Assembly: GCF_007752535.1 (NCBI RefSeq)
Contig: NZ_CP036426.1
Location: forward strand, 7,068,001 to 7,132,000
Direction of reading: 5' to 3'
DNA length: 64,000 nt
Source: Tautonia plasticadhaerens
GTDB taxonomy: Bacteria; Planctomycetota; Planctomycetia; Isosphaerales; Isosphaeraceae
Shown here: positions 1 through 64,000 of the stretch, piece by piece
Layout of the letters: every line of letters begins with the position of its first letter
Numbering within the stretch: position 1 is the stretch's first letter
Notes under the pieces: model-generated
What the model saw: the letters and a program-made list of their open reading frames with translations, nothing else
Told to the model about the DNA's origin: nothing
Databases searched by the model: none
Translations under genes and position numbers: made by a program

Positions 1-1279
1 GGGCCAGCTTCAAGGCCCGCTCGATGAGCCGACGTTCGAGGCGTTCCAGGGTGGCGTCGAGCGGCAGGTGCTCCTCGGGGGTGGGCGGGGGGAGGTAGGC
101 GGCCCCCAGGTGGCCCCGGATCGAGGCCGGCAGGTCGTCGGGGCCGATCAGGTCGTCGGAGGAGCGGTCGTGGGAGGCGTCGACCACCCGGGACAGCTCC
201 CGGAGGTTCCCCGGCCAGTCGTACCGGACCAGGACCTCGACCGCCTCGGGGCGGAAGCCGACCCTCCGGGGCACGTCGCGCTGGTTGGACCGCTCCAAAA
301 AGTGTTGAGCCAGCAACGGCAGCTCGTCCAGGCGTTCCCGGAGCGGGGAGAGCCGGATGACCATCGTCGTCAGGGCGAAGTAGAGGTCCGCCCTCAGGCG
401 GTCGTCCCGGACCGCCGCCTCCGGGTCCCCCGAGGTGGTCGACAACAGCCGGACGCCCCGGGAGTCCGGGTCGGCGATCGCGACGGCGAGCCGGGCCTGG
501 ACGTCCCGGGGCAGGGCGAGGATCTCCCCGAGCAGCACCGTCGAGCCCTCGGGCGGGGCGAGGCGGGGGGCGTCCCCGCCGTCGGGCCGGGCGGACGGGG
601 GGCCGAATAGCTCCCGGTCGACCAGCTCGGCGGGCAGGGCCGCGCAATCGATCACCAGCAGGGACGAGTCGGGCCGCCCCGACCGCTTCCGGATCGCCCG
701 GGCCACCTGGCGCTTGCCCGAGCCGGGAGGGCCGAGGATCAGGGTCGGCGCGGGGCAGGCCGAGGCGGCCTCGACCTGGTCCAGCAGCCGGCGGTGGGCC
801 GGACCCCGGCCGATCAGCGCCTCCAGGCCCAGGCGGTCGGCCAGCTGCTCCCGGACCCTCCAGAGCTCGGCCCGGAGCCGCATCGAGGGGGAATCCGGGG
901 CGATCGGCGCCTGGTCGGCCGGACGGGCGACGCCCAGCAGGAACAGGGGACGGCCCTCGCGGTCGCGGTGGGGCCAGAACTCCAGGCGTCGCCAGGCCCG
1001 CTGGCCGTCGGGTCGCCGGATGAGGACGGTCGTCGACGCGGGGGCGCCGGCGACCGCCTCGGGGGGGGGCCGGAAGGCGTCGAGGAGGTCCGGGGGGACG
1101 CCGGGGGCGGCGTCGGCCTCGCGCCGGACGAACTCGGCGGCCGGGACTCCGGTGAGGTCCTCCCAGGCCGGGTTGACGTAGAGGACCCCGCCGGCCGGCC
1201 CGAGCAGGAAGACCGGCTCGGAGGACAGGTGGAGCAGGGTCTCGGGGCGTCTCGGGCCCGAGGGGCGGGCGGGGGCCAT
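1..1279 (-). CDS. PAS-AAA+ regulator related to sigma-54 activators, GAFTGA loop absent (3' end cut by window)
   Basis: Reading the minus strand from the ATG at 1279 gives an open frame of 426 codons that runs off the window. Residues about 12-120 look like a PAS sensor domain (motif around VLYVNPAWEDLTG). Residues about 152-390 look like the AAA+ domain of NtrC-type enhancer-binding proteins: Walker A GPPGSGK at 183-189, LSPLRER near 310-316, WPGNLREL at 355-362. The tail (LERRLIERALKLA) resembles the start of a Fis-type helix-turn-helix. Two features are degenerate. The sigma-54-contacting GAFTGA loop expected after RELFG is replaced by a short Pro/Gly-rich stretch, and Walker B reads LLGEI rather than LFLDEI. 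So it may regulate without driving sigma-54 open complexes, but that is inference. It lies 190 bp downstream of the repressor gene on the same strand and could be cotranscribed with it. Confidence 0.82.
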   Translation of the reverse strand, partial: MAPARPSGPRRPETLLHLSSEPVFLLGPAGGVLYVNPAWEDLTGVPAAEFVRREADAAPGVPPDLLDAFRPPPEAVAGAPASTTVLIRRPDGQRAWRRLEFWPHRDREGRPLFLLGVARPADQAPIAPDSPSMRLRAELWRVREQLADRLGLEALIGRGPAHRRLLDQVEAASACPAPTLILGPPGSGKRQVARAIRKRSGRPDSSLLVIDCAALPAELVDRELFGPPSARPDGGDAPRLAPPEGSTVLLGEILALPRDVQARLAVAIADPDSRGVRLLSTTSGDPEAAVRDDRLRADLYFALTTMVIRLSPLRERLDELPLLAQHFLERSNQRDVPRRVGFRPEAVEVLVRYDWPGNLRELSRVVDASHDRSSDDLIGPDDLPASIRGHLGAAYLPPPTPEEHLPLDATLERLERRLIERALKLA

Positions 1280-1469
1280 GGCGGACCGGCGGCGTCGAGG
1301 TGCGGGGCCCGATCGACCCGAGCCGACCTCGGCGGGCGTCGCCGCCCGAGGGCCGGGCCGGCGGGGTCGAGGGCCGGCGATCAGGATCGGGCGCGGGGCC
1401 CTCCGATGCAAGCGGCCACCCCCCGGACCGGGCGATCTGCCCGACGGGCCCGGGGGCGGGGGGGCCGGC

Positions 1470-2255
1470 TCATGCGAATCGGCTCCAGGACCAGACCACC
1501 TGGCCGAGGATCGGCCCGGACCCCTTGCCGAGGGCCGAGGGCTCCAGGGCCACCGTGGGCGATCCCGGCCCGGGGCGATTGGGCCGGAGGATCAGGTGTC
1601 GGCCGCTCAGTTCCAGCCAGCGGATCACCGCGCGGTCCTCGACCCGGGCCGCGACGATCCGGCCCTCCAGGCCGCCCGGCTCCCGGATCGAGCGGTCGAT
1701 CGCCACGACGGATCCGACCGGCAGGATCGGGTGCATGGCGTCGTCCTCCACCCGGATGGCGACGGTGGCCGAGGGGCGGGGCAGCCACCCGTGATAGACG
1801 AAGATCGAGTCGATCGCCCGGATCGGGTTCGCCTCGGCGGCCAGGTCGTTCGGGTCGACCACGCCGATGGTGAGGAACTCCCCGGAGCCGGGCTGGCCGT
1901 CCATCGGCGGGGAGGGGGGCCGCTGCTCCAGCTTCTCCAGGCCGCGCCGGATCAGCTCCTGGGGGGTGAGGGTGGAGAGGACCTGGTCCTCCACGCCCCG
2001 GCGATAGCGGGGCCCCTCCCCCGAGAGGAGCCAGACCGGGTTGACGCCGGTCTGGTCAATAAAGGCGAGCAGCACCTCGGCCGGCACGGTGACGCCGGTC
2101 TCGTAGTTGTACCAGGTGCGGGCCGGGAGGTTGAGGCGTCGGGCCAGCTCGGGGCCGCCGTGTTCGCCGAACAACTCCTGGCGGATCTCCCGCAATCGGT
2201 GGGAGATAAGCGATTTGAGCTTGAGCCGACTATGCGAAGTTTTCTTTCGTGCCAC
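1470..2255 (-). CDS. XRE-family HTH regulator with S24/LexA-like domain lacking catalytic residues
   Basis: A 261-residue protein from a GTG start. Residues about 18-76 form a Cro/CI-type helix-turn-helix (ELARRLNLPARTWYNYETG). Residues about 160-258 match the S24 fold of LexA/CI/UmuD repressors: AMHPILPVGSVVAID, then VIRWLE, LRPN and ILGQVVWSW. In S24 peptidases a Ser precedes the Met and a Lys sits in the VKRL-like strand. Here Ala173 and Arg212 occupy those places, so self-cleavage is not expected. The genuine LexA at 32684 keeps both residues. The domain may serve for dimerisation or ligand sensing. The gene is divergent from sufR across a 506-bp intergenic region; its Shine-Dalgarno sequence is weak. 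Confidence 0.85.
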   Translation of the reverse strand: MARKKTSHSRLKLKSLISHRLREIRQELFGEHGGPELARRLNLPARTWYNYETGVTVPAEVLLAFIDQTGVNPVWLLSGEGPRYRRGVEDQVLSTLTPQELIRRGLEKLEQRPPSPPMDGQPGSGEFLTIGVVDPNDLAAEANPIRAIDSIFVYHGWLPRPSATVAIRVEDDAMHPILPVGSVVAIDRSIREPGGLEGRIVAARVEDRAVIRWLELSGRHLILRPNRPGPGSPTVALEPSALGKGSGPILGQVVWSWSRFA

Positions 2256-2761
2256 GTGTTAACCCCGGAGGGGGGGCCTCCCGAAGCGTGCCGCTCGGGG
2301 CCGTCAGGGCGGCCAGAACGCGGCCCAAGAAAGGTAAAGGTGCGGGGACCGTGGACGCGTGTCAAGAGCCAAGCCGGGTGCCCCGGGGGCACCCCCGGGC
2401 TCGGGGAGGCCCGTCGACCGTCTTCGGCGACGGCTCGGACGATCTCGGGGGCCACGGTTCGCCCCCGTCGATTCCCCAATTTTTACCCGGGGTGGACCGT
2501 GCATCCATAGCACGGTCGCCCATTTTCTTCATGGATGTTGCCGCGACGCAATCCGGTTGTTCCCGGTTTAGCTGATAACACTCATCCACTCGTCCTGAAT
2601 AAACGACGACGACGACGCCCCGTGACGTACGCCCGGCGACCGCCCATTAATCGCACTATTCTTTGCGGAAAAGGCGAATAACCGTGGACGCCCCCCCCCA
2701 GCGTGACCTACAATGGGGCTCGATGTCGACGACCCCGGTGTCCCGGGCAGGAGGCTCGAAG
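2256..2761. other. Long divergent intergenic region, locally AT-rich
   Basis: This 506-bp gap separates the minus-strand repressor from sufR. About 2470-2690 is clearly richer in A/T than the surrounding DNA. It contains an 8-bp inverted repeat with a 7-nt loop (arms 2495-2502 and 2510-2517), an overlapping alternative 7-bp pairing (2502-2508 with 2531-2537), a short run of ACG repeats at about 2602-2616 and a -10-like TACAAT at 2709-2714. Short open frames across the gap look like chance. It probably holds the promoters and operators of both regulators. Confidence 0.5.
2684..2714 (+). promoter_or_regulatory. Candidate promoter of the suf operon
   Basis: GTGGAC at 2684-2689 and TACAAT at 2709-2714 are separated by 19 bp, followed by GGGG. 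The -10 is good, but the -35 is weak and the spacer one or two bases long. It lies 48 bp upstream of the chosen sufR start. Autorepression by SufR would be expected from the family, but no clear dyad operator is visible here. Confidence 0.35.
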
Positions 2762-3457
2762 ATGACGACGACCGGCCAGCCCGATCGCCGGGGGTTCGAC
2801 CCCGAGGGCACGGACCGTCCCCTGCTGGACCTGATCCGCCGCCGGGGGCCGCTGACGATCGCCGAGATGGCCTCGGAGCTGGGGGTGACGGCCACGGCCG
2901 TCCGCAACCGGCTCTCCCGGCTCTGCGGCGCCGGGCTGGTGGGGCGTCGGGCGGAGCACGGCGGACGGGGCCGGCCGAAGTACGTCTACGAGGCCAGCCC
3001 CGAGGCCCATCGCCGCCTCGGCCAGAACTATGCCGACCTGGCGGTCGTACTCTGGGGGGAGGTGATGCGGAACGTGGGGGACCGCAAGGTGCGACGGGTC
3101 CTCTTCGCCCGGATCACCGACCGCCTGGCCGACCTCTACCGGGCCGAGGTCCGGGGGCTGGGCTGGCAGGAGCGGCTGGAACAGCTCGGCACCCTGCTGC
3201 ACGGCCGGGGGATCGAGACCGAGGTCGCCCGGCGGGGGGACGCGATGCCCGTGCTGGAGCTGCATTCCTGCCCCTACTTCGAGCTGGCCGAGTCGGACCG
3301 GGACATCTGCTCCCTGGAGCGGAAGATGTTCGAGAAGGTCCTCGGCCGGTCGCTGAAGCTCAGCCAGTGCCGGCTCGACGGGCATCGTTCTTGCGACTTC
3401 GAGGCCAAGGCCGCCCGCCCACCCGCCGCCGACCCCACCCAGGCCCACGCCGGCTGA
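2762..3457 (+). CDS. sufR: SufR-type iron-sulfur-sensing transcriptional repressor of the suf operon
   Basis: A 231-residue protein from the ATG at 2762, chosen because AGGAGG lies 7 nt upstream; the frame is open further 5'. Residues about 18-78 form a DeoR/ArsR-like winged helix (LTIAEMASELGVTATAVRNRLSR). The C-terminal half carries Cys170, Cys183, Cys203 and Cys211. The spacing C-x12-C-x27-C (170, 183, 211) is the spacing I recall for Fe-S ligands of actinobacterial SufR proteins. Holo-SufR normally represses suf transcription and releases it when the cluster is lost. Its position as first gene of the suf operon supports this role. A Pro/Ala-rich tail follows the last Cys. Confidence 0.88.
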   Translation: MTTTGQPDRRGFDPEGTDRPLLDLIRRRGPLTIAEMASELGVTATAVRNRLSRLCGAGLVGRRAEHGGRGRPKYVYEASPEAHRRLGQNYADLAVVLWGEVMRNVGDRKVRRVLFARITDRLADLYRAEVRGLGWQERLEQLGTLLHGRGIETEVARRGDAMPVLELHSCPYFELAESDRDICSLERKMFEKVLGRSLKLSQCRLDGHRSCDFEAKAARPPAADPTQAHAG

Positions 3458-3605
3458 CCCGGCCCGGGGCCCCGGCATCCGACCGACCCGGCGGCCGACC
3501 GCCGCCCCCCGCCCCGCCGACACCCCCGAGAACTGGACCGAGCCGGCCGGGCGGGACGCCCGACGGCGACGCACCCGAGACGAGAGTCACCGAGGCCCCC
3601 GAACG

Positions 3606-4436
3606 ATGAGCAAAGTCCTCGAGATCAAGAACCTGCACGTGGCCATCGACGGCAAGGAGATCCTCAAGGGGGTCGACCTGACGATCCGGCAGGGCGAGGT
3701 CCATGCGCTGATGGGCCCCAACGGCTCGGGCAAGAGCACCTTGAGCTACGCCCTGATGGGCCACCCCAATTACGAGATCACCGGGGGCTCGGCCACCCTC
3801 GACGGCGTGGACCTGGCGGACCTGGAGGCCGACGAACGGGCCAAGGCCGGCCTCTTCCTGGCCTTCCAGTACCCGACCTCGATCCCCGGCGTGAGCGTGG
3901 CCAACTTCCTCCGCCACGCCGTCTCCAACGTCCGCAAGCCGGACCGCAAGGAGGGCGAGGAGCTGATCCCGATGCGCGAGTTCCGCAAGGAGCTGCGCGC
4001 CTCGATGGACGAGCTGGGCGTCGACCCCGACTTCGCCCGCCGGTACCTCAACGAGGGATTCTCCGGCGGCGAGAAGAAGCGGGCCGAGGTGCTCCAGCTG
4101 GCGATGCTCAAGCCCGCCTTCGCCATCCTCGACGAGACGGACAGCGGCCTGGACATCGACGCCGTGCGGATCGTCTCCGAGGGGGTGAATCGCGTGGCCG
4201 AGCGCCAGGGGACCGGCGTGCTGGTGATCACGCACTACCAGCGGATCCTGACCTACATCAAGCCCCAGTTCGTCCACATCCTCTTCGGCGGGCGGATCGT
4301 CGAGAACGGCGGCCCCGAGCTGGTCGACCTGCTCGAACGCGAGGGCTACGACTGGGTCCGGGCCAAATACCCCGAGGCCGCCCGGGACGAGGACGAGCTG
4401 GAGCAGCACTCCGGCGCCGCCGCCTCGGCCTTCTGA
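3606..4436 (+). CDS. sufC: Fe-S cluster assembly ATPase SufC
   Basis: A 276-residue cytoplasmic ABC ATPase of the SufBC2D scaffold complex. Visible motifs are Walker A GPNGSGKS (37-44), Q-loop AFQYP (86-90), the signature FSGGEKKR (152-159), Walker B AILDETDSGLD (173-183) and the switch His210. FSGGEKKR and DETDSGLD are typical of SufC rather than of transporter ATPases. It is about 25 residues longer than usual because of an acidic tail after AKYPEA. It follows sufR by 148 bp without an evident separate promoter and precedes sufB by 93 bp, so it is probably in the same transcript. Confidence 0.97.
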   Translation: MSKVLEIKNLHVAIDGKEILKGVDLTIRQGEVHALMGPNGSGKSTLSYALMGHPNYEITGGSATLDGVDLADLEADERAKAGLFLAFQYPTSIPGVSVANFLRHAVSNVRKPDRKEGEELIPMREFRKELRASMDELGVDPDFARRYLNEGFSGGEKKRAEVLQLAMLKPAFAILDETDSGLDIDAVRIVSEGVNRVAERQGTGVLVITHYQRILTYIKPQFVHILFGGRIVENGGPELVDLLEREGYDWVRAKYPEAARDEDELEQHSGAAASAF

Positions 4437-4529
4437 GGCCCCCGCCCGGCCCGCCCCGATCAGACACGCGCAGCCCGACGACCGAACACGCCCCCCCCCG
4501 ATGCCGCCCGACGGCGGAGGACCTCCACG

Positions 4530-5945
4530 ATGGCGACCGACCTCAATGCCCAGGTCAAGGGCATCAAGGACGAGTACAAGTACGGCTTCCGCGACTCGGA
4601 CGCCAATTACAATTTCAAGAGCCAGCGGGGCCTGACCACGGAGACGGTCCACCAGATCTCCGAGATGAAGGGCGAGCCCGACTGGATGCGCCGGATCCGC
4701 CTGGAGGCCCTGGAGGTCTTCCGGCAGAAGCCGACCCCCACCTGGGGCGGGGCGCTCTCCGAGCTGAACTTCGACGACATCTACTACTACATGAAGGCCG
4801 CCGACCGGCAGGGCAAGTCCTGGGACGACGTGCCGGCCGACATCAAGCGGACCTTCGACAAGCTCGGCATCCCCGAGGCCGAGAAGAAGTTCCTCGCCGG
4901 GGTCGGCGCGCAGTACGAGTCTGAGGTCGTCTACCACAGCCTCCGCGAGGACCTCCAGAAGCTCGGCGTCATCTTCACCGACACCGACTCGGCGGTCCGC
5001 GAGTACCCGGACCTCGTCCGGGAGTACTTCGGCACGATCATCCCGCACGACGACAACAAGTTCGCCGCGCTCAACACGGCGGTCTGGTCGGGCGGGTCGT
5101 TCGTCTACATCCCGGCCGGGGTGAAGGTCGACATCCCGCTGCAGGCCTACTTCCGGATCAACGCCGAGAGCATGGGCCAGTTCGAGCGGACCCTGATGAT
5201 CGTCGAGGAGGGGGCGCAGGTCCACTACGTCGAGGGCTGCACCGCCCCGATGTACACGACCGAGAGCCTGCATTCGGCCGTCGTGGAGATCCTCGTCAAG
5301 AAGGGGGCCCGTTGCCGGTACACGACCATCCAGAACTGGGCGAACAACATCTACAACCTCGTGACCAAGCGCGCCGTCGCCCACGAGGACGCCCTGATGG
5401 AGTGGGTCGACGGCAACCTCGGCAGCCGGCTGACCATGAAGTACCCGGCCGTCCACATGCGCGGCAAGGGGGCCCGCGGCGAGATCCTCTCGATCGCCTT
5501 CGCCGGCAAGGGCCAGCACCAGGACACCGGCGGCAAGGTGGTGCACGAGGCGCCCTATACCTCCAGCCGGATCATCTCCAAGTCGATCAGCAAGAATGGC
5601 GGGCGGTCCAGCTACCGGGGCCTGCTGAAGGTGATGGACGGGGCCAAGGGCTCGAAGTCCAACGTGGTCTGCGACGCGCTGATCCTCGACCCGATCAGCC
5701 GGTCGGACACGTACCCGTACATCGAGATCGACGAGGACGACGTCAAGATCGGCCACGAGGCCAGCGTCTCGAAGATCGGCGAGGAGCAGCTGTTCTACCT
5801 GATGAGCCGGGGGCTCTCGGAGGCCGAGGCCAGCACGCTGATCGTCTCCGGCTTCATCGAGCCGCTGGTCAAGGAGCTGCCGATGGAGTATGCCGTGGAG
5901 ATGAACAAGCTGATCCAGCTCCAGATGGAAGGCTCCGTGGGCTGA
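4530..5945 (+). CDS. sufB: Fe-S cluster assembly scaffold protein SufB
   Basis: A 471-residue protein of the usual SufB length. The N-terminal part carries the family stretch around [18 protein letters not shown], and the C-terminal beta-helix core carries [22 protein letters not shown] and [12 protein letters not shown]. The Cys in that last motif probably corresponds to the sulfur-accepting Cys of SufB proteins; this is inferred from its position in the motif. With SufC and SufD it forms the scaffold on which clusters are built. Its start has a GGAGGACC-type ribosome binding site. Confidence 0.97.
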
Positions 5946-6021
5946 TCCCTCACCCCGAGGCGGCGGGCCGCCCTCACCGGGTCGGCCCGCCGGAAGGGGA
6001 ACTCCCCGAGAGGTCGCCACG

Positions 6022-6828
6022 ATGCTCCGCAAGATCGCCTCGAAGGTCGCCCAGTCGGCCTCGTTCTTCTCGAAGACGAGGACGCCGATCCCGCTCGTGC
6101 TCGACAGCTTCAAGCTGAAACGACGGCCGTTCGTGGCGGTCGACCGGGACGGGGTGAAGCTCCGGCTCGACCCCGGACGGGGCGACAGCTTCACGTTCTT
6201 CGAGATCCTGATCCGGCGAGACTACCTCCGAGACGGCATCGCGCTGGGGCCCGGGGACACCGTGGTCGACATCGGCGCGAACCTCGGCGCGTTCTCCGTC
6301 ATCGCCGCCCGGGTCGTCGGGCCGACCGGGAGGGTGGTCGCCTTCGAGCCCAGCCCCGACGCCTTCGAGCGCCTCGCGGAGAACGTCGCCCTCAACGGGC
6401 TGGACAACGTCGAGGCCGTGCCCGAGGCCGTCGGCGGCGAGGCCGGCTCGGCGCAGTTGCTCGTCCACGGCAAGTCCGCCTACAACTCGCTCTTCGACGC
6501 GGTCGACGGCAGGAGTTCCGCCCACGAGCGGACGGTCTCGGTCACGGTCCGGACGCTGGAGCAGGCCCTCGACGCCAGGGGGATCGGCCGCGTCGACCTG
6601 CTGAAGCTCGATTGCGAGGGGGCCGAGTACGGCATCCTCGGGTCGCTTCCCCCCGGGCTGGCGCGCCGGATCAAGCAGGTCGCCATGGAAACCCACGAGA
6701 TCCCCGGCCACTCCGCCGGCGAGCTGACCGACCGGCTCCGGGCCCTCGGCTTCGACGTCCAACCGACCTACCCCCTGGTCGCCTTCAATCGCGAGTTCCG
6801 CCCGGCCGAGCGCGCGACCGTCCCCTGA
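6022..6828 (+). CDS. FkbM-family SAM-dependent methyltransferase inside the suf operon
   Basis: A 268-residue protein with a Rossmann methyltransferase core: motif I VVDIGANLGAFSV at 81-93, the acidic loop VAFEPSP at 106-112, and DLLKLDCEGAEYGIL around 200, all typical of the FkbM family. Members usually O-methylate small molecules or glycans, and the substrate here cannot be told. The N-terminus resembles a short amphipathic stretch, not a signal peptide. The gene sits between sufB (76 bp upstream) and sufD (17 bp downstream) on the same strand, so cotranscription is very likely. This is an unusual place for such an enzyme and may mean either a link to Fe-S assembly or a chance insertion. 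Confidence 0.85.
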   Translation: MLRKIASKVAQSASFFSKTRTPIPLVLDSFKLKRRPFVAVDRDGVKLRLDPGRGDSFTFFEILIRRDYLRDGIALGPGDTVVDIGANLGAFSVIAARVVGPTGRVVAFEPSPDAFERLAENVALNGLDNVEAVPEAVGGEAGSAQLLVHGKSAYNSLFDAVDGRSSAHERTVSVTVRTLEQALDARGIGRVDLLKLDCEGAEYGILGSLPPGLARRIKQVAMETHEIPGHSAGELTDRLRALGFDVQPTYPLVAFNREFRPAERATVP

Positions 6829-6845
6829 CCCCAAGACGATCCTCG

Positions 6846-8216
6846 ATGAGCAGCGCACCCATGACCCCCGCCCCCGGCGGCTTCACCGACGAGACCTTCG
6901 CCGCATTCCTCAAGGGCCGGGATGAGCCGAGCTGGCTGGCCGACCGCCGCCGGTCGGCCTTCGGGCGCTTCAAGGCCACCCCCCTGCCCACGCTCCGGGA
7001 CGAGGAGTGGCGGCGGACCGACCTCCGGGCACTGAAGCTCGACCAGTTCGCCCCCCCCGCCCCCGCCGAGCCCTCCGAGGCGGCCCGGGCCGCCCTGGAG
7101 CCCGCCTACCGGGGGCTCGACTCGCTCTACGGGACGGGGATCGCCCTGGTCGACGGCCACGCCGCGCGGTCCCCCGACCCGTCGAAGCTCGGGGGGGCGG
7201 TCTTCGTCGACCTGGCCTCGGCGGTCCAGGAGCACGGCGAGCTGCTCAAGGACCTGCTGATGACCGAGGCGTTCCGGGACGACGCCGACGCCTTCGCCGC
7301 CCTGCACGCCGCCTGCTGGACCGGCGGCGCCCTGCTCTACGTGCCGAAGGGCGTGAAGGTGGAGACGCCGCTGTTCCACCTCGTCGGCCTGTCGGCGGAG
7401 GGGGGCGCGGACCTGAGTCACACCCTCGTCGTGCTGGAGGAAGGGGCCGAGGCGACGCTCGTCCAGGAGACGATCGGCCTCGATCGCGGCAAGGCGCCCG
7501 GGCTGCACGTCGGCGGGGTCGAGCTGATCCTCCGGCGGGGATCCCGCCTGCGGTTCGTCAACATCCAGAACTGGGACACCTCCACCTGGCACCTCAGCCG
7601 GGAGCGGGCGGTGGTCGGCCCGGACGCGGCGTTGCAGTGGACCGTCGGCGGCCTGGGCTCGAGGCTGGCGAAGGTGAACCAGGAGGTGGCGCTGGTCGGC
7701 CGGGGGGCGAGGGCCCAGGTCAACGGCGTGATGTTCCCCACGGGGAGGCAGAACCTCACCTACATCACCCGGCAAGACCACGTCGCCCCGAACACCACCA
7801 GCGACCTGCTCTACAAGGGCGGCCTGAAGGACAGGTCCCGGCTGGTCTGGCGGGGCATGATCAAGGTCGAACCAGACGCCCAGCACACCGACGCCTACCA
7901 GAAGAATGACAACCTCGTGCTCGACGCCGACGCCCGGGCCGACTCCATCCCGGGGTTGGAGATCGAGGCCAACGAGGTCCGCTGCACCCACGGCGCCACC
8001 GCCGGTCCGGTCGACCCCGAGATGGTCTTCTACGCCCGGTCCCGGGGGGTCGACGAGGCCACGGCCACCCGGCTGATCGTCGAGGGCTTCTTCGCCAACG
8101 TCTACGACCGGATCAGCGTCGAGCCGGTGCGGGAGGCCCTCGCCCTGGCCGTCGCCCAGAAGCTGGAGCTGGGCAGCGCGCCGACACTCGCCTCGGCCGA
8201 GGCCGCCGGCGTCTGA
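6846..8216 (+). CDS. sufD: Fe-S cluster assembly protein SufD
   Basis: A 456-residue protein from the ATG at 6846; an open frame extends upstream inside the previous gene but is not likely to be used. The N-terminus has LRDEEWRRTDLRAL, typical of SufD, and the C-terminal half has the SufB/SufD beta-helix with YITRQDHVAPNTTSDLLYKG and CTHGATAGPVDPEMVFYARSRG. SufD is the partner of SufB in the SufBC2D scaffold. It follows the FkbM-type gene by 17 bp. Confidence 0.95.
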   Translation: MSSAPMTPAPGGFTDETFAAFLKGRDEPSWLADRRRSAFGRFKATPLPTLRDEEWRRTDLRALKLDQFAPPAPAEPSEAARAALEPAYRGLDSLYGTGIALVDGHAARSPDPSKLGGAVFVDLASAVQEHGELLKDLLMTEAFRDDADAFAALHAACWTGGALLYVPKGVKVETPLFHLVGLSAEGGADLSHTLVVLEEGAEATLVQETIGLDRGKAPGLHVGGVELILRRGSRLRFVNIQNWDTSTWHLSRERAVVGPDAALQWTVGGLGSRLAKVNQEVALVGRGARAQVNGVMFPTGRQNLTYITRQDHVAPNTTSDLLYKGGLKDRSRLVWRGMIKVEPDAQHTDAYQKNDNLVLDADARADSIPGLEIEANEVRCTHGATAGPVDPEMVFYARSRGVDEATATRLIVEGFFANVYDRISVEPVREALALAVAQKLELGSAPTLASAEAAGV

Positions 8217-8288
8217 GCCGGCGACCTTCCCCGCGCGCCCGACCTCATCACCACCCGAGTCTCGATCGAGTTCAAGGATCCGCCCGCC

Positions 8289-9143
8289 ATGTCCGACTAC
8301 GCCCACCCCGAGGCCCTCGTCTCCGCCGACTGGGTCGAGCAGCACCGGGATGACCCCAAGGTCCGGATCGTCGAGAGCGACGAGGACGTGCTCCTCTATG
8401 ACATGGGACACGTCCCCGGCGCCGTGAAGATCGACTGGCAGGGGGACCTCCAGGACCAGCTGATCCGGGACTACATCGACGCCGAGAAGTTCGCCGACAT
8501 CTGCTCCCGGTCCGGGATCGCCGCCGACACCACCGTGGTCTTCTACGGCGACAAGTCGAACTGGTGGGCCTGCTACGCCTTCTGGGCCTTCAAGCTGTTC
8601 GGGCACGACGACTGCCGGATCATGAATGGCGGCCGCAAGCTCTGGCTCGACCAGGAACGCGAGCTGAGCAGGGACACCCCCAGCTACCCCCGCACCGACT
8701 ACGTCGTGAAGGGCGCGGACGCGTCCAAGATCCGGATCTTCCGGGACGACGTGCTCGCCCACATGAAGGCCGGCAAGAAGATGATCGACGTCCGCAGCCC
8801 CGGCGAGTACACCGGGGAGCTGCTGCACATGCCCGACTATCCCCAGGAGGGCTCCCTCCGGGCCGGCCACATCCCCGGCGCCAAGAGCGTCCCCTGGACC
8901 CGGGCGGTCAACGAGGACGGCACCTTCAAGTCGGCCGACGAACTGAAGGCGATCTTCGAGGGGGAGTGCGGCCTCGATCAGTCCGACGAGGTGGTCGCCT
9001 ACTGCCGGATCGGCGAGCGGTCGAGCCTCACCTGGTTCGTCCTGACCTACCTGCTCGGCTACCCGAAGGTCCGCAACTACGACGGCTCCTGGACCGAGTG
9101 GGGTAACCTCGTCGGCGTGCCGATCGCCAAGGGGAACGAGTAA
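8289..9143 (+). CDS. Thiosulfate sulfurtransferase with tandem rhodanese domains
   Basis: A 284-residue SseA-like protein. The N-terminal rhodanese domain (about 8-130) has [10 protein letters not shown] where the active-site Cys loop would be, so it is the non-catalytic half. The C-terminal domain (about 150-280) carries CRIGERSS with the expected persulfide Cys239, matching the CRxGxR[ST] signature of thiosulfate sulfurtransferases. It is embedded in the suf operon, 72 bp after sufD and just before a small gene and the sufE-like gene. A role in supplying sulfane sulfur to cluster assembly is an inference from position and from the absence of sufS here. Confidence 0.93.
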
Positions 9144-9174
9144 GCCATCCCGAATCCGAGGAGGGCCGGCACCC

Positions 9175-9432
9175 ATGCCTGCGCGGCCATCATTGGACAA
9201 TGGTTATCTGTGGGTCTGCAACGCGGCGATGTCGTCGTCTCGGGCCCGTCGGATCGATCTCGGACTCGGCGAGCTTCGCTGCATCCTCCGGGTCCGGGAC
9301 TTCACCGGTGCTCGGGACGCCCAGGGTCGGGGATTCCCGGTCCACGCCGCCACGACCGTCGAACTTTGGGTGCACCCCGACGACGATCAGGCGGCCCAGT
9401 CCATCCTGAACCAGGCGATGGCCGAGCCGTGA
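9175..9432 (+). CDS. Small conserved-position protein of the suf operon, function unknown
   Basis: An 85-residue protein that I do not recognise. A clear AGGAGGG lies 9 nt upstream of the ATG at 9175, which supports translation. An internal ATG at 9229 is a less supported alternative. It has two Cys (about residues 15 and 36), no signal peptide and no membrane segment. Its C-terminus (VELWVHPDDDQAAQSILNQ) recalls the end of DUF2007-type domains, but the similarity is too short to rely on. It lies between the sulfurtransferase and the sufE-like gene on the same strand. Confidence 0.65.
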   Translation: MPARPSLDNGYLWVCNAAMSSSRARRIDLGLGELRCILRVRDFTGARDAQGRGFPVHAATTVELWVHPDDDQAAQSILNQAMAEP

Positions 9433-9556
9433 GCCGCCGGGCGACCGGGACGTTTCCCCGGGATCGCCCTCGGTGCTGCCCCCGGGCGTCTGGTCCCGAC
9501 AGGCGTCCATGCAGTCCCTACCCGACCCGAGCCGACCTCGATCGACGGAGACCCCC

Positions 9557-9994
9557 GTGCCCGCCGCGCTCGACGAACTCGTCGAGGAGCTTCGAGACGC
9601 CGACCGCCAGGAACGCATCGAGCTCCTCATCGACCTGGCCAACGACCTGCCCCCGCTGCCCGACCGCCTCTCCCACCACAAGGACGAGGCGCACCGGGTG
9701 CCGGAATGTCAGTCGCCGGTCTTCCTGTTCCTGGAGCGCGAGGGGCCGAAGGTCCGGATCTTCGCCGAGGTGCCCCCGGAGGCGCCGACCGTCCGGGGGT
9801 TCGTCTGCCTGCTGGTCCAGGGGCTCGACGGGGCGACCGCGGCCGAGATCCTCGACGTGCCCAACGACCTGATCCAGCGGACCGGCATGGCCGAATTGCT
9901 CGGCATGCAGCGCGCCAGCGGCCTGGCCGGCGTGCTCCGACGCCTCAAGCTGATGGTGGCCCGGGCGGAATCCGACGACCCGGCCTCGAACTGA
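9557..9994 (+). CDS. sufE: SufE-family sulfur acceptor protein
   Basis: From the GTG at 9557 (CGGAG 6 nt upstream) this is a 145-residue protein, the normal SufE size; in-frame starts at 9509 and 9473 would only add a disordered leader. The catalytic loop reads RVPECQSPVFLF, with Cys51 in the place of the SufE Cys that takes persulfide sulfur from a cysteine desulfurase; the family norm is V-x-GCQS. Other SufE marks are LPPLPDRL near residue 31 and VRGFVCLLVQGL in the core. Its usual partner SufS is not encoded nearby, so it may work with a distant desulfurase or with the adjacent sulfurtransferase. Confidence 0.9.
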   Translation: MPAALDELVEELRDADRQERIELLIDLANDLPPLPDRLSHHKDEAHRVPECQSPVFLFLEREGPKVRIFAEVPPEAPTVRGFVCLLVQGLDGATAAEILDVPNDLIQRTGMAELLGMQRASGLAGVLRRLKLMVARAESDDPASN

Positions 9995-10052
9995 ACCGAA
10001 CCGAACCCCCGACGGCACCCCGCACCCATCCGCCCAGACCGGAGCCCTGCCC

Positions 10053-10409
10053 ATGTCCGACGAGACCACGCCCCAGGCCGACCCGACGACCACTCCCGAA
10101 GCGACGCAGGGCCCCGACCAGGAGGACATCCTGACCGCGCTCAAGGCGGTGAAGGATCCGGAGATCGGCGTCAACATCGTCGACCTCGGGCTGATCTACG
10201 CCGTCCAGACCCGGGAGGGGGAGGTCGACGTGGAGATGACCCTCACCACCCCCGCCTGCCCGGCCGGCCCCCAGATCCTCGGCGAAGCGACGCAGGTGAT
10301 CGAGTCGCTCCAAGGGGTCTCCAAGGCCAACGTGAAGCTCGTGATGAGCCCCCCCTGGTCTCCCGACCGGATGTCCGAGGACGCCCGGGACGAGCTGGGG
10401 ATGTTCTGA
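10053..10409 (+). CDS. sufT: SufT-like MIP18-family (DUF59) metal-sulfur cluster assembly factor
   Basis: A 118-residue protein. After a disordered acidic leader of about 28 residues comes the DUF59 core: DILTALKAVKDPEIGVNIVDLGLIY, then VEMTLTTPACPAGPQI with the conserved Cys, and MSPPWSPDRMSEDARDELG at the end. The family includes SufT, PaaD and eukaryotic MIP18, which help mature or deliver Fe-S clusters. It is the last gene of the suf operon and is followed by a 52-bp palindrome. Confidence 0.93.
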   Translation: MSDETTPQADPTTTPEATQGPDQEDILTALKAVKDPEIGVNIVDLGLIYAVQTREGEVDVEMTLTTPACPAGPQILGEATQVIESLQGVSKANVKLVMSPPWSPDRMSEDARDELGMF

Positions 10410-10445
10410 CCCATCCCTCCCCCGGGAGGCCAGGCGCAGCAGCAA

Positions 10446-10497
10446 ACGCGGGGCGCGGCCCCGACCCTCGGCCGAGGGTCGGGGCCGCGCCCCGCGT
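10446..10497. terminator. 52-bp perfect palindrome, probable bidirectional terminator
   Basis: Bases 10446-10471 are the exact reverse complement of 10472-10497, with no unpaired loop. It lies 36 bp after the sufT-like stop and 36 bp before the end of the convergent small basic gene, which is the right place for a terminator serving both. There is no T-run, as is common in high-GC genomes. Confidence 0.75.
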
Positions 10498-10533
10498 CTC
10501 GTCGCAATCCGGGCCCGATCGGGCGGCGAGGGC

Positions 10534-10680
10534 TCAGCCCTTCTTCTTGCCGCCGGCGAACTTCCGCTTGCTCGGGTTCCGGGTGCCGAGGAGCTTGCGG
10601 CGGCGCCCCTTGGCCACCGGCGAGCTGTCGGCCCGCTTCCGCCACGCGTACGCCTTGCGGTGCTTCGTCTTCTTCTTCAT
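10534..10680 (-). CDS. Small, very basic protein (48 residues), function unknown
   Basis: From the ATG at 10680 the product begins MKKKTKHRK and is about 40 percent Lys plus Arg, ending AGGKKKG. An in-frame upstream start at 10746 would add 22 residues, but AGGA lies 11 nt before the inner ATG. The composition recalls small ribosomal or nucleoid-associated proteins, yet no family motif is evident. It is transcribed towards the 52-bp palindrome and is not flanked by ribosomal genes. Confidence 0.6.
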   Translation of the reverse strand: MKKKTKHRKAYAWRKRADSSPVAKGRRRKLLGTRNPSKRKFAGGKKKG

Positions 10681-10832
10681 GGCCGGGGTCCTGGGCTGGG
10701 TCGCCGCCCGGTCCGGTCGATCGGCCCGGGTCGTGAAGCGTCCCATTATGCCGGGAGGTCGCCGGGCCGATCAAGCCATCCTGGGCCGGGATTCCGGATC
10801 GGCCGTCCCCGAACCGATTCGGATTCGGAGGC

Positions 10833-10861
10833 TTGATTGCGGCGGGCGGACCTCGTACACT
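10833..10861 (+). promoter_or_regulatory. Sigma-70-type promoter of the coiled-coil membrane protein gene
   Basis: TTGATT (10833-10838) and TACACT (10856-10861) are 17 bp apart. This places the start of transcription at about 10868, 46 bp before the TTG start codon with its strong ribosome binding site, and it supports that start over the upstream in-frame ones. Confidence 0.6.
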
Positions 10862-10913
10862 CGTAGTCGGCGGAGTGGACGGCCCCGGAAGCACCCGAGC
10901 GGAGGAGACGGCG

Positions 10914-12557
10914 TTGCGAGACTTCGAGAAGCCGATCGGCAGGGTGTGGCGGCGGTTGCGGTTCCAGCGGTTCCTGTCGAGCCTGGTCTGGTGCCTGGCC
11001 GGGGCGTTGCTGCTGGCGGGTGTCGGCATCGCGTTGGAGAAATTCTCGGTGCGGGCGATCCCGGGGGCCGACTGGATGCCGTTCGCGGTGGCCGGGGGGG
11101 CCGGGGTCGCGCTGGCGGGGCTGATCGCCCTGCTGAGCGGCCCGAGCCGGGTGGACGCCGCCGTGGCGATCGACCGCGCCTTCCACCTCAATGAGCGGCT
11201 CGGCACCGCGCTGACCCTGCCCGATCACCTCCGGGAGACGCCCGCCGGCCGGGCCTTGCTGGAGGACACGCGCAGGCACCTGTCCTCGATCGACGTGGCC
11301 TCGCGGTTCGGCCCCCGGCTGCCGAAGGCCGCCTGGCTGCCGCTGGTGACGGGGATGCTGGCCGTCGGCATCCTGTTCGTCCCCGAGCTGTCGCGGGCGA
11401 CGGCCGATTCGAGGGCGGCGCTGGAGCCGGACCAGCTCGAAGAGATCGCCCGCCAGGCCGACGCCCTGAACAAGCGGATCGCCGAGGCCCGCAAGAAGCT
11501 CGACTCGTCCGAGTACGCGGAGAGCGACAAGCTGCTCGTCGAGATCGAGAAGGCCGCCGACGAGCTGGCCAAGGCCCCTCCCCAGGAGAAGGAGCAGGCC
11601 CTCATCAAGCTGAACAAGCTGACCAACGCGCTGGACGAGCGTCAGAAGCAGATCGGCGACTCCCAGCAGGTCAGCAAGAAGCTCCAGCAGCTCGACCAGA
11701 TGACCTCCGACGGCCCCGCCGACGACTTCGCCCGGGAGCTGGCCAAGGGGGACTTCGCCCAGGCGGCCGAGAAGGTCAAGGAGCTGCGCGACAAGCTCCT
11801 CTCCGGCAAGATGACCGACCGGGAGAAGGAGGACCTCAAGCAGCAGCTCGCGGAGATGAAGGAGCAGCTCGAACAGCTCGCCAACCTCGACGAGCGGAAG
11901 AAGCAGCTGGAAGAGGCCAAGGAGCGGGGCGCCATCAGCCAGGAGCAGTTCGACCAGCAGATGGCCAAGCTCAACGACCAGGCCGAGGACCTGAAGAAGC
12001 TCCAGCAGCTCGCCGACCAGCTCGGCCAGGCCCAACAGCAGATGTCCCAGGGGGACATGCAGAAGGCCGCCCAGGCGCTGGGGATGAGCCAGGAACAGCT
12101 CCAGTCGATGGCCGACGACCTGGCCGAGCTGGAGATGCTCGACTCCGCGATGGCCGACATCCAGTCGGCCAAGGACGGCATGACCGGCGGCGACGGCCTG
12201 AACCAGATCGGCTCCCGGCTGGACGGCATGAACGCCTTCGGCCAGGGCATGGGCATGGGAGACGGCAGCGGCAACGGGCTCGGCCAGGGCCGGGGCCAGG
12301 GGGACCGCCCCATCGCCGCCGACAACACGAGCACCTTCAACACCAAGGTCAAGCAGCAGCTCGGCCCCGGCAAGGCGGTGCAGGAAGGCTTCGGGCCGCC
12401 CAACGCCCAGACCGTCGGCGAGAGCATCATCGAGGCCCAGGCCGCCATCGAGGCCAACTCCTCCGCACAGGCCGAGGCCCTCTCCAACCAGAAGGTCCCC
12501 CGGCACATCGAGCAGCACGTCCAGAACTACCTGGACACCTTCCGGGACGACGACTGA
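10914..12557 (+). CDS. Membrane-anchored long coiled-coil protein, DUF4175/TIGR02302-like
   Basis: A 547-residue protein from the TTG at 10914, chosen because GGAGGAG ends 6 nt upstream and a promoter sits just before. Hydrophobic segments lie at about 20-40, 52-75 and 140-158; between them is DRAFHLNERLGTALTLPDHL. From about 165 to 430 the chain is a charged, Gln/Lys/Glu-rich coiled coil with heptads, then a Gly/Met-rich stretch and a short helical tail. The layout resembles DUF4175 (TIGR02302) proteins, but I hold that assignment loosely. It is followed by two small membrane-protein genes on the same strand. Confidence 0.8.
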   Translation: MRDFEKPIGRVWRRLRFQRFLSSLVWCLAGALLLAGVGIALEKFSVRAIPGADWMPFAVAGGAGVALAGLIALLSGPSRVDAAVAIDRAFHLNERLGTALTLPDHLRETPAGRALLEDTRRHLSSIDVASRFGPRLPKAAWLPLVTGMLAVGILFVPELSRATADSRAALEPDQLEEIARQADALNKRIAEARKKLDSSEYAESDKLLVEIEKAADELAKAPPQEKEQALIKLNKLTNALDERQKQIGDSQQVSKKLQQLDQMTSDGPADDFARELAKGDFAQAAEKVKELRDKLLSGKMTDREKEDLKQQLAEMKEQLEQLANLDERKKQLEEAKERGAISQEQFDQQMAKLNDQAEDLKKLQQLADQLGQAQQQMSQGDMQKAAQALGMSQEQLQSMADDLAELEMLDSAMADIQSAKDGMTGGDGLNQIGSRLDGMNAFGQGMGMGDGSGNGLGQGRGQGDRPIAADNTSTFNTKVKQQLGPGKAVQEGFGPPNAQTVGESIIEAQAAIEANSSAQAEALSNQKVPRHIEQHVQNYLDTFRDDD

Positions 12558-12619
12558 CCCGTCACCGAGTTCCCCCTGATCGAGGGCCGGCCCGACCGGG
12601 GCCGGCCCGGGAGGATTGC

Positions 12620-12853
12620 ATGTCCCGTCTCCTCCGCGTCGCCCGGACCCGGCTCGTCGACGAGGCCCTCGCCCTCCGGGTCGTCCAGCTCCTCTGTTTC
12701 GCGGCCGGTCCCCCGGTCCTGATCCTCGCGGCCCGCGCCCTGACGCGGTACGGGGCCTCGCCGGCCGAGCTCGTCATCGGCCTGCTCGCGGCATGCGCGG
12801 TGTGCCTGCTCTGCGTCATCCTCGGGGTCGTGCTGCCGCTGACGAGACGCTGA
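12620..12853 (+). CDS. Small two-helix membrane protein
   Basis: A 77-residue protein with a GGGAGG ribosome binding site 6 nt before the ATG. Two hydrophobic segments lie at about 20-40 and 50-72, separated by a short loop (TRYGASPAE); the ends are basic. I do not recognise a family. It follows the coiled-coil membrane gene by 62 bp and precedes another membrane protein by 28 bp, so the three are likely one transcript. Confidence 0.7.
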   Translation: MSRLLRVARTRLVDEALALRVVQLLCFAAGPPVLILAARALTRYGASPAELVIGLLAACAVCLLCVILGVVLPLTRR

Positions 12854-12881
12854 TCCTCCCCCGACCCACGGGCACGCCGAG

Positions 12882-13394
12882 ATGTCCACCCCCACGACCC
12901 TGATCGCGTCGGATCGGATCGGGCCCCCGATCGCCCGTTGGGTGGGGGCGGTCCTGGCCCTGTGCGCCGTCATGGCAGTCATGCAGGTCGACTGGATCAA
13001 CCCGGCGACCGTCCGGGGCGCCCCCATCGGCCTGGTGATGGCGATCGTCTGGTGCGTCGGGCTGGCCATCTGGCTGCTCGGCGTCGTCCGCCGAGGCCGG
13101 TCGCGGTTTCAGCTCTGGATGATGGCCGGGGTGGTGGCGCTCTTCGCCCTCCACTTCGGCGCCGTTCGCGCCCTCGGCCCGTTCATCCCGACGGTGGTGG
13201 CGACGGGGTTCTTCTCGGCCGCGATGATCCGGTCGAGCCTGTCGCCGACGGAGCCCCGAGGGGCCCCGTACCGGGGCCGGGCATGCCGAGCGATCATGAT
13301 GTCCGGCGCCCTGTTCCTGCTGGCCCACTCCCTCAGGATCATCGGCCAGGACGGGCTGATGGCGGCCGGCCTGATCGATTATCCCGCCCCCTGA
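12882..13394 (+). CDS. Polytopic membrane protein of unknown function
   Basis: A 170-residue protein with about five hydrophobic segments (about 22-40, 46-68, 78-100, 105-122 and 137-155) and short polar loops. No catalytic motif is visible. It ends 35 bp before the stop of a convergent gene. Its position suggests coexpression with the two preceding membrane-protein genes. Confidence 0.72.
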   Translation: MSTPTTLIASDRIGPPIARWVGAVLALCAVMAVMQVDWINPATVRGAPIGLVMAIVWCVGLAIWLLGVVRRGRSRFQLWMMAGVVALFALHFGAVRALGPFIPTVVATGFFSAAMIRSSLSPTEPRGAPYRGRACRAIMMSGALFLLAHSLRIIGQDGLMAAGLIDYPAP

Positions 13395-13429
13395 ACGCCC
13401 CGAGTCGGTGATCGCCGACCTGCCGGCGA

Positions 13430-15256
13430 TCAGGGCGATTCCGGCGCCTCCTCGGTCCACTCCAGGGCGACCCGGAGCAGTCCCAGGTCATCCCGGTACT
13501 CCTTCTCCTTCTCCCGGCCGAGCTGGCGGAAGGCGAGGACGTTCTCCCCCTCGGAGAGCAGCCCGGGGGGGACCGGGATGCGGAGGCGGGACGGGGATCG
13601 GTTGGCGTCCTCGACGTGGCGGTTGAGGTCGTCGAACTCCTCGCCGTTGAGGGCGAGGGTCGTCTTGAGGAAGCCGTTGCGGAGGTCCTCCACGAAGCGG
13701 CCCCCGTCGTAGTCCCCCTCGACCTGGACGGCGTCGATCACCAGCGCGGCCGGGCGGTCGGGGAGGGTGTCCAGCGTGAAGGGGATCTCGTAGCGGTCGC
13801 CGTCCGGGAGCGGGGGGTCGAGCTCGGGCATGAGCTGGTCGCCCAGGTGTCGGGCGTGGGGGTCGAGGACGACCTGGCGAGCCCGGCCGAGGATCTCCAG
13901 GCGACGGAACCGGTCCCGGGGCACGGGGATCGTCCCCAGGTAGGGGACGGCCAGACGGATCTCCCCGTCATCCAGGCCGACGATCGCCCCCTCGACCCGA
14001 TCGGGCCGGGAGTCCGGGTCGCCGACCTCCCACTCGGCCCGGGCGATCGGCCCGTCGACCGGCCCGGAAGGGAAGGGCTCGCGTCGGAAGTAGAGCCCGG
14101 CGACCTCGGACCAGGAGAAGTCGAGTTCCCGGTCGAGGACCAGCAGCCGCACCCGGTCCTCGTCGGCGGAGACGACCTCGCCCCAGACCTGGTCCCCGGA
14201 GACGAGCCGCAACTCGTCCTGCCCCGGCTCGACCTCGAAGCCGGAGGTCGGCTCGAAGGACCGGACGGCGAGCAGGTCGTCGACCCGGCCTTGCAGGCCG
14301 TTCGCGGGCTCGGCGTCCCGGGCGGGCTCGGACCGGAACCGGAGCGCGATCAGCGCCCCCCGCGGCCCGGCCCCCCGGCCGAGCTGGTCGCCGTCGATCG
14401 CCAGGAGGGTCCGGTCGGGCCCGAACCGGGCCGAGAGCCGATGCCAGCCCGGCTCCAGCACCAGGGGCTGCACCACGATCTCCGGCCCCCCCCGGGACTC
14501 GACCGAGGGGAACGGGTCGGCCCAGCCGAGCACCACCCGGGTGATCTCCTCGCCGAGGGGGCCGTCGAAGACGAGGTCGACGGACCAGCGGCGACCGGCC
14601 AGTTCGCGCCCTCCCCAGGTGAACGACAGTTCGACCCGGCCGGCCTCGATCGGCTCGGGGAGGCGGTAGCGGGCCTCCGCCTCGTCGGGGGAGATCGTCA
14701 ACGCCCGGCCCTCGTCGCCCGGGGACGGGGCCGCCTCGACCCCGGTCCGGATCGACCACCGCTCGGCGTCGAGGTCCCCCTCGAACGACTCGGCCGCGAC
14801 CCGGGCCTCTCCCGGGCGCTGGACCAGGGAGGAGACGCCCCGGCGATCGGCCGAGACTTCCCGGCCGTCGGGGCCTATCGCCAGCCGGACGGCCTCGCCG
14901 TCGATCGAGACGAGTCGGCCGGAGAGGCGCCGATCGAGCCCGGTCGAGAGGAGGAACGGGGGCGCCTCGACGGGCTTCCCGGCCGCCCCCCCGGGCCGGT
15001 CGGCATCGGGCCGGACCTCGAGCAGGCGCTCGACCGGGATCGGGTCGCCCCCCGTGCCGGGCTCGAAGGCGATCGGCCCGCCGTCGGGCGCGATCAGCCG
15101 GCCGGTCAGGCGACGACCGTCCCGGAGCTCGGCCACCTCGCCGCCCGGGGATCCGTCCTGCGTCGGAGGGGCCGACGCCCCGGCCGAGATCACCACCAGG
15201 CCCCAGGCGACGAGGCCGAACCTCGGCCGGGGGAGGGACGACGTCCGAGCTGTCAC
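13430..15256 (-). CDS. Large secreted protein with jelly-roll-like region, function unknown
   Basis: A 608-residue protein from a GTG start with GGAGG 6 nt upstream. Residues 1-30 form a signal peptide (basic start, LVAWGLVVISAGASA). The mature part has repeated short segments of the type DG-x-L/V-x-G plus V-x-L beta-strand patterns (LRDGRRLTGRL, LVSIDGEAVRL, LVSGDQVWGEVVSADEDRVRL). A region at about 190-330 resembles LamG/concanavalin-type jelly rolls (LEPGWHRLSARFGPDRTLLAIDG). No enzyme motif is seen. It probably acts in the periplasm or at the cell surface. Confidence 0.75.
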   Translation of the reverse strand: MTARTSSLPRPRFGLVAWGLVVISAGASAPPTQDGSPGGEVAELRDGRRLTGRLIAPDGGPIAFEPGTGGDPIPVERLLEVRPDADRPGGAAGKPVEAPPFLLSTGLDRRLSGRLVSIDGEAVRLAIGPDGREVSADRRGVSSLVQRPGEARVAAESFEGDLDAERWSIRTGVEAAPSPGDEGRALTISPDEAEARYRLPEPIEAGRVELSFTWGGRELAGRRWSVDLVFDGPLGEEITRVVLGWADPFPSVESRGGPEIVVQPLVLEPGWHRLSARFGPDRTLLAIDGDQLGRGAGPRGALIALRFRSEPARDAEPANGLQGRVDDLLAVRSFEPTSGFEVEPGQDELRLVSGDQVWGEVVSADEDRVRLLVLDRELDFSWSEVAGLYFRREPFPSGPVDGPIARAEWEVGDPDSRPDRVEGAIVGLDDGEIRLAVPYLGTIPVPRDRFRRLEILGRARQVVLDPHARHLGDQLMPELDPPLPDGDRYEIPFTLDTLPDRPAALVIDAVQVEGDYDGGRFVEDLRNGFLKTTLALNGEEFDDLNRHVEDANRSPSRLRIPVPPGLLSEGENVLAFRQLGREKEKEYRDDLGLLRVALEWTEEAPESP

Positions 15257-15331
15257 GGCTGACCTCCGGGACGATCACCGACGGGGCCCTCCCGATCGGG
15301 GAGGGTCGACCTCGTCGGATGGATGCGCCCC

Positions 15332-15360
15332 AGTCTATCCGGGTCCGCCCCCGGTGTCGG
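15332..15360 (-). promoter_or_regulatory. Candidate promoter of the 608-residue secreted protein gene
   Basis: On the minus strand CCGACA (15360-15355) and TAGACT (15337-15332) are 17 bp apart, 76 bp before the GTG start at 15256. The -10 matches the TAGACT form seen at other candidate promoters in this window. The plus-strand side of this 198-bp divergent gap has only a weak TAGAAC at 15401-15406. Confidence 0.4.
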
Positions 15361-15454
15361 CGCCCGTCGGCGGGTCCTCGACCTCGGGCCCGACTCGCGA
15401 TAGAACGGGCACGCGAGGCAATGCCGCGACCGTCCCACCCAGGAGCACGCGCCC

Positions 15455-16402
15455 ATGAATGCCCGACGCAGATCGTCCCTCTCCTTCCCCCTGGCGGTGG
15501 CCCTCGGCCTCCTCGCCGCGTCATCGGGGAACGCCTCGGCGCAGGACGAGGCGGGGGCCGGGGCCGACGACGCCGACCGCCCGCTCCGGATCATCGTCTT
15601 CGGCGCCCACCCGGACGATTGCGAGCTGGAGGTGGCCGGCACCGCCGCCCGGTGGGCGAAGCTCGGCCACAAGGTGAAGTTCGTCAGCACGACCAACGGC
15701 GACATCGGCCACCACGAGATCGCCGGGGGCCCGCTGGCCCGCCGCAGGAAGGCCGAGGTCGAGCGCTGCGCCGAGATCCTCGGCATCGAGACCGAGGTGC
15801 TCGACATCCACGACGGCGAGATCCTGCCGACCCTGGAGAATCGCCGGACCATCACCCGGCTGATCCGGGAGTGGGAGGCCGACCTCGTCATCTCCCACCG
15901 GCCGAACGACTACCACCCCGACCACCGCTACACGGGCATCCTGGTGCAGGACGCCGCCTTCATGGTGATCGTCCCCTATTTCTGCCCGGACGTGCCCGCC
16001 CTGAGGAAGAACCCGGTGTTCATGTACACCGAGGACTCGTTCCAGAAGCCCAACCCGTTCGAGCCCGACGTGGTCGTGCCGATCGACCCGGTGCTCGACC
16101 AGAAGGTCGCCTGCATCGACGCCCTCGGGTCGCAGTTCTACGAGTGGAACCCCTGGCTGTTCGGCTACCTGGACGAGGTCCCCGACTCCCCCGAGGCCCG
16201 GATGGAGTGGACCCGGGAACGGGCCCTCAACCGCTACGGTGGCATCGCCGACCGTTACCGCGACACCCTGGCCGAGTGGGTCGGCGAAGACGCCGCCGCC
16301 GAGGTCGAGGCCGCGGAGGCGTTCGAGCTGTGCGAGTACGGCTCCCAGCCCTCCAAGGAGGAGCTGGCCCGGCTGTTCCCGTTCTTCGGGGGACAGGACT
16401 GA
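15455..16402 (+). CDS. Secreted PIG-L family deacetylase
   Basis: A 315-residue protein with a signal peptide (residues 1-30, ending ASGNASAQD). The PIG-L/LmbE zinc site is visible as GAHPDDCELEVAG near residue 50 and a later HRPNDYHPDHRYTG (about 149-162). The family removes acetyl groups from N-acetylglucosamine derivatives and related sugars. Export suggests a glycan or exogenous substrate; the exact one cannot be read. It is divergent from the large secreted protein gene and differs from the cytosolic PIG-L copy at 31617. Confidence 0.92.
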   Translation: MNARRRSSLSFPLAVALGLLAASSGNASAQDEAGAGADDADRPLRIIVFGAHPDDCELEVAGTAARWAKLGHKVKFVSTTNGDIGHHEIAGGPLARRRKAEVERCAEILGIETEVLDIHDGEILPTLENRRTITRLIREWEADLVISHRPNDYHPDHRYTGILVQDAAFMVIVPYFCPDVPALRKNPVFMYTEDSFQKPNPFEPDVVVPIDPVLDQKVACIDALGSQFYEWNPWLFGYLDEVPDSPEARMEWTRERALNRYGGIADRYRDTLAEWVGEDAAAEVEAAEAFELCEYGSQPSKEELARLFPFFGGQD

Positions 16403-16550
16403 TCCCCGAGAAGCAGGCGGCGGTCCCGATGGAGTCCGGGGGTCGAGCCGAGTACGATCGACCCCCGGTGCTTTCCGAGCCCGGAGGTGTCCGTCGACCC
16501 ACCGAGGGCCGCCGTCGGGGGCCGAAACCGGTCCGGAGTGCACGCCCGAG

Positions 16551-18656
16551 ATGATGAGGCAGGACGGGGCCCGACGCGACCTGACGCTCGTCGCCCTCGC
16601 CGGAGCGGCGGCCCTGCTGGCCCTGCTGGCGGGGCCGCTGCTGGCCGGCCGATTCTACCTATATGACGACCTGCTCACCTTTCACCTGCCGCTCCGCGTC
16701 TTCTACGCACGCTGCCTGGCGTCGGGGGACGACTTCCGCTGGTTCCCGGACTATTTCTGCGGGATGGACCTCCACGGCGAGGGCCAGATCGGGATGCTCC
16801 ACCCGGCCCACCTGGTCCTGTACGGGCTACTGCCGGTCCGGGTCGCGCTGCCCGCGGAGTTCCTGCTCAACTACGTCGTACTGCTGGGCGGGATGGTGGC
16901 CTTCCTCCGGCGCCGGGTCGGCCCGTCGGCGGCGGTGGTCGGGGGGATGGTGTTCACCTTCTTCGGCTACAACATCCTCCACTTCATGCACCTCAATTCG
17001 GTCGCGGTGGCCGCCCACCTGCCCTGGAGCCTCTGGCTGATCGACCGGCTGTTCCGGGGGACGGGCCGGCCTGCGCTCGACGGCGCCGGGCTGGCACTGC
17101 TGACCGGCTCGGGGTTGCTGCTGGGGCACCCGCAGACGGCCTGGTACGTCAAGCTGGTCGAGGGGGCTTATGTCCTGTTCCTGGCCCTGGAGACGGGGCG
17201 ATGGCGTCGTGTGGCGTGGTACGCCGGATCCGTCGGGATTGGCGTGTTGCTGGGAGGCGTCCAACTGCTGCCGACCTGGGAGGCGCTCGCCCTGTCGAGG
17301 CGGGCGACGCTGCCGGCCGGTTCGATCACGATGGGGTCGCTTCACCCGCTGAACCTGGTGCAGTTGGTGGCGCCCTATGTCTTCCTGGAACGCTACATGC
17401 CGAGCCACGGCGGCCAGGGGCTCGACCGCTTCGTGAGGATCCACGAGCTGGGCCTCTACCAGGGGGCGGCGGTGTCGGCATTGCTGGCATGGCTCGCCCT
17501 GAGGTGGCGCGCCCTGGACCCGCCCGCTCGGCGGCTGGCCCGGGGGGCGGCGCTCCTGGCGGTGATCAGCTTCCTGATGGCACTGGGCGACTACGGGCCG
17601 TTCGGCTGGGTGTTGGTGCATGCCCCGCTGATCCGATCCTTCCGGGTGCCGGCGCGATACCTCTTGCTGGTGCACCTGGCGGTGGCCGTCCTGGCGGCCC
17701 TGGCGGTCGACGACCTCGTCCGGGCGAATCGTGCCCCGAGGTCGGCCCGGTGGCTGGCGTTGGTCCCGGCGGCGGGGCTGGCCTGCTGGGTGGGGATCCG
17801 GGTCGTGGACCAACTCCGCCCGGGGCTCCTGCCGACGCTCGGGACGAACGCCCGGGTCGGGTTCAACCTGGGGCTGCTCGTCGCCTCGGCGGCCCTGGTG
17901 GCGCTGGCGGCCAGGAGGCCGAGGCTGGGACTCCTCGGGCTGATGCTGGTGATGGTGGCCGACTTCACCTCGTACGCGCTGTACTTCCACCTCTGGGACA
18001 CCGTGCCCCCGCTCGCCCCGGCGCTGGACCCGAGGCCCGAGGTACCCCCGGTCGGCGAGGGGGACCGTCTGCACATCACGCTGCCCGAGCCGGGCGTGGC
18101 CTACCCGGGGCGTCGGGCGGAGTACCGATCGGGGCAGCTCAGCATGGCCGGCTACCGGCTGACCGACGGCTACGTCGCGCTCTTCCCCGCCCGTCGGCTC
18201 GATTACACCCGGGTCGAGGCCCAGCGCCTCGCGGGGGTCGCCTGGGCCTGGGACGACGACCGGGACGGCGGCTCCTGGGTCGCCGTGCCCGGGCCGATGC
18301 CCCGGGCCCGGGTCGAAGGCGAGGGCCCTCCCGCGCGGGTCGCCATCCGCCTCGACCGGCCTGGCCGCTTCGGGGCGGAGGTCGACGCGCCGGGGGGCGG
18401 GCGGTTCGTCTGGAACGAGGCGTTCCACCCCGGCTGGACCGCCGCCGTCGACGGCGAGCCCGCGACCGTCTCCCGGGCGGACTCGGACTTCATGGCCTGC
18501 CCCATCCCCCCCGGCCGGCATTCGGTCGCGTTCCGGTTCCGGCCGAGTTCGTTCCGGCTCGGCGCGGCGGCCTCGGGGGTCGGGCTGGCCCTGGTGGTCG
18601 CGGTTGTCCTCGCTCCCTCGGGGCACTCCTTCGCAGTCCGGCGCCGGACCCCTTAG
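16551..18656 (+). CDS. YfhO-like polytopic membrane protein, probable glycosyltransferase-type
   Basis: A 701-residue protein from the ATG at 16551 (a second ATG follows directly); the open frame extends 5' over the previous gene's end. About a dozen hydrophobic segments cover residues 10-480. The first loop has FYLYDDLLTFHLPLR and WFPDYFCGMDLHGEGQ, and the soluble C-terminus has FHPGWTAAVDGEPA and PIPPGRHSVAFRFRP. These match the YfhO family, implicated in glycosylation of envelope polymers in Gram-positives. A neighbouring methyltransferase gene and a second polytopic protein gene suggest a surface-polymer function. Confidence 0.8.
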   Translation: MMRQDGARRDLTLVALAGAAALLALLAGPLLAGRFYLYDDLLTFHLPLRVFYARCLASGDDFRWFPDYFCGMDLHGEGQIGMLHPAHLVLYGLLPVRVALPAEFLLNYVVLLGGMVAFLRRRVGPSAAVVGGMVFTFFGYNILHFMHLNSVAVAAHLPWSLWLIDRLFRGTGRPALDGAGLALLTGSGLLLGHPQTAWYVKLVEGAYVLFLALETGRWRRVAWYAGSVGIGVLLGGVQLLPTWEALALSRRATLPAGSITMGSLHPLNLVQLVAPYVFLERYMPSHGGQGLDRFVRIHELGLYQGAAVSALLAWLALRWRALDPPARRLARGAALLAVISFLMALGDYGPFGWVLVHAPLIRSFRVPARYLLLVHLAVAVLAALAVDDLVRANRAPRSARWLALVPAAGLACWVGIRVVDQLRPGLLPTLGTNARVGFNLGLLVASAALVALAARRPRLGLLGLMLVMVADFTSYALYFHLWDTVPPLAPALDPRPEVPPVGEGDRLHITLPEPGVAYPGRRAEYRSGQLSMAGYRLTDGYVALFPARRLDYTRVEAQRLAGVAWAWDDDRDGGSWVAVPGPMPRARVEGEGPPARVAIRLDRPGRFGAEVDAPGGGRFVWNEAFHPGWTAAVDGEPATVSRADSDFMACPIPPGRHSVAFRFRPSSFRLGAAASGVGLALVVAVVLAPSGHSFAVRRRTP

Positions 18657-18659
18657 AAT
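18630..18659 (+). promoter_or_regulatory. Candidate promoter before the methyltransferase gene
   Basis: TTCGCA (18630-18635) and TAGAAT (18654-18659) are 18 bp apart, overlapping the end of the preceding gene, 35 bp before the GTG at 18694. The match is moderate, so readthrough from the upstream gene remains the alternative. Confidence 0.35.
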
Positions 18660-18693
18660 CGGTGGTCTCGACCGACCGGCTGCTAGGACCCTG

Positions 18694-19482
18694 GTGCAGG
18701 CTCTCGTCGTGGAATCACCTCCGACCACCCCCCCCGCGTTCGACTACGACCAGATCCCCCTGGGCTACTACGACGAGGTGATGCGGACCGGGCACCCGGT
18801 CCGACGGTGCTGGCACCGCCAGAAGTTCCAGCGGGCCCTGGCCGCCCTGCCGCCGGGGCCGGGGCTTTCGGTGCTCGACATCGGCTGCTTCGCCGGCACG
18901 TTCCTGGGGATGCTGCCGGGCGATCGGTTCCCCAGGCAGCTCGGGGTGGACATCATCCCCAAGCAGATCGAGTGGGCCGCCTCCCATTATGCTGCCCCAT
19001 ACCGGGAGTTCCGGGCGATCCCCGGCCTCTCCGCGCTGGCGGATCTGGGCGAGACGTTCGACTGCGTGACGCTGATCGAAGTCCTGGAGCACCTCTCGGC
19101 GGAGGAGATCCGGGCGCTGCTCGGGCACGTCGGCCGGCTCCTGAAGCCGGGGGGCCGATTCCTGATGACCACGCCCAACTACGCGAGCGCCTGGCCTCTG
19201 CTGGAGCGGATCCTCAACCGGGCCTCCGACGTGAAGTACGAGGAGCAGCACCTCTCGAAATTCACCTACCCGGGCTTCGAGCGCCAGCTCCGGGCCATCT
19301 CCCCCGGGTTCGAGCGCGATCTCGAGCTGGAGCTGAAGACGACGAGCCACCTGCTCAGCCCGTTCGTGGGGGCGATCTCCGAGCCGCTGGCCATGTGGCT
19401 CTCCCGGTGCCGGGACCCCGGCCAGTGGCGGTTCCCCTTCGGCAGCCTGATCCTCGCCCGGTTTCGCAAGACGGAGGGCTGA
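18694..19482 (+). CDS. Class I SAM-dependent methyltransferase
   Basis: A 262-residue protein from the GTG at 18694 with AGGA 5 nt upstream; a GTG at 18709 is also possible. The Rossmann motifs are VLDIGCFAGTFLGML (motif I), an acidic residue in LGVDIIPKQIEWA, VTLIEVLEHLSAEEI and LLKPGGRFLMTTPNYAS, all typical of UbiE/type-11 methyltransferases. EVLEHL and TTPNY occur often in methyltransferases acting on polysaccharide or lipid-linked substrates. It begins 38 bp after the YfhO-like gene and ends 27 bp from a convergent membrane-protein gene. Confidence 0.88.
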   Translation: MQALVVESPPTTPPAFDYDQIPLGYYDEVMRTGHPVRRCWHRQKFQRALAALPPGPGLSVLDIGCFAGTFLGMLPGDRFPRQLGVDIIPKQIEWAASHYAAPYREFRAIPGLSALADLGETFDCVTLIEVLEHLSAEEIRALLGHVGRLLKPGGRFLMTTPNYASAWPLLERILNRASDVKYEEQHLSKFTYPGFERQLRAISPGFERDLELELKTTSHLLSPFVGAISEPLAMWLSRCRDPGQWRFPFGSLILARFRKTEG

Positions 19483-19509
19483 ACCCCCTCGGCCGGCTTC
19501 GGGGTGGCC

Positions 19510-21096
19510 TCAAGGGGCCGGGGGCGTCGGACCCGCCGGCCCGAGCTGCCCCGGATGGCCCCTCCGGTAGACGCGGAGGGCCTGCCCCTCGAAGACCGGT
19601 TCGAGGCCGTCGAGGGCGTCGCCGATCCGGGGCCAGAGGGCGAACCCCTCCCAGTCGGGCGGATAGAACGAGATCACCACGCGGGCCCCGGAGAGCTGCT
19701 CGGCCTTGCGCCGGACCTCCTCGGGCGTCGGACAGCCGGGGTAGAGGTAGGCGACCGTCGGCGGGGCGAACCCGGGGAAGAGGACCGCCCCCCCCTCGCT
19801 CATGGCGAGCAGGACGGGCCGCTCCCCCCTGGAGAGCTCGAGCGCCCTGGCCCACTCCTCGCGTTCCCGGGGGCTGGCCCAGAGATCCCGGGTCGACGGG
19901 CTCGGGGCCAGTTCCTCCCGGAGCATGCGGGCCGCGATCAGCTTCGACCGGTCGTTGACGAGCAGCAGCCCCGCCAGTGCCCAGACCAGGAGACGATGGC
20001 GGGGGCCTCGATTCGCCAGCAGGGCGAGGCCGAGCACGAGCATCGGCAGGGAATAGACCCAGGTCACCCGATGGCCGAATAACAGGGTCACGAAGGCCAG
20101 GTGCACCGCCGCGCAGGTGGCGACCAGCTCGTCATCCCGAGCCGCTTCGGCGCCCTCGACGCGCCGGGCCAGGCGCAACCCGGCGGCGAGCCCCCCCCCC
20201 GCGAGGATCGCGGTCCCGAGCATCCAGAAGCCGACCTCATACCGGAAATAATCGAACGGCCCGGCGTCCGGGAGGTTCCAGAAGTCTCTCCCCCGGCCGT
20301 GGAAGAAGCCGAAGTCGTTGAGCCGATAGATCGACGCCCCCGTCGCGGGGGAAATCGTCCGGGCCAGCGAGCGGGGACCGAACGCCAGGGCGAGGATCGC
20401 GCCGAGGGCGAAGGCCGTGATCGCCGGCAGGGCGATCACACGGGACAGAGCAGTCCGATTCACCCTGCTGGCCGAGGCCGCCGCGATCAGCACGACGAAC
20501 CCCTGCACGAAGGCGAGCGACGGCTTGACGAAGCAGCACGCCGCGAGCAGGGCGAGGGCCGAGCCCCGCTTCCCCCGGGCCTGTTCGGCCAGGGCGAGGA
20601 CGAGCAGGGCCTGCTCCAGCACGTGGGTCGAGGTGAGGCCGGTGACATACGAGAGGTCCGGCATCGCCAGGGCGATCAGCACCAGGCCGGCGAGCCCCAC
20701 GCCCCGGGCCGTCGCGAATCGGGCCAGCCCCCAGCATGAGAGGGCCAGGAACGCCAGCGTGAGCCCGTGGAAGGCGCCGGGAGATCGCCCCAGGAGGCCG
20801 TACCAGAGGCGGCCGGCGAGCAGGGGGAGCAGGCCATACGGATACCCGAAGTCGACCCCGGGCCGGGACCCGCGACCGATGAGGTCCTGGATCGCCAGCT
20901 CGGCCCCCGAATCCATGGCGACGAACCGGAGGAACATCCGATCCGGGGCCCGGAGGACCGAGGAGGCCACGCCCAGCGCCGAGAAGGCCGCCGCGATCCC
21001 GGCGACCCTGGCGAGTCGCCGCCAGTCCCTCTTTCGGCCGGCGGTCGTCCTCCCCGGCTCGTCGTGCCCGTCGGGATCAGGACCGAAGCCGCGCAC
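19510..21096 (-). CDS. Polytopic membrane protein, glycosyltransferase-C-like
   Basis: From the GTG at 21096 (AGGAGG 5 nt upstream) this is a 528-residue protein; an in-frame ATG at 21210 would add 38 polar residues but has a poor ribosome binding site. About ten hydrophobic segments follow a basic start. Early loops carry MDSGAELAIQDLIGRG and DFGYPYGLLPLLAGRLWY, which recall the first periplasmic loop of GT-C glycosyltransferases, where acidic residues act in catalysis. The C-terminal 120 residues are soluble. It may act with the YfhO-like protein on an envelope glycan. The family assignment is tentative. Confidence 0.7.
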   Translation of the reverse strand: MRGFGPDPDGHDEPGRTTAGRKRDWRRLARVAGIAAAFSALGVASSVLRAPDRMFLRFVAMDSGAELAIQDLIGRGSRPGVDFGYPYGLLPLLAGRLWYGLLGRSPGAFHGLTLAFLALSCWGLARFATARGVGLAGLVLIALAMPDLSYVTGLTSTHVLEQALLVLALAEQARGKRGSALALLAACCFVKPSLAFVQGFVVLIAAASASRVNRTALSRVIALPAITAFALGAILALAFGPRSLARTISPATGASIYRLNDFGFFHGRGRDFWNLPDAGPFDYFRYEVGFWMLGTAILAGGGLAAGLRLARRVEGAEAARDDELVATCAAVHLAFVTLLFGHRVTWVYSLPMLVLGLALLANRGPRHRLLVWALAGLLLVNDRSKLIAARMLREELAPSPSTRDLWASPREREEWARALELSRGERPVLLAMSEGGAVLFPGFAPPTVAYLYPGCPTPEEVRRKAEQLSGARVVISFYPPDWEGFALWPRIGDALDGLEPVFEGQALRVYRRGHPGQLGPAGPTPPAP

Positions 21097-21285
21097 CCTG
21101 GCCTCCTGTCGCGTCACTCGACGCTCGACCCCGGGCTCGGGCCCTGGCCGATCGGATGTCTCCTCCCAGGGGGAAGCCCGACCCGGGGGGCGTTCCGGGC
21201 GTCCCACCATCCTACCCGACCGGCCCTCCCCGTCGAACGGCTCGCCCGTCCCGTGACCGACGGGAAACGGAGGCCCGGCGCGAAC

Positions 21286-21338
21286 GCGATCCCCGGTGCT
21301 CGGGCCGCCACCACGTCGGCCCGAGCACCGGGGATCGC
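21286..21338 (-). terminator. Strong hairpin terminator of the lipoprotein gene
   Basis: Arms 21286-21306 and 21318-21338 pair perfectly over 21 bp around an 11-nt loop. The hairpin lies 62 bp past the stop of the minus-strand lipoprotein gene and before the next minus-strand gene, so it separates their transcription. Confidence 0.75.
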
Positions 21339-21399
21339 CGGAAGGAAAGATGCGTCCCGCTCGGCGGGGGTCGGGGGACTCTCCCCGACCCCGGGCCGA

Positions 21400-22014
21400 T
21401 CAGCCGCCGCCCGGGACGGTGGCGACGGGCGGGCCTCCGCAGCGTCGGAGGTAGTCCTTGTCGATGTAGACGACCTCGACCCGGGCGTCCCTCGTGTTGA
21501 AGGGGATCGGGTAGTCCGACCAGTAGACCTCGTCGAAGTAGATGGTGCACTTGTAGTGGCAGTGCACCAACTCGCAAGGCCCGGCCAGGGGGTAGACCTT
21601 GCAGGGGTCGACCGACTCGCCGATCTTCTCGATCACGAACCGGGCGTTGTTGCGCTGGACCGTGTAGAACGGGTCCATGCCGGCCCGGAACTTGGGGATC
21701 TTGGCCCAGATCTCGGCCTCGCTGGGCGGGTCGAGGCAGGGGGGCGGGGCGAATTCGCCGGGGACCGGGTCCAGGATCGGGACGCGGTCCATCTCCTCCT
21801 TGTAGATGTCCTCCTCCAGCCGCTGCGACTGCGACGGCAGGATCGGCCAGGCGAAGGACCATCCGGTGGGATGGAGCGGCGAGATGTTGCGGTAGACGTA
21901 CGGGATGCCGCAGCCGCCGATGCCGGCGGAGGTCGCCAGGAACAGGGCGCCCGTCAACAGGCCGCGAATCCATCGCGGGGTGTGCGGGCCCCGGTGCCGC
22001 GCGGAACGGGTCAT
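21400..22014 (-). CDS. Putative lipoprotein of unknown function
   Basis: A 204-residue protein with AAGGAGGGG upstream of its ATG. The N-terminus is basic, then hydrophobic (LLTGALFLATSAGIGGC) and ends in a lipobox-like GIGGC, so lipidation at about Cys35 is likely. The mature part contains four or more conserved-looking Cys (CKVYPLAGPCELVHCHYKCTIYFDE) that may form disulfides or bind metal. I do not recognise a domain. A strong terminator follows, so it is probably monocistronic. Confidence 0.72.
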   Translation of the reverse strand: MTRSARHRGPHTPRWIRGLLTGALFLATSAGIGGCGIPYVYRNISPLHPTGWSFAWPILPSQSQRLEEDIYKEEMDRVPILDPVPGEFAPPPCLDPPSEAEIWAKIPKFRAGMDPFYTVQRNNARFVIEKIGESVDPCKVYPLAGPCELVHCHYKCTIYFDEVYWSDYPIPFNTRDARVEVVYIDKDYLRRCGGPPVATVPGGG

Positions 22015-22433
22015 CGTGTCTTCCCCTCCTTGGGATCAGTCGCCATCCGTTCGGGGGGCCCTCCACCCCTCCGACTCCGGCGCCGGGACCGTCCCCGCCG
22101 CCTGCCCTCCGGGGGCATCGCCCCCCTCGGGCCGGCCGGGCGGCCGTCTCTCGACCTCGGATCGCTCCGATTATCGGACCGAGGCCGCTCCGGCTGTGAG
22201 AAATTCCGCGGCGCCGGTGGAGGCCGCGGCTCCCCGGTCAACCCGAAACCGGGCCGACCGAGCGTTTCCACCGGAAGGATCGGCCCGACCGGCAATTGAT
22301 CTTGAGTCCCCCCTTGACGATCCTCGACGGCCGGCCCGCTTGAGCCCCGCCGGGCCGGCGCGTAAACTGTATCCCTGTCGATCATCGCCCCGACTCAACA
22401 CGGATCCCGGCCGCCCGCGGGGGGGCACACCGG
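22015..22433. other. Divergent intergenic region between the lipoprotein and HhH genes
   Basis: This 419-bp gap holds the probable promoter at 22340-22368 for the HhH gene and a 13-bp palindrome at 22166-22178 (6-bp arms around one base) that could be an operator or part of the opposite promoter. Open frames crossing it look like chance in high-GC DNA. Nothing else is evident. Confidence 0.4.
22340..22368 (+). promoter_or_regulatory. Sigma-70-type promoter of the ComEA-like gene
   Basis: TTGAGC (22340-22345) and TAAACT (22363-22368) are separated by 17 bp and lie 65 bp before the ATG at 22434. Both hexamers match four or more consensus positions. Confidence 0.5.
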
Positions 22434-22802
22434 ATGACGCGCACGGAGGTCGAATCGCCCTGGGGCTGGGCCGTGCCGCAGCGATCGGCGCTGGCGACGA
22501 TCGTCGGCGTCGGGGCCATCGCGTTGCTGCTCGGCCGACCGGCCGCCGGCCCGGCCGTCCCCCCTCCCCCCGGGGCCGTCTCCGTCGAGCTGAACTCGGC
22601 CCCCCCGGCGGTGCTGCTCGCCCTGCCGGGGCTCGGCCCGAGCCGGGTCGATCGGATCGTCTCCGCCCGTGAGGAGGCCCCCTTCGAGTCGCTGGCGGAC
22701 CTGGAACGCCGGGTCAAGGGGATCGGCCCGGCGACGATCCGGGGGATCGAGCCCTGGGCAAGGATCAGCGAGGCCACCGGGACGATGCCCCCCGACCGAT
22801 GA
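22434..22802 (+). CDS. ComEA-like membrane-anchored helix-hairpin-helix DNA-binding protein
   Basis: A 122-residue protein. A hydrophobic segment at about 18-38 anchors it, a Pro-rich linker follows, and residues about 48-115 carry two helix-hairpin-helix motifs: VELNSAPPAVLLALPGLGPSRVDRIV and LADLERRVKGIGPATIRGI. This matches ComEA-type proteins, which bind incoming DNA in natural transformation, but ComEC and other uptake genes are not in the window. So a general DNA-binding role remains possible. Confidence 0.82.
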   Translation: MTRTEVESPWGWAVPQRSALATIVGVGAIALLLGRPAAGPAVPPPPGAVSVELNSAPPAVLLALPGLGPSRVDRIVSAREEAPFESLADLERRVKGIGPATIRGIEPWARISEATGTMPPDR

Positions 22803-22843
22803 GCCCCGGGCCCGCGCGACCGCCATCCGAGAGGGAACGTACG

Positions 22844-23347
22844 ATGATCCGCCCGCGCGTCTCCATCGCCGCCCTGATGGTCGGCGTGCTCCTAATCGCC
22901 GGCGGATTCGCGGCGCTGAACTACCCGTCCATCCTAGGGGCGAACGCCCTGGGGACGCTCCTGCAGGGGTCGCTCCTGGTCTCGATCCTCGGCGCCGTGC
23001 TCGGTCGGGGATCGCGACGGGCCTTCTGGTCCGGCTTCGCGATCTCCGGGGTCGCCTACACCCTCATGGTGTTCGACCTCGCCCCCAGGCCCTCCCCCAC
23101 CCGCCCTCTGCTCGTGACGGGCGACCTGCTGATCCTCCTGAAGGAGGTCATGCACGACGACCCGAATACCTGGGACAACCACCTCGAGTGGATGACGACG
23201 ACCCAACGGACCGACTGGACCCTCTTCTACCAGACCGGGCAATCGCTAATCGCCCTGATGGTCGGCATGCTCGGAGGGCTCCTGGGCCGCGGATTCGCGG
23301 GAGCCGATCCCGAGCCCGCCGCCCCCCGACTGCGTCGAGAAGGCTGA
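22844..23347 (+). CDS. Membrane protein of unknown function
   Basis: A 167-residue protein from the ATG at 22844 (GAGGGAA 6 nt upstream). An in-frame ATG at 22799 would overlap the previous stop as ATGA and is the alternative. The start [20 protein letters not shown] is typical of a widespread planctomycete membrane-protein N-terminus. Hydrophobic segments lie at about 8-28, 37-55, 62-78 and 140-156. A soluble loop at about 95-135 is acidic and Trp-rich. No enzymatic motif is seen. Confidence 0.68.
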
Positions 23348-23387
23348 CACCCCGCCAGCACGCCCCGATCGCCCCCCCGAGGCCTCC

Positions 23388-25451
23388 ATGACCGAGTTCC
23401 AGATCGAACGCCCGTTCTCCCCGGCCGGCGACCAGCCGGCGGCGATCGAGGCCCTCGTCGCCGGCATCCGGGAGGGGAAGGGGCACCAGACGCTGCTCGG
23501 CGTCACGGGCTCGGGCAAGACGTACACGATGGCCAACGTCATCGCCCGGCTCGGCCGGCCGGCGCTGATCCTCTCGCACAACAAGACGCTCGCCGCCCAG
23601 CTCTACGCCGAGTTCCGCGACTTCTTCCCCCGCAACGCCGTCCGCTATTTCGTCAGCTACTACGACTACTACCAGCCCGAGGCCTACATCCCCCAGCGGG
23701 ACATCTACATCGAGAAGGACTCCTCGATCAACGAGGAGATCGAGCGCCTCCGGCTGGCGGCGACCAGCGCCCTGGTCAGTCGGCGGGACACGATCGTCGT
23801 CTCCTCGGTCTCGTCGATCTACGGCCTCGGCTCGCCGGACGACTACCGGAAGATGATGGTGCACCTGAAGCTCGGCGACGAGGTGGACCGGGACGAGATG
23901 CTCCTGAAGCTGGTGGACATCCAGTACGACCGCAACGACGTCGCCTTCGAGCGCGGCAAGTTCCGGGTCCGGGGGGACGTGGTCGAGGTCTGGCCGGCGT
24001 ACGAGGAGACCGCCGTCCGGATCGAGCTATTCGGCGACGAGGTCGAGGCGCTGGCCGAGATCGACCCCGTCTCGGGCAAGGTGATCGAGAAGCGGCAGGA
24101 CCTCTACATCTACCCGGCCCGCCACTTCGTCCTGCCCGAGGAGCGGATCAAGGGGGCCGTCGACGCGATCAAGGAGGAGCTGGACCAGCGGCTCACCCAG
24201 CTCAAGGAGCAGGGCAAGCTGCTGGAGGCCCAGCGGCTCTCGGCCCGGACCCGGTATGACGTCGAGATGCTGCTGGAGGTCGGCTACTGCCAGGGGATCG
24301 AGAACTACAGCCGACACCTCACCGGCCGGAAGGCGGGGGAGACGCCGAACACGCTGCTCGACTTCTTCCCCGAGGACGCCCTGATGTTCATCGACGAGTC
24401 CCACGTGACCATCCCCCAGGTCCGGGGGATGTTCGCCGGCGACTTCAGCCGCAAGTCGACCCTGGTCGAGCACGGCTTCCGCCTGCCCAGCGCCCTGGAC
24501 AACCGCCCGCTCCGCTTCGACGAGTGGGAGACGAAGCTCGGCCCCCGGGTCTACGTCTCGGCCACCCCGGCCGACTACGAGGTCGGCATGTCCGGCGGCG
24601 AGGTGGTCGAGCAGGTCATCCGTCCGACCGGCCTGGTCGACCCCATCGTCCGCGTCGAGCCCGCCCGGGGCCAGGTCCCGGCCCTGCTGGAGGAGGTGAA
24701 GCGGAGGGCCGAGCGGAGCGAGCGGATCCTGATCACCACCCTGACCAAGCGGCTCGCCGAGGACCTCTCCCGATACCTCAAGGAGCAGGGGACCCGGACC
24801 AAGTGGCTGCACTCGGAGCTGGACGCCTTCGAGCGCGTCGAGATCCTCCGGGAACTCCGGGAGGGGGCCTTCGACGCCCTGGTCGGCGTCAACCTGCTCC
24901 GGGAGGGCCTGGACCTGCCCGAGGTGTCGATGGTCTGCATCCTCGACGCCGACAAGGAGGGCTTCCTCCGCAGCGAGACCTCGCTGATCCAGACGATCGG
25001 CCGGGCCGCCCGGAACGTCAACGCCGAGGTCGTCCTCTACGCCGACACCGTCACCCGGTCGATGCAGAACGCGATCGACGAGACCAACCGCCGGCGGGAG
25101 AAGCAGCTCGCCTACAACGCGGAACACGGGATCACCCCCGAGACCATCCGCAAGGCCATCCGCCGCGGCATCGAGGAGGAGATCCAGGCCAGGTCGATCG
25201 CCCGGAAGGCCGTCGGCAAGGACGAGCGGGGGGCGATCACCGAGGAATACCTCAACGAACTGGAAGGGGAGATGCTCCAGGCCGCCGAGTCCCTCGAATT
25301 CGAGCGGGCCGCGGCGCTCCGCGACCGCATCCTCCAGCTCCGATCCCAGGCCGAGGGGGGCCCGGACCGGCCGGTCGCCTCGGAGCAGGCGGTCGGGGCC
25401 CGACGCCGGGGGGGGGGCAAGAAAGGCCGAGGGAGGCCGAAGCCCGGATAA
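23388..25451 (+). CDS. uvrB: Excinuclease ABC subunit B (UvrB)
   Basis: A 687-residue protein of normal length for the damage-verifying helicase of nucleotide excision repair. Visible features are Walker A GVTGSGKT (38-45), the beta-hairpin motif [12 protein letters not shown] near 88-99, MFIDESH in domain 3, helicase motifs [16 protein letters not shown] and QTIGRAARN, and a C-terminal UVR motif (about 620-655) that binds UvrC. The tail is basic. No uvrA or uvrC is nearby. LexA is encoded 7 kb downstream, but I see no clear LexA box here. Confidence 0.98.
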
Positions 25452-25457
25452 TTTCTC

Positions 25458-25474
25458 GGCCCGGGGGCCGGGCC
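25458..25474 (+). terminator. Small hairpin after uvrB
   Basis: A 7-bp GC stem (25458-25464 with 25468-25474) with a 3-nt loop begins 7 bp after the uvrB stop. It is short and lacks a T-run, so the call is weak. Confidence 0.3.
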
Positions 25475-25652
25475 TTGACATCGGGCCGTCGAGGTGCTCC
25501 CAAACCGGGAGAGGACGCCAACTTCGGTCGCCGCACGGCGGCCGGCGGGACATGCAGTCACCCATCATTCGCGGCTCCAGGTGTCCCACCACCCAATGGA
25601 TCCTCGTAGGAAGGGTGTTTGCGGTCATTTCGCCGAGCCCGGAGCACCCGCC

Positions 25653-26174
25653 ATGTCCCCCCGCATCCTGGTTTTGCTCAGTCCCTTCGGGCTCGCGGTG
25701 CTGATCGGCCTGGCCGTCCCGAACATCGACGAACCCGAGACCCCGCCGAGGGGGCCGATGGAGAACTTCTCCCTGGACCGATACCTCTGGCATCGTCGCC
25801 CGATCCTCGTCTTCTCGCCTTCCCCGTTCGAGCCGAGGTACCAGGAGGCGGCCAAGATCCTCGCCCGCAACGCCGGCCCGCTTGCGGGGCGCGAGGCCGT
25901 CGTCGTCGAGGTCGTCCGCCAGGGGATCAACCGGGCCGAGGGGCGGCCCATCCCCCGCGTGGTCGCCGAGGAGCTGCGCGGACTCTTCGGGGTCGAGCCC
26001 GAGCAGTTCGCCGTCATCCTCGTCGGCATGGACGGCACCACGGCGCGGCGGTGGGAGATCCTCCCCCCGCTCCGAGAGCTCTACGAGCTGATCGACGCCG
26101 AGGCGCTGCGGCGACCCGAGACGACGCAGCCCCCCGGCGACGGGCCCGGTGAAGGCGACGGGCCCGGAGACTGA
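25653..26174 (+). CDS. DUF4174-family secreted protein
   Basis: A 173-residue protein from the ATG at 25653, with GGAG 8 nt upstream; the longer open frame upstream is not needed. Residues 1-24 are a signal peptide or N-terminal anchor (ILVLLSPFGLAVLIGLAV). The body shows the DUF4174 pattern: LDRYLWHRRPILVFSPSPFEPRY, a central beta-alpha unit with GREAVVVEVV, and FAVILVGMDGTTARRWE followed by LRELYELIDAE. DUF4174 has a thioredoxin-like fold, but the redox Cys pair is absent. The tail is Gly/Pro/Asp-rich. It is 110 bp upstream of nadC. Confidence 0.82.
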   Translation: MSPRILVLLSPFGLAVLIGLAVPNIDEPETPPRGPMENFSLDRYLWHRRPILVFSPSPFEPRYQEAAKILARNAGPLAGREAVVVEVVRQGINRAEGRPIPRVVAEELRGLFGVEPEQFAVILVGMDGTTARRWEILPPLRELYELIDAEALRRPETTQPPGDGPGEGDGPGD

Positions 26175-26284
26175 CCGGGGCCCGACCCTCCCCCTCGCCA
26201 TCCGGGACGGGGACCGGCCGGGCCGAGACCTAGTCCCTCCCGGCGACCGACCGCACCGGAGCCGACCGACCCCGGACCCTCCCC

Positions 26285-27220
26285 ATGACCGAGCCCGCAC
26301 CCGCACCCGAGTTCGACCTCGGCCCCGCCGAGCGGGAGAACGCCGAGACGCTGATCGCCCTCGCCCTCGCCGAGGATCTGGGAGACCTCGGCGACCTGAC
26401 CGGGGAGGCCACCATCCCGGCCGACGCCATCGGCTCCGCCCGCTTCGTGTCGAGGCAGGACGGCGTCCTGGCGGGCCTTCCCGTGGTGGCGCTGCTGGCC
26501 GCCCGCTTCGGCCTGGTCGACGGGTTCGAGCCGGTGCTCCGGGACGGCGACCCGATCCGCCCCGGGGCCGTCATCGCCCGGATTTCCGGCCCCATGCGCC
26601 CGATCCTGGCGATGGAGCGGACGGCGTTGAACTTCCTCCAGCGCCTCTCCGGGGTCGCCAGCCTCACGGCCCGCTTCGTCTCGGCCGTCTCCGGCACCGG
26701 GGCGACGATCCTCGACACCCGCAAGACGACCCCGGGATGGCGGCTCCTGGAGAAGTACGCCGTCCGGTGCGGAGGAGGCCGGAACCACCGGGTCGGCCTG
26801 TATGACGCCATCCTGATCAAGGACAACCACCTCGCCTGGCTCGCCCCGAGCGGCGACCCGATCGGCCGGGCCGTCGCCGCCGCCCGTCGGGTGGCCCCGG
26901 TGGGGACCGTGGTCGAGGTCGAGGTCGACTCGCTCGACCAGCTCGACCGGGCCCTCACCTGCCGGCCGGACGTCGTCCTGCTCGACAACTTCCCCCCCGA
27001 CCGCCTGGTCGAGGCCGTCCGACGCCGGGACGAGGCCGCGCCCGGGGTCTTGCTGGAGTCGTCCGGCGGGATCACGCTCGACACCGTGGCCGAGGTGGCG
27101 AGGACCGGCGTCGACCGGATCAGCGTCGGCGCCCTGACGCACTCGGCCCCGGCGCTGGACATCGCCCTCGACGAGGACGCCCCCGGCGACGGGCCCCCGG
27201 ACCCGAGGCGCCTCGGGTGA
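26285..27220 (+). CDS. nadC: Nicotinate-nucleotide pyrophosphorylase (quinolinate phosphoribosyltransferase)
   Basis: A 311-residue enzyme that converts quinolinate and PRPP to nicotinate mononucleotide in de novo NAD synthesis. Family marks are ALAEDLGDLGDLTG near 27-40, ALNFLQRLSGVAS, LDTRKTTPGWRLLEKYAV, CGGGRNHRVGLYDAILIKDNH, and the C-terminal VLLESSGGITLDTVAEVA with ISVGALTHSAPALDI. An acidic tail of about 15 residues follows. nadA and nadB are not in the window. Confidence 0.97.
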   Translation: MTEPAPAPEFDLGPAERENAETLIALALAEDLGDLGDLTGEATIPADAIGSARFVSRQDGVLAGLPVVALLAARFGLVDGFEPVLRDGDPIRPGAVIARISGPMRPILAMERTALNFLQRLSGVASLTARFVSAVSGTGATILDTRKTTPGWRLLEKYAVRCGGGRNHRVGLYDAILIKDNHLAWLAPSGDPIGRAVAAARRVAPVGTVVEVEVDSLDQLDRALTCRPDVVLLDNFPPDRLVEAVRRRDEAAPGVLLESSGGITLDTVAEVARTGVDRISVGALTHSAPALDIALDEDAPGDGPPDPRRLG

Positions 27221-27250
27221 GCCTGCAATTCGGATTCCGATGCCGGTGAT

Positions 27251-27280
27251 TTGACACCGCCGCCGATCGCGGCCTAGGGT
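27251..27280 (+). promoter_or_regulatory. Candidate promoter, upstream of two
   Basis: A perfect TTGACA (27251-27256) is 18 bp from TAGGGT (27275-27280), starting 31 bp after nadC. It opens a 339-bp gap without a gene; the rest of the gap is GC-rich and holds a second promoter at 27475-27504. The start codon at 27560 would leave a leader of about 270 nt from this one. Confidence 0.4.
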
Positions 27281-27474
27281 TCCGGCGTCGGGGGTGTTGG
27301 TTGCCCCCGGCCCGGCCCGGAAACGGGCCGGAGAGTCGCCGGCCCCGGTCGGCGCGACGCATCGGGGGACGGTGCCTTTGGGGAGGGGCACCGGCTCCTC
27401 GGGGGGGCGGGGGAGGTGCACCGGATGCACCGAGGGGCCCCCGCCCCCCTCCTCGATCCCGGCCGCTCGCCCCC

Positions 27475-27504
27475 TTGGAAGGGCGGGCCCCGGGCTGCTA
27501 GACT
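27475..27504 (+). promoter_or_regulatory. Candidate promoter of the HEAT/TPR protein gene
   Basis: TTGGAA (27475-27480) and TAGACT (27499-27504) are 18 bp apart, 56 bp before the ATG at 27560. The TAGACT -10 recurs elsewhere in the window. Confidence 0.5.
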
Positions 27505-27559
27505 CGATCGCGACGGCGAGGGGAACGGACCCGGACCGACTCGCGATGGAGCCCGATCG

Positions 27560-28366
27560 ATGACCGTCGCCCCGACCGAGCGCCCGACCTCGACCCGCCG
27601 ACCTGCCGGCGCGTCGACCCGGCCCTCGGCCTCGGCGTTCGTCTGCCTGCTCGCCGCCGGGATGAGCCCGGCGACCGCCCTCGAGAACCCTCCCGACCGA
27701 GGCAACCCGGCCATGAACGAGCCCGGCCGGCAACCGCTCCTCGCCACCTACTACGAGCAGCTCGACAGGGACGGCGACCTCGACGCCTTCCGGGCCGCCG
27801 TGGAGTCCCGATACTCCGAGGGGACCCTCTGCCGGCTCGTCCATGCAAATGACGTCCGGGCCCGACGCTCGGCCGTCATCGCCCTGGGCCTCTCCGGCGG
27901 CTGGGGCTGCAACGCCTCGCTCGCCTCCGCCCTGGCCGACGACGACCCGATCGTCCGGGACCAGGCGAGGAAGTCGCTCTGGGCGGTCTGGTACCGCGCC
28001 GATTCGCCGGAGAACAACGACCGGCTCCGCTCCGTCGCCGAGCTGATCGGCCGGGGCCTGCTGGACGACGCCCGGCGCGCCGCCTCGGACCTGATCCGAT
28101 ACGCCCCCGGCTTCGCCGAGGCGTACAACCAGCGGGCGATCGCCCATTTCTTCTCGGGCCGGTTCGCCGAGAGTGCCGACGACTGCCGGCGGGTCCTGGA
28201 GCTGAACCCCTACCACGTCGGCGCCCTCGACGGCCTGGCCGGCTCCTACCTGAAGCTCGGCCGCCCCGACCTGGCGCTGGAGACATACCGCCGGGCCCTG
28301 AAGCTCCAGCCGCACAGCGAGGCGCTCCGGAGGACCGTCGAATCCCTGGAATCGGGCCCCCGATGA
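27560..28366 (+). CDS. HEAT-like and TPR repeat protein
   Basis: A 268-residue protein from the ATG at 27560 (GGAG 8 nt upstream); an ATG at 27713 is an alternative that drops a weakly hydrophobic leader. Residues about 95-145 resemble a HEAT-type unit (RARRSAVIALGLSG, then LADDDPIVRDQARKSLWAVW). Residues about 165-260 form two to three TPR units (AYNQRAIAHFFSGRFAESADDC, LDGLAGSYLKLGRPDLALETY). Such repeats mediate protein contacts, and the partner is unknown. It precedes hrpB by 85 bp. Confidence 0.8.
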   Translation: MTVAPTERPTSTRRPAGASTRPSASAFVCLLAAGMSPATALENPPDRGNPAMNEPGRQPLLATYYEQLDRDGDLDAFRAAVESRYSEGTLCRLVHANDVRARRSAVIALGLSGGWGCNASLASALADDDPIVRDQARKSLWAVWYRADSPENNDRLRSVAELIGRGLLDDARRAASDLIRYAPGFAEAYNQRAIAHFFSGRFAESADDCRRVLELNPYHVGALDGLAGSYLKLGRPDLALETYRRALKLQPHSEALRRTVESLESGPR

Positions 28367-28451
28367 GCCCGCCCCCGGCCCGGCCGAGATGCCCGGCAGA
28401 GGCGGGGACCGCGAGGTCGATGCGCCCGATCCCCCTCCCCACCCCCGTCGC

Positions 28452-31025
28452 ATGATCCCCCTGCCGATCGACCCCCGATTGCCCGAGATCGTCGACGCGA
28501 TCCGGCGGCACCGCTCGCTCGTCCTCGTCGCCGAGCCGGGGGCGGGCAAGACGACCCGGGTGCCCCCCGCCCTGCTCGACGCCGGGCTGCTCGGGCCCGA
28601 GCACCCGAACCTGGTCGTCCTCCAACCCCGACGAGTGGCCGCCCGGGCGACCGCCTCCCGGATCGCCGACGAGCGCAGCTGGACCCTGGGCGAGGAGGTC
28701 GGATACCTCGTCCGCTTCGAGCGCAAGGTCGGTCCCAGGACCCGGCTCCGGGTGGCCACCGAGGGGATCCTGACCCGGCAGCTGCTGGCCGACCCGGGGC
28801 TGGACGGGGTCGGCGCCGTGGTGCTCGACGAGTTCCACGAGCGGAGCGTGCACACCGACCTGGCCGTCGCCCTGCTCCGGGAGGTCCGGGAGGCGCTCCG
28901 GGAGGATCTGATCCTCGTCGTGATGTCCGCCACGCTCGACGCCGGGCCCGTCTCTCGATTCCTCGACGCGCCGGTCCTGAAGATCGAGGGCCGGACGTTC
29001 CCGGTCGCCGTCTCCTACCGCGCCTCCGACGGCTCCCCCCTGCCCGACCGCGTCGCCGCCGCCGTCCGGGAGGCCCTGGACGCGCCCGACGACCCGGGGG
29101 ACGTCCTCGCCTTCCTGCCCGGGGCCGAGGAGATCCGCCGGGCCGCCCGACTCCTGGAGCCGGCCGCCTCCTCCGGCGGGTTCGCCGTGCTGCCGCTCCA
29201 CGGCTCCCTCCCGAGTGACGAGCAGGACGTGGCCCTCCGGCCCCTCGACCGGCGCAAGGTGGTGCTGGCGACGAACATCGCCGAGACCTCGCTGACGATC
29301 GACGGCGTCCGGACCGTGATCGACGGCGGCCTGGCCCGGTTCGCCTCCTCCGACCCCGCCCGGGGGCTCGACCGCCTGGAACTCGCCCGGATCAGCCGGG
29401 CCTCGGCCGACCAGCGGGCCGGACGGGCCGGGCGGACCGCCCCCGGCCGCTGCGTCCGCCTCTGGGCCGAGCGGGAGACCCGGGGCATGGCCCCCTTCGA
29501 CCCCCCCGAGGTCCGCCGGGTCGACCTCGCCGCCGCCGCCCTCACCCTGCACGCCTGGGGGGCCACCGACCCCCGACGCTTCCCCTGGTTCGAGCCCCCC
29601 TCCCCCGAGATGCTCGACGCCGCCGAATCGCTGCTGCTCCAACTCGGGGCCGTCGAGCCCGGATCCGGCCGGGTGACGCCGACCGGCGAGGCGATGCTGG
29701 CCCTCCCCGTCCACCCGAGGCTCGCCCGGCTGCTGATCGCCGCCGCCGGATTCGGCGCGATCGAGCTTGGCGCCGCCGCCGCCGCCTTGCTCTCGGAGAA
29801 GGATTTTTCGATCCGACGGGGTCCGGTCCCCGGGGCCCGAGCCCCCGAGGTCCATTCCCGCTCCGACGTGCTCGTCCGTCTCGACCTGCTGGCCGAGGCC
29901 GAGCGCGTCGGCTTCAAACCCGGCCGGATGGACCTCCGAATCGACCCCCATGCCGCCCGGGCGGTGGCCCGGGCCCGGGACGACCTGCTGCGGGCCTGCC
30001 GGCGCCGCGATCGGCTCCCGGAAGGTCCCAGGGCGACCGACCCCGACGAGGCCCTGCTGCGTGCCCTGCTGCTCGCCTTCCCCGACCGGGTCGCCCGCCG
30101 CCGGGCCCCAGGCGACCCGACCGGGAGGATGGTCGGCGGCCGGGGGGTCCGGCTCGAACCGGAGTCGGCGGTCCGGGACGACGCCCTGTTCCTCGCCCTC
30201 GACGCCCGGGAAGACCGCCGGGGCCCCGGCCCCCTGGAACTCCGGGTGCGGATCGCCAGCGCCGTCGAGCCCTCCTGGCTGGAATCGCAGTTCCCCGGGG
30301 ACTTCCATCGGGAGGAGGTCGTCCGCCTCGATGAATCGAAGGGCCGGGTCATCGGCCTGGCGATCGAACGCTACCGGGATCTCGTCCTCCGCGAGGCTCC
30401 CACGGGATCCGTCGACCCGACCCGGGCGGCCGAGGCGCTGGCCGACGCCCTCGCCCCGCGGGCCCCGGAACTCGTCCGCTCGAACGAGGCCGCCTGCTCC
30501 TGGCTCGATCGCGTCTCGTTCCTCCGCCGGTGGGTCCCCGAGGCCGACCTCCCCGCCTTCGGCCCCGACGACCTCGCCGAGGTCGTCCGCTTCGCCTGCA
30601 TCGGCAAGCGATCCGAGGACGAGGTCCGACGCTCCCCGATCGTCTCGCTGCTCCAGGGCCGCCTGACCCCCGTCCAGCTCCGCCTGCTGGCCGAGGAAGC
30701 CCCCGAGGTGATCGAGGTCCCCAGTGGCAGCCGGCATCGCGTCTCCTACGAGGGAGACGGCCCCCCGGTTCTGGCCGTCCGCCTGCAAGAGCTGTTCGGC
30801 TGGCCCGAGGCCCCCCGGCTGGCCCGGGGCCGGGTCGCGGTCCTCCTCCACCTGCTCGGGCCGAACTTCCGCCCGGTCCAGGTCACCGACGACCTCCGGA
30901 GCTTCTGGACGACCACCTACCACCAGGTCCGCAAGGACCTCCGCAACCGGTACCCCCGCCACTCCTGGCCCGAGGACCCTCGGGACGCCCCTCCCGAGGC
31001 CAAGGGGGGCCGTCGGCGATCCTGA
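28452..31025 (+). CDS. hrpB: ATP-dependent helicase HrpB
   Basis: An 857-residue DEAH-box-type helicase from the ATG at 28452, whose IDPRLPEIVDAIRRH start matches the family; the upstream in-frame ATG at 28389 is less likely. Motifs are PGAGKTTRVPPALLD (I), VVLDEFHERSVHTDL (II, DEFH), SATLDAG (III), LATNIAETSLTI (V) and QRAGRAGR (VI). A C-terminal HrpB domain with WPEAPRLARGRVAVLLHLLGPNFRPVQVT-like sequence completes it. The cellular role of HrpB is poorly defined in bacteria. It ends 90 bp from a convergent gene. Confidence 0.96.
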   Translation: MIPLPIDPRLPEIVDAIRRHRSLVLVAEPGAGKTTRVPPALLDAGLLGPEHPNLVVLQPRRVAARATASRIADERSWTLGEEVGYLVRFERKVGPRTRLRVATEGILTRQLLADPGLDGVGAVVLDEFHERSVHTDLAVALLREVREALREDLILVVMSATLDAGPVSRFLDAPVLKIEGRTFPVAVSYRASDGSPLPDRVAAAVREALDAPDDPGDVLAFLPGAEEIRRAARLLEPAASSGGFAVLPLHGSLPSDEQDVALRPLDRRKVVLATNIAETSLTIDGVRTVIDGGLARFASSDPARGLDRLELARISRASADQRAGRAGRTAPGRCVRLWAERETRGMAPFDPPEVRRVDLAAAALTLHAWGATDPRRFPWFEPPSPEMLDAAESLLLQLGAVEPGSGRVTPTGEAMLALPVHPRLARLLIAAAGFGAIELGAAAAALLSEKDFSIRRGPVPGARAPEVHSRSDVLVRLDLLAEAERVGFKPGRMDLRIDPHAARAVARARDDLLRACRRRDRLPEGPRATDPDEALLRALLLAFPDRVARRRAPGDPTGRMVGGRGVRLEPESAVRDDALFLALDAREDRRGPGPLELRVRIASAVEPSWLESQFPGDFHREEVVRLDESKGRVIGLAIERYRDLVLREAPTGSVDPTRAAEALADALAPRAPELVRSNEAACSWLDRVSFLRRWVPEADLPAFGPDDLAEVVRFACIGKRSEDEVRRSPIVSLLQGRLTPVQLRLLAEEAPEVIEVPSGSRHRVSYEGDGPPVLAVRLQELFGWPEAPRLARGRVAVLLHLLGPNFRPVQVTDDLRSFWTTTYHQVRKDLRNRYPRHSWPEDPRDAPPEAKGGRRRS

Positions 31026-31115
31026 TGATCCGGACAAATCTCAAGAATTGCTGAATCGGCCGGCCCTCGCCGAGTGGGGCCGAGTGGCCCGGGCGACCTC
31101 ACCGTACGGGATCGG

Positions 31116-31526
31116 TCAGGGGCCGGCCCGGGTGTAGACGGCGAGTTGGTTCGGGCTGTCCGGCCCGGCGAGGAACTCGGTCGGCCGATCGCCCCGGGAG
31201 TTCGTGCAGAGGGTGAGCGTGTCGCCCTCCAGCGTGAAGATGCCCGGGATCGTCTGGAGATCCTCGACCCGGGTCAGGTCGATCGCGCCGGGATCGGTCG
31301 AGGCGTCGAACCGGGAAATGATGCTCAGCATCGGCTCGGCATCGCCGAAGGATTGGGTCACGAGATACCCCGCGATCGCCAGGCGACGGCCGGGGTCTTG
31401 CTCCCCGGAGTATCGCTTGCCGGCGTAGTCCAGGGACTGGAAGACCCACTCCCCTTCGAGTGCCCCCAGGCCGGCCTTCGGTTCATCCACGACCGTCAAG
31501 GCAGTGAAGAGCAGTAGAGACAGCAT
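31116..31526 (-). CDS. TIGR03067-domain secreted protein
   Basis: A 136-residue protein with GGAGG 5 nt upstream of its ATG. The first 14 residues are hydrophobic (MLSLLLFTALTVV), a short signal sequence. The rest fits the planctomycete TIGR03067 domain: LEGEWVFQSLDYAGK, then AIDLTRVEDLQTIPGIFTLEGDTLTLC and RPTEFLAGPDSPNQLAVYTR. These are small lipocalin-like beta-barrel proteins of unknown function. It lies 90 bp upstream (coordinate-wise) of the PIG-L gene end, on the same strand. Confidence 0.87.
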   Translation of the reverse strand: MLSLLLFTALTVVDEPKAGLGALEGEWVFQSLDYAGKRYSGEQDPGRRLAIAGYLVTQSFGDAEPMLSIISRFDASTDPGAIDLTRVEDLQTIPGIFTLEGDTLTLCTNSRGDRPTEFLAGPDSPNQLAVYTRAGP

Positions 31527-31616
31527 GGCGACCTCCGATTCATGACGTGAGACCTCGGACGATCAAGATCGGCGTCGATCGGCTCGTCGATGTCCCCGAT
31601 CAATCAACGGTCCGAC

Positions 31617-32396
31617 TCAACGGGTCCCACCCCGCCCGTCCTGTCCAACCAGTTCCAGCAACCGATTCCCCTGCGGATACGGATGCCCCTTGTAGAGCCG
31701 GAACCCCTCCGCGTAGGGCACGCCGATCTCGGCCCCCCGGTGCCTCGACCAGTGCTCCTGGCTGACCAGGTATTCGTCGATGCCATGCTGCCGGAGCAGC
31801 CAGTTGCGCTGGCTGGCGTGGCATTCGAGCATCCGGCGCTTGAGGTCGAAGACTTCCGTCACGTCGACGAGGAAGTCCGGGGGGACCGGGTTCCCCTCGC
31901 GATCCTTCCCCTCCAGGGGGTCGACGAGGTAGAGGAGCGGGATCCGCTCCAGGGCCGGGGCGGGTTCCCACTGCTTCGTGGCGTAGTTGGGGATCGGGGC
32001 GATGAAGCAGGAGTCCCGGACGAGCAGGTGGGTGGCCTCGTGGTCGGCCAGGTAGTCGGCCGGGGGGGCGGTCAGGATCAGGTCGGGGCGGGTGCGGCGG
32101 AGGAACTCGACGACCCGGCGTCGGGACGCGTCGTCGCTGAAGAGGGAGAGGTCCCGGAACTCCAGGCAGTGATACTCGGCGCCCAGGAGGTCGGCCGCCG
32201 CCCTGGCCTCCGCCCGTCGGATGTCGGCGATCGTCTCGGCGTCGTGCTCGACCGAGCCGCAGTCGCCGGGGGCCATGGTGGCGATCGTGAGGTGGCACCC
32301 GGCCCGGCCCAGCAGGGCGAGCGTGCCGGCACACTGGAACTCGACGTCGTCCGGGTGGGCGTGGATCGCCAGGACGCGGACCGGGGCATCGGCCAT
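31617..32396 (-). CDS. Cytoplasmic PIG-L/LmbE family deacetylase
   Basis: A 259-residue protein without signal peptide. The zinc site is seen in AIHAHPDDVEFQCAGTL (residues 10-26) and in PPADYLADHEATHLLVRD (about 110-127). The family includes GlcNAc-PI, mycothiol and bacillithiol-precursor deacetylases. The C-terminal region (KRRMLECHASQRNWLLRQHG) is typical of LmbE-like planctomycete members. The substrate is unknown. It is divergent from lexA across 287 bp. Confidence 0.93.
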   Translation of the reverse strand: MADAPVRVLAIHAHPDDVEFQCAGTLALLGRAGCHLTIATMAPGDCGSVEHDAETIADIRRAEARAAADLLGAEYHCLEFRDLSLFSDDASRRRVVEFLRRTRPDLILTAPPADYLADHEATHLLVRDSCFIAPIPNYATKQWEPAPALERIPLLYLVDPLEGKDREGNPVPPDFLVDVTEVFDLKRRMLECHASQRNWLLRQHGIDEYLVSQEHWSRHRGAEIGVPYAEGFRLYKGHPYPQGNRLLELVGQDGRGGTR

Positions 32397-32683
32397 TTCG
32401 GGGGTCGCTCCGTGCTCACTCGGGGTCGGGTCAACGCCCCCGATCCTGCCGGAACCCCCCGGGAGTTGCCAGCCGCCCCCATCGAAAAAATCCGGAAAAT
32501 GTTCTCGCGTGCGCTAGACGACCGTTGTACACTTGCCATTCAAAGGGTCAGTTGGTGATCGTCCGTGTCGTGGTGGCACGCCCCCGGGCCGCATCATCAC
32601 CACCCTCGGACGCCAAGGACGGTCCGGCGACCCCGAGCAGGACGCGGAACCGTCTCGACCCGATCCGAACCGGAGGCAGACCG

Positions 32684-33301
32684 ATGGCCGACCTCGACGC
32701 CTTGACCCCCCGCCAGCGCGAGATCTACGACTTCATCCGCAGCAAGATCCACGGCCGGGGGTACGGGCCCACCGTCCGGGAGATCGGCGAGGCGTTCGAG
32801 ATCAAGAGCCCCAACGGGGTGATGTGCCACCTCAAGGCCCTGCAGAAGAAGGGCCTGATCTCCCGGGAGCCGAACATGTCCCGGGCCATCCAGCTGTTGA
32901 CCGAACCCGCCACCGCCCCGGCCAAGGGCGGCGGCGGCGTCCCGCTGCTCGGCCGGATCGCCGCCGGGGCGCCGATCGAGGCGATCGAGCAGGCCGACGA
33001 GGTCGTCGACTTCGAGGACTGGGAGGGCCGGGACGACAAGTTCGCGCTGCGAGTCACCGGCGAGTCGATGATCGAGGAGCACATCGCCGACGGCGACTAC
33101 GTGATCATCAAGCGGGCCGAGACGGCGCGGGATGGCCAGATCGTCGCCGTCCGGGACGACGACGGCGAGGCGACCCTCAAGCGGTTCTTCCGCGAGAAGA
33201 ATCGGGTCCGCCTGGAACCGGCAAACAGCACCATGAAGCCGATCTTCCGCCCCAAGGTCGACATCCTCGGCGTGCTCGTCGGCGTCGTCCGACGTTACTG
33301 A
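32684..33301 (+). CDS. lexA: LexA repressor
   Basis: A 205-residue protein from the ATG at 32684 with GGAGG 8 nt upstream. The N-terminal winged helix has LTPRQREIYDFIRSKIHGRGYGPTVREIG. The cleavage site is RIAAGAP (Ala94-Gly95), and the catalytic dyad is Ser128 in GESMIEEHIADGD and Lys166 in ATLKRFF. It represses DNA-damage genes and self-cleaves on RecA activation. All residues are intact, unlike the S24-like regulator at 1470. A relatively AT-rich stretch at 32480-32545 upstream contains a TACACT at 32528-32533 but no convincing -35 or LexA box. Confidence 0.97.
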   Translation: MADLDALTPRQREIYDFIRSKIHGRGYGPTVREIGEAFEIKSPNGVMCHLKALQKKGLISREPNMSRAIQLLTEPATAPAKGGGGVPLLGRIAAGAPIEAIEQADEVVDFEDWEGRDDKFALRVTGESMIEEHIADGDYVIIKRAETARDGQIVAVRDDDGEATLKRFFREKNRVRLEPANSTMKPIFRPKVDILGVLVGVVRRY

Positions 33302-33482
33302 GCACCCGGCCCTCGCTGCCGCCGCCCCGGGGGTGGACGACTGCCGTAACCGGCCTGTCCGCCCCGGTGTGTCGCGGTTATGCTCGGGTGGTCCCGACCG
33401 TGATCGACTCGCCCCCGGGCGGGCCGATCCGGCCGGGCTCATCAGTCCACGCTTGCTCGCTGCCCTCGGATCGAGGAGACGG

Positions 33483-34028
33483 ATGCCTCCCTTCGAACTG
33501 TCCTCCGATGATGTGGTGATCGCCAACGAAGGCATGAACCCGCCCGACCCGGCCGCGCCGGACGACCTCGTCCAGCTCTTCACCGACGGGGCCTGTAGCG
33601 GCAATCCCGGCCCCGGCGGCTGGGGCTTCATGCTCCGCCACCCCGCCTCCGGCACCGTCCGGTGCGATTCGGGGGCCGAGCCCCAGACGACCAACAATCG
33701 GATGGAGCTGATGGGGGCGATCAAGGGCCTGGAGGCCCTGAACCGTCGCGTCACCGTCGCGCTGGTCACCGACAGCCAGTACCTCGCCAAGGGCATCAAG
33801 GAATGGATGCCCAACTGGAAGCGCAACGGCTGGATGCGGAAGGAGCGGGGCCAGCTGAAGCCCGTCTCCAACGAGGACCTCTGGCGACGGATCGACGAGC
33901 TGGTGGCGGCCCAGGACGTCCGGGTCGAGCACGTCCTCGGCCATCGGGGGCATCCCGAGAACGAGGCGGTCGACCGGCTGGCCGTCGCCGCGATCAAGTC
34001 CCTGACGGCCGCCGGCCGGCTCGACTGA
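33483..34028 (+). CDS. rnhA: Ribonuclease HI
   Basis: A 181-residue protein from the ATG at 33483 (GAGGAG upstream); an ATG at 33534 is possible. The RNase H catalytic acids are all present: Asp in LFTDGACSGNPGPGGWG, Glu in TTNNRMELMGAI, Asp in LVTDSQYLAKGI and Asp in GHRGHPENEAVDRLA, the last preceded by the flexible-loop His. KRNGWMRKERGQLKPVSNEDLW forms the handle region. It cleaves RNA in RNA-DNA hybrids. It ends 20 bp from the convergent Memo-like gene. Confidence 0.97.
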   Translation: MPPFELSSDDVVIANEGMNPPDPAAPDDLVQLFTDGACSGNPGPGGWGFMLRHPASGTVRCDSGAEPQTTNNRMELMGAIKGLEALNRRVTVALVTDSQYLAKGIKEWMPNWKRNGWMRKERGQLKPVSNEDLWRRIDELVAAQDVRVEHVLGHRGHPENEAVDRLAVAAIKSLTAAGRLD

Positions 34029-34048
34029 CCGAAGTCGGGGACGGCCGT

Positions 34049-34846
34049 TCAGGAGGCCCCGGACGGCCCGATCGCGAACGCCCCGTAGCCGACGACCCGG
34101 TCGGGGGGACCGCCGGACTCCCCGGAATTGCGGAGGGCCAGGGTCTTCACCCCCAGACCCCGCCCCCGCGCGGCGATCAGGAGCCCGGCGATCGCCCTCC
34201 TCCCGCAGGCCGAGCCCTCTGCGAGCCGATCCGGTTCGAGGGCCTCGATCGCGTCGGCCGTCTGCCGGTCGATCCGACTCGCCTCGTCCGCCTGGTGGAA
34301 ATGGCTGAGGTCCGAGGAGACGACGATCACCGTCTCCTCGCCCCCCCAGAGCCGATCGATCACCTCGGCCACCTCGCCCGGGGTGCATCGCCCCACCAGG
34401 AACGGGGCGATTTCAAACCGATCGAGCACGACCTGGAGCATCGGCAATTCGACCTCCAACGCGTGGTCGACCCGATGCGCCCGGTCGTCGACCGACACCT
34501 GGGGCAGATCCGCCACCGCCTCGATCGCCCCGCGGTCCACCGGCACGACGCCGATCGGCGTCTCGAACCCTTCGGCCCGGGTGGTTGCTAGCCCGAGGAC
34601 CCGGGAATGGGCCGTCCCCAGCAGCACGACCCTCCGGATCCGGCCTCGACCCGCCCTCAGAGTCGCCATCGCCAAGGCGGCCACCGCCCCGGAGAAGGCG
34701 TATCCCGCGTGCGGGGCGATGAGGGCCTTCGGCGTCTCGGCTCCGGCGGGGCCGGCCCCATCGATCAGGGCCTTGACCACCGTGCGAAGCCGTTCCGGGT
34801 CACTCGGGAAGAAGCGGCCGGCCGCCGCGGGGGGGCGGATGAGCAT
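34049..34846 (-). CDS. amrB: Memo-like AmmeMemoRadiSam system protein B
   Basis: A 265-residue protein matching the MEMO1 family: PPAAAGRFFPSDPERL at the start, ALIAPHAGYAFSGAVAA (residues about 42-58), VVLLGTAHS, DDRAHRVDHALEVELPMLQ, VVSSDLSHFHQ and RNSGESGGPPDRVVGYGAFA. The conserved His and Asp residues resemble those of extradiol dioxygenase-like folds. It is divergent (136 bp) from the radical SAM partner, which defines an AmmeMemoRadiSam locus. An AMMECR1-domain protein A is not present in the window. Confidence 0.93.
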   Translation of the reverse strand: MLIRPPAAAGRFFPSDPERLRTVVKALIDGAGPAGAETPKALIAPHAGYAFSGAVAALAMATLRAGRGRIRRVVLLGTAHSRVLGLATTRAEGFETPIGVVPVDRGAIEAVADLPQVSVDDRAHRVDHALEVELPMLQVVLDRFEIAPFLVGRCTPGEVAEVIDRLWGGEETVIVVSSDLSHFHQADEASRIDRQTADAIEALEPDRLAEGSACGRRAIAGLLIAARGRGLGVKTLALRNSGESGGPPDRVVGYGAFAIGPSGAS

Positions 34847-34982
34847 GGGGGCGGTCCTCTCGGGTGGGGATTAGGGGCGATCCGCTCGGGGCTGCCGATC
34901 GTATGATTCCAAGGTGCGTCCCGGTCGAAGGTCCGGGGGCGACCGCCCACCTCGACGGATCCCGCCCCGGGAGCTTCGGATC

Positions 34983-36077
34983 ATGAGTACGGAATTGAAC
35001 GCGTCGATCGTCCCGACGAAGTACTGGCATGCCCTCGACGACGGCCGGATCCAGTGCGACCTCTGCCCCCGGTTCTGCAAGCTCCGGGAGGGCCAGCGCG
35101 GCTTCTGCTTCGTCCGGGCCCGGCAGGACGACCAGGTCGTCCTCACCACCTACGGCCGCTCCAGCGGCTTCTGCGTCGACCCCATCGAGAAGAAGCCGCT
35201 CTATCACTTCCTGCCCGGCACCCCCATCCTGTCGTTCGGCACGGCCGGCTGCAACCTCGGGTGCAAATTCTGCCAGAACTGGGACATCAGCAAGTCTCGC
35301 GAGCTTGATACGCTGGCCGACCTCGCCTCCCCCGGTCGCATCGCCGGCGCCGCCGACCGCCTCGGCTGCCGGGGCGTCGCGTTCACGTATAACGACCCGG
35401 TCATCTTCCACGAATATGCGATCGACGTGGCCCTCGCCTGCCGAGAGCGGGGGATCCGGGCCGTGGCCGTCACCGCCGGGGAGGTCTGCGCCGGGCCCCG
35501 GGCCGAGTTCTACCGCCACATGGACGCGGCCAACGTCGACCTGAAGGGCTTCACCGAGCGGTTCTACCGCGAGGTCGCCGCCGGGCACCTGCAACCGGTG
35601 CTGGAGACGCTCGAATACCTCAAGCACGAGACCGACGTCTGGTTCGAGCTGACCACCCTGCTCATCCCCGGCCAGAACGACTCCGACGCCGAGCTCGACG
35701 CCATGACCGGTTGGGTCGTCGACCGGCTCGGCCCCGACGTGCCGATGCACTTCACCGCCTTCCATCCCGACTACCGAATGCAGGAGACCCCCGTCACCCC
35801 CCCGGCGACCCTCCGACGGGCCCGGGGGATCGCGCTCCGCAACGGGGTCCGCTACGCCTACGTCGGCAACGTCCACGACCCGGAGGCCGACAGCACCATT
35901 TGCCACTCCTGCGGCACGCTCCTCGTCGGCCGAGACTGGTACGAGCTGACCACATGGGGCCTCTCCCCGGACGGCCGATGCCCCTCGTGCGGCACCCCGT
36001 GCGCCGGGGTCTTCGAGCCGGAGCCGGGCCGTTGGGGGCGGAAACGGTTGCCCGTCTCGCTGAAGGGGACCGATTGA
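34983..36077 (+). CDS. amrS: AmmeMemoRadiSam system radical SAM enzyme
   Basis: A 364-residue protein from the ATG at 34983. The N-terminus has a Cys-rich CDLCPRFCKLREGQRGFC (residues 25-42). The radical SAM 4Fe-4S motif is CNLGCKFC (Cys90, Cys94, Cys97). The middle has VTAGEVCAGPRAEFYRHMDA and NVDLKGFTERFYREV. The C-terminus adds CHSCG and CPSCGTPC pairs, likely a zinc ribbon. These match AmrS-type enzymes; their reaction is not firmly known to me. Divergent placement with the Memo-like gene supports a shared pathway. Confidence 0.94.
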   Translation: MSTELNASIVPTKYWHALDDGRIQCDLCPRFCKLREGQRGFCFVRARQDDQVVLTTYGRSSGFCVDPIEKKPLYHFLPGTPILSFGTAGCNLGCKFCQNWDISKSRELDTLADLASPGRIAGAADRLGCRGVAFTYNDPVIFHEYAIDVALACRERGIRAVAVTAGEVCAGPRAEFYRHMDAANVDLKGFTERFYREVAAGHLQPVLETLEYLKHETDVWFELTTLLIPGQNDSDAELDAMTGWVVDRLGPDVPMHFTAFHPDYRMQETPVTPPATLRRARGIALRNGVRYAYVGNVHDPEADSTICHSCGTLLVGRDWYELTTWGLSPDGRCPSCGTPCAGVFEPEPGRWGRKRLPVSLKGTD

Positions 36078-36174
36078 GCAAGCGTCGCCCCGACCGGCTC
36101 GACGCTTGACACGGCTTCAAATCGTCCGGGAAGATCGGGGTCTCTCGCCCGATCCCCCGGAGGTCCATCCCATC

Positions 36175-36984
36175 GTGCCCGATCCGCCTCGCCGCCTCAC
36201 GGCGCTCGCCTCGGCGTTGCTCCTGCTCCACTCGGCCGCTACGCCGGGGGTCGCCCAGGAGCCCTTCCGCCTCCGGGTCCTCAGCTACAACATCAACTCC
36301 GGGGCGGGAGACGATTCCCGGGTCGACTACGACCGGATCACGGCGGCGATCCGGGCCGCCGAGCCGGACGTGATCGCCCTCCAGGAGGTCGATCGGGGGA
36401 TGGTCCGCACCGGCAACGTCGACCAGGCGAGGCTGCTGGCCGGGCGTCTGGAGCTGGAGCACGCCTTCGGCGGGAACTTCGAGTTCCTCGGCGGCGAGTT
36501 CGGCAACGCGGTCCTCTCCCGGTTCCCGATCGCCGAGGTCTCGAATCATCCCCTCCCTTCTCCCGACGGGGGGGAACCTCGGGGGGCGCTGGAGGCGATC
36601 CTCGATCCCGAGGACGGCCCGACCTTCCGCCTCATCAGCACCCAGCTCGATCACCGCCGCGACGAGCGCAACCGCGTCGCCGCCGCCGAGTGGCTCGCCT
36701 CGCTGGCCGACTCCCCCGGGGCGTCCCCCGCCGTGCTCGCCGGGGACCTGAACGCCCCGCCGGGCTCGGCCCCGGTGGACCGGCTCCTCGAGCGCTGGAC
36801 CCCGCTCGAGCGCGGGCCGCTGCGGACCGTCCCGGCCCGGGGACCCAGGACGCAGTTCGACCACATCCTCGTGGCCCCGGCCGGACGCTGGCGGGTGGTC
36901 GAGACCCGGGTGCTGGAGCAGCCGGACGCGTCCGACCACCTCCCCGTGCTCGCGGTGCTCGAACTCGTCCCCGCCTCGCCCTGA
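36175..36984 (+). CDS. Secreted endonuclease/exonuclease/phosphatase-fold protein
   Basis: A 269-residue protein from the GTG at 36175 (GGAGG 11 nt upstream), which yields a proper signal peptide (LTALASALLLLHSAATPGVAQ). The EEP fold is seen in LRVLSYNIN, VIALQEVDRG (metal-binding Glu), ISTQLDHRRDERNR, VLAGDLNAPPGS and the final QPDASDHLPVLAVLEL with Asp-His. The superfamily includes nucleases, sphingomyelinases and inositol phosphatases; the substrate is not evident. It lies 57 bp upstream of the cytochrome-type gene. Confidence 0.9.
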   Translation: MPDPPRRLTALASALLLLHSAATPGVAQEPFRLRVLSYNINSGAGDDSRVDYDRITAAIRAAEPDVIALQEVDRGMVRTGNVDQARLLAGRLELEHAFGGNFEFLGGEFGNAVLSRFPIAEVSNHPLPSPDGGEPRGALEAILDPEDGPTFRLISTQLDHRRDERNRVAAAEWLASLADSPGASPAVLAGDLNAPPGSAPVDRLLERWTPLERGPLRTVPARGPRTQFDHILVAPAGRWRVVETRVLEQPDASDHLPVLAVLELVPASP

Positions 36985-37040
36985 CACTCCGACCGCCGAA
37001 CATCCGATCGCCTCGTCCCAGGGGCGGGAGAGCGCTGGCC

Positions 37041-39926
37041 ATGAGATCGCCCGCCGCACCGATCCGATCCGCCTTGCCGGTGATGTTCGCGCTGGTCACG
37101 GCCCTCCCGGGGGTGGGTGTCGCGGGAGAGGATCAGCCGATCGACTTCGCCCGGGACGTGGCCCCGATTTTGGAGTCGCATTGCCTCTCCTGCCACACGA
37201 CGGAGAATCGCAAGGGGGGCGTCGCGCTCTCGACGGGCGAGGATCTGATCGGCCTCGAATACGTCCTCGTCGGCGACCCCGACGCCAGCGACCTGATCGC
37301 CCTGGTCACCCCCGAGGCCGAAGGGGGACGCCCCCGGATGCCGCTCAAGGGCGACCCGCTCTCGGCCGAGCAGGTCGACACCCTCCGACGCTGGATCGCC
37401 TCCGGGGCCGACTGGCCGGAGGGTCTGACCCTCTCGGCCGGGGAGACGGAGATCTGGTGGTCCCTCCGCCCGCTGACGGAGGCCTCCCCTCCCGAGCCGG
37501 GGGGCATCCTCGACGCCTGGAAATCGAACCCGATCGACCGATTCGTCTTCGAGAAAATGGCCGGGGCGGGCCTCTCGCCGTCCCCCCCGGCCGACTGCCG
37601 GACGCTGATCCGTCGGGCCTCCTTCGACCTGGTCGGCCTGCCGCCGACACCCGAGGAGGTCGACGCCTTCGTCGACGACGATCGGCCCGACGCCTATGAA
37701 CACCTGATCGATCGCCTGCTCGCCTCCCCCCACTATGGCGAGCGCTGGGGGAGGCACTGGCTCGACGTGGTCCGGTTCGGCGAGAGCAACGGCTTCGAGC
37801 GGAATGTCCTGATCAACAACGCCTGGCCCTTCCGGGACGCCATGATCCGGGCCTTCAACGAGGACAGGCCGTTCGACCGCCTCGTCCTCGAACACCTGGC
37901 CGGCGACGTGATCGGCGCGGGGGATCCGGCGGTCGAGGTCGGCACCGCGTTCCTCGTCTGCGGCCCGTATGACGACGTCGGCAACCTGGACCCGGTGCAG
38001 GCCGCCCAGATCCGGGCGAACACGGTCGACGACATGGTCCGGGCCACCGGGGAGGCGTTCCTGGGGCTCACCGTCGGCTGTGCCCGATGCCACGACCACA
38101 AGTTCGACCCGATCCTCCAGCGCGACTATTACGCCCTCGCCGACGCCCTCTCCGGCGTCCATCACGACTCCCGGGTCGTCGCCACGGGGGAGCAACGCAG
38201 GCAAGACGCCGAGCGACGGGCCCCGCTGATCGCCGACCGGGACCGCCTCAACGCCGAGATCGCCTCGCTCCGAGAGGCCATCCGTTCCCGGGCGGAGGCC
38301 GACGCCGCCGGGATCGAGGCCGAGTGGACGCGCCCCTCCGTCGATCGCACCGGCACCGAGGAATCCTTCGATCCGATCGAGGCCCGCTTCGTCCGCCTCG
38401 TCGTCGAGGGGCTCGACACCGACCCGGACCGATCGGCCGGCGCCCGGCTCGAGGAGTTCCAGGTCTGGACCCCCGGGGACGCACCCCGCAACGTCGCCCT
38501 CGCCTCCAACGGCGGTTCGGCCGAGGGCCCCAGCCGGGTCGCCGAGGACTTCGCCGATGCCTACAGCGCCGATCTGACCATCGACGGCCGCTTCGGCTCC
38601 CGATGGATCTCGGGAGGAGACCGCCTGACCATCACCCTCGCCCGCCCCGAGACGATCGCCCGGGTCTGGTTCAGCAGCGACCGATCCGGGGCCGCCGGGG
38701 ACCTGGGGGAGGCCACCTTCGTCGGCGAGTATCGGATCGAGGCCTCGACCGACGGCGAGTCCTGGGTCGTGGTCGCCTCCTCCCACGACCGACGCCCGGC
38801 CAACGAGGCCCACCGCCAGAGGCGCCTGTTCGACCGGGAGGCCTCGCCCGAAGACCTCGCCCGGCTCGATCGCCTCCGGGACGAACTGGATCAGGTCAAC
38901 GCGTCCCTGGCCGCCATCCCGCCGTTGCCCGAGTGGTGGGTCGGCAGCTTCCGAGAGCCGGAGGGCCCGTCCCGCGTCTTCCTCGGCGGCGACCCCCAGC
39001 GCCCGGGGGACCCCGTCACCACCTCCAGCCTCTCGGCCCTCGGCCACCTCGATTCCGCCTTCTCCCTCCCGGCCGACACCCCCGAGGCGGGGCGCCGGCT
39101 CGCCCTCGCCCGCTGGATCGTGGCCGAGGACAACCCGCTGACGCCCCGGGTTCTGGCCAACCGCCTCTGGCTCGGCCACTTCGGAGCCGGCATCGTCGCC
39201 ACGCCCAGCGACTTCGGCGCGATGGGGGGCGAGCCCTCCCACCCCGAGCTGCTCGACTGGCTCGCCGGGCAGGTCCGCCGGAATGGCTGGCGGCTGAAGC
39301 CGATGCACCGGCTCATCATGACTTCGCAGGCCTATCGGCAATCCTCCGCCTTCCGGGCCGAGGCCGCTTCCGTCGACGGCGATTCCCGGCTGCTCTGGCG
39401 GTTCCCCCCGCGCCGCCTCTCCGGCGAGGAGGTCCGGGACGCGATCCTGAGCATCGCCGGGGCGCTCGACCCCGAGATGGGGGGGCCCGGGTTCCGGCTC
39501 TACCGCTACCTGGAGGACAACGTCGCCACGTACGTCCCGCTCGACGCCCCCGGCCCCGAGACGTACCGCCGGGCCGTCTACCACCAGAACGCCCGGGCCA
39601 TGCGGGTCGACCTGCTCACCGACTTCGACTGCCCCGACCCCGCCGCCGCCGCCCCCCGGCGATCCAGCACGACCACCCCGCTCCAGGCCCTCACCCTGCT
39701 CAACCACGAGTTCACCCTGGACATGGCCCGGGCCCTCGCCTCCCGCCTCTCCCGGGACTCGGGAGACGACCCCGAGGCCCAGGTCCGCCTCGCCTTCGAG
39801 CTGGCCTTCGCCCGGGGGCCGGACGACGCCGAACGCGCCGCCGCCGTCGCCCTGATCGACCGCCACGGACTCGACGCCTTCTGCCGGGCGATCCTGAACG
39901 CGAACGAGCTGATCTCCCTGGACTAA
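37041..39926 (+). CDS. DUF1549/DUF1553 planctomycete cytochrome-type protein
   Basis: A 961-residue secreted protein from the ATG at 37041. After a signal peptide (1-30) comes PSCyt1 with CLSCH (Cys48, Cys51, His52), a possible haem site. DUF1549 follows (about 150-400; LIRRASFDLVGLPPTPEE, HWLDVVRFGESNGFE) with a second CARCH. A discoidin-like F5/8C region at about 440-595 (RFVRLVVEGLDT, RLEEFQVWTPG, NVALASNGG) is inserted, then DUF1553 (about 640-960; NRLWLGHFGAGIV, LDWLAGQVRRNGW). The family is abundant in planctomycetes but of unproven function. Here it heads a cluster with two amidohydrolases and a DUF1501 protein. Confidence 0.95.
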   Translation: MRSPAAPIRSALPVMFALVTALPGVGVAGEDQPIDFARDVAPILESHCLSCHTTENRKGGVALSTGEDLIGLEYVLVGDPDASDLIALVTPEAEGGRPRMPLKGDPLSAEQVDTLRRWIASGADWPEGLTLSAGETEIWWSLRPLTEASPPEPGGILDAWKSNPIDRFVFEKMAGAGLSPSPPADCRTLIRRASFDLVGLPPTPEEVDAFVDDDRPDAYEHLIDRLLASPHYGERWGRHWLDVVRFGESNGFERNVLINNAWPFRDAMIRAFNEDRPFDRLVLEHLAGDVIGAGDPAVEVGTAFLVCGPYDDVGNLDPVQAAQIRANTVDDMVRATGEAFLGLTVGCARCHDHKFDPILQRDYYALADALSGVHHDSRVVATGEQRRQDAERRAPLIADRDRLNAEIASLREAIRSRAEADAAGIEAEWTRPSVDRTGTEESFDPIEARFVRLVVEGLDTDPDRSAGARLEEFQVWTPGDAPRNVALASNGGSAEGPSRVAEDFADAYSADLTIDGRFGSRWISGGDRLTITLARPETIARVWFSSDRSGAAGDLGEATFVGEYRIEASTDGESWVVVASSHDRRPANEAHRQRRLFDREASPEDLARLDRLRDELDQVNASLAAIPPLPEWWVGSFREPEGPSRVFLGGDPQRPGDPVTTSSLSALGHLDSAFSLPADTPEAGRRLALARWIVAEDNPLTPRVLANRLWLGHFGAGIVATPSDFGAMGGEPSHPELLDWLAGQVRRNGWRLKPMHRLIMTSQAYRQSSAFRAEAASVDGDSRLLWRFPPRRLSGEEVRDAILSIAGALDPEMGGPGFRLYRYLEDNVATYVPLDAPGPETYRRAVYHQNARAMRVDLLTDFDCPDPAAAAPRRSSTTTPLQALTLLNHEFTLDMARALASRLSRDSGDDPEAQVRLAFELAFARGPDDAERAAAVALIDRHGLDAFCRAILNANELISLD

Positions 39927-39943
39927 GCGCCAGAGCCCTCCCC

Positions 39944-40840
39944 ATGAACTCGGACGCAACCCCCGACCCGATCTCCCGACGCGACTTCCTCCGAGGGGCG
40001 GCCGCCTCGGCCGCCCTCGGGGCCGCCGCCCCGCCGCGACCGGCCCGGGCGATCACGCCCCTCCCGGGAGAGATCCCGGTCATCGACTGCCACGCCCACC
40101 TGCACCATCACAGCCGGGACGGCTGGCAGGCCGACGACCTCGCCCTGATCGAGGTGGCCGACCGCCTGGGCATCGACCGGCTCTGCTGCTCGATGCTCAC
40201 CCCCCGACGCCCGGCCTCGGCCGAGGGATTCCGGGAGTGCAACCGCTGGGTCGCCGAGGCGATGGCCCGCCACGACGGCCGAGTCCTGGGCTATTGCTAC
40301 GTCAACCCCGGCCACCCGCAGGAGGCGATCGACGAGATCCGCCGATGTGTCGAGGACCACGGGTTCATCGGCGTGAAGCTCTACAACGAGCACCGCTGCA
40401 CCGACCCGGTCGTCTTCCCGGTCGTCGAGGCCGCGATCGACCTCCGCGTGCCGATCCTCCACCACGCCGGGCACGGCCACCATCCCTACCCCGGCCAGCC
40501 GAATATCTCCGACGGCGGCGACCTGGCCGAGTTGTCCCGGCGCTACCCAGAGGCCATGCTCATCTGCGCCCACGTCTGCGGCGGGGGGGACTGGGAGTGG
40601 ACGATCAAGGCCCTCCGCCACGCCCCTGGCGTCCGGCTCGACCTCAGCGGCAGCGTCACCGATGATGGCGTCGTCGAGTATGCCGCCGACCTCCTCGGGG
40701 TCGACCGCCTGCTGTTCGGCTGCGACATGTCCATGACCGCCGGCGTCGGCCGCATCCGGGGGGCCGACCTCGACGACGAGGCGAAGGCGAAGATCCTCGG
40801 CGGGAACATGCTCGAGCTGCTCGGGAGGCGCCCCTCGTGA
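39944..40840 (+). CDS. Tat-exported amidohydrolase-family protein
   Basis: A 298-residue protein from the ATG at 39944, 17 bp after the DUF1549/DUF1553 gene. The N-terminus ISRRDFLRGAAASAALG is a twin-arginine signal. The metal site of amidohydrolase-2 enzymes is seen as VIDCHAHLHHH, with later PILHHAGHGHH, LICAHVCGGGDWEW and LLFGCDMSMTAG. It probably hydrolyses or decarboxylates a small substrate outside the cytoplasm. Its stop overlaps the GTG of the next gene (GTGA), so the two are translationally coupled. Confidence 0.92.
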   Translation: MNSDATPDPISRRDFLRGAAASAALGAAAPPRPARAITPLPGEIPVIDCHAHLHHHSRDGWQADDLALIEVADRLGIDRLCCSMLTPRRPASAEGFRECNRWVAEAMARHDGRVLGYCYVNPGHPQEAIDEIRRCVEDHGFIGVKLYNEHRCTDPVVFPVVEAAIDLRVPILHHAGHGHHPYPGQPNISDGGDLAELSRRYPEAMLICAHVCGGGDWEWTIKALRHAPGVRLDLSGSVTDDGVVEYAADLLGVDRLLFGCDMSMTAGVGRIRGADLDDEAKAKILGGNMLELLGRRPS

Positions 40841-41613
40841 TCGTCGACGTCAACGCCCACCTCGGGCCCTTCGCCTTCCGGAGGCTCCGGCATCAGTCCG
40901 CCGAATCCCTCCTCGGCCTGATGGATTCCAGGGGGATCGACGTCGCCTTCGTCTCCAGCGCCGCCGCCATCACGCATCGGAACACCCAGCCGGCCAACGA
41001 GGACCTGGCCGACGAGGCAAGGCCCCACCCCGACCGGCTGGTCCCGTTCGCCGTCATCAACCCGTCCTACGCCGGCTGGGAAGACGACCTGTCGGCCTGC
41101 GTCGACCTCGGGTTCCGGGGCCTGCGGCTCTACCCGAACTGGCATGCCTATGAATTGACCTCGGGCCCCTGCCTCGACCTCGTCGACCGGGCGACCGAGC
41201 GGAGGATGATCCTCTCCCTCCCGATCCGGGTCGAGGATCCTCGCCAGCAGAGCTGGCTCGTCGACGTGCCCGACGTGCCGCTCGACCGGGTCGCCGCCCT
41301 CGTCGCCGCCCGGCCGGGGGCCCGGTTCCACCTCGTCAACGGCCGGGGCTACGTCGGCTCCCCCCTGGGACGCAAGGACGGCGGCCTGCCCGACAACTAC
41401 CGGATCGACCTCGCCCGCCTCGACGTCCTCCTCCGGGACGAGGTCGAGACGCTCCTCGACTCCCTCGGCCCCGACCGGCTCCTGTTCGGCACCGGCATCC
41501 CGTTCCAGTATCCCGACCCGACCCTCGCCAAGATCGACGTCCTCGACCCGCCCCCCGAGGTCCGGGAGCGGATCCTCTCCCGGAACGCGATGGAATGGCT
41601 CGACGGGCCCTGA
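40837..41613 (+). CDS. Amidohydrolase-family protein
   Basis: A 258-residue protein starting at a GTG that overlaps the previous stop by 4 nt. The fold resembles amidohydrolase-2 (IVDVNAHLGPFAF, FRGLRLYPNWHAYEL, LLFGTGIPFQYPDP), but the canonical metal-binding HxH reads NAH, and later His residues are fewer than in its neighbour. So it may be a degenerate or non-metal paralogue, perhaps a partner subunit. It has no signal peptide, while its neighbour has a Tat signal, so a complex would need co-export. Confidence 0.87.
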   Translation: MIVDVNAHLGPFAFRRLRHQSAESLLGLMDSRGIDVAFVSSAAAITHRNTQPANEDLADEARPHPDRLVPFAVINPSYAGWEDDLSACVDLGFRGLRLYPNWHAYELTSGPCLDLVDRATERRMILSLPIRVEDPRQQSWLVDVPDVPLDRVAALVAARPGARFHLVNGRGYVGSPLGRKDGGLPDNYRIDLARLDVLLRDEVETLLDSLGPDRLLFGTGIPFQYPDPTLAKIDVLDPPPEVRERILSRNAMEWLDGP

Positions 41614-41667
41614 ACCCCCTCCGGGCCCGGCCCGACTGAGTCCCGGTGGTCTCCCGGCGCTCCTCGA

Positions 41668-41696
41668 TTCACGGCCGCGTCCCGACGCGTTACGAT
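41668..41696 (+). promoter_or_regulatory. Candidate promoter of the DUF1501 gene
   Basis: TTCACG (41668-41673) and TACGAT (41691-41696) are 17 bp apart and followed by GGGA. It is 92 bp before the ATG at 41788, so the DUF1501 gene may be transcribed alone as well as from the cluster. Confidence 0.4.
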
Positions 41697-41787
41697 GGGA
41701 ATCGGCCCCTCCCCCCGGAATATCTGGATCGATGACCGGCGACGGGGCGGGCCCGCCCCCCTCAAGGCCGACGACAGCGAGCGCCCC

Positions 41788-43281
41788 ATGCCTGATCACC
41801 CCGACGATCGCCGGGCCCACGCCCTGATCGGCCGAGTCGTGGACCGCCGAGGGTTCCTCGGCCAGTCGTTCCGCGGCCTCGCCGGCATCGGCCTCGCGGG
41901 CCTGCTGGCCGACGACCTGCTCGCATCGACACCGAGGGGGCCAGACGAGGCCGGGTCCGCCGCCTGGATCCCGGGCCGGGGCATGACCCACGTCCCGGCC
42001 CGGGCGAAGCGGGTGCTCCAGGTCTTCTGCCCCGGGGCCGCCTCGCACCTCGACCTCTGGGAGCACAAGCCGGAGCTGGACCGCCGACACGGCGAGCCGC
42101 TGCCCGGAGAGGAGGACTTCCTCTCCTTCCAGGGCAAGAACGGCAACCTGATGCGCAGCCCCTGGCCGTTCGCCCGGCGGGGGGAGAGCGGCAAGGCGAT
42201 TTCAAGCCTCCTGCCCCACATGGCCCGGCACGTGGACGACATCGCCTTCGTCCACTCCATGACCTCGAAGACGAACACCCACGGGCCCGGGTGCGTGTTC
42301 ATGAACACCGGGCACGACACCGAGGGGTTCCCCGCCACCGGCTCCTGGCTCAGCTACGCCCTCGGCCGGGAGAACGAGGACCTGCCCGCCTACGTCTCCC
42401 TGCCCGACATCCGGGGGGAGCCGCCCAACGGCAAGGCCAACTGGTCCAACGGCTTCCTCCCGGCCCGGCACCAGGCGATCGTCCTGGCCGACCACCAGCC
42501 GATCCGCAACCTCGAACGGCCCGAGGGCATCTCCGCCGCCGAGGAAGACGCCACGCTCGACTACCTCGGGCTGCTCAACGCCCGGCACGCCGAGGCCCGC
42601 CCCGGCGACGAGGAGTTGCAGGCGAGGATCGCCGCCTACGAGCTGGCCGGGAGGATGCAGGTCTCCGCGCCGGAGGTCTCCGACCTCGCCTCCGAACCCT
42701 CGTCGATCCACCGCCTCTACGGCACGGACGACCCCAACCCGCTGAAGGCCGCCTACGCCCGCAACTGCCTGCTCGCCCGGCGACTGCTGGAGCGGGGCGT
42801 CCGCTGCGTGAACCTCTACTGCGCCAGCCGGGCCTCGGGGGTCGACGGCCTGCTCAACTGGGACGCCCACCGGACCCTCAAGCCCGACTACGAGCGGCAC
42901 GCCCCCATCTTCGACCAGCCCACCGCCGCCCTGCTCTCCGACCTGAAGGCCCGAGGGCTGATGGACGAGACGCTCGTCCTATGGACCACCGAGTTCGGCC
43001 GGATGCCCACCCACCAGCAAGGTACCACCGGCCGCGACCACAACCCCGACGGCTTCACCTGCTGGATGATGGGGGCCGGCGTGAAGGGCGGCACCAGCTT
43101 CGGCGCCACCGACCCCTTCGGCCGGAGGGCGGAGGTCGACCCCGTCACCGTCTGGGACTTCTACGCCACCGTCCTCCAGCTGCTCGGCTTCGACCACACG
43201 AGGCTGACCTACTACCACAACGGCCTCGACCGCCGCCTGACCGACGTCCACGGCAACGTCCTCAAGGCGATCCTCGCCTGA
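41788..43281 (+). CDS. DUF1501 protein, Tat-exported
   Basis: A 497-residue protein from the ATG at 41788. VVDRRGFLGQSFRGLAGIGLAG is a twin-arginine signal. The DUF1501 body (sulfatase-like, alkaline-phosphatase superfamily) shows VLQVFCPGAASHLDLWEHKPEL, HVDDIAFVHSM, THGPGCVFMNTG, VLWTTEFGRMPTHQQGTTGRDHNPDGF and a closing HGNVLKAILA. DUF1501 proteins are usually encoded directly after DUF1549/DUF1553 proteins in planctomycetes; here two amidohydrolase genes are placed between them. The function is unproven. Confidence 0.95.
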   Translation: MPDHPDDRRAHALIGRVVDRRGFLGQSFRGLAGIGLAGLLADDLLASTPRGPDEAGSAAWIPGRGMTHVPARAKRVLQVFCPGAASHLDLWEHKPELDRRHGEPLPGEEDFLSFQGKNGNLMRSPWPFARRGESGKAISSLLPHMARHVDDIAFVHSMTSKTNTHGPGCVFMNTGHDTEGFPATGSWLSYALGRENEDLPAYVSLPDIRGEPPNGKANWSNGFLPARHQAIVLADHQPIRNLERPEGISAAEEDATLDYLGLLNARHAEARPGDEELQARIAAYELAGRMQVSAPEVSDLASEPSSIHRLYGTDDPNPLKAAYARNCLLARRLLERGVRCVNLYCASRASGVDGLLNWDAHRTLKPDYERHAPIFDQPTAALLSDLKARGLMDETLVLWTTEFGRMPTHQQGTTGRDHNPDGFTCWMMGAGVKGGTSFGATDPFGRRAEVDPVTVWDFYATVLQLLGFDHTRLTYYHNGLDRRLTDVHGNVLKAILA

Positions 43282-43445
43282 CCCGATCCCCGACCGATCG
43301 CCCGGGACCGAGGGGCACAGCCGGTGGCGAGGCCCGGCATCCCGAGTCCGATCCGTCTCGTCCGGAGGAATCCGCCCAAGGAACGGCCCTGCTCGCCCGT
43401 TGACGTCGTGGAACGTCCCCGTCCCCGACCCAGGAGGCGACGATC

Positions 43446-43856
43446 ATGTCCAGCCCATCGCTCCAAGTCACCCGCCAGACCCTCTATGCGGCGGTCTCCG
43501 CGACTGCCCTGGCGTGGGGGATCGGCGCGGCCGGCCAGGAGGCCCGGCGTCTCGTGGTGCCGTCGGCCGGGCCGGTCCCGACCGCCTCGCCGCCTCGGCG
43601 GGCTCCGGACGGGGTGACGGCCGGGCTGATGCCGATGCCGACGGCGTCCTCCATCCCGTCCCGGGTGCCGGCCCTTCTCCTGCCTCAACTCCAATTACCC
43701 CTCCCCGACTCCCGGGGACGCCGGGTCATCCGCGACCCGCTCGACAACATGCCGATCCTGGTGCCGCACGACTACGACCCGATGCCGATGTCCCCCGGCC
43801 GGGGAGCGGTCGAGATCCCCAGGATGCCGCTCCCCGGGGGACCTCCGGGGCCCTGA
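43446..43856 (+). CDS. Small Pro-rich secreted protein, function unknown
   Basis: A 136-residue protein with AGGAGG before its ATG. The N-terminus (about 1-31) looks like a signal peptide (LYAAVSATALAWGIGAAG). The rest is low-complexity, rich in Pro, Met and Arg, with short repeats such as MPMPTA and PMPMSPG and no Cys. It is probably disordered and periplasmic. I recognise no family. Confidence 0.6.
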   Translation: MSSPSLQVTRQTLYAAVSATALAWGIGAAGQEARRLVVPSAGPVPTASPPRRAPDGVTAGLMPMPTASSIPSRVPALLLPQLQLPLPDSRGRRVIRDPLDNMPILVPHDYDPMPMSPGRGAVEIPRMPLPGGPPGP

Positions 43857-43880
43857 CGGCGTGACGTCGGGGCCGACCGC

Positions 43881-43910
43881 TTCACCGGGCCGCGTCGGGC
43901 CCGCTATAAT
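43881..43910 (+). promoter_or_regulatory. Sigma-70-type promoter of the secreted isoaspartyl methyltransferase gene
   Basis: TTCACC (43881-43886) and a perfect TATAAT (43905-43910) are 18 bp apart, 41 bp before the ATG at 43951. This is the best -10 in the window. It probably drives the coupled pair at 43951 and 44739. Confidence 0.65.
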
Positions 43911-43950
43911 CGCAAGCATCCCGACCGGGTCGAGAGGAGGAGCGGATCCC

Positions 43951-44742
43951 ATGCGAGACCGATTGACGAGGCCGAGCCCCCTGGCGGCGGTCGCCCTGCT
44001 GGTCGCGGCGGCACTCGGCGCCGCCCAGGCCGGCGGCGAGTCGAAGCCCGACGACCCCTTCGCCACCGCCCGGGACCGGATGGTCCGGCGCCACCTGGCC
44101 GAGCGGGGGATCGAGGACCCGGCCGTGCTGGAGGCCTTCCGCACCGTCCCCCGGCACAAGTTCGTCCCCGAGTCGTACCAGAGGCTCTCCTACGAGGACG
44201 AGTCGATCCCGATCGGCGAGGGGCAGACGATCACCACGCCGTACGAGGTCGCCTTCATGACGGAGGTCCTCGAGCCGAAGCCGACGGACAGGGTCTACGA
44301 GGTGGGCACCGGCTCGGGCTTCCAGGCGGCGATCCTCGGGCAGATCGTCGACGAGGTCTACTCGATCGAGATCCACGAGCCGCTGGCGAAGCGGGCCGCC
44401 GAGGTCATCAAGGAACTCGGCTACGAGAACATCCACTCCCGACCCGGCGACGGCTACCTCGGCTGGCCCGAGGCGGCCCCCTTCGACAAGATCATCGTCA
44501 CCTGCGCCCCGGAGGCGATCCCGCCGCCGCTGGTCGAGCAGCTCAAGGAGGGGGGCCGGCTGGTCATCCCCATCGGCTCCCGGTTCGACCAGAAGGTCTA
44601 CGTCTTCGACAAGAAGGGCGGCAAACTCGAAGGCGGTGCCGTCCGCCCCACCCTGTTCGTGCCGATGACCGGCAAGGCCCAGCGCGAGGCCGCCGAGCGC
44701 CGGGCCAGGGGGGAAGACGAGCCGGAGCCCCGGGACCCGTGA
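43951..44742 (+). CDS. Secreted protein-L-isoaspartate O-methyltransferase
   Basis: A 263-residue protein from the ATG at 43951 with GAGGAGGAG upstream. A clear signal peptide (SPLAAVALLVAAALGAAQA) precedes the PCMT domain: RHLAERGIEDPAVLEAFRTVPRHKFVP, GEGQTITTPYEVAFMTE, VYEVGTGSGFQAAIL (SAM motif I) and PFDKIIVTCAPEAIPPPLVEQLKEGGRLVIPIG. The family repairs isoaspartyl residues using SAM. Export is odd because SAM is cytoplasmic. Its stop overlaps the next gene's GTG. Confidence 0.92.
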   Translation: MRDRLTRPSPLAAVALLVAAALGAAQAGGESKPDDPFATARDRMVRRHLAERGIEDPAVLEAFRTVPRHKFVPESYQRLSYEDESIPIGEGQTITTPYEVAFMTEVLEPKPTDRVYEVGTGSGFQAAILGQIVDEVYSIEIHEPLAKRAAEVIKELGYENIHSRPGDGYLGWPEAAPFDKIIVTCAPEAIPPPLVEQLKEGGRLVIPIGSRFDQKVYVFDKKGGKLEGGAVRPTLFVPMTGKAQREAAERRARGEDEPEPRDP

Positions 44743-47630
44743 GCCGACCGACCCCCCTGCATCGTCTCGCCACTCCGGCGGTCCTCGCCCTCGCGGTCTG
44801 CTGGCTCGCGATCACCGTCCCCGGCCCCCGGGCCCGGGGCCAGGATCCGGCCGACGTGCCGCTGGTCGTCCGCCCCGGCCCCCCCCCGCTCGACGACTTC
44901 GAGCGGGACGAGGACGGCGACGGAGTCCCGGACGGCGGCTGGTACAACTTCCGGGACGGCACGCTCGTCCCCGAGGGCGGCGTCGTCGGCCCGACGCTCC
45001 TGCGGTTCGAGGCCAATCGGCCGTCGCGACCGGCCCGGATCAGCCGGGGGTTCGGCGTCGACGGGAGGGACGTCGAGGCCCTGGTCGTCGGCCTCTGGGT
45101 CCGTCGCAAGGGCGAGCCCCTCCGGCCCGGCGAGCGGATGGGGGAGGACCCCGGCGTGCTGTTCGACCTGCTCGACGCCGACCTCCGCTCGACTTCCCGA
45201 GGTTCGATGGGCCCCTTCGCCGACCTGCCCGAGGGGCGATGGGGGCGCTGGGTGACTCGGATCGCGGTCCCCCCGGCCACCCGGGACGTGCTCATGACCA
45301 TCGGCCTGCTCGGCGGGACCGGCACGCTGGAGGTCGACGGCCTGTCGATCGAGCCGGTCCCCAAGGGGGAGCCCCCGACGACCAACCTCGTTGTCAACCC
45401 CGGCTTCGAGCTCGGCGGGCTGGTCCCCGACCACTGGCTGATCGAGGGGGACGCCGCCCGGGTCCATCCGGGTTCCAAGTCCCCCTCGATGCTCCTGCTC
45501 GGCGACTCGGGGGACATGGCCCTCGCCCCGCTCGGCCAGCCGGTCCGGGGGATGGACCGGCTGGCGATCTCGATCGCCGCGAAGGGGGACGGCCTGCGGG
45601 GCGGCGGCGGCGCCCAGGCGGTCGTCTACTTCCTCGACGACGACGGCGAGCCGCTCCCCGGCCGGGCCTCCGCCGCCCGGGCCGCCCGATGGGCCGGCAC
45701 CTTCGGCTGGCGGGTCGACCGGTCGACGGTCCCGGTGCCCGCCGGCGCCTCCCGGGCCGTGCTCCAGCTGGAGAAGGTCGACCGGCTCGGCTCGATCCGG
45801 GTCGACGACGTCTCGGTCGTCGGCCTGGGGGGCACCGGCGGCGCCCGGTCGTGGACGCCGTTCCTGGTCGCGGGGGACGGCGCGTCCTGGCCCTCGTACG
45901 AACCGGCCGAGGCGATCGAGCCCGGCTCGGCGCTCGACTTTTCCGCCCTGCTCGACGCCCCCGCCGGTTCCCACGGCTTCGTGACCGTCGCCGACGGCCG
46001 GCTCGCCTTCGAGGACGGCACCCCCGCCCGATTCCTGGGGGTCTCCGTCCTCCCCCCGGTGATCTACGCCCCTCCCGACCGGGTCGAGGCGCTGGCCGAC
46101 CGCCTGGCCCGATCCGGCGTGAACCTCGTCTCCCTGGCCGACCTCGACACCCCGCTCGGCCCCGGCGGAAGCCTGATCGACGACACCTCGGACGACACCC
46201 GCACGCTCGACCCCCTCGCCCTGGCCGACCTCGACCGGTTCATCGCCGCGATGAAGGCCCGGGGTCTCTTCATCACGATCACCTTCCAGAGCCAGGCTCA
46301 CTTCCGGGAGGAGGACCGGATCCCCGGCGGTCGGTCGCTCCCCCCCGGCGGCGGCCCGGCGGCGGCGTTCTCCCCGGAGATCCGGGACCGGGCCCTGGGG
46401 TTCGCCGAGGCGCTGCTCTGCCACGTGAACCCCGAGACCGGCCTGGCCCTGAAGGACGACCCGGCCCTGGCCTGGGTCACGCTCGCCGGGGAGCTGTCCC
46501 TGTTCGACCTTATCGACGACCCGGGTGCCCTGCCCCCGGAGCAGGTCGACGCCCTCCGGGAACGCTCCCGGGCCGATCGCAAGGGGACCGGCCGGGCGTT
46601 CTGGCAGGCGGCCGAGGCGTCGCAGTGGTCGAGCCTGGCGGCGGGGCTCCGGGACCTCGGCCTCCGGGTGCCGATCGCCGGGTCCTCCCACTTCCGCCGG
46701 GAGCCCGAATTCGCCGCCGCCCAGCGGGCCGAGGGCCTGGATCTGGTCGACGACCGCCTCTTCTGGGCCCTCCCCCGGTTCGCCGATCCCGATCGCCGGA
46801 GCCTGCTCCGCCGCCACACCGCGGAGCTGGCCGAGCAGGCCGAGGCGAAGCGGGCCCCCGACCTCCCCTACGTCGTCGGCCAGTACGCCAGCTACACCGA
46901 CGGCGCCTGGGCCCTGCCCTGGGAGGGGCCCGACCTCCTCTTCGCCGCCGCCCTGGCCCGGTCCTCCGGCTGGGACGCCCTGGTCCGCCGGGGCGTCTCC
47001 CGATGGCCCGATCCCTGGGGGGCCGCCGCCTCCGGCACCGGGGGGGGCCAGGACGTCTTCGTCCTGCCCGGCTCGGTGAACGGCAATCCCCAGGTCTTCG
47101 CCCTGCTGCCCCACGCCTCGGCCCTGCTGCTGGGGGACGCCGGGGAGTCCTCCCCCGTCGGCTCCCCCGGCTCCTGGGACCGCCGCACCGGCCGGCTCCG
47201 GATCGAGTCCGGGCGCACCGTCGGGATCGCCGGCGTGCTCGACGGGGCGAGGGCGACCCGGGACGGCCTGACGGTCGAGTCCCGGTCGCCGATGGGGGCG
47301 GTCGTCGCGTCGGGGGCGGGCGGCGGGCCGATCGCCGGGGCCGACCGCGTCCTCGTGACCGCCGTCGCCCGGGTCGAGCCGACGGACCTCCAGTGGGTCG
47401 ACCACTGGCGTCGGGAGGTCGCCGACCCCGGCCGCCCCCCGCTCCGGGTCGAGCCGATCCGGGCCTCGGTCACCTGGGACCGCGACGGCCCCGTCTCGGC
47501 CTTCGTGCTCGACGACGCCGGCCGACGCCTTGCCGAGGTCGGCGGGGTCCAGACCGAGGCGGGCACCCGCTTCACGCTCGAAGGCGACTCCGGCCGACTC
47601 CACTGGGAGCTCGTCGCCTCGCCCCCCTGA
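44739..47630 (+). CDS. Large secreted glycosidase-like protein of unknown specificity
   Basis: A 963-residue protein from a GTG overlapping the previous stop (GTGA). Signal peptide at 1-35 (VLALAVCWLAITVPGPRARG). Residues about 50-210 and 215-365 look like two carbohydrate-binding-type jelly rolls (NLVVNPGFELGGLVPDHWLIEG is typical). Residues about 430-760 resemble a TIM-barrel glycoside hydrolase: FLGVSVLPPVIYAP, LARSGVNLVSLADLDTP, LDRFIAAMKARGLFITITF, WVTLAGELSLFD and LPYVVGQYAS. A catalytic Glu pair cannot be fixed by eye. A beta-rich tail follows. No close family is recognised. Confidence 0.78.
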   Translation: MSRPTPLHRLATPAVLALAVCWLAITVPGPRARGQDPADVPLVVRPGPPPLDDFERDEDGDGVPDGGWYNFRDGTLVPEGGVVGPTLLRFEANRPSRPARISRGFGVDGRDVEALVVGLWVRRKGEPLRPGERMGEDPGVLFDLLDADLRSTSRGSMGPFADLPEGRWGRWVTRIAVPPATRDVLMTIGLLGGTGTLEVDGLSIEPVPKGEPPTTNLVVNPGFELGGLVPDHWLIEGDAARVHPGSKSPSMLLLGDSGDMALAPLGQPVRGMDRLAISIAAKGDGLRGGGGAQAVVYFLDDDGEPLPGRASAARAARWAGTFGWRVDRSTVPVPAGASRAVLQLEKVDRLGSIRVDDVSVVGLGGTGGARSWTPFLVAGDGASWPSYEPAEAIEPGSALDFSALLDAPAGSHGFVTVADGRLAFEDGTPARFLGVSVLPPVIYAPPDRVEALADRLARSGVNLVSLADLDTPLGPGGSLIDDTSDDTRTLDPLALADLDRFIAAMKARGLFITITFQSQAHFREEDRIPGGRSLPPGGGPAAAFSPEIRDRALGFAEALLCHVNPETGLALKDDPALAWVTLAGELSLFDLIDDPGALPPEQVDALRERSRADRKGTGRAFWQAAEASQWSSLAAGLRDLGLRVPIAGSSHFRREPEFAAAQRAEGLDLVDDRLFWALPRFADPDRRSLLRRHTAELAEQAEAKRAPDLPYVVGQYASYTDGAWALPWEGPDLLFAAALARSSGWDALVRRGVSRWPDPWGAAASGTGGGQDVFVLPGSVNGNPQVFALLPHASALLLGDAGESSPVGSPGSWDRRTGRLRIESGRTVGIAGVLDGARATRDGLTVESRSPMGAVVASGAGGGPIAGADRVLVTAVARVEPTDLQWVDHWRREVADPGRPPLRVEPIRASVTWDRDGPVSAFVLDDAGRRLAEVGGVQTEAGTRFTLEGDSGRLHWELVASPP

Positions 47631-47639
47631 TCGAGGCCG

Positions 47640-47671
47640 GGGCGGACCGACGATCGGCGGGCCGTCCGCCC
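47640..47671 (+). terminator. Hairpin between the glycosidase-like and epimerase genes
   Basis: 8-bp GC-rich arms 47640-47647 and 47664-47671 enclose a 16-nt loop, 10 bp after the stop. The stem is modest and there is no T-run. Confidence 0.3.
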
Positions 47672-47751
47672 GATCGCAATCCCGATCCCGACCGCGCCCG
47701 CACCGGGCCCGATCGCCGGGCGTGTCACTTCTCCGACGAAAGGCCCCCACC

Positions 47752-48702
47752 GTGTCCCGGATGATCGTCACCGGCGCCGCAGGCTTCATCGGCTCCCACC
47801 TGGTCGACCGCCTGCTGGCCGACGGCGTCGAGGTCGTCGGCGTCGACAATTTCGACCACTTCTATGACCCGACCCGCAAGCGGGCCAACCTGGCCGACGC
47901 CCTGCGGCACTCCGGATTCCGCCTCGTCGAGCTGGACTTGAGGGACGCCGAGGGGGTCTCCAGGCTCGTCGCCGAGTCGAGGCCCGACGCCATCGCCCAC
48001 CTGGCCGCCCGGGCCGGGGTGCGGCCGAGCATCGAGCAGCCGGGGCTCTACGCCGAGGTGAACGTCTCGGCCACCACCTACCTGATGGAGGCGGCCCGGA
48101 CGCTCGACCCGATGCCCCGGTTCGTCTATGCCTCCAGCTCCAGCGTCTACGGCGACCGGCCCGACGCCCCCTTCCGCGAGGACGACCGGGTCGACACGCC
48201 GATCAGCCCCTACGCCGCCACCAAGATGGCCTGCGAGCTGATCGCCCACGCCTTCCACCACATCCACGGCCTGCCCGTCACCGGCCTCCGGTTCTTCACC
48301 GCCTACGGGCCCCGGAACCGCCCGGACCTGGCCATCCACAAGTTCGCCGACCTGATCGAGCGAGGCCGGCCGATCCCCATGTTCGGCGACGGCACCACAC
48401 GACGCGACTACACTTACGTCGGCGACATCGTCGACGGCGTCTCCCGGGCCCTCGACCGCTGCTCGTCCTACCACCTCTACAACCTCGGCCACTCCGAGCC
48501 GATCGCCCTGCGGGAGATGATCGCCGCCCTCGGCCGGGCCCTGGGCAAGGAGCCCGTCGTCGACCGCCAGCCCGAGCAGCCCGGCGACGTCCGCCAGACC
48601 TATGCCGACATCAGCCGGGCCCGATCCGAACTCGGCTACGACCCCGCCACCCCCTTCGACGAGGGGCTGGCCCGGTTCGTCTCCTGGTTCCGCTCCCGCT
48701 GA
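47752..48702 (+). CDS. NAD-dependent epimerase, UDP-glucuronate 4-epimerase-like
   Basis: A 316-residue SDR-family protein from the GTG at 47752 (nine bases before an ATG). The NAD site is TGAAGFIGSHLVDRLL, the substrate start is VDNFDHFYDPTRKRANL, and catalytic residues are SSSVYGD with YAATK (Tyr, Lys). LRFFTAYGPRNRPDLAIHKFADLIERGRPIPMFGDGTTRRDYTYVGDIVDG is typical of UDP-glucuronate/UDP-galacturonate epimerases. It would supply sugar nucleotides for surface glycans. It ends at a shared terminator with the convergent HAD gene. Confidence 0.92.
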   Translation: MSRMIVTGAAGFIGSHLVDRLLADGVEVVGVDNFDHFYDPTRKRANLADALRHSGFRLVELDLRDAEGVSRLVAESRPDAIAHLAARAGVRPSIEQPGLYAEVNVSATTYLMEAARTLDPMPRFVYASSSSVYGDRPDAPFREDDRVDTPISPYAATKMACELIAHAFHHIHGLPVTGLRFFTAYGPRNRPDLAIHKFADLIERGRPIPMFGDGTTRRDYTYVGDIVDGVSRALDRCSSYHLYNLGHSEPIALREMIAALGRALGKEPVVDRQPEQPGDVRQTYADISRARSELGYDPATPFDEGLARFVSWFRSR

Positions 48703-48715
48703 TCGGGGAGGGGGA

Positions 48716-48745
48716 CGGACCTCACGCGGCGCCGCGTGGGGTCCG
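48716..48745. terminator. Bidirectional terminator between convergent genes
   Basis: Bases 48716-48730 and 48731-48745 form a 15-bp inverted repeat with one G-T wobble and no spacer. It lies 13 bp past the epimerase stop and 7 bp from the end of the opposite HAD gene. Confidence 0.6.
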
Positions 48746-48751
48746 CTTCAG

Positions 48752-49411
48752 TCAGTCGACGAACCCCAGCGCCTCCAGCACCGCCTCCTCGTCCGCTAGG
48801 TCTTCCAGGAACGGCGACTCCCCCACCCAGACCCCCATGCCATGCCGGTGGCCGACCGCCAGGCAGCGGATGCCCGCCCCCCTCGCCGATGCGAGGCCCG
48901 CGGCCGAGTCCTCGATCGCCACCGCCTCCTCCGCGGCGAGCCCGAGCCGCTCCAGGGCCGTCCGGTAGGGCTCCGGGTCCGGCTTGGTGTTCGACACGTC
49001 CTCCTTCCCCACCATCGCCCCGAACGCATCGGCGATCCCCCCGGCCGAGAGCACCAGGGCCACGTCCCCCCGCCTTGCCGTCGAGACGACCGCCAGGCTC
49101 GCCCGGTCCTGCAGCCTCCGGATCAGCCCCACGACCCCCGGGTAGAGCCTCGGCTCGTCCCGGAGCATCGCCGCCGCGAGCTGCTGCTTGCGGCCGACCC
49201 ACCCGTCGATCGCCCCCCCTTCGATCCCCTTCCCCTCCAGGATCTCGGCCAGGAACGGGCGGTCGTCCAGCTCGGCGGCCTTCGAGCACTGCTCAGGGGG
49301 CACGTCCAGCCCCATCAGGGCGAACGTCCGCTCCCAGGCGGCCACGTGGACGTTCTCCGTGTCGGCGATCACGCCGTCGAAGTCGAACAGAACGGCTCGG
49401 GGCTCGGGCAT
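48752..49411 (-). CDS. HAD-superfamily phosphatase, beta-phosphoglucomutase-like
   Basis: A 219-residue protein with the four HAD motifs: LFDFDGVIADT (nucleophile Asp), VVSTARRGD, KPDPEPYRTAL (Lys) and AIEDSAAGLASARGAG (acidic pair). The cap starts at VHVAAWERTFALMGL and has LYPGVVGLIRRLQ after it, as in beta-phosphoglucomutase/phosphatase subfamily IA. The substrate is likely a sugar phosphate, but this is not certain. GGAG lies upstream of the ATG. Confidence 0.93.
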   Translation of the reverse strand: MPEPRAVLFDFDGVIADTENVHVAAWERTFALMGLDVPPEQCSKAAELDDRPFLAEILEGKGIEGGAIDGWVGRKQQLAAAMLRDEPRLYPGVVGLIRRLQDRASLAVVSTARRGDVALVLSAGGIADAFGAMVGKEDVSNTKPDPEPYRTALERLGLAAEEAVAIEDSAAGLASARGAGIRCLAVGHRHGMGVWVGESPFLEDLADEEAVLEALGFVD

Positions 49412-49455
49412 CGGGGCATTTCTCCGGCCTTCTTCGATCGGATCCGACGGCCCTC

Positions 49456-49485
49456 ATGGTCCGCCCCCGGCTCCGGGGCTGTCAA
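49456..49485 (-). promoter_or_regulatory. Candidate promoter of the HAD gene
   Basis: On the minus strand a perfect TTGACA (49485-49480) is 18 bp from GACCAT (49461-49456), 45 bp before the ATG at 49411. The -10 is weak. Confidence 0.35.
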
Positions 49486-49613
49486 GCCGGACGAGTCCAT
49501 CCCCTCCTCCCGGATCTGGAGACGGGCAGGCCGAGCCGAAGCCATCCGATCCGCCCTGAGCCCGCCCCCACCTGGGACCGGCCGGTCTCCCCATGGTCTC
49601 CGGGAAGAACAGG

Positions 49614-49646
49614 ACGGGGGCGCGACCCGATAAGTCGCGCCCCCGT
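49614..49646 (-). terminator. Hairpin terminator of the second DUF1549/DUF1553 gene
   Basis: 13-bp perfect arms (49614-49626 and 49634-49646) enclose a 7-nt loop, 51 bp past the stop of the minus-strand gene. On that strand the stem is followed by a fairly T-rich stretch. Confidence 0.7.
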
Positions 49647-49696
49647 GTTCGATCTCGCAACCGATCAGGCGGCCAGGCAGCCGATCTGTCGCTCGA

Positions 49697-52186
49697 TCAA
49701 TGGCGGAAGAGGAACTCCTTGGAGTTGATGAGCACCCAGCCGAGGTCCTCGATCGCCTGGCGGCGGCCCTCGGCGCCGGCGCCGGCGATGTGGGCGACGG
49801 CGGCCTCCAGCTCGGCGTCGGTCGGGGGCCGGGAGAGGGCCACGGCGTAGAGGTCGGCGGTGACCTCGGCGGCGGGCTTGCCCGATTCGGCCAGGCGGTG
49901 CATCCGGCCGCCGTCGGCCCGGAGCTTGTCGTGTACGGTCGAGCCGCCGATGAGCTGCAAGGCCTGGGAGAGGTTCGAGTCGCTCTCCCGCTCGCACTCG
50001 CAGGCCAGCTCCCGGGCGGGTCGGCCGAAGGTCTTGAGGAAAGGGTGGTCCATCTGGCCGTCGGGGATCTCGATCGCGCTCGAGCCGGCGGGCAGGCCGT
50101 TGAAGGCGGTCGGCACGTCGGCGACGGACGAGATGGCGTCGAGCAGGACCTCGGCGGGCAGCAGCTTGGTGACGGCGTGCGAGAAGTAGATCTCGTCGTC
50201 GGCGTTCAGGTCGTGGGTCCGGGCGCTGAGGCGGTAGGTCCGGCTGGTGAGGATCGTCCGGACGAGGTGCCGCAGGTCGTAGCCGCTGGAGACGAAGTCG
50301 GCCGCGAGGTCGTCGAGCAACTCGTCATTGGAGGCGGGGTTGGAGTCCCGGAAGTCGTCGACCGGGTCGACGATCCCCTTGCCCATCACGTGGTACCAGA
50401 TCCGGTTGACCGTGCTCTTGGCGAAGAAGTCGTTCTCCTCGCCGGTGAGCCACTCGGCCAGCCGATTCTTGCGGGAGTCCTCCCGCTCGTCGTCGCCGTA
50501 GACGGGGCCGCCGAGGGCCTTGGGGGGCATCACGGCGTTGGTCCGGGGCTGGCGGACGTCCCCGGAGTCGGCGGCGAAGATGATCTCCTCGTCGGGCAGC
50601 AGGCCCGGCTTCTGCTTGACCCGGGAGAAGAAGGCGGCGAAGCCGTAGTAGTCGTCCTGGGTCCAGCGCTCGAAGGGGTGGTTGTGACACTTGGCGCACT
50701 GGATCCGGACGCCCAGGAACAGTTGCGCCGTCGTCTCGACCGCCTCCTCGGGCGTCCGGCTGATCCGGTAGTAGTTCGCCGCCGGGTTGTCGAAGGTCGA
50801 CCCCTCGGCCGTCAGGAGCTGGCGGACGAAGCCGTCGATCGGCGCGTTCTGCTCGATCTGCGACCGGATCCAGCGGTGGAAGGCGTAGGCCCCCTTCGAC
50901 TTGATCAGCCGGGAGTTCGACCGCAGCACGTCGGCGAACTTCAACGCCCAGAAGTCGTTGAACTCGGGGCGCTCCAGCAGGGTCTCGACGATCTCCTCGT
51001 ACCGGGTCGGCGAGGGGTCGTCGAGGAACGCCTTCGTCTCCCCGGGGGTCGGCATGACGCCGATCGTGTCGAGGTAGGCCCTCCGGATGAACTCCTCGTC
51101 GGTGCAGGGCTCGGAGGGGGCGATCCGCATGCGGTTGAGCTTGTCGAAGACGGCGCGGTCGACCAGGTTGTCGGTCGGCACGTCGACCTCGGCGAACCCG
51201 GGGACCTCGACCAGGTGCGTCAGCCGGACGACGGCGACCAGGTCCAGGTAGTGGGCGATGACGGCCACCTCGCCCCGCTTCTTGAACGAGACGAAGCCGG
51301 AGGCGTCCACCTCGGCGATGTCGGTGTTCGAGGAGCCGTAGTAGCAGATCGGGGTCACGTCCCGGGTCGAGCCGTCGGCGTAGCTCACGCGGGCGACGAC
51401 CTGCTGGGAGATCGCCGGGGCGTGCAGGATCCGATCGCCGGGGACGATCTCCAGGGAAACGGCCCTGGGGCTCTCGGGGTCGTCCTTCACCCCCTCGGCG
51501 ATCCAGTCCCGGAGGAACTCGAAGGTCTTGGTGTCCCGGAAGAGGCGCTGGCCCCCCTCGTGGGCGATCAGGCCGAGCGGCTTGGTGAGGATCATGCTGT
51601 TATCCGGGTCGAAGGGGTCGACCCGGCGACCGGCGATCTCCCGGCTGAGGACCCGATAGTCCTCGTCCGGCAAGTAGCCGAGCAGGCTGAGGCGGAAACC
51701 GCCCTTGCCGGTCGGGGTGCCGTGGCAGGCCCCCGTGTTGCAACTAGCCTGGCTGAGGGCGGGCATCACGTCGTGGCGGAAGCTGACCGGGTCGGGGGAC
51801 CCCATCTGCTGGACCGTGACGGTCGTCCGGGCCTCGACGCTGCCGCCGGAGGCGACGATCCGGGCCTGCCCGTCGGCGACCGGGACGACGCGGCCCCGGG
51901 GGTCGACGACGGCGACATCGGGGTCGAGGCTGGCCCACTCGACCAGCCGGGTGAGGTCCCGGACCGATCCGTCGGGGTCGGTGGCGGTGGCGATGAGCTG
52001 GGCCGTCGCCCTCCGGCCGGAGAGCACCGCATCTCCCGGCTCGACCGCGAGGGAGGCCGGCTGTCCGATCGACCCCCCGGGCTGCCCGTCGTCGGCGACC
52101 GCCGGGGAAGGCCCCGAGAGGGTCAGGGCGACCAGGACGGGCCAGGGCCCGCGGAGAATCCGTCCCGGGTTCGGTCGTCGCAGCAT
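49697..52186 (-). CDS. DUF1549/DUF1553 protein with N-terminal Ig-like domains
   Basis: An 829-residue secreted protein (signal peptide 1-31). Residues about 40-128 form a BIG2-like Ig domain (WASLDPDVAVVDPRGRVVPV). Then comes CNTGACHG, a haem-like C-x4-CH, in a PSCyt1-type region, and a second Ig-like unit at about 245-330 (ISQQVVARVSYADGSTRDVTP, DASGFVSFKKRG). DUF1549 (about 340-560; EEFIRRAYLDTIGVMPTPGE) carries CAKCHNHPFE, and DUF1553 (about 600-829; NRIWYHVMGKGIVDPVDDFR) ends at INSKEFLFRH. The architecture differs from the paralogue at 37041, and no DUF1501 gene follows. Confidence 0.94.
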   Translation of the reverse strand: MLRRPNPGRILRGPWPVLVALTLSGPSPAVADDGQPGGSIGQPASLAVEPGDAVLSGRRATAQLIATATDPDGSVRDLTRLVEWASLDPDVAVVDPRGRVVPVADGQARIVASGGSVEARTTVTVQQMGSPDPVSFRHDVMPALSQASCNTGACHGTPTGKGGFRLSLLGYLPDEDYRVLSREIAGRRVDPFDPDNSMILTKPLGLIAHEGGQRLFRDTKTFEFLRDWIAEGVKDDPESPRAVSLEIVPGDRILHAPAISQQVVARVSYADGSTRDVTPICYYGSSNTDIAEVDASGFVSFKKRGEVAVIAHYLDLVAVVRLTHLVEVPGFAEVDVPTDNLVDRAVFDKLNRMRIAPSEPCTDEEFIRRAYLDTIGVMPTPGETKAFLDDPSPTRYEEIVETLLERPEFNDFWALKFADVLRSNSRLIKSKGAYAFHRWIRSQIEQNAPIDGFVRQLLTAEGSTFDNPAANYYRISRTPEEAVETTAQLFLGVRIQCAKCHNHPFERWTQDDYYGFAAFFSRVKQKPGLLPDEEIIFAADSGDVRQPRTNAVMPPKALGGPVYGDDEREDSRKNRLAEWLTGEENDFFAKSTVNRIWYHVMGKGIVDPVDDFRDSNPASNDELLDDLAADFVSSGYDLRHLVRTILTSRTYRLSARTHDLNADDEIYFSHAVTKLLPAEVLLDAISSVADVPTAFNGLPAGSSAIEIPDGQMDHPFLKTFGRPARELACECERESDSNLSQALQLIGGSTVHDKLRADGGRMHRLAESGKPAAEVTADLYAVALSRPPTDAELEAAVAHIAGAGAEGRRQAIEDLGWVLINSKEFLFRH

Positions 52187-52721
52187 GGGGTCGCTCCCGA
52201 AGCGGCTGGCGGAGGAGGAGGAGTGGGGCCCGAGCGGAGGCGGATGGTCGGCCCCTCGGGGGCCGGGCAGGATCGAGTCGGGCGGCGTCCTCCCGGGGAT
52301 GTCCCGGATTGAGACGCCTTTACCCTAACGTCATCTCGATGGGGGATTCAAGCAAAGCTCCAACAATTTTCCCGACGACATTCAACCCGCAACCGGCCCC
52401 GGGGGCAAGCCCGGCCCGAGGGTGGGGTTGCGGGGCCCCGGGGGATCCCTACAATGGGAGCGTGCCGCATCATCGTCGCTCGCCGACCTTCGAGGCCGAT
52501 TCCGGCCGTCGCGTCTCCCGTCGCGCATCCCCTGAACCGCCCCCCGGTGTGATAGACTGGTTTCGCGATCGTCGTCGCGACGCGCCGATGCCGGCCGCAT
52601 GTACGTACGGCGCTCGGGCCCGGGCCTCGGGCCCGGGTCGCCACGGGATCGGTCGCCGGGGGCGGAACTTTCCGCCGGGCTCGGTGGTCGAATCGGGTCG
52701 GATCAGGACAGGGAGGTGATC
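52187..52721. other. Divergent intergenic region with two candidate plus-strand promoters
   Basis: A 535-bp gap between the DUF1549/DUF1553 gene and a small secreted protein gene. The part at 52310-52390 is locally AT-rich. It carries the promoter at 52428-52455, and a TAGACT at 52553-52558 with a poor -35 (CTGAAC, 15 bp away). An open frame from 52599 joins the downstream gene but its true start is 52722. I see nothing else. Confidence 0.4.
52428..52455 (+). promoter_or_regulatory. Candidate promoter of the small secreted protein gene
   Basis: TTGCGG (52428-52433) and TACAAT (52450-52455) are 16 bp apart and followed by GGGAG. The leader to the ATG at 52722 would be about 260 nt. Confidence 0.4.
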
Positions 52722-53141
52722 ATGGTTCCGATCGGGAAGACCGAGCGGACGCCGGGCCGGAGGCTCGGTCCGATCTTCGGGTTCGGGGTGCCGGGGGCGG
52801 TGCTCGGGCTGGCGACGGCCTGGATGCTGGGCGCGGGCCCGGCCCGGGGCGTGCAGGCCGAGGGCGGCCCGACCCAGGGGTCGGCCGGCGGCCTGATGGC
52901 GCTGACGACCTCGGCCCCGGGAGACCCGGGCGGCACCCGGCTGGTGCTGATCGACCAGCGGACCCAGGCGATGGCGATCTACAAGATCGACGGCTTCAAG
53001 GGGGGCTCGATCAAGCTCGAAGCCGCCCGGCAGTTCGGGCCGGATCTCCGGCTCTCGGAGTACAACAACCTGCCCCCGGAGGTCGCGGCGGTCGAGGCGA
53101 TGGTCGCCGCGCCTCGCCCGAGGGGCATCTCGGGGCAATAA
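52722..53141 (+). CDS. Small secreted or membrane-anchored conserved protein
   Basis: A 139-residue protein from the ATG at 52722; the leader GGGAGGTGATC just before it is an exceptionally strong ribosome binding site. Residues about 18-46 are hydrophobic (GFGVPGAVLGLATAWMLGAGPARG), a signal peptide or anchor. The mature part has RLVLIDQRTQAMAIYKID, GSIKLEAARQFGPDLRLSEYNN and a final EVAAVEAM, a pattern I recall from small planctomycete proteins of unknown role. It is 139 bp upstream of the HTH membrane protein gene. Confidence 0.75.
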   Translation: MVPIGKTERTPGRRLGPIFGFGVPGAVLGLATAWMLGAGPARGVQAEGGPTQGSAGGLMALTTSAPGDPGGTRLVLIDQRTQAMAIYKIDGFKGGSIKLEAARQFGPDLRLSEYNNLPPEVAAVEAMVAAPRPRGISGQ

Positions 53142-53280
53142 TTCACGGGGCTCGCGGCGGGGACCTCCCCTCCGGACGGTTCGACGCGACGCTCCTCCCT
53201 CGGCGATCGGCACCGCCGACTTCCACCGAATCGATTCGACCCGGCCGCTCGGCCGCCTGCGAAGCGAGGAGCACGTCCCT

Positions 53281-55014
53281 ATGGCTCAGTTCTACACCCT
53301 GGAGGAAGCCGCGCGGGCCCTCGGCATGAACCCCGAGGAGCTGAAGCAGAAGGCCCAGCGCCGAGAGGTGCGGGCCTTCCTCGACAGCGGCTCGTGGCGC
53401 TTCCGCGTCTCGGACATCGACGAATTGGCCCGCCGCAGCGGCATGGGCAGCGACCCGGACCTCTCCCTCTCCGACCTCGACCTGATCCCCGAACAGGGGG
53501 GCAGCGGCATGGAGAGCGTCGACGAGGACTCCCCGGAGTCGATCTTCAACCTCGGCGTGGCCAAGTCCGACCTCGGCCCCGCCTCCCGGGAGGACGTGCC
53601 CTCGCGGGAGTCGGGCTCCGACGCCGACATCCTGCTCGACGACGCCGCCCTGCCGATGGGCAGCGGCTCAAGCTCCCACATCATCGGCATGGAGACCTCG
53701 GGCAAGCAGCCGAGCGACTCCGACGTCCGCCTCGTCCCCGAGGACGGCCCCAAGGGGGCCAGCGACTCCGACGTGCAGCTCTCCGGGGAGATCGACGTGG
53801 TCCCCCCCATGGGCGGGGGCCGCAGCTCCAGCGACTCCGACGTCACCCTCGTCCAGGAGGGGACCGACGAGTCGTTCGAGGTCTTCGGCACCAAGGACTA
53901 CGAGGACTCCGGCTCCTCCTTCGCCGGCGGCGGGCTCGGCAGCAGCGGCAGCGGCAGCGGCATCGCCCGGAGCCACGACCCCGGCAGCGGCAGCGGCAGC
54001 GACGAGACCACCCTCCGGCCCAGCCCCATCGGCTCGGACGACGAGCTGGACTTCCGGGCCGAGGGCCCGGGCGCCCCGGAGGAGGACGACAGCGACTTCG
54101 AGCTGACCCCCTCCAGCGTGATCGACGCGCTGCAGCCGGAATCCGGCAGCGACTTCGAGCTGACCGCACTGGACGCCAGCGACGAGTTCGACGCCGCCGC
54201 CCCCCGGCCCAGCGACTCGGACGTCACCGGGGCCGAGCCGTCGACCTCCGGCGTCAACCTCGGCCGGCCCAGCGACTCGGGCATCAACCTCCAGCAGATG
54301 GGCGGGCTCGACGACGCCGACTCGATCGAGCTGGCCCCGCTGGGCGACGAGGACGAGCCCAAGAAGGCGCCCGCCCCCAAGGCCAAGCCCAAGCCGGCCG
54401 CCGCCCAGCGCCCCGACCCCTCGGCCACGGCCATGCCCGGCTTGGCCCCCGATTCCGACCCCTCCGCGACCGCCCTGCCGGTGCGGGCCGAGGGCCAGAA
54501 GGACATCTTCGAGGACACCGACTTCGAGGTCGACGCCCTCGACAGCGGCGACGACAACACGATGCAGCTGGACGCCAACAGCGACTTCGACCTGGACGAG
54601 AGCGACTCGGCCTCCGAGGTCTTCGCCGTCGACGAGGAGGACGTGGACCAGAGCGCCGCCACCGCCCTGGGGCCCGGCATCGCCGGCGACGACGAGGACG
54701 ACGGCCTGGGGGACGCCGTCGAGGCCGAGCTGTCCGCCTCCGAGGAGATGGAAGGCGTCGGCTGGGACGAGCCGGCGGCCGCCTCCGGTGCCGCCGCCGC
54801 CACCTCCTCGGCCGCCGGCCGGCGCTCCGCCCTGCTCTCCGACGCCGGCGGGCCGCCCTGGGGCGGCGTCTGGGTCGGCGTGCTCTGCGCGACCACCGTC
54901 CTGATGATGGTCCTCTCCTTCATCACGATGGACGTCGTCCGCAACCTCAACAGCTTCCAGAGCGACACCCCCGTCGCCTCCGGGCTGGTCAACGTGATCG
55001 CCGGGGGCGAGTGA
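53281..55014 (+). CDS. Membrane-tethered helix-turn-helix protein with acidic SDSDV repeats
   Basis: A 577-residue protein. Residues 4-53 form a MerR/excisionase-type helix-turn-helix (FYTLEEAARALGMNPEELKQKA, SWRFRVSDIDELARRSG). Residues about 55-525 are acidic, Ser/Asp/Gly-rich and probably disordered, with the motif SDSDV at 145, 161, 184 and 311 and the related SDFEL or TDFEV at about 271, 289 and 413. One hydrophobic helix at about 528-552 (WVGVLCATTVLMMVLSFITM) would anchor the C-terminus, leaving the DNA-binding head in the cytoplasm. The role is unknown. A good terminator follows. Confidence 0.85.
   Translation: MAQFYTLEEAARALGMNPEELKQKAQRREVRAFLDSGSWRFRVSDIDELARRSGMGSDPDLSLSDLDLIPEQGGSGMESVDEDSPESIFNLGVAKSDLGPASREDVPSRESGSDADILLDDAALPMGSGSSSHIIGMETSGKQPSDSDVRLVPEDGPKGASDSDVQLSGEIDVVPPMGGGRSSSDSDVTLVQEGTDESFEVFGTKDYEDSGSSFAGGGLGSSGSGSGIARSHDPGSGSGSDETTLRPSPIGSDDELDFRAEGPGAPEEDDSDFELTPSSVIDALQPESGSDFELTALDASDEFDAAAPRPSDSDVTGAEPSTSGVNLGRPSDSGINLQQMGGLDDADSIELAPLGDEDEPKKAPAPKAKPKPAAAQRPDPSATAMPGLAPDSDPSATALPVRAEGQKDIFEDTDFEVDALDSGDDNTMQLDANSDFDLDESDSASEVFAVDEEDVDQSAATALGPGIAGDDEDDGLGDAVEAELSASEEMEGVGWDEPAAASGAAAATSSAAGRRSALLSDAGGPPWGGVWVGVLCATTVLMMVLSFITMDVVRNLNSFQSDTPVASGLVNVIAGGE
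53938..54003 (+). repeat. Short GGCAGC microsatellite inside the HTH protein gene
   Basis: Two runs of GGCAGC-type hexamers (about 53938-53961 and 53983-54002) encode Gly-Ser stretches of the linker. Such runs could change in copy number and so alter linker length. Confidence 0.5.
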
Positions 55015-55041
55015 CCCTCGGCCTCCCTCCCCGATCGAACC

Positions 55042-55075
55042 GGCCCCCCGACCCGATCCCCCGGGTCGGGGGGCC
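55042..55075 (+). terminator. Hairpin terminator of the HTH protein gene
   Basis: 14-bp perfect arms (55042-55055 and 55062-55075) enclose a 6-nt loop, 28 bp past the stop. It opens a 332-bp gap whose remaining part is GC-rich up to about 55215 and then holds the promoter at 55241-55270. Confidence 0.7.
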
Positions 55076-55240
55076 GTCCTCGTCCGGGGGGGCGGAGGGG
55101 CCCGGGGCGCGACCCGGGGCGAATTCGGGCGACCCATCCGGGGCCGGGCATCGTACCGGGGACGGGGCGGGCGCGACGCGTCCTCCCCCCGACCGCGAAG
55201 GGGGGCGGCGGGGCGGGGCCCGCATAAACGACGCTTTAAC

Positions 55241-55270
55241 TTGACGCAAACCCTGGTCGTTCCGAATAAT
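55241..55270 (+). promoter_or_regulatory. Sigma-70-type promoter of the DUF1326 gene
   Basis: TTGACG (55241-55246) and AATAAT (55265-55270) are 18 bp apart, each matching five of six consensus bases, in a local AT-rich patch (55222-55275). It is 77 bp before the ATG at 55347. Confidence 0.62.
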
Positions 55271-55346
55271 CGACCTCGAAGGCCCGCGCCCCTCCGCGAC
55301 CGAGTCCCTCCCCCGTGACCCGACCCGAGCGAAGGAGTCCTCCCCG

Positions 55347-56057
55347 ATGCGAATGAGCCTCTCCGCCCTCTGCGCCGCCCTGGTCGTCGGCGCCGCCGCC
55401 CACGCCTCCGAGCCGGTCCAGGTCCAGGGCCACTACCTCGAGGCCCGGACCGCCGACGTCTTCACCGGCCCCTGCTTCTCCAACTCCGAGGTCTTCATCG
55501 TCGGCGACCGCGCCGTGATGGCCTGGAAGGTGACCGAGGGCTCGTTCGAGGGCGTCGACCTCGCCGGGCTCGGCGTCGCGGCGGCCGTCAAGGGGACCTC
55601 GACCTTCTCCGAGGACCGCCCCGAGCGGGCCGAGTCCGTGCTGATCGTCGACGAGCGGGCCGACGCCCGGCAGCGGGCCGCCCTGGCGGCGATGGCCCGA
55701 CGGCTCGGCGGCGGCCGCCTGGACAACGTGGTCGCCGTCGAGGTCGCGTCGATCGACCTGAGCGTCGACGAGCACTGCCACCTGGAGGCCCACGGCCCCT
55801 CCCACAAGGCCCACATCATGCCGCTGGCCCCGCCGGCCCGGTTCCAGGCCGCCGGCCTCGCCGAAATCGCCACCCGGCCGCTCGACGCCAATGACTGCCT
55901 CTGCGGCAACGAGGTCATCGCCTACGAGCCGCTCGCCGAGGGGGTCGAGGTCCTGCCGGCCTACACCCTGGGCCACTCCTTCCGGGGCGAGGGCCTGGAC
56001 AGCACCTGGGCCTCCCCGAATGCCCGGAGTAGCTTCGTCGGCCGGTTCGCCTACTGA
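55347..56057 (+). CDS. Secreted DUF1326 protein
   Basis: A 236-residue protein with a signal peptide (residues 1-20, ending AAAHAS). The DUF1326 domain fills the rest: VQGHYLEARTADVFTGPCFSNSEV at the start, AVMAWKVTEGSFEGVDLAGL, and C-terminal ANDCLCGNEVIAYEPLAEGVEVLPAY. Three or four Cys, including CLC, could bind metal or form disulfides. The family is of unknown function. A well-formed promoter and the upstream terminator suggest its own transcription unit, perhaps with the next gene. Confidence 0.9.
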   Translation: MRMSLSALCAALVVGAAAHASEPVQVQGHYLEARTADVFTGPCFSNSEVFIVGDRAVMAWKVTEGSFEGVDLAGLGVAAAVKGTSTFSEDRPERAESVLIVDERADARQRAALAAMARRLGGGRLDNVVAVEVASIDLSVDEHCHLEAHGPSHKAHIMPLAPPARFQAAGLAEIATRPLDANDCLCGNEVIAYEPLAEGVEVLPAYTLGHSFRGEGLDSTWASPNARSSFVGRFAY

Positions 56058-56223
56058 GCGGGCGATCGAGCCGGCCCCGACCGGCATCGAGCCGGATCCC
56101 GGGCCCGCCGGCCGCGGTCCCCGAGGGGACGCCCGGCGGGCCTCGTCCTTCGAGGACCCGCCCGAACGACCTCCCCCCACCCACTCCTCCCCGAACGAAT
56201 CGAACCGGAGGGATCGAACGCTC

Positions 56224-56916
56224 ATGCGTGCGACGTTCGCCATCGTCTGCTCGGCCCTCGGCCTGGCCCCGACCGGGCCTCCCGCGACGGCCCAGGACTC
56301 TTACCGCGTCGAGGCGCTCGCCGAGGCCCCCCCCGAGGAGATCGCCGCCCCGGTCCGGGAGGCGCTCCAGCAGGAGGGCCTCCGGGTCCTGGACGCGGAG
56401 GGGACGCCGGTCGTCGACCTCTGGCTCCGCAAGTCGGTGCCGGCCGCCGAGGCGCCGGGCGGCCCGTCCGGGTCGATCCTGCTGCCCTTCCTGGAGGCGG
56501 GCCAGCTCGTCGGGGCCATGAGGCTGGAGGGGGAGGCCGGCGACTACAAGGATCAGGTCATCCTGCCCGGCGTCTACACGATGCGGTACGGGTTGCAGCC
56601 GGTCGACGGCGACCACCTCGGCGTCAGCGAATTCCGGGACTATTTCCTGCTCTCCTACGCCGACGAGGACGTCGAGGTCGAGCCCGTCTCCCAGGAGGAC
56701 CTCCAGATCCTCAGCAGCGGCCCCTCGGGGACCACCCACCCCTCGGTCTTCCTCCTGTTGCCCGCCCCCGAGGGCGCCGAGGCCCCCTCGATCGTCCGGG
56801 ACGAGCAGCAGGGGCGCACCGGCGTCCTGCTCTCGATGCCCTTCGAGGTCGACGGCGAGGACGCCCCCCGGCCCCTGGCCGTGCAGGTCGTCGTCGAGGG
56901 TGCCGGGCCCCACTGA
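56224..56916 (+). CDS. Secreted protein of unknown function
   Basis: A 230-residue protein from the ATG at 56224 with GGAGGGA upstream. Signal peptide at about 1-23 (CSALGLAPTGPPATAQ). The body is beta-rich: LQQEGLRVLDAEGTPVVDLWLRKSVP, GQLVGAMRLEGEAGDYKDQVILPGVYTMRYGLQP and DYFLLSYADEDVEVEPVS. The pattern resembles other planctomycete secreted proteins, but no named domain is recognised. It is 166 bp after the DUF1326 gene on the same strand and may share its transcript. Confidence 0.75.
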   Translation: MRATFAIVCSALGLAPTGPPATAQDSYRVEALAEAPPEEIAAPVREALQQEGLRVLDAEGTPVVDLWLRKSVPAAEAPGGPSGSILLPFLEAGQLVGAMRLEGEAGDYKDQVILPGVYTMRYGLQPVDGDHLGVSEFRDYFLLSYADEDVEVEPVSQEDLQILSSGPSGTTHPSVFLLLPAPEGAEAPSIVRDEQQGRTGVLLSMPFEVDGEDAPRPLAVQVVVEGAGPH

Positions 56917-57067
56917 TCGATCCGATCGCCGACCCGATCGGCCGGTCGCCGTCGGGCACGCCGGGCGGCCGCCGGGGCCGCCCCGGCTCCGGCGCCCCGG
57001 CCGGGCTCGGCGAGGCGGTCCCCGGGCGATCCCGACGATCCGCCCCGCACGGAGAGTGCCCCCAAGG

Positions 57068-58555
57068 ATGCCCCTGATCGCCCTGGTCGCCCTCTTCGTG
57101 GCCTTCTGGTCGCCGGTCTCGCCGGCCCCCGGGGGCGTCCCCGGCCCCGGCGGTGCGGACGCCCTGGGGCGGGCGTTGCTGGCGATGACCGCCGTGGCGA
57201 CGGTCGGGTCGATCTCGGCCCTGGTCGGCGGGCTGATGGCCCGCCGGGTGGCCAGGGCCGGGCCGACGCTGGAGGACCGCCGGAGGCTGGCCCGGGCCTC
57301 GCTCGGGCTGGAAGTGCTGGCGGTGGTCGCCTTCGGCCTGGTGGTCCACCTGGGCCGATGGCCGGAGGCCGTCGCCGTCGGCATGGGCCTCTCCGGCTGG
57401 ACGATCGCGGAGGAGGCGGTCGTCCTGCTGCCGTTCCTGCTGATGTTGCTGGCCGCCTGGTCGGGGCTCTACCAGGCGGACCGGGTGCTCAAGGCCTCGG
57501 GGATGCGGGGGGTGAAGCATTCCTGGCTGGCGGGCTACCTGGTGTTCAAGGCGAGGCAGGCGCTCGGCCTGGTCCTGCCGGTCGCGGTCCTCTTCGCGGT
57601 GGTGCAGGATCTCCAGGGGTGGATCTCCCCCGGGGGGGACCCCGCGGCCTGGGTCTCGCTCGCCCTTTATGCCGGGCTCGGCGCGACCATCCTGGTGCTC
57701 TCCCCCGCCTTCGTCCGCCTGAGCTGGCCGGCCAGGCCGATGCCGCCGGGGCCGCTCCGGGACCGGCTGGAACGCCTGGCCCGCCGCTTCGGGTTCCGGT
57801 ACACCGACATTCTGGTCTGGGACACCGGCGGCGGCCTCGTCAACGCCGGGGTGACCGGCGCCACCCCCTGGTTCCGCTACGTCCTGCTGACCGACGCGAT
57901 GGTCGAGAACCTCTCCCCCCGGGAGATCGAGGCCGTCTTCGGCCACGAGGTCGGCCACGTCGCCCACCGGCACCTCGCCTACTTCGGGCTGTTCTTCCTC
58001 GGCACGATGGGGGTGATGTCGCTGCTGACCAGCGGGATCGACCGCTTCCTGGCGATCGGCTCGCCGATCTGGGCCTGGGGGCGGGACCCGACGGTGGAGC
58101 TGGTGGTGCAGGGCGCCGCGGCCCTGGGGTTCGGGGCGGCCTACTTCCTGCTGATCTTCGGCTACCTCTCCCGACGCTTCGAGCGCCAGGCCGACGTCTT
58201 CGGCTGCCGGGTCGTCTCCTGCGGCCGGGGGGGCTGCCCCCCCCACCCGGACGTCAACGCCCTGCCCGGCCCCGGGCCGGCGGTGCCCGAGACGCTCTGC
58301 CCGGTCGGCATCGGCATCTTCATCGAGGCCCTCTCCAGCGTGGCGATGCTCAACGGCATGGAGCCCCGGGCCCGCTCCTGGCGGCACGGCAGCATCGCGA
58401 GGCGGATCTCCTTCCTCCGGGGGCTGGAGGGCCGCCCCGAGGCCGAGCGCCGCTTCCAGGCCCGGCTGGCCGGGCTCAGGCTGGCCGTCGGCCTGGCGCT
58501 GACGACGGCGCTGCTGCTCGCCGTCACCACCGGGGCCCTGGGCCGGCTCCACTGA
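57068..58555 (+). CDS. M48-family zinc metalloprotease, membrane-bound
   Basis: A 495-residue protein from the ATG at 57068. Six or so hydrophobic segments fill residues 1-230. The protease site is GHEVGHVAHRH (His293, Glu294, His297), and the third ligand is the Glu of RRFERQADVFG. Further hydrophobic helices lie between and after these. An insertion after the third ligand has four Cys (GCRVVSCGRGGC, then LCPVG) that may bind metal or form disulfides. Ste24/HtpX-like roles in membrane-protein quality control are known for the family. Confidence 0.9.
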   Translation: MPLIALVALFVAFWSPVSPAPGGVPGPGGADALGRALLAMTAVATVGSISALVGGLMARRVARAGPTLEDRRRLARASLGLEVLAVVAFGLVVHLGRWPEAVAVGMGLSGWTIAEEAVVLLPFLLMLLAAWSGLYQADRVLKASGMRGVKHSWLAGYLVFKARQALGLVLPVAVLFAVVQDLQGWISPGGDPAAWVSLALYAGLGATILVLSPAFVRLSWPARPMPPGPLRDRLERLARRFGFRYTDILVWDTGGGLVNAGVTGATPWFRYVLLTDAMVENLSPREIEAVFGHEVGHVAHRHLAYFGLFFLGTMGVMSLLTSGIDRFLAIGSPIWAWGRDPTVELVVQGAAALGFGAAYFLLIFGYLSRRFERQADVFGCRVVSCGRGGCPPHPDVNALPGPGPAVPETLCPVGIGIFIEALSSVAMLNGMEPRARSWRHGSIARRISFLRGLEGRPEAERRFQARLAGLRLAVGLALTTALLLAVTTGALGRLH

Positions 58556-58739
58556 GCCCCCCCCGGCCGGATCGGCCCCCGACTTGAGAAAACCCGACGC
58601 CCCGCCTTCTCAGCCCGCCGGGGTTGTGTTAAATTCCCGCGCCCTCGGGGAGGATGCCCGGGGGATCCCGACGACGCAGGACCTCCCCCCCGCGATCGCC
58701 GGCAACGCCCGAGGGACGCCCGACACGGAGGTCGCCGCC

Positions 58740-60653
58740 ATGCCCCGATGGCCGATCCGGATCAAGCTGATCCTCGGCCTGAGCCTGGTCGTCGCCATGA
58801 TGATGACGCTGCTGGCCGGCGCCATCGTCGGCCTGCGCGCCTTCCATCGGAGCAACCTGACGCTCACCGACCAGCTCCGAGAGCTGGGGGCCTCGAAGGA
58901 CCTGCTCCAGGCGGTCATGCAGCTCGACCTCGACGACCACGAGCTGGACCAGCTCTTCCCCGCCTCCCCCCCCGGGCTGGCCTCGCCTCGCCCCCCGCGG
59001 AGGCTCGAGGGCGCTCCCCTGCGGGACTGGCCCGAGCGGCTCCGGGCCGCCCTGCCGGCCGAGGACCCGGAGGGCGCCGCCCCTCCCGCCCCGGCCGACG
59101 AGGAGCTCCGACGCGCCTCCGGGCCCTTCGTCACCGTGATCGACGCCGACGCCCGCCGCAAGGAGATCCTCGACCGGCTGCTCTCCCGGATCCGGGCCGC
59201 CCGGCAGGCCCTCGCCCGGTACTACGCCGAGCTGGAGCGCAACAGCCTCCGGGGCAACCGCTCCGACGGCCGGGAGGAGTTCACGCTCGCCTTCCTCATC
59301 GACGAGGACCTCGCCGGCATCCTCCAGCACTTCGAGCCCGACGAGGCCGTCCCGCCGATGACCGAGCGGACCTCGATCTACGTGGCCCGCCACCCCGAGG
59401 CCGACCTGCTCAACGCCGGGCCCTGGGAGCCCTACGCCCTGACCCGGGCCCGGCTCGACCGCCTCACCGCCTCGGCCGTCAGCCTGCCGGACAAGCTGCA
59501 CAGCGACTTCTTCCTGGTGCTGGAGGCCTCGAAGCGGCACTACCAGTCCAGCCGGGTCATCGTCTGGACCGCCGCCCTGGCCGTCCTGGCGATGCTCTGC
59601 GGCCTGACGAAGCTGGTGCACCGCTGGGTCTTCGCCCCGATCCGCCTGCTGCACCGGGGGGTCCGGCACGTCGCCCGGGGGTCGTTCGACTACACGATCG
59701 ACCTGGCCACCGGGGACGAGATGCAGGCCCTCGCCGAGGCCTTCAACGACATGATCGCCCGGCTCGGCGCCAGTTACGCCGACCTCGAGCGCCAGGTCGC
59801 CGAGCGGAGCCGCCAGCTCGTCCGCTCCGAGCGGCTGGCCGGCGTCGGCTTCCTCGCCGCGGGCGTCGCCCACGAGATCAACAATCCCCTGGCCTCGATC
59901 GCCTTCTGCGCCGAGGCCCTGGAGCACCGCCTCGACCCGGTCCTCAAGGCCGCCGACCCCGAGGGCACCGGCGACGCCCGGGTCGCCCGGGACTACATGA
60001 GGATGGTCCAGGAGGAGGCCTTCCGCTGCAAGCGGATCACCGAGAAGCTGCTGGACTTCTCCCGCTGCAACGACATCCAGCGCCAGCGGACGGACCTGGT
60101 CGAGCTGATCGACGGCGTCGTCGAGATGATGCGACACATGGGCAAGTACCGGGACAAGCGGATCGTCTTCCAGCCGAGGGAGTCGGTCGTGGCCCTGGTC
60201 GACCCCCAGGAGATCAAGCAGGTCGCCCTGAACCTGGTGGTCAACGCCCTGGACAGCATGGAGGCCGGCGGGACGCTCCGGATCGACGCCCGGATGGCCG
60301 CCGGGCAGGCCGAGCTGTCCTTCCGGGACGACGGCTGCGGCATGGCCCCCGACGTCCTGGAGAACATCTTCGAGCCGTTCTTCACCCGCCGCAAGGCGGG
60401 CAAGGGCACCGGCCTGGGGCTGTCGATCTCGCACCGGATCGTCAGCCAGCACCACGGCGAGATCGCCGCGACCAGCCCCGGCGAGGGCCTCGGGTCGACC
60501 TTCACCGTCCTGCTCCCCTCGCAGCCCCTCCCTCCCAGGAGGGACCGGGGCGGCCCCGAGCCGAGCCGGGGGCGGCACCCGCTTTGCACCTCCGCCGCGG
60601 CGGTGGGGGGCGACGACGCCTCGACGCCCCCGTCGATCCCCGTCGAAGGATAA
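58740..60653 (+). CDS. Sensor histidine kinase
   Basis: A 637-residue protein from the ATG at 58740. Transmembrane segments lie at about 10-32 and 277-297 and enclose a sensor domain of about 245 residues that is helical and charged with a Pro/Ala-rich insertion. HAMP (about 300-350), HisKA with AHEINNPLAS (His378) and HATPase with LVVNALDSME, DDGCGM and GKGTGLGLSIS follow. These N-, G1- and G2-type boxes are intact. The partner is probably the NtrC-type regulator at 61326. A Gly/Arg-rich tail ends the protein. Confidence 0.93.
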   Translation: MPRWPIRIKLILGLSLVVAMMMTLLAGAIVGLRAFHRSNLTLTDQLRELGASKDLLQAVMQLDLDDHELDQLFPASPPGLASPRPPRRLEGAPLRDWPERLRAALPAEDPEGAAPPAPADEELRRASGPFVTVIDADARRKEILDRLLSRIRAARQALARYYAELERNSLRGNRSDGREEFTLAFLIDEDLAGILQHFEPDEAVPPMTERTSIYVARHPEADLLNAGPWEPYALTRARLDRLTASAVSLPDKLHSDFFLVLEASKRHYQSSRVIVWTAALAVLAMLCGLTKLVHRWVFAPIRLLHRGVRHVARGSFDYTIDLATGDEMQALAEAFNDMIARLGASYADLERQVAERSRQLVRSERLAGVGFLAAGVAHEINNPLASIAFCAEALEHRLDPVLKAADPEGTGDARVARDYMRMVQEEAFRCKRITEKLLDFSRCNDIQRQRTDLVELIDGVVEMMRHMGKYRDKRIVFQPRESVVALVDPQEIKQVALNLVVNALDSMEAGGTLRIDARMAAGQAELSFRDDGCGMAPDVLENIFEPFFTRRKAGKGTGLGLSISHRIVSQHHGEIAATSPGEGLGSTFTVLLPSQPLPPRRDRGGPEPSRGRHPLCTSAAAVGGDDASTPPSIPVEG

Positions 60654-60659
60654 TCACTC

Positions 60660-61202
60660 ATGCGAAACGCGATCACCCTCGGCCTCGGCCTGGCGACGAG
60701 CCTGGCCCTCGCCCCGGCGGCCCCCGCCCAGGACCGGGAGGAGGCCCTCACCGCCAAGCAGGTCGACGACCCGGGCCTGCCCGACACCTACGTCGGCTTC
60801 TACAAGATCGTCTCCGGGGAGGACGACGGCGAGCCCCTGCCGGCCGACCGGATCGGCACCCACCTCGTCCGGATCACCGAGTCGCTCATCACCGTGCTCG
60901 ACGCCGACGAGAACACGCTCTACGCCTGCGAGTACGCCCTGAAGCCGGCCGAGGGGGAGAAGCCCGACCGCCTCGACATGGAGAACACCGGGGGCCCCCC
61001 CGGCACCATCGGCGACACCGCCCGGGGGATCATCCGCAAGGGGACCAACGACGAGGGACGCCCCTTCGTCATGCTCTGCTACCGCACCATCGGCGACGAC
61101 TACCCGGACGACTTCACCACCCGGGCCGATTCGGAGACGAACCTGTTCGTCCTGGAGCCGATCCCCGACCCCGCCAAGGGCGGGGCCGAACCGAAGAACT
61201 AG
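60660..61202 (+). CDS. Secreted TIGR03067-like protein
   Basis: A 180-residue protein starting 7 bp after the kinase stop. Signal peptide at 1-23 (LGLATSLALAPAAPAQ). The domain has VGFYKIVSGEDDGEPLPADRIG, YACEYALKPAEGEKPDRLDM, GIIRKGTN and FVMLCYRTIG, which follow the TIGR03067 pattern loosely. Its position inside the two-component locus suggests that it might modulate the kinase's sensor domain, but that is inference. A hairpin terminator follows. Confidence 0.75.
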   Translation: MRNAITLGLGLATSLALAPAAPAQDREEALTAKQVDDPGLPDTYVGFYKIVSGEDDGEPLPADRIGTHLVRITESLITVLDADENTLYACEYALKPAEGEKPDRLDMENTGGPPGTIGDTARGIIRKGTNDEGRPFVMLCYRTIGDDYPDDFTTRADSETNLFVLEPIPDPAKGGAEPKN

Positions 61203-61219
61203 CCCGATCGCCCGGCGAC

Positions 61220-61255
61220 CCGGGACGGTCGGCCCGACCCGGCCGGCCGTCCCGG
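61220..61255 (+). terminator. Hairpin after the TIGR03067-like gene
   Basis: 15-bp arms (61220-61234 and 61241-61255, one G-T wobble) enclose a 6-nt loop, 17 bp past the stop. It separates the kinase side from the response-regulator gene and could limit readthrough. Confidence 0.55.
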
Positions 61256-61325
61256 ACGCACGACGGCTGAGGCCGGACGGAACCGGCGACGGGGCCGCCG
61301 CACGATCACGGAGGAGGAAGCGGTC

Positions 61326-62741
<1,416 letters not shown>

Positions 62742-62792
62742 TCCGACCGGGGGCCGTCGGCCGTCCTCCCCGGCCTCGGATCGGGGGAGGAC

Positions 62793-63533
62793 ATGCCGAT
62801 GGCCCGTCGGACGATCTCGGCGACGACGCTCCTGCTCCTCTCGACCCTCGGGATGTCCCCCGGGCCCCTCCCGATGCCCCGGGACCGACGGGCCGATCAG
62901 GAGGCGCTCGCCCCCTTCTCCGGGCTGGTCGGCGAATGGAAGGGGGCGGGACAACCCCGAAGGGGCAGCGCGGAGGGGGCCTGGCGGGAGTCGGCCTCCT
63001 GGGCCTGGTCGCTGACCACGGACTCGGCCGCCCTGGAGCTGACCGTGGCCGAGGCCGAGGGCGCGATGCTCCGGTCGGCCCGGCTGCGTCCCGACCCCGA
63101 GCGGCCCGGCCGCTTCCTGCTCGACGCGACCCTGGCCGACGGCTCAGACCGGCGGTTCTCCGGCGAGCCCGACGACCGGGGTCGGCTCGAGCTCGAGGCG
63201 GGGGATCCGGAGGTCGAGGACGGCATCCGGGGCATCTCGATCACGCCCCTGCACGAGACCCGGTTCCTGCTCCTGTTCGAGGGCCGACGGCCCGGCAGCC
63301 CGATCGACTCCCGGCTGGCCGAGGTCGGCTACACCCGGCAGGGGGTCACGTTCGCCTCCGGCTCCTCCGGCCCCGAGTGCATCGTCACCGGCGGCAAGGG
63401 GACCATCCCCGTCTCCTTCGAGGGGACGACCTATCTCGTCTGCTGCTCCGGCTGCAAGGACCTGTTCGACGAGGACCCGGCCGCGATCGTCGGGGAGTAC
63501 CGGCATCGTCGGGAGGCGGGCGACCGACCCTGA
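62793..63533 (+). CDS. Secreted protein with C-terminal YHS/TRASH-like metal-binding motif
   Basis: A 246-residue protein with GGGGGAGGA before its ATG. Residues about 1-30 form a signal peptide (TTLLLLSTLGMSPG). A beta-rich middle (about 45-190) has LVGEWKGAGQPRRGS, FLLDATLADGSDRRFSG and HETRFLLLFEGR. The C-terminus has GPECIVTGGKGTIPVSFEGTTYLVCCSGCKDLF, in which one Cys and the CCSGC cluster resemble TRASH/YHS metal sites. It might bind copper or another soft metal outside the cytoplasm. Confidence 0.78.
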   Translation: MPMARRTISATTLLLLSTLGMSPGPLPMPRDRRADQEALAPFSGLVGEWKGAGQPRRGSAEGAWRESASWAWSLTTDSAALELTVAEAEGAMLRSARLRPDPERPGRFLLDATLADGSDRRFSGEPDDRGRLELEAGDPEVEDGIRGISITPLHETRFLLLFEGRRPGSPIDSRLAEVGYTRQGVTFASGSSGPECIVTGGKGTIPVSFEGTTYLVCCSGCKDLFDEDPAAIVGEYRHRREAGDRP

Positions 63534-63608
63534 TCGGGTCGGGACGGGACCGGACCCGACGTCATCGGGCGGTCCCGAGATGCCGGAGGACGATGGGGGC
63601 GTCGGGGT

Positions 63609-63866
63609 TCACTCCCCGCCCTCCGCCTCCTCCTCGGCGTGCCGCTTGCGGTTCTCCTCATACTCGGCGAGCCACTTCTCGGCCCGGGGGAGGTCGCCTC
63701 GCTGGACGTAGACGCGGGGGTTGCCCTCCCAGGCGCCGAGGAAGTCCTGCATGTCCTGCCCGTCGGAGATGGCCTTGATGCCTTCGGCGTTGAGCTGGTC
63801 GGCGATGAACTTGGCCTCCATCAGGCTGAGGGCCTGATAGCAGGGGGTGAGCTCCTCGTTGTCCAT
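63609..63866 (-). CDS. DUF2007-like putative signal-transducing protein
   Basis: An 85-residue protein from the ATG at 63866 (GAGAGG 8 nt upstream); an in-frame ATG at 63908 would add 14 residues. The DUF2007 pattern is CYQALSLMEAKFIADQLNAEGIKAISDG, then NPRVYVQRGDLPRAEKWLAEYEEN. The tail is charged. Members share a PII-like fold, but their function is not established. It converges on the secreted YHS-like gene. Confidence 0.85.
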   Translation of the reverse strand: MDNEELTPCYQALSLMEAKFIADQLNAEGIKAISDGQDMQDFLGAWEGNPRVYVQRGDLPRAEKWLAEYEENRKRHAEEEAEGGE

Positions 63867-63931
63867 GGCTGGGGCCTCTCGGGATGACGCGTGGTGGTTG
63901 AGATCCAATGCCGGGGTCCGACCCGGGCCGA

Positions 63932-63950
63932 CCGATCGATCGATCGATCC
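63932..63950. repeat. ATCG microsatellite
   Basis: Four tandem copies of a 4-bp GATC/ATCG unit lie in a non-coding stretch (63909-64000) that carries nothing else recognisable within the window. Confidence 0.6.
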
Positions 63951-64000
63951 GGCCCGCCGGGGGCCGACCGGGGCTCGGGTCAGGGCCGGCCCCGCCGGCG

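Follow-up and report, generated by a model that had tools for sequence, protein, structure and literature searches.

Results

A winged helix-turn-helix head, an acidic linker and a membrane helix in one protein

The window, that is, the whole 64,000-nucleotide stretch of the Tautonia plasticadhaerens genome that we analysed, contains an open reading frame at 53281-55014 (+ strand, as for all window coordinates given here) whose product is a protein of 577 aa. The gene lies on contig 1 of the 9.4 Mb genome, where it is single-copy, and directly downstream of the co-directional gene for a small exported protein, here called c1 (52722..53141). From the N terminus, the protein consists of a MerR/BldC-fold head (aa 1-56, 53281..53448), a disordered acidic linker (aa 57-528, 53449..54864), one C-terminal membrane helix (aa 529-557, 54865..54951) and a tail of 20 aa that is predicted to be periplasmic and is conserved in the alignment (aa 558-577 and stop codon, 54952..55014).

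Each of the three larger parts had been proposed from the sequence in a first-pass annotation of the window, and each is borne out by profile or structure evidence. For the head, said to be of the MerR/excisionase type, the Pfam family HTH_17 matches aa 4-52 with 26.5 bits (E 8e-6), just below the gathering score of 27 bits, and the match rises above this cut-off in some relatives. An AlphaFold2 model made with 23 sequences in the input gives a confident winged helix-turn-helix (HTH) for aa 1-50 (pLDDT 90-96). The same model assigns a pLDDT of 33-50 to the linker, with aa 69-522 mostly below 50, which indicates disorder; the linker contains about 15% S, 14% D and 9% E and has a pI of about 4. 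Finally, most of the C-terminal helix is modelled with a pLDDT of about 90, and the helix coincides with the hydropathy maximum of the protein (2.33, aa 530-548). The tail after the helix, the single copy and the existence of a phylum-wide orthologue family go beyond the earlier description.

The head has the fold of DNA-binding proteins and an acidic contact surface

Structure comparison places the head closest to DNA-bound BldC, RacA, HiNmlR and Xis, with CbpM also among the matches. The two BldC alignments (Z 7.7 over 53 residues, rmsd 2.0; Z 7.2 over 50 residues, rmsd 1.2) stay below a Z of 8 and are read as shared fold, not shared function. The head profile also matched the designed 'CAP repeat' protein 8vd6, with a total E of 5e-22. 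This score is the sum over five helical repeats, nearly identical to one another and worth about 17-21 bits apiece, and we dismissed the resemblance as accidental or convergent.

We compared the net charge of 100 heads of the family with that of 18 HTH_17 domains from the same genome as the window. The family heads average -1.6 (-9 to +3) versus +4.6 (+1 to +11) for the HTH_17 domains, a contrast whose test statistics are descriptive given that the heads are related by descent; the head of the window protein itself carries +1. Acidic residues are concentrated at particular positions: position 19 in 85/100 heads, position 20 in 82/100 (where 13 of the 18 HTH_17 controls have Thr) and position 35, at the start of the wing, in 97/100. 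In the alignment made here, positions 19 and 20, in what is an acidic recognition helix, correspond to BldC Lys26 and Thr27, which contact a base and a phosphate, respectively (PMC5859096). Two further BldC residues, Arg30 and His46, are essential for DNA binding (PMC5859096). The position equivalent to Arg30 is basic in 62/100 heads and is Gln in the window protein, and one basic wing position is kept. On this pattern, the family taken together is unlikely to bind specific DNA sequences. Some DNA affinity is possible for the head of the window protein, because the Arg30 equivalent is often basic, the basic residue of the wing is kept and the charge of this head is +1. Of the earlier label 'DNA-binding head', therefore, the fold stands and the DNA binding is doubtful. 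Likewise, the DNA tether and the regulator released by proteolysis that had been put forward as functions are not the leading readings, because the heads are net negative and acidic where BldC touches DNA.

A DNA-membrane tether nonetheless deserves to be weighed. Here the head would bind chromosomal DNA weakly or cooperatively, as do RacA, Xis and BldC, and the linker would set the distance between nucleoid and inner membrane. The closest folds listed above speak for it, in particular RacA, an architectural MerR-type DNA binder, as do the charge of the window head, the frequently basic Arg30 equivalent and the reported high condensation of Planctomycetia DNA (PMC10632474). Against it stand the negative mean charge of the heads, with acid at two recognition-helix contact positions and at the start of the wing, the apparently still more acidic heads that occur in tandem in other genomes (described below) and an operon in which no gene concerns DNA or segregation. 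We regard a tether of this kind as unlikely.

Short motifs recur in the disordered linker and are conserved

The linker of the window protein contains the motif SDSDV four times, at aa 145-149 (53713..53727), 161-165 (53761..53775), 184-188 (53830..53844) and 311-315 (54211..54225), and SDFEL twice, at aa 271-275 (54091..54105) and 290-294 (54148..54162). Counting all motifs of the SDSDV/SDFEL type, 7 are present versus 0.05 expected from composition-preserving shuffles, and a broader form of the motif occurs 187 times across 43 homologues versus 4.1 expected. The repeats named in the first-pass annotation are accordingly far more frequent than composition explains, in relatives as well as in the window protein. 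Elsewhere in the genome we found a single additional SDSDVxL-like match, at position 4627827 of contig 1, not covered by any in-frame open stretch of 120 aa or more; the motif cluster is otherwise confined to this gene.

In an alignment of 31 Isosphaeraceae sequences, the blocks SDSDVRL, SGSDFELTALD, SGINLGRPSDSGINL, KDIFEDTDFEVDAL and S-SEVFA-DE are highly identical, many of their columns being 90-100% identical, and are separated by variable stretches. The KDIFEDTDFEVDAL block (aa 407-420, 54499..54540) is near-invariant within Isosphaeraceae. Two blocks are recognizable both in this alignment and in a multi-family one: SASEVFAVDE (aa 443-452, 54607..54636) and SGVNLGRPSDSGINL, or DSGINL block (aa 323-337, 54247..54291), in which S323, G324, L327 and S333 are shared by all 23 sequences of an alignment that spans several families. 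Such conserved islands between variable stretches are the pattern of short linear motifs repeated along a disordered region. Among the functions first suggested for the repeats, docking sites fit best, because the motifs are kept across a class inside an otherwise disordered linker, and the motifs may therefore be docking sites.

Relatives with two membrane helices (L063, L064, L067, L075) carry a near-invariant linker block of their own, SGSGLLDLTxESDDTSLGAxLLD, which is unlike the motif of the window's class.

The family is found throughout the Planctomycetota

Homologues are present in 47 of the 59 nearest genomes. Within a sample of 294 Planctomycetota genomes, a full-length profile has matches in 189 and a head profile in 241, the latter including 136 of the 155 good ones. 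When a head-only alignment was used to scan 84,980 species genomes, the best 80 loci all belonged to Planctomycetota, planctomycete taxa or bacterial MAGs, with Ca. Uabimicrobium amorphum and planctomycete Pla86 among them; the full-length window protein as query retrieved no relatives from the same collection. No relative was found in viral contigs.

The layout of head, acidic linker and C-terminal membrane helix was present in 99 of 100 loci from dozens of planctomycete families, with one helix in 89 and two in 10. In the sole locus without a predicted helix, the open reading frame runs into unresolved bases. These 100 loci were picked by their match to the head, and the survey could thus reveal an absent helix and not an absent head. 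The linkers range from 63 to 484 aa, a nearly eight-fold difference. Proteins from beyond the window's class, at about 170-430 aa, are shorter and still consist of the head, the acidic linker and one or two C-terminal membrane helices. A distant relative, L059 (G031:C92, ORF 8007-9695, - strand), lacks an acidic repeat linker; behind its head come a putative zinc ribbon and then a membrane helix.

Literature searches on planctomycete excisionase-type membrane proteins returned no results, and the main text of the Planctopirus limnophila essential-gene paper mentions no excisionase-type or helix-turn-helix protein. The family is real and conserved, and the libraries and papers that were searched contain no description of it.

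Fusions indicate the orientation in the membrane

In two genomes, a Uabimicrobium genome (G160) and G107, the unit of head, linker and membrane helix runs on into HlyD-type periplasmic adaptor domains (L237, L238, L243). Since these domains follow the membrane helix, the head would be cytoplasmic and the C terminus outside; for the window protein, the fusions indicate by homology a cytoplasmic head and a periplasmic tail.

The same two genomes encode proteins in which the head occurs in tandem with acidic linkers between the copies, up to about six per protein (L239 and L245 in G160, L242 in G107). These tandem heads look more acidic still than those of the family. A 99-aa frame (L241:1363-1659) has the reversed order, an N-terminal membrane helix and then the head. 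Judged by these arrangements, the head is a module that membrane proteins reuse, in keeping with a docking role.

The HlyD fusions also raise the reading that the protein is part of a transport or efflux assembly, in which the head, together with the acidic linker, would bring a cytoplasmic ATPase or a cargo to a periplasmic adaptor. The common form of the protein, with just a short tail after the helix, and the lack of a conserved transporter gene among the neighbours both speak against a function in transport, which we consider highly improbable.

The gene is usually flanked by genes for an exported protein and an OmpA-domain lipoprotein

The c1 frame is open from 52599, with the ATG at 52722 as the likelier start. 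Its product begins with a helix, either a membrane or a signal helix, and continues as a small beta-sheet domain (AlphaFold2 pLDDT about 77-94 over the sheet); it is recognized by a c1 profile HMM and alignment. It has no match in Pfam, and comparison of its model with PDB structures gave no confident match (best E 0.27). The c1 profile has matches in 206/294 Planctomycetota genomes. A second recurrent neighbour, c2, is a coiled-coil OmpA-domain lipoprotein: PF00691 matches six such proteins from different families at E 2e-20 to 5e-7, and 34 of 58 flanking ORFs fit a strict lipobox pattern, while many of the others show a lipobox by eye.

Across the 100 loci, the gene immediately upstream, on the same strand, is c1 in 66, c2 follows directly downstream in 53, and both flank the gene in 46, including 32 of the 63 loci outside the window's class; these counts measure genomic linkage, from which we infer that the products may be in physical contact. 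The window has no c2 beside the gene, and neither do two congeners examined (L032, L033). A single-protein c2 search of the window genome found nothing, while three other OmpA-domain genes are present. In family f2 the HTH protein is present and c1 was not detected. Several nearly complete f48 genomes (e.g., G105, G125, G174) have a detectable c1 and no head protein was found in them; the f48 partner of c1 may have diverged or been replaced. Because f2 lacks a detected c1 and f48 the head, the three genes are separable. To judge from gene order, the gene usually lies within an operon of c1, HTH protein and c2, a three-gene unit that is not obligatory.

Downstream in the window (55347-60653) are genes for a DUF1326 protein, an M48-type membrane peptidase (56900-58555, HEVGH motif seen by eye) and a HAMP histidine kinase, which are kept as neighbours in several Isosphaeraceae.

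This neighbourhood bears on whether the protein is a membrane-bound regulator of the ToxR/CadC sort that uses its tail and the exported c1 to sense the envelope and is possibly freed by regulated proteolysis. As in ToxR/ToxS, a winged HTH at the N terminus is combined with one membrane helix, and the neighbouring gene encodes an exported protein; several Isosphaeraceae, like the window, also have a peptidase and a kinase gene downstream. In the loci beyond Isosphaeraceae, however, neither the peptidase nor the kinase gene is a neighbour. We identified no cleavage motif, the acidic disordered linker can exceed 400 aa and the charge of the head speaks against DNA binding. A regulator of this type is, in our estimation, very unlikely.

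Discussion

We propose that the family comprises bitopic inner-membrane adaptors that resemble RodZ, in which an HTH-fold head docks a cytoplasmic protein while the helix and tail couple to an envelope complex; we give this proposal an even chance of being right. With its N terminus in the cytoplasm, the MerR/BldC-fold head would have shifted from DNA to protein binding and would dock a cytoplasmic partner. The acidic linker may serve as a spacer with several short docking motifs of the form acidic-Ser-Asp/Gly-hydrophobic-x-hydrophobic. The single membrane helix is predicted to anchor the protein, and the short periplasmic tail would connect it with an envelope complex, of which c1 and the OmpA lipoprotein c2 may be members in most lineages.

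A more far-reaching and tentative version, which we hold to be rather doubtful, is that of a trans-envelope organiser specific to Planctomycetota. Its multi-motif linker would gather cytoplasmic clients, and c1 and the OmpA lipoprotein would fix it to the wall, thereby taking the role that RodZ, Tol-Pal or divisome scaffolds have elsewhere. Planctomycetota, whose cell biology is unusual, are reported to divide without FtsZ.

Annotation of such a gene as a single-domain HTH protein masks what would be a conserved envelope module in most sampled genomes of the phylum, and the head analysis is a warning against labelling these genes as transcription factors. The linkage gives a concrete gene set, c1, the HTH adaptor and the OmpA lipoprotein. 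If confirmed, the proposal would show once more how an envelope protein can take over an HTH fold as its cytoplasmic handle.

Comparison with known systems

With BldC, Xis and other MerR-type (HTH_17) proteins, the family shares the fold of the head; it differs in that the basic DNA-contact pattern is partly acidic and that the protein is membrane-anchored in the loci examined. RacA, a coiled-coil protein that acts with DivIVA in Bacillus chromosome anchoring, is alike in having a MerR-type head in a protein that links to the cell envelope, but it binds DNA and lacks an acidic repeat linker or a C-terminal membrane helix of the present kind. Regulators of the ToxR/CadC type have a cytoplasmic winged HTH, one membrane helix and an exported partner encoded alongside, a layout common to ToxR/ToxS; their winged HTH is of the OmpR type with a DNA-binding surface, and they have no long acidic repeat linker.

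The likeness to RodZ extends over the whole predicted layout: a cytoplasmic N-terminal HTH-fold head, a linker, one membrane helix and a C terminus outside, the sidedness being drawn here from the HlyD fusions. It would also extend to function, given the envelope role and the HTH that binds protein instead of DNA that we propose; the RodZ HTH binds MreB and itself, not DNA (PMC6946637). The parts differ, since in RodZ the HTH is of the XRE type, the juxtamembrane segment is basic and the periplasmic domain is folded, whereas the present family has a MerR/BldC-type head, an acidic repeat linker and a short tail. None of the XRE-type families in Pfam is matched by the head. A search that was positive in 12 of 14 control genomes found no true MreB in the window genome, where weak partial matches (at most 52.8 bits, in frames of 583-1008 aa) are read as Hsp70-like. 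The non-XRE head and the absence of MreB rule out RodZ proper, and because no true MreB was found in the genome, the partner must differ from that of RodZ. Read as an adaptor, the family is another bitopic HTH-fold adaptor, a kind that is already known.

For the head itself the precedent is CbpM, which has a MerR fold without the DNA-binding residues and binds the J-domain of CbpA (PMC4063869). CbpM is a soluble coiled-coil dimer without membrane helix or disordered linker, unlike the present protein, in which a comparable protein-binding head would be carried at the membrane.
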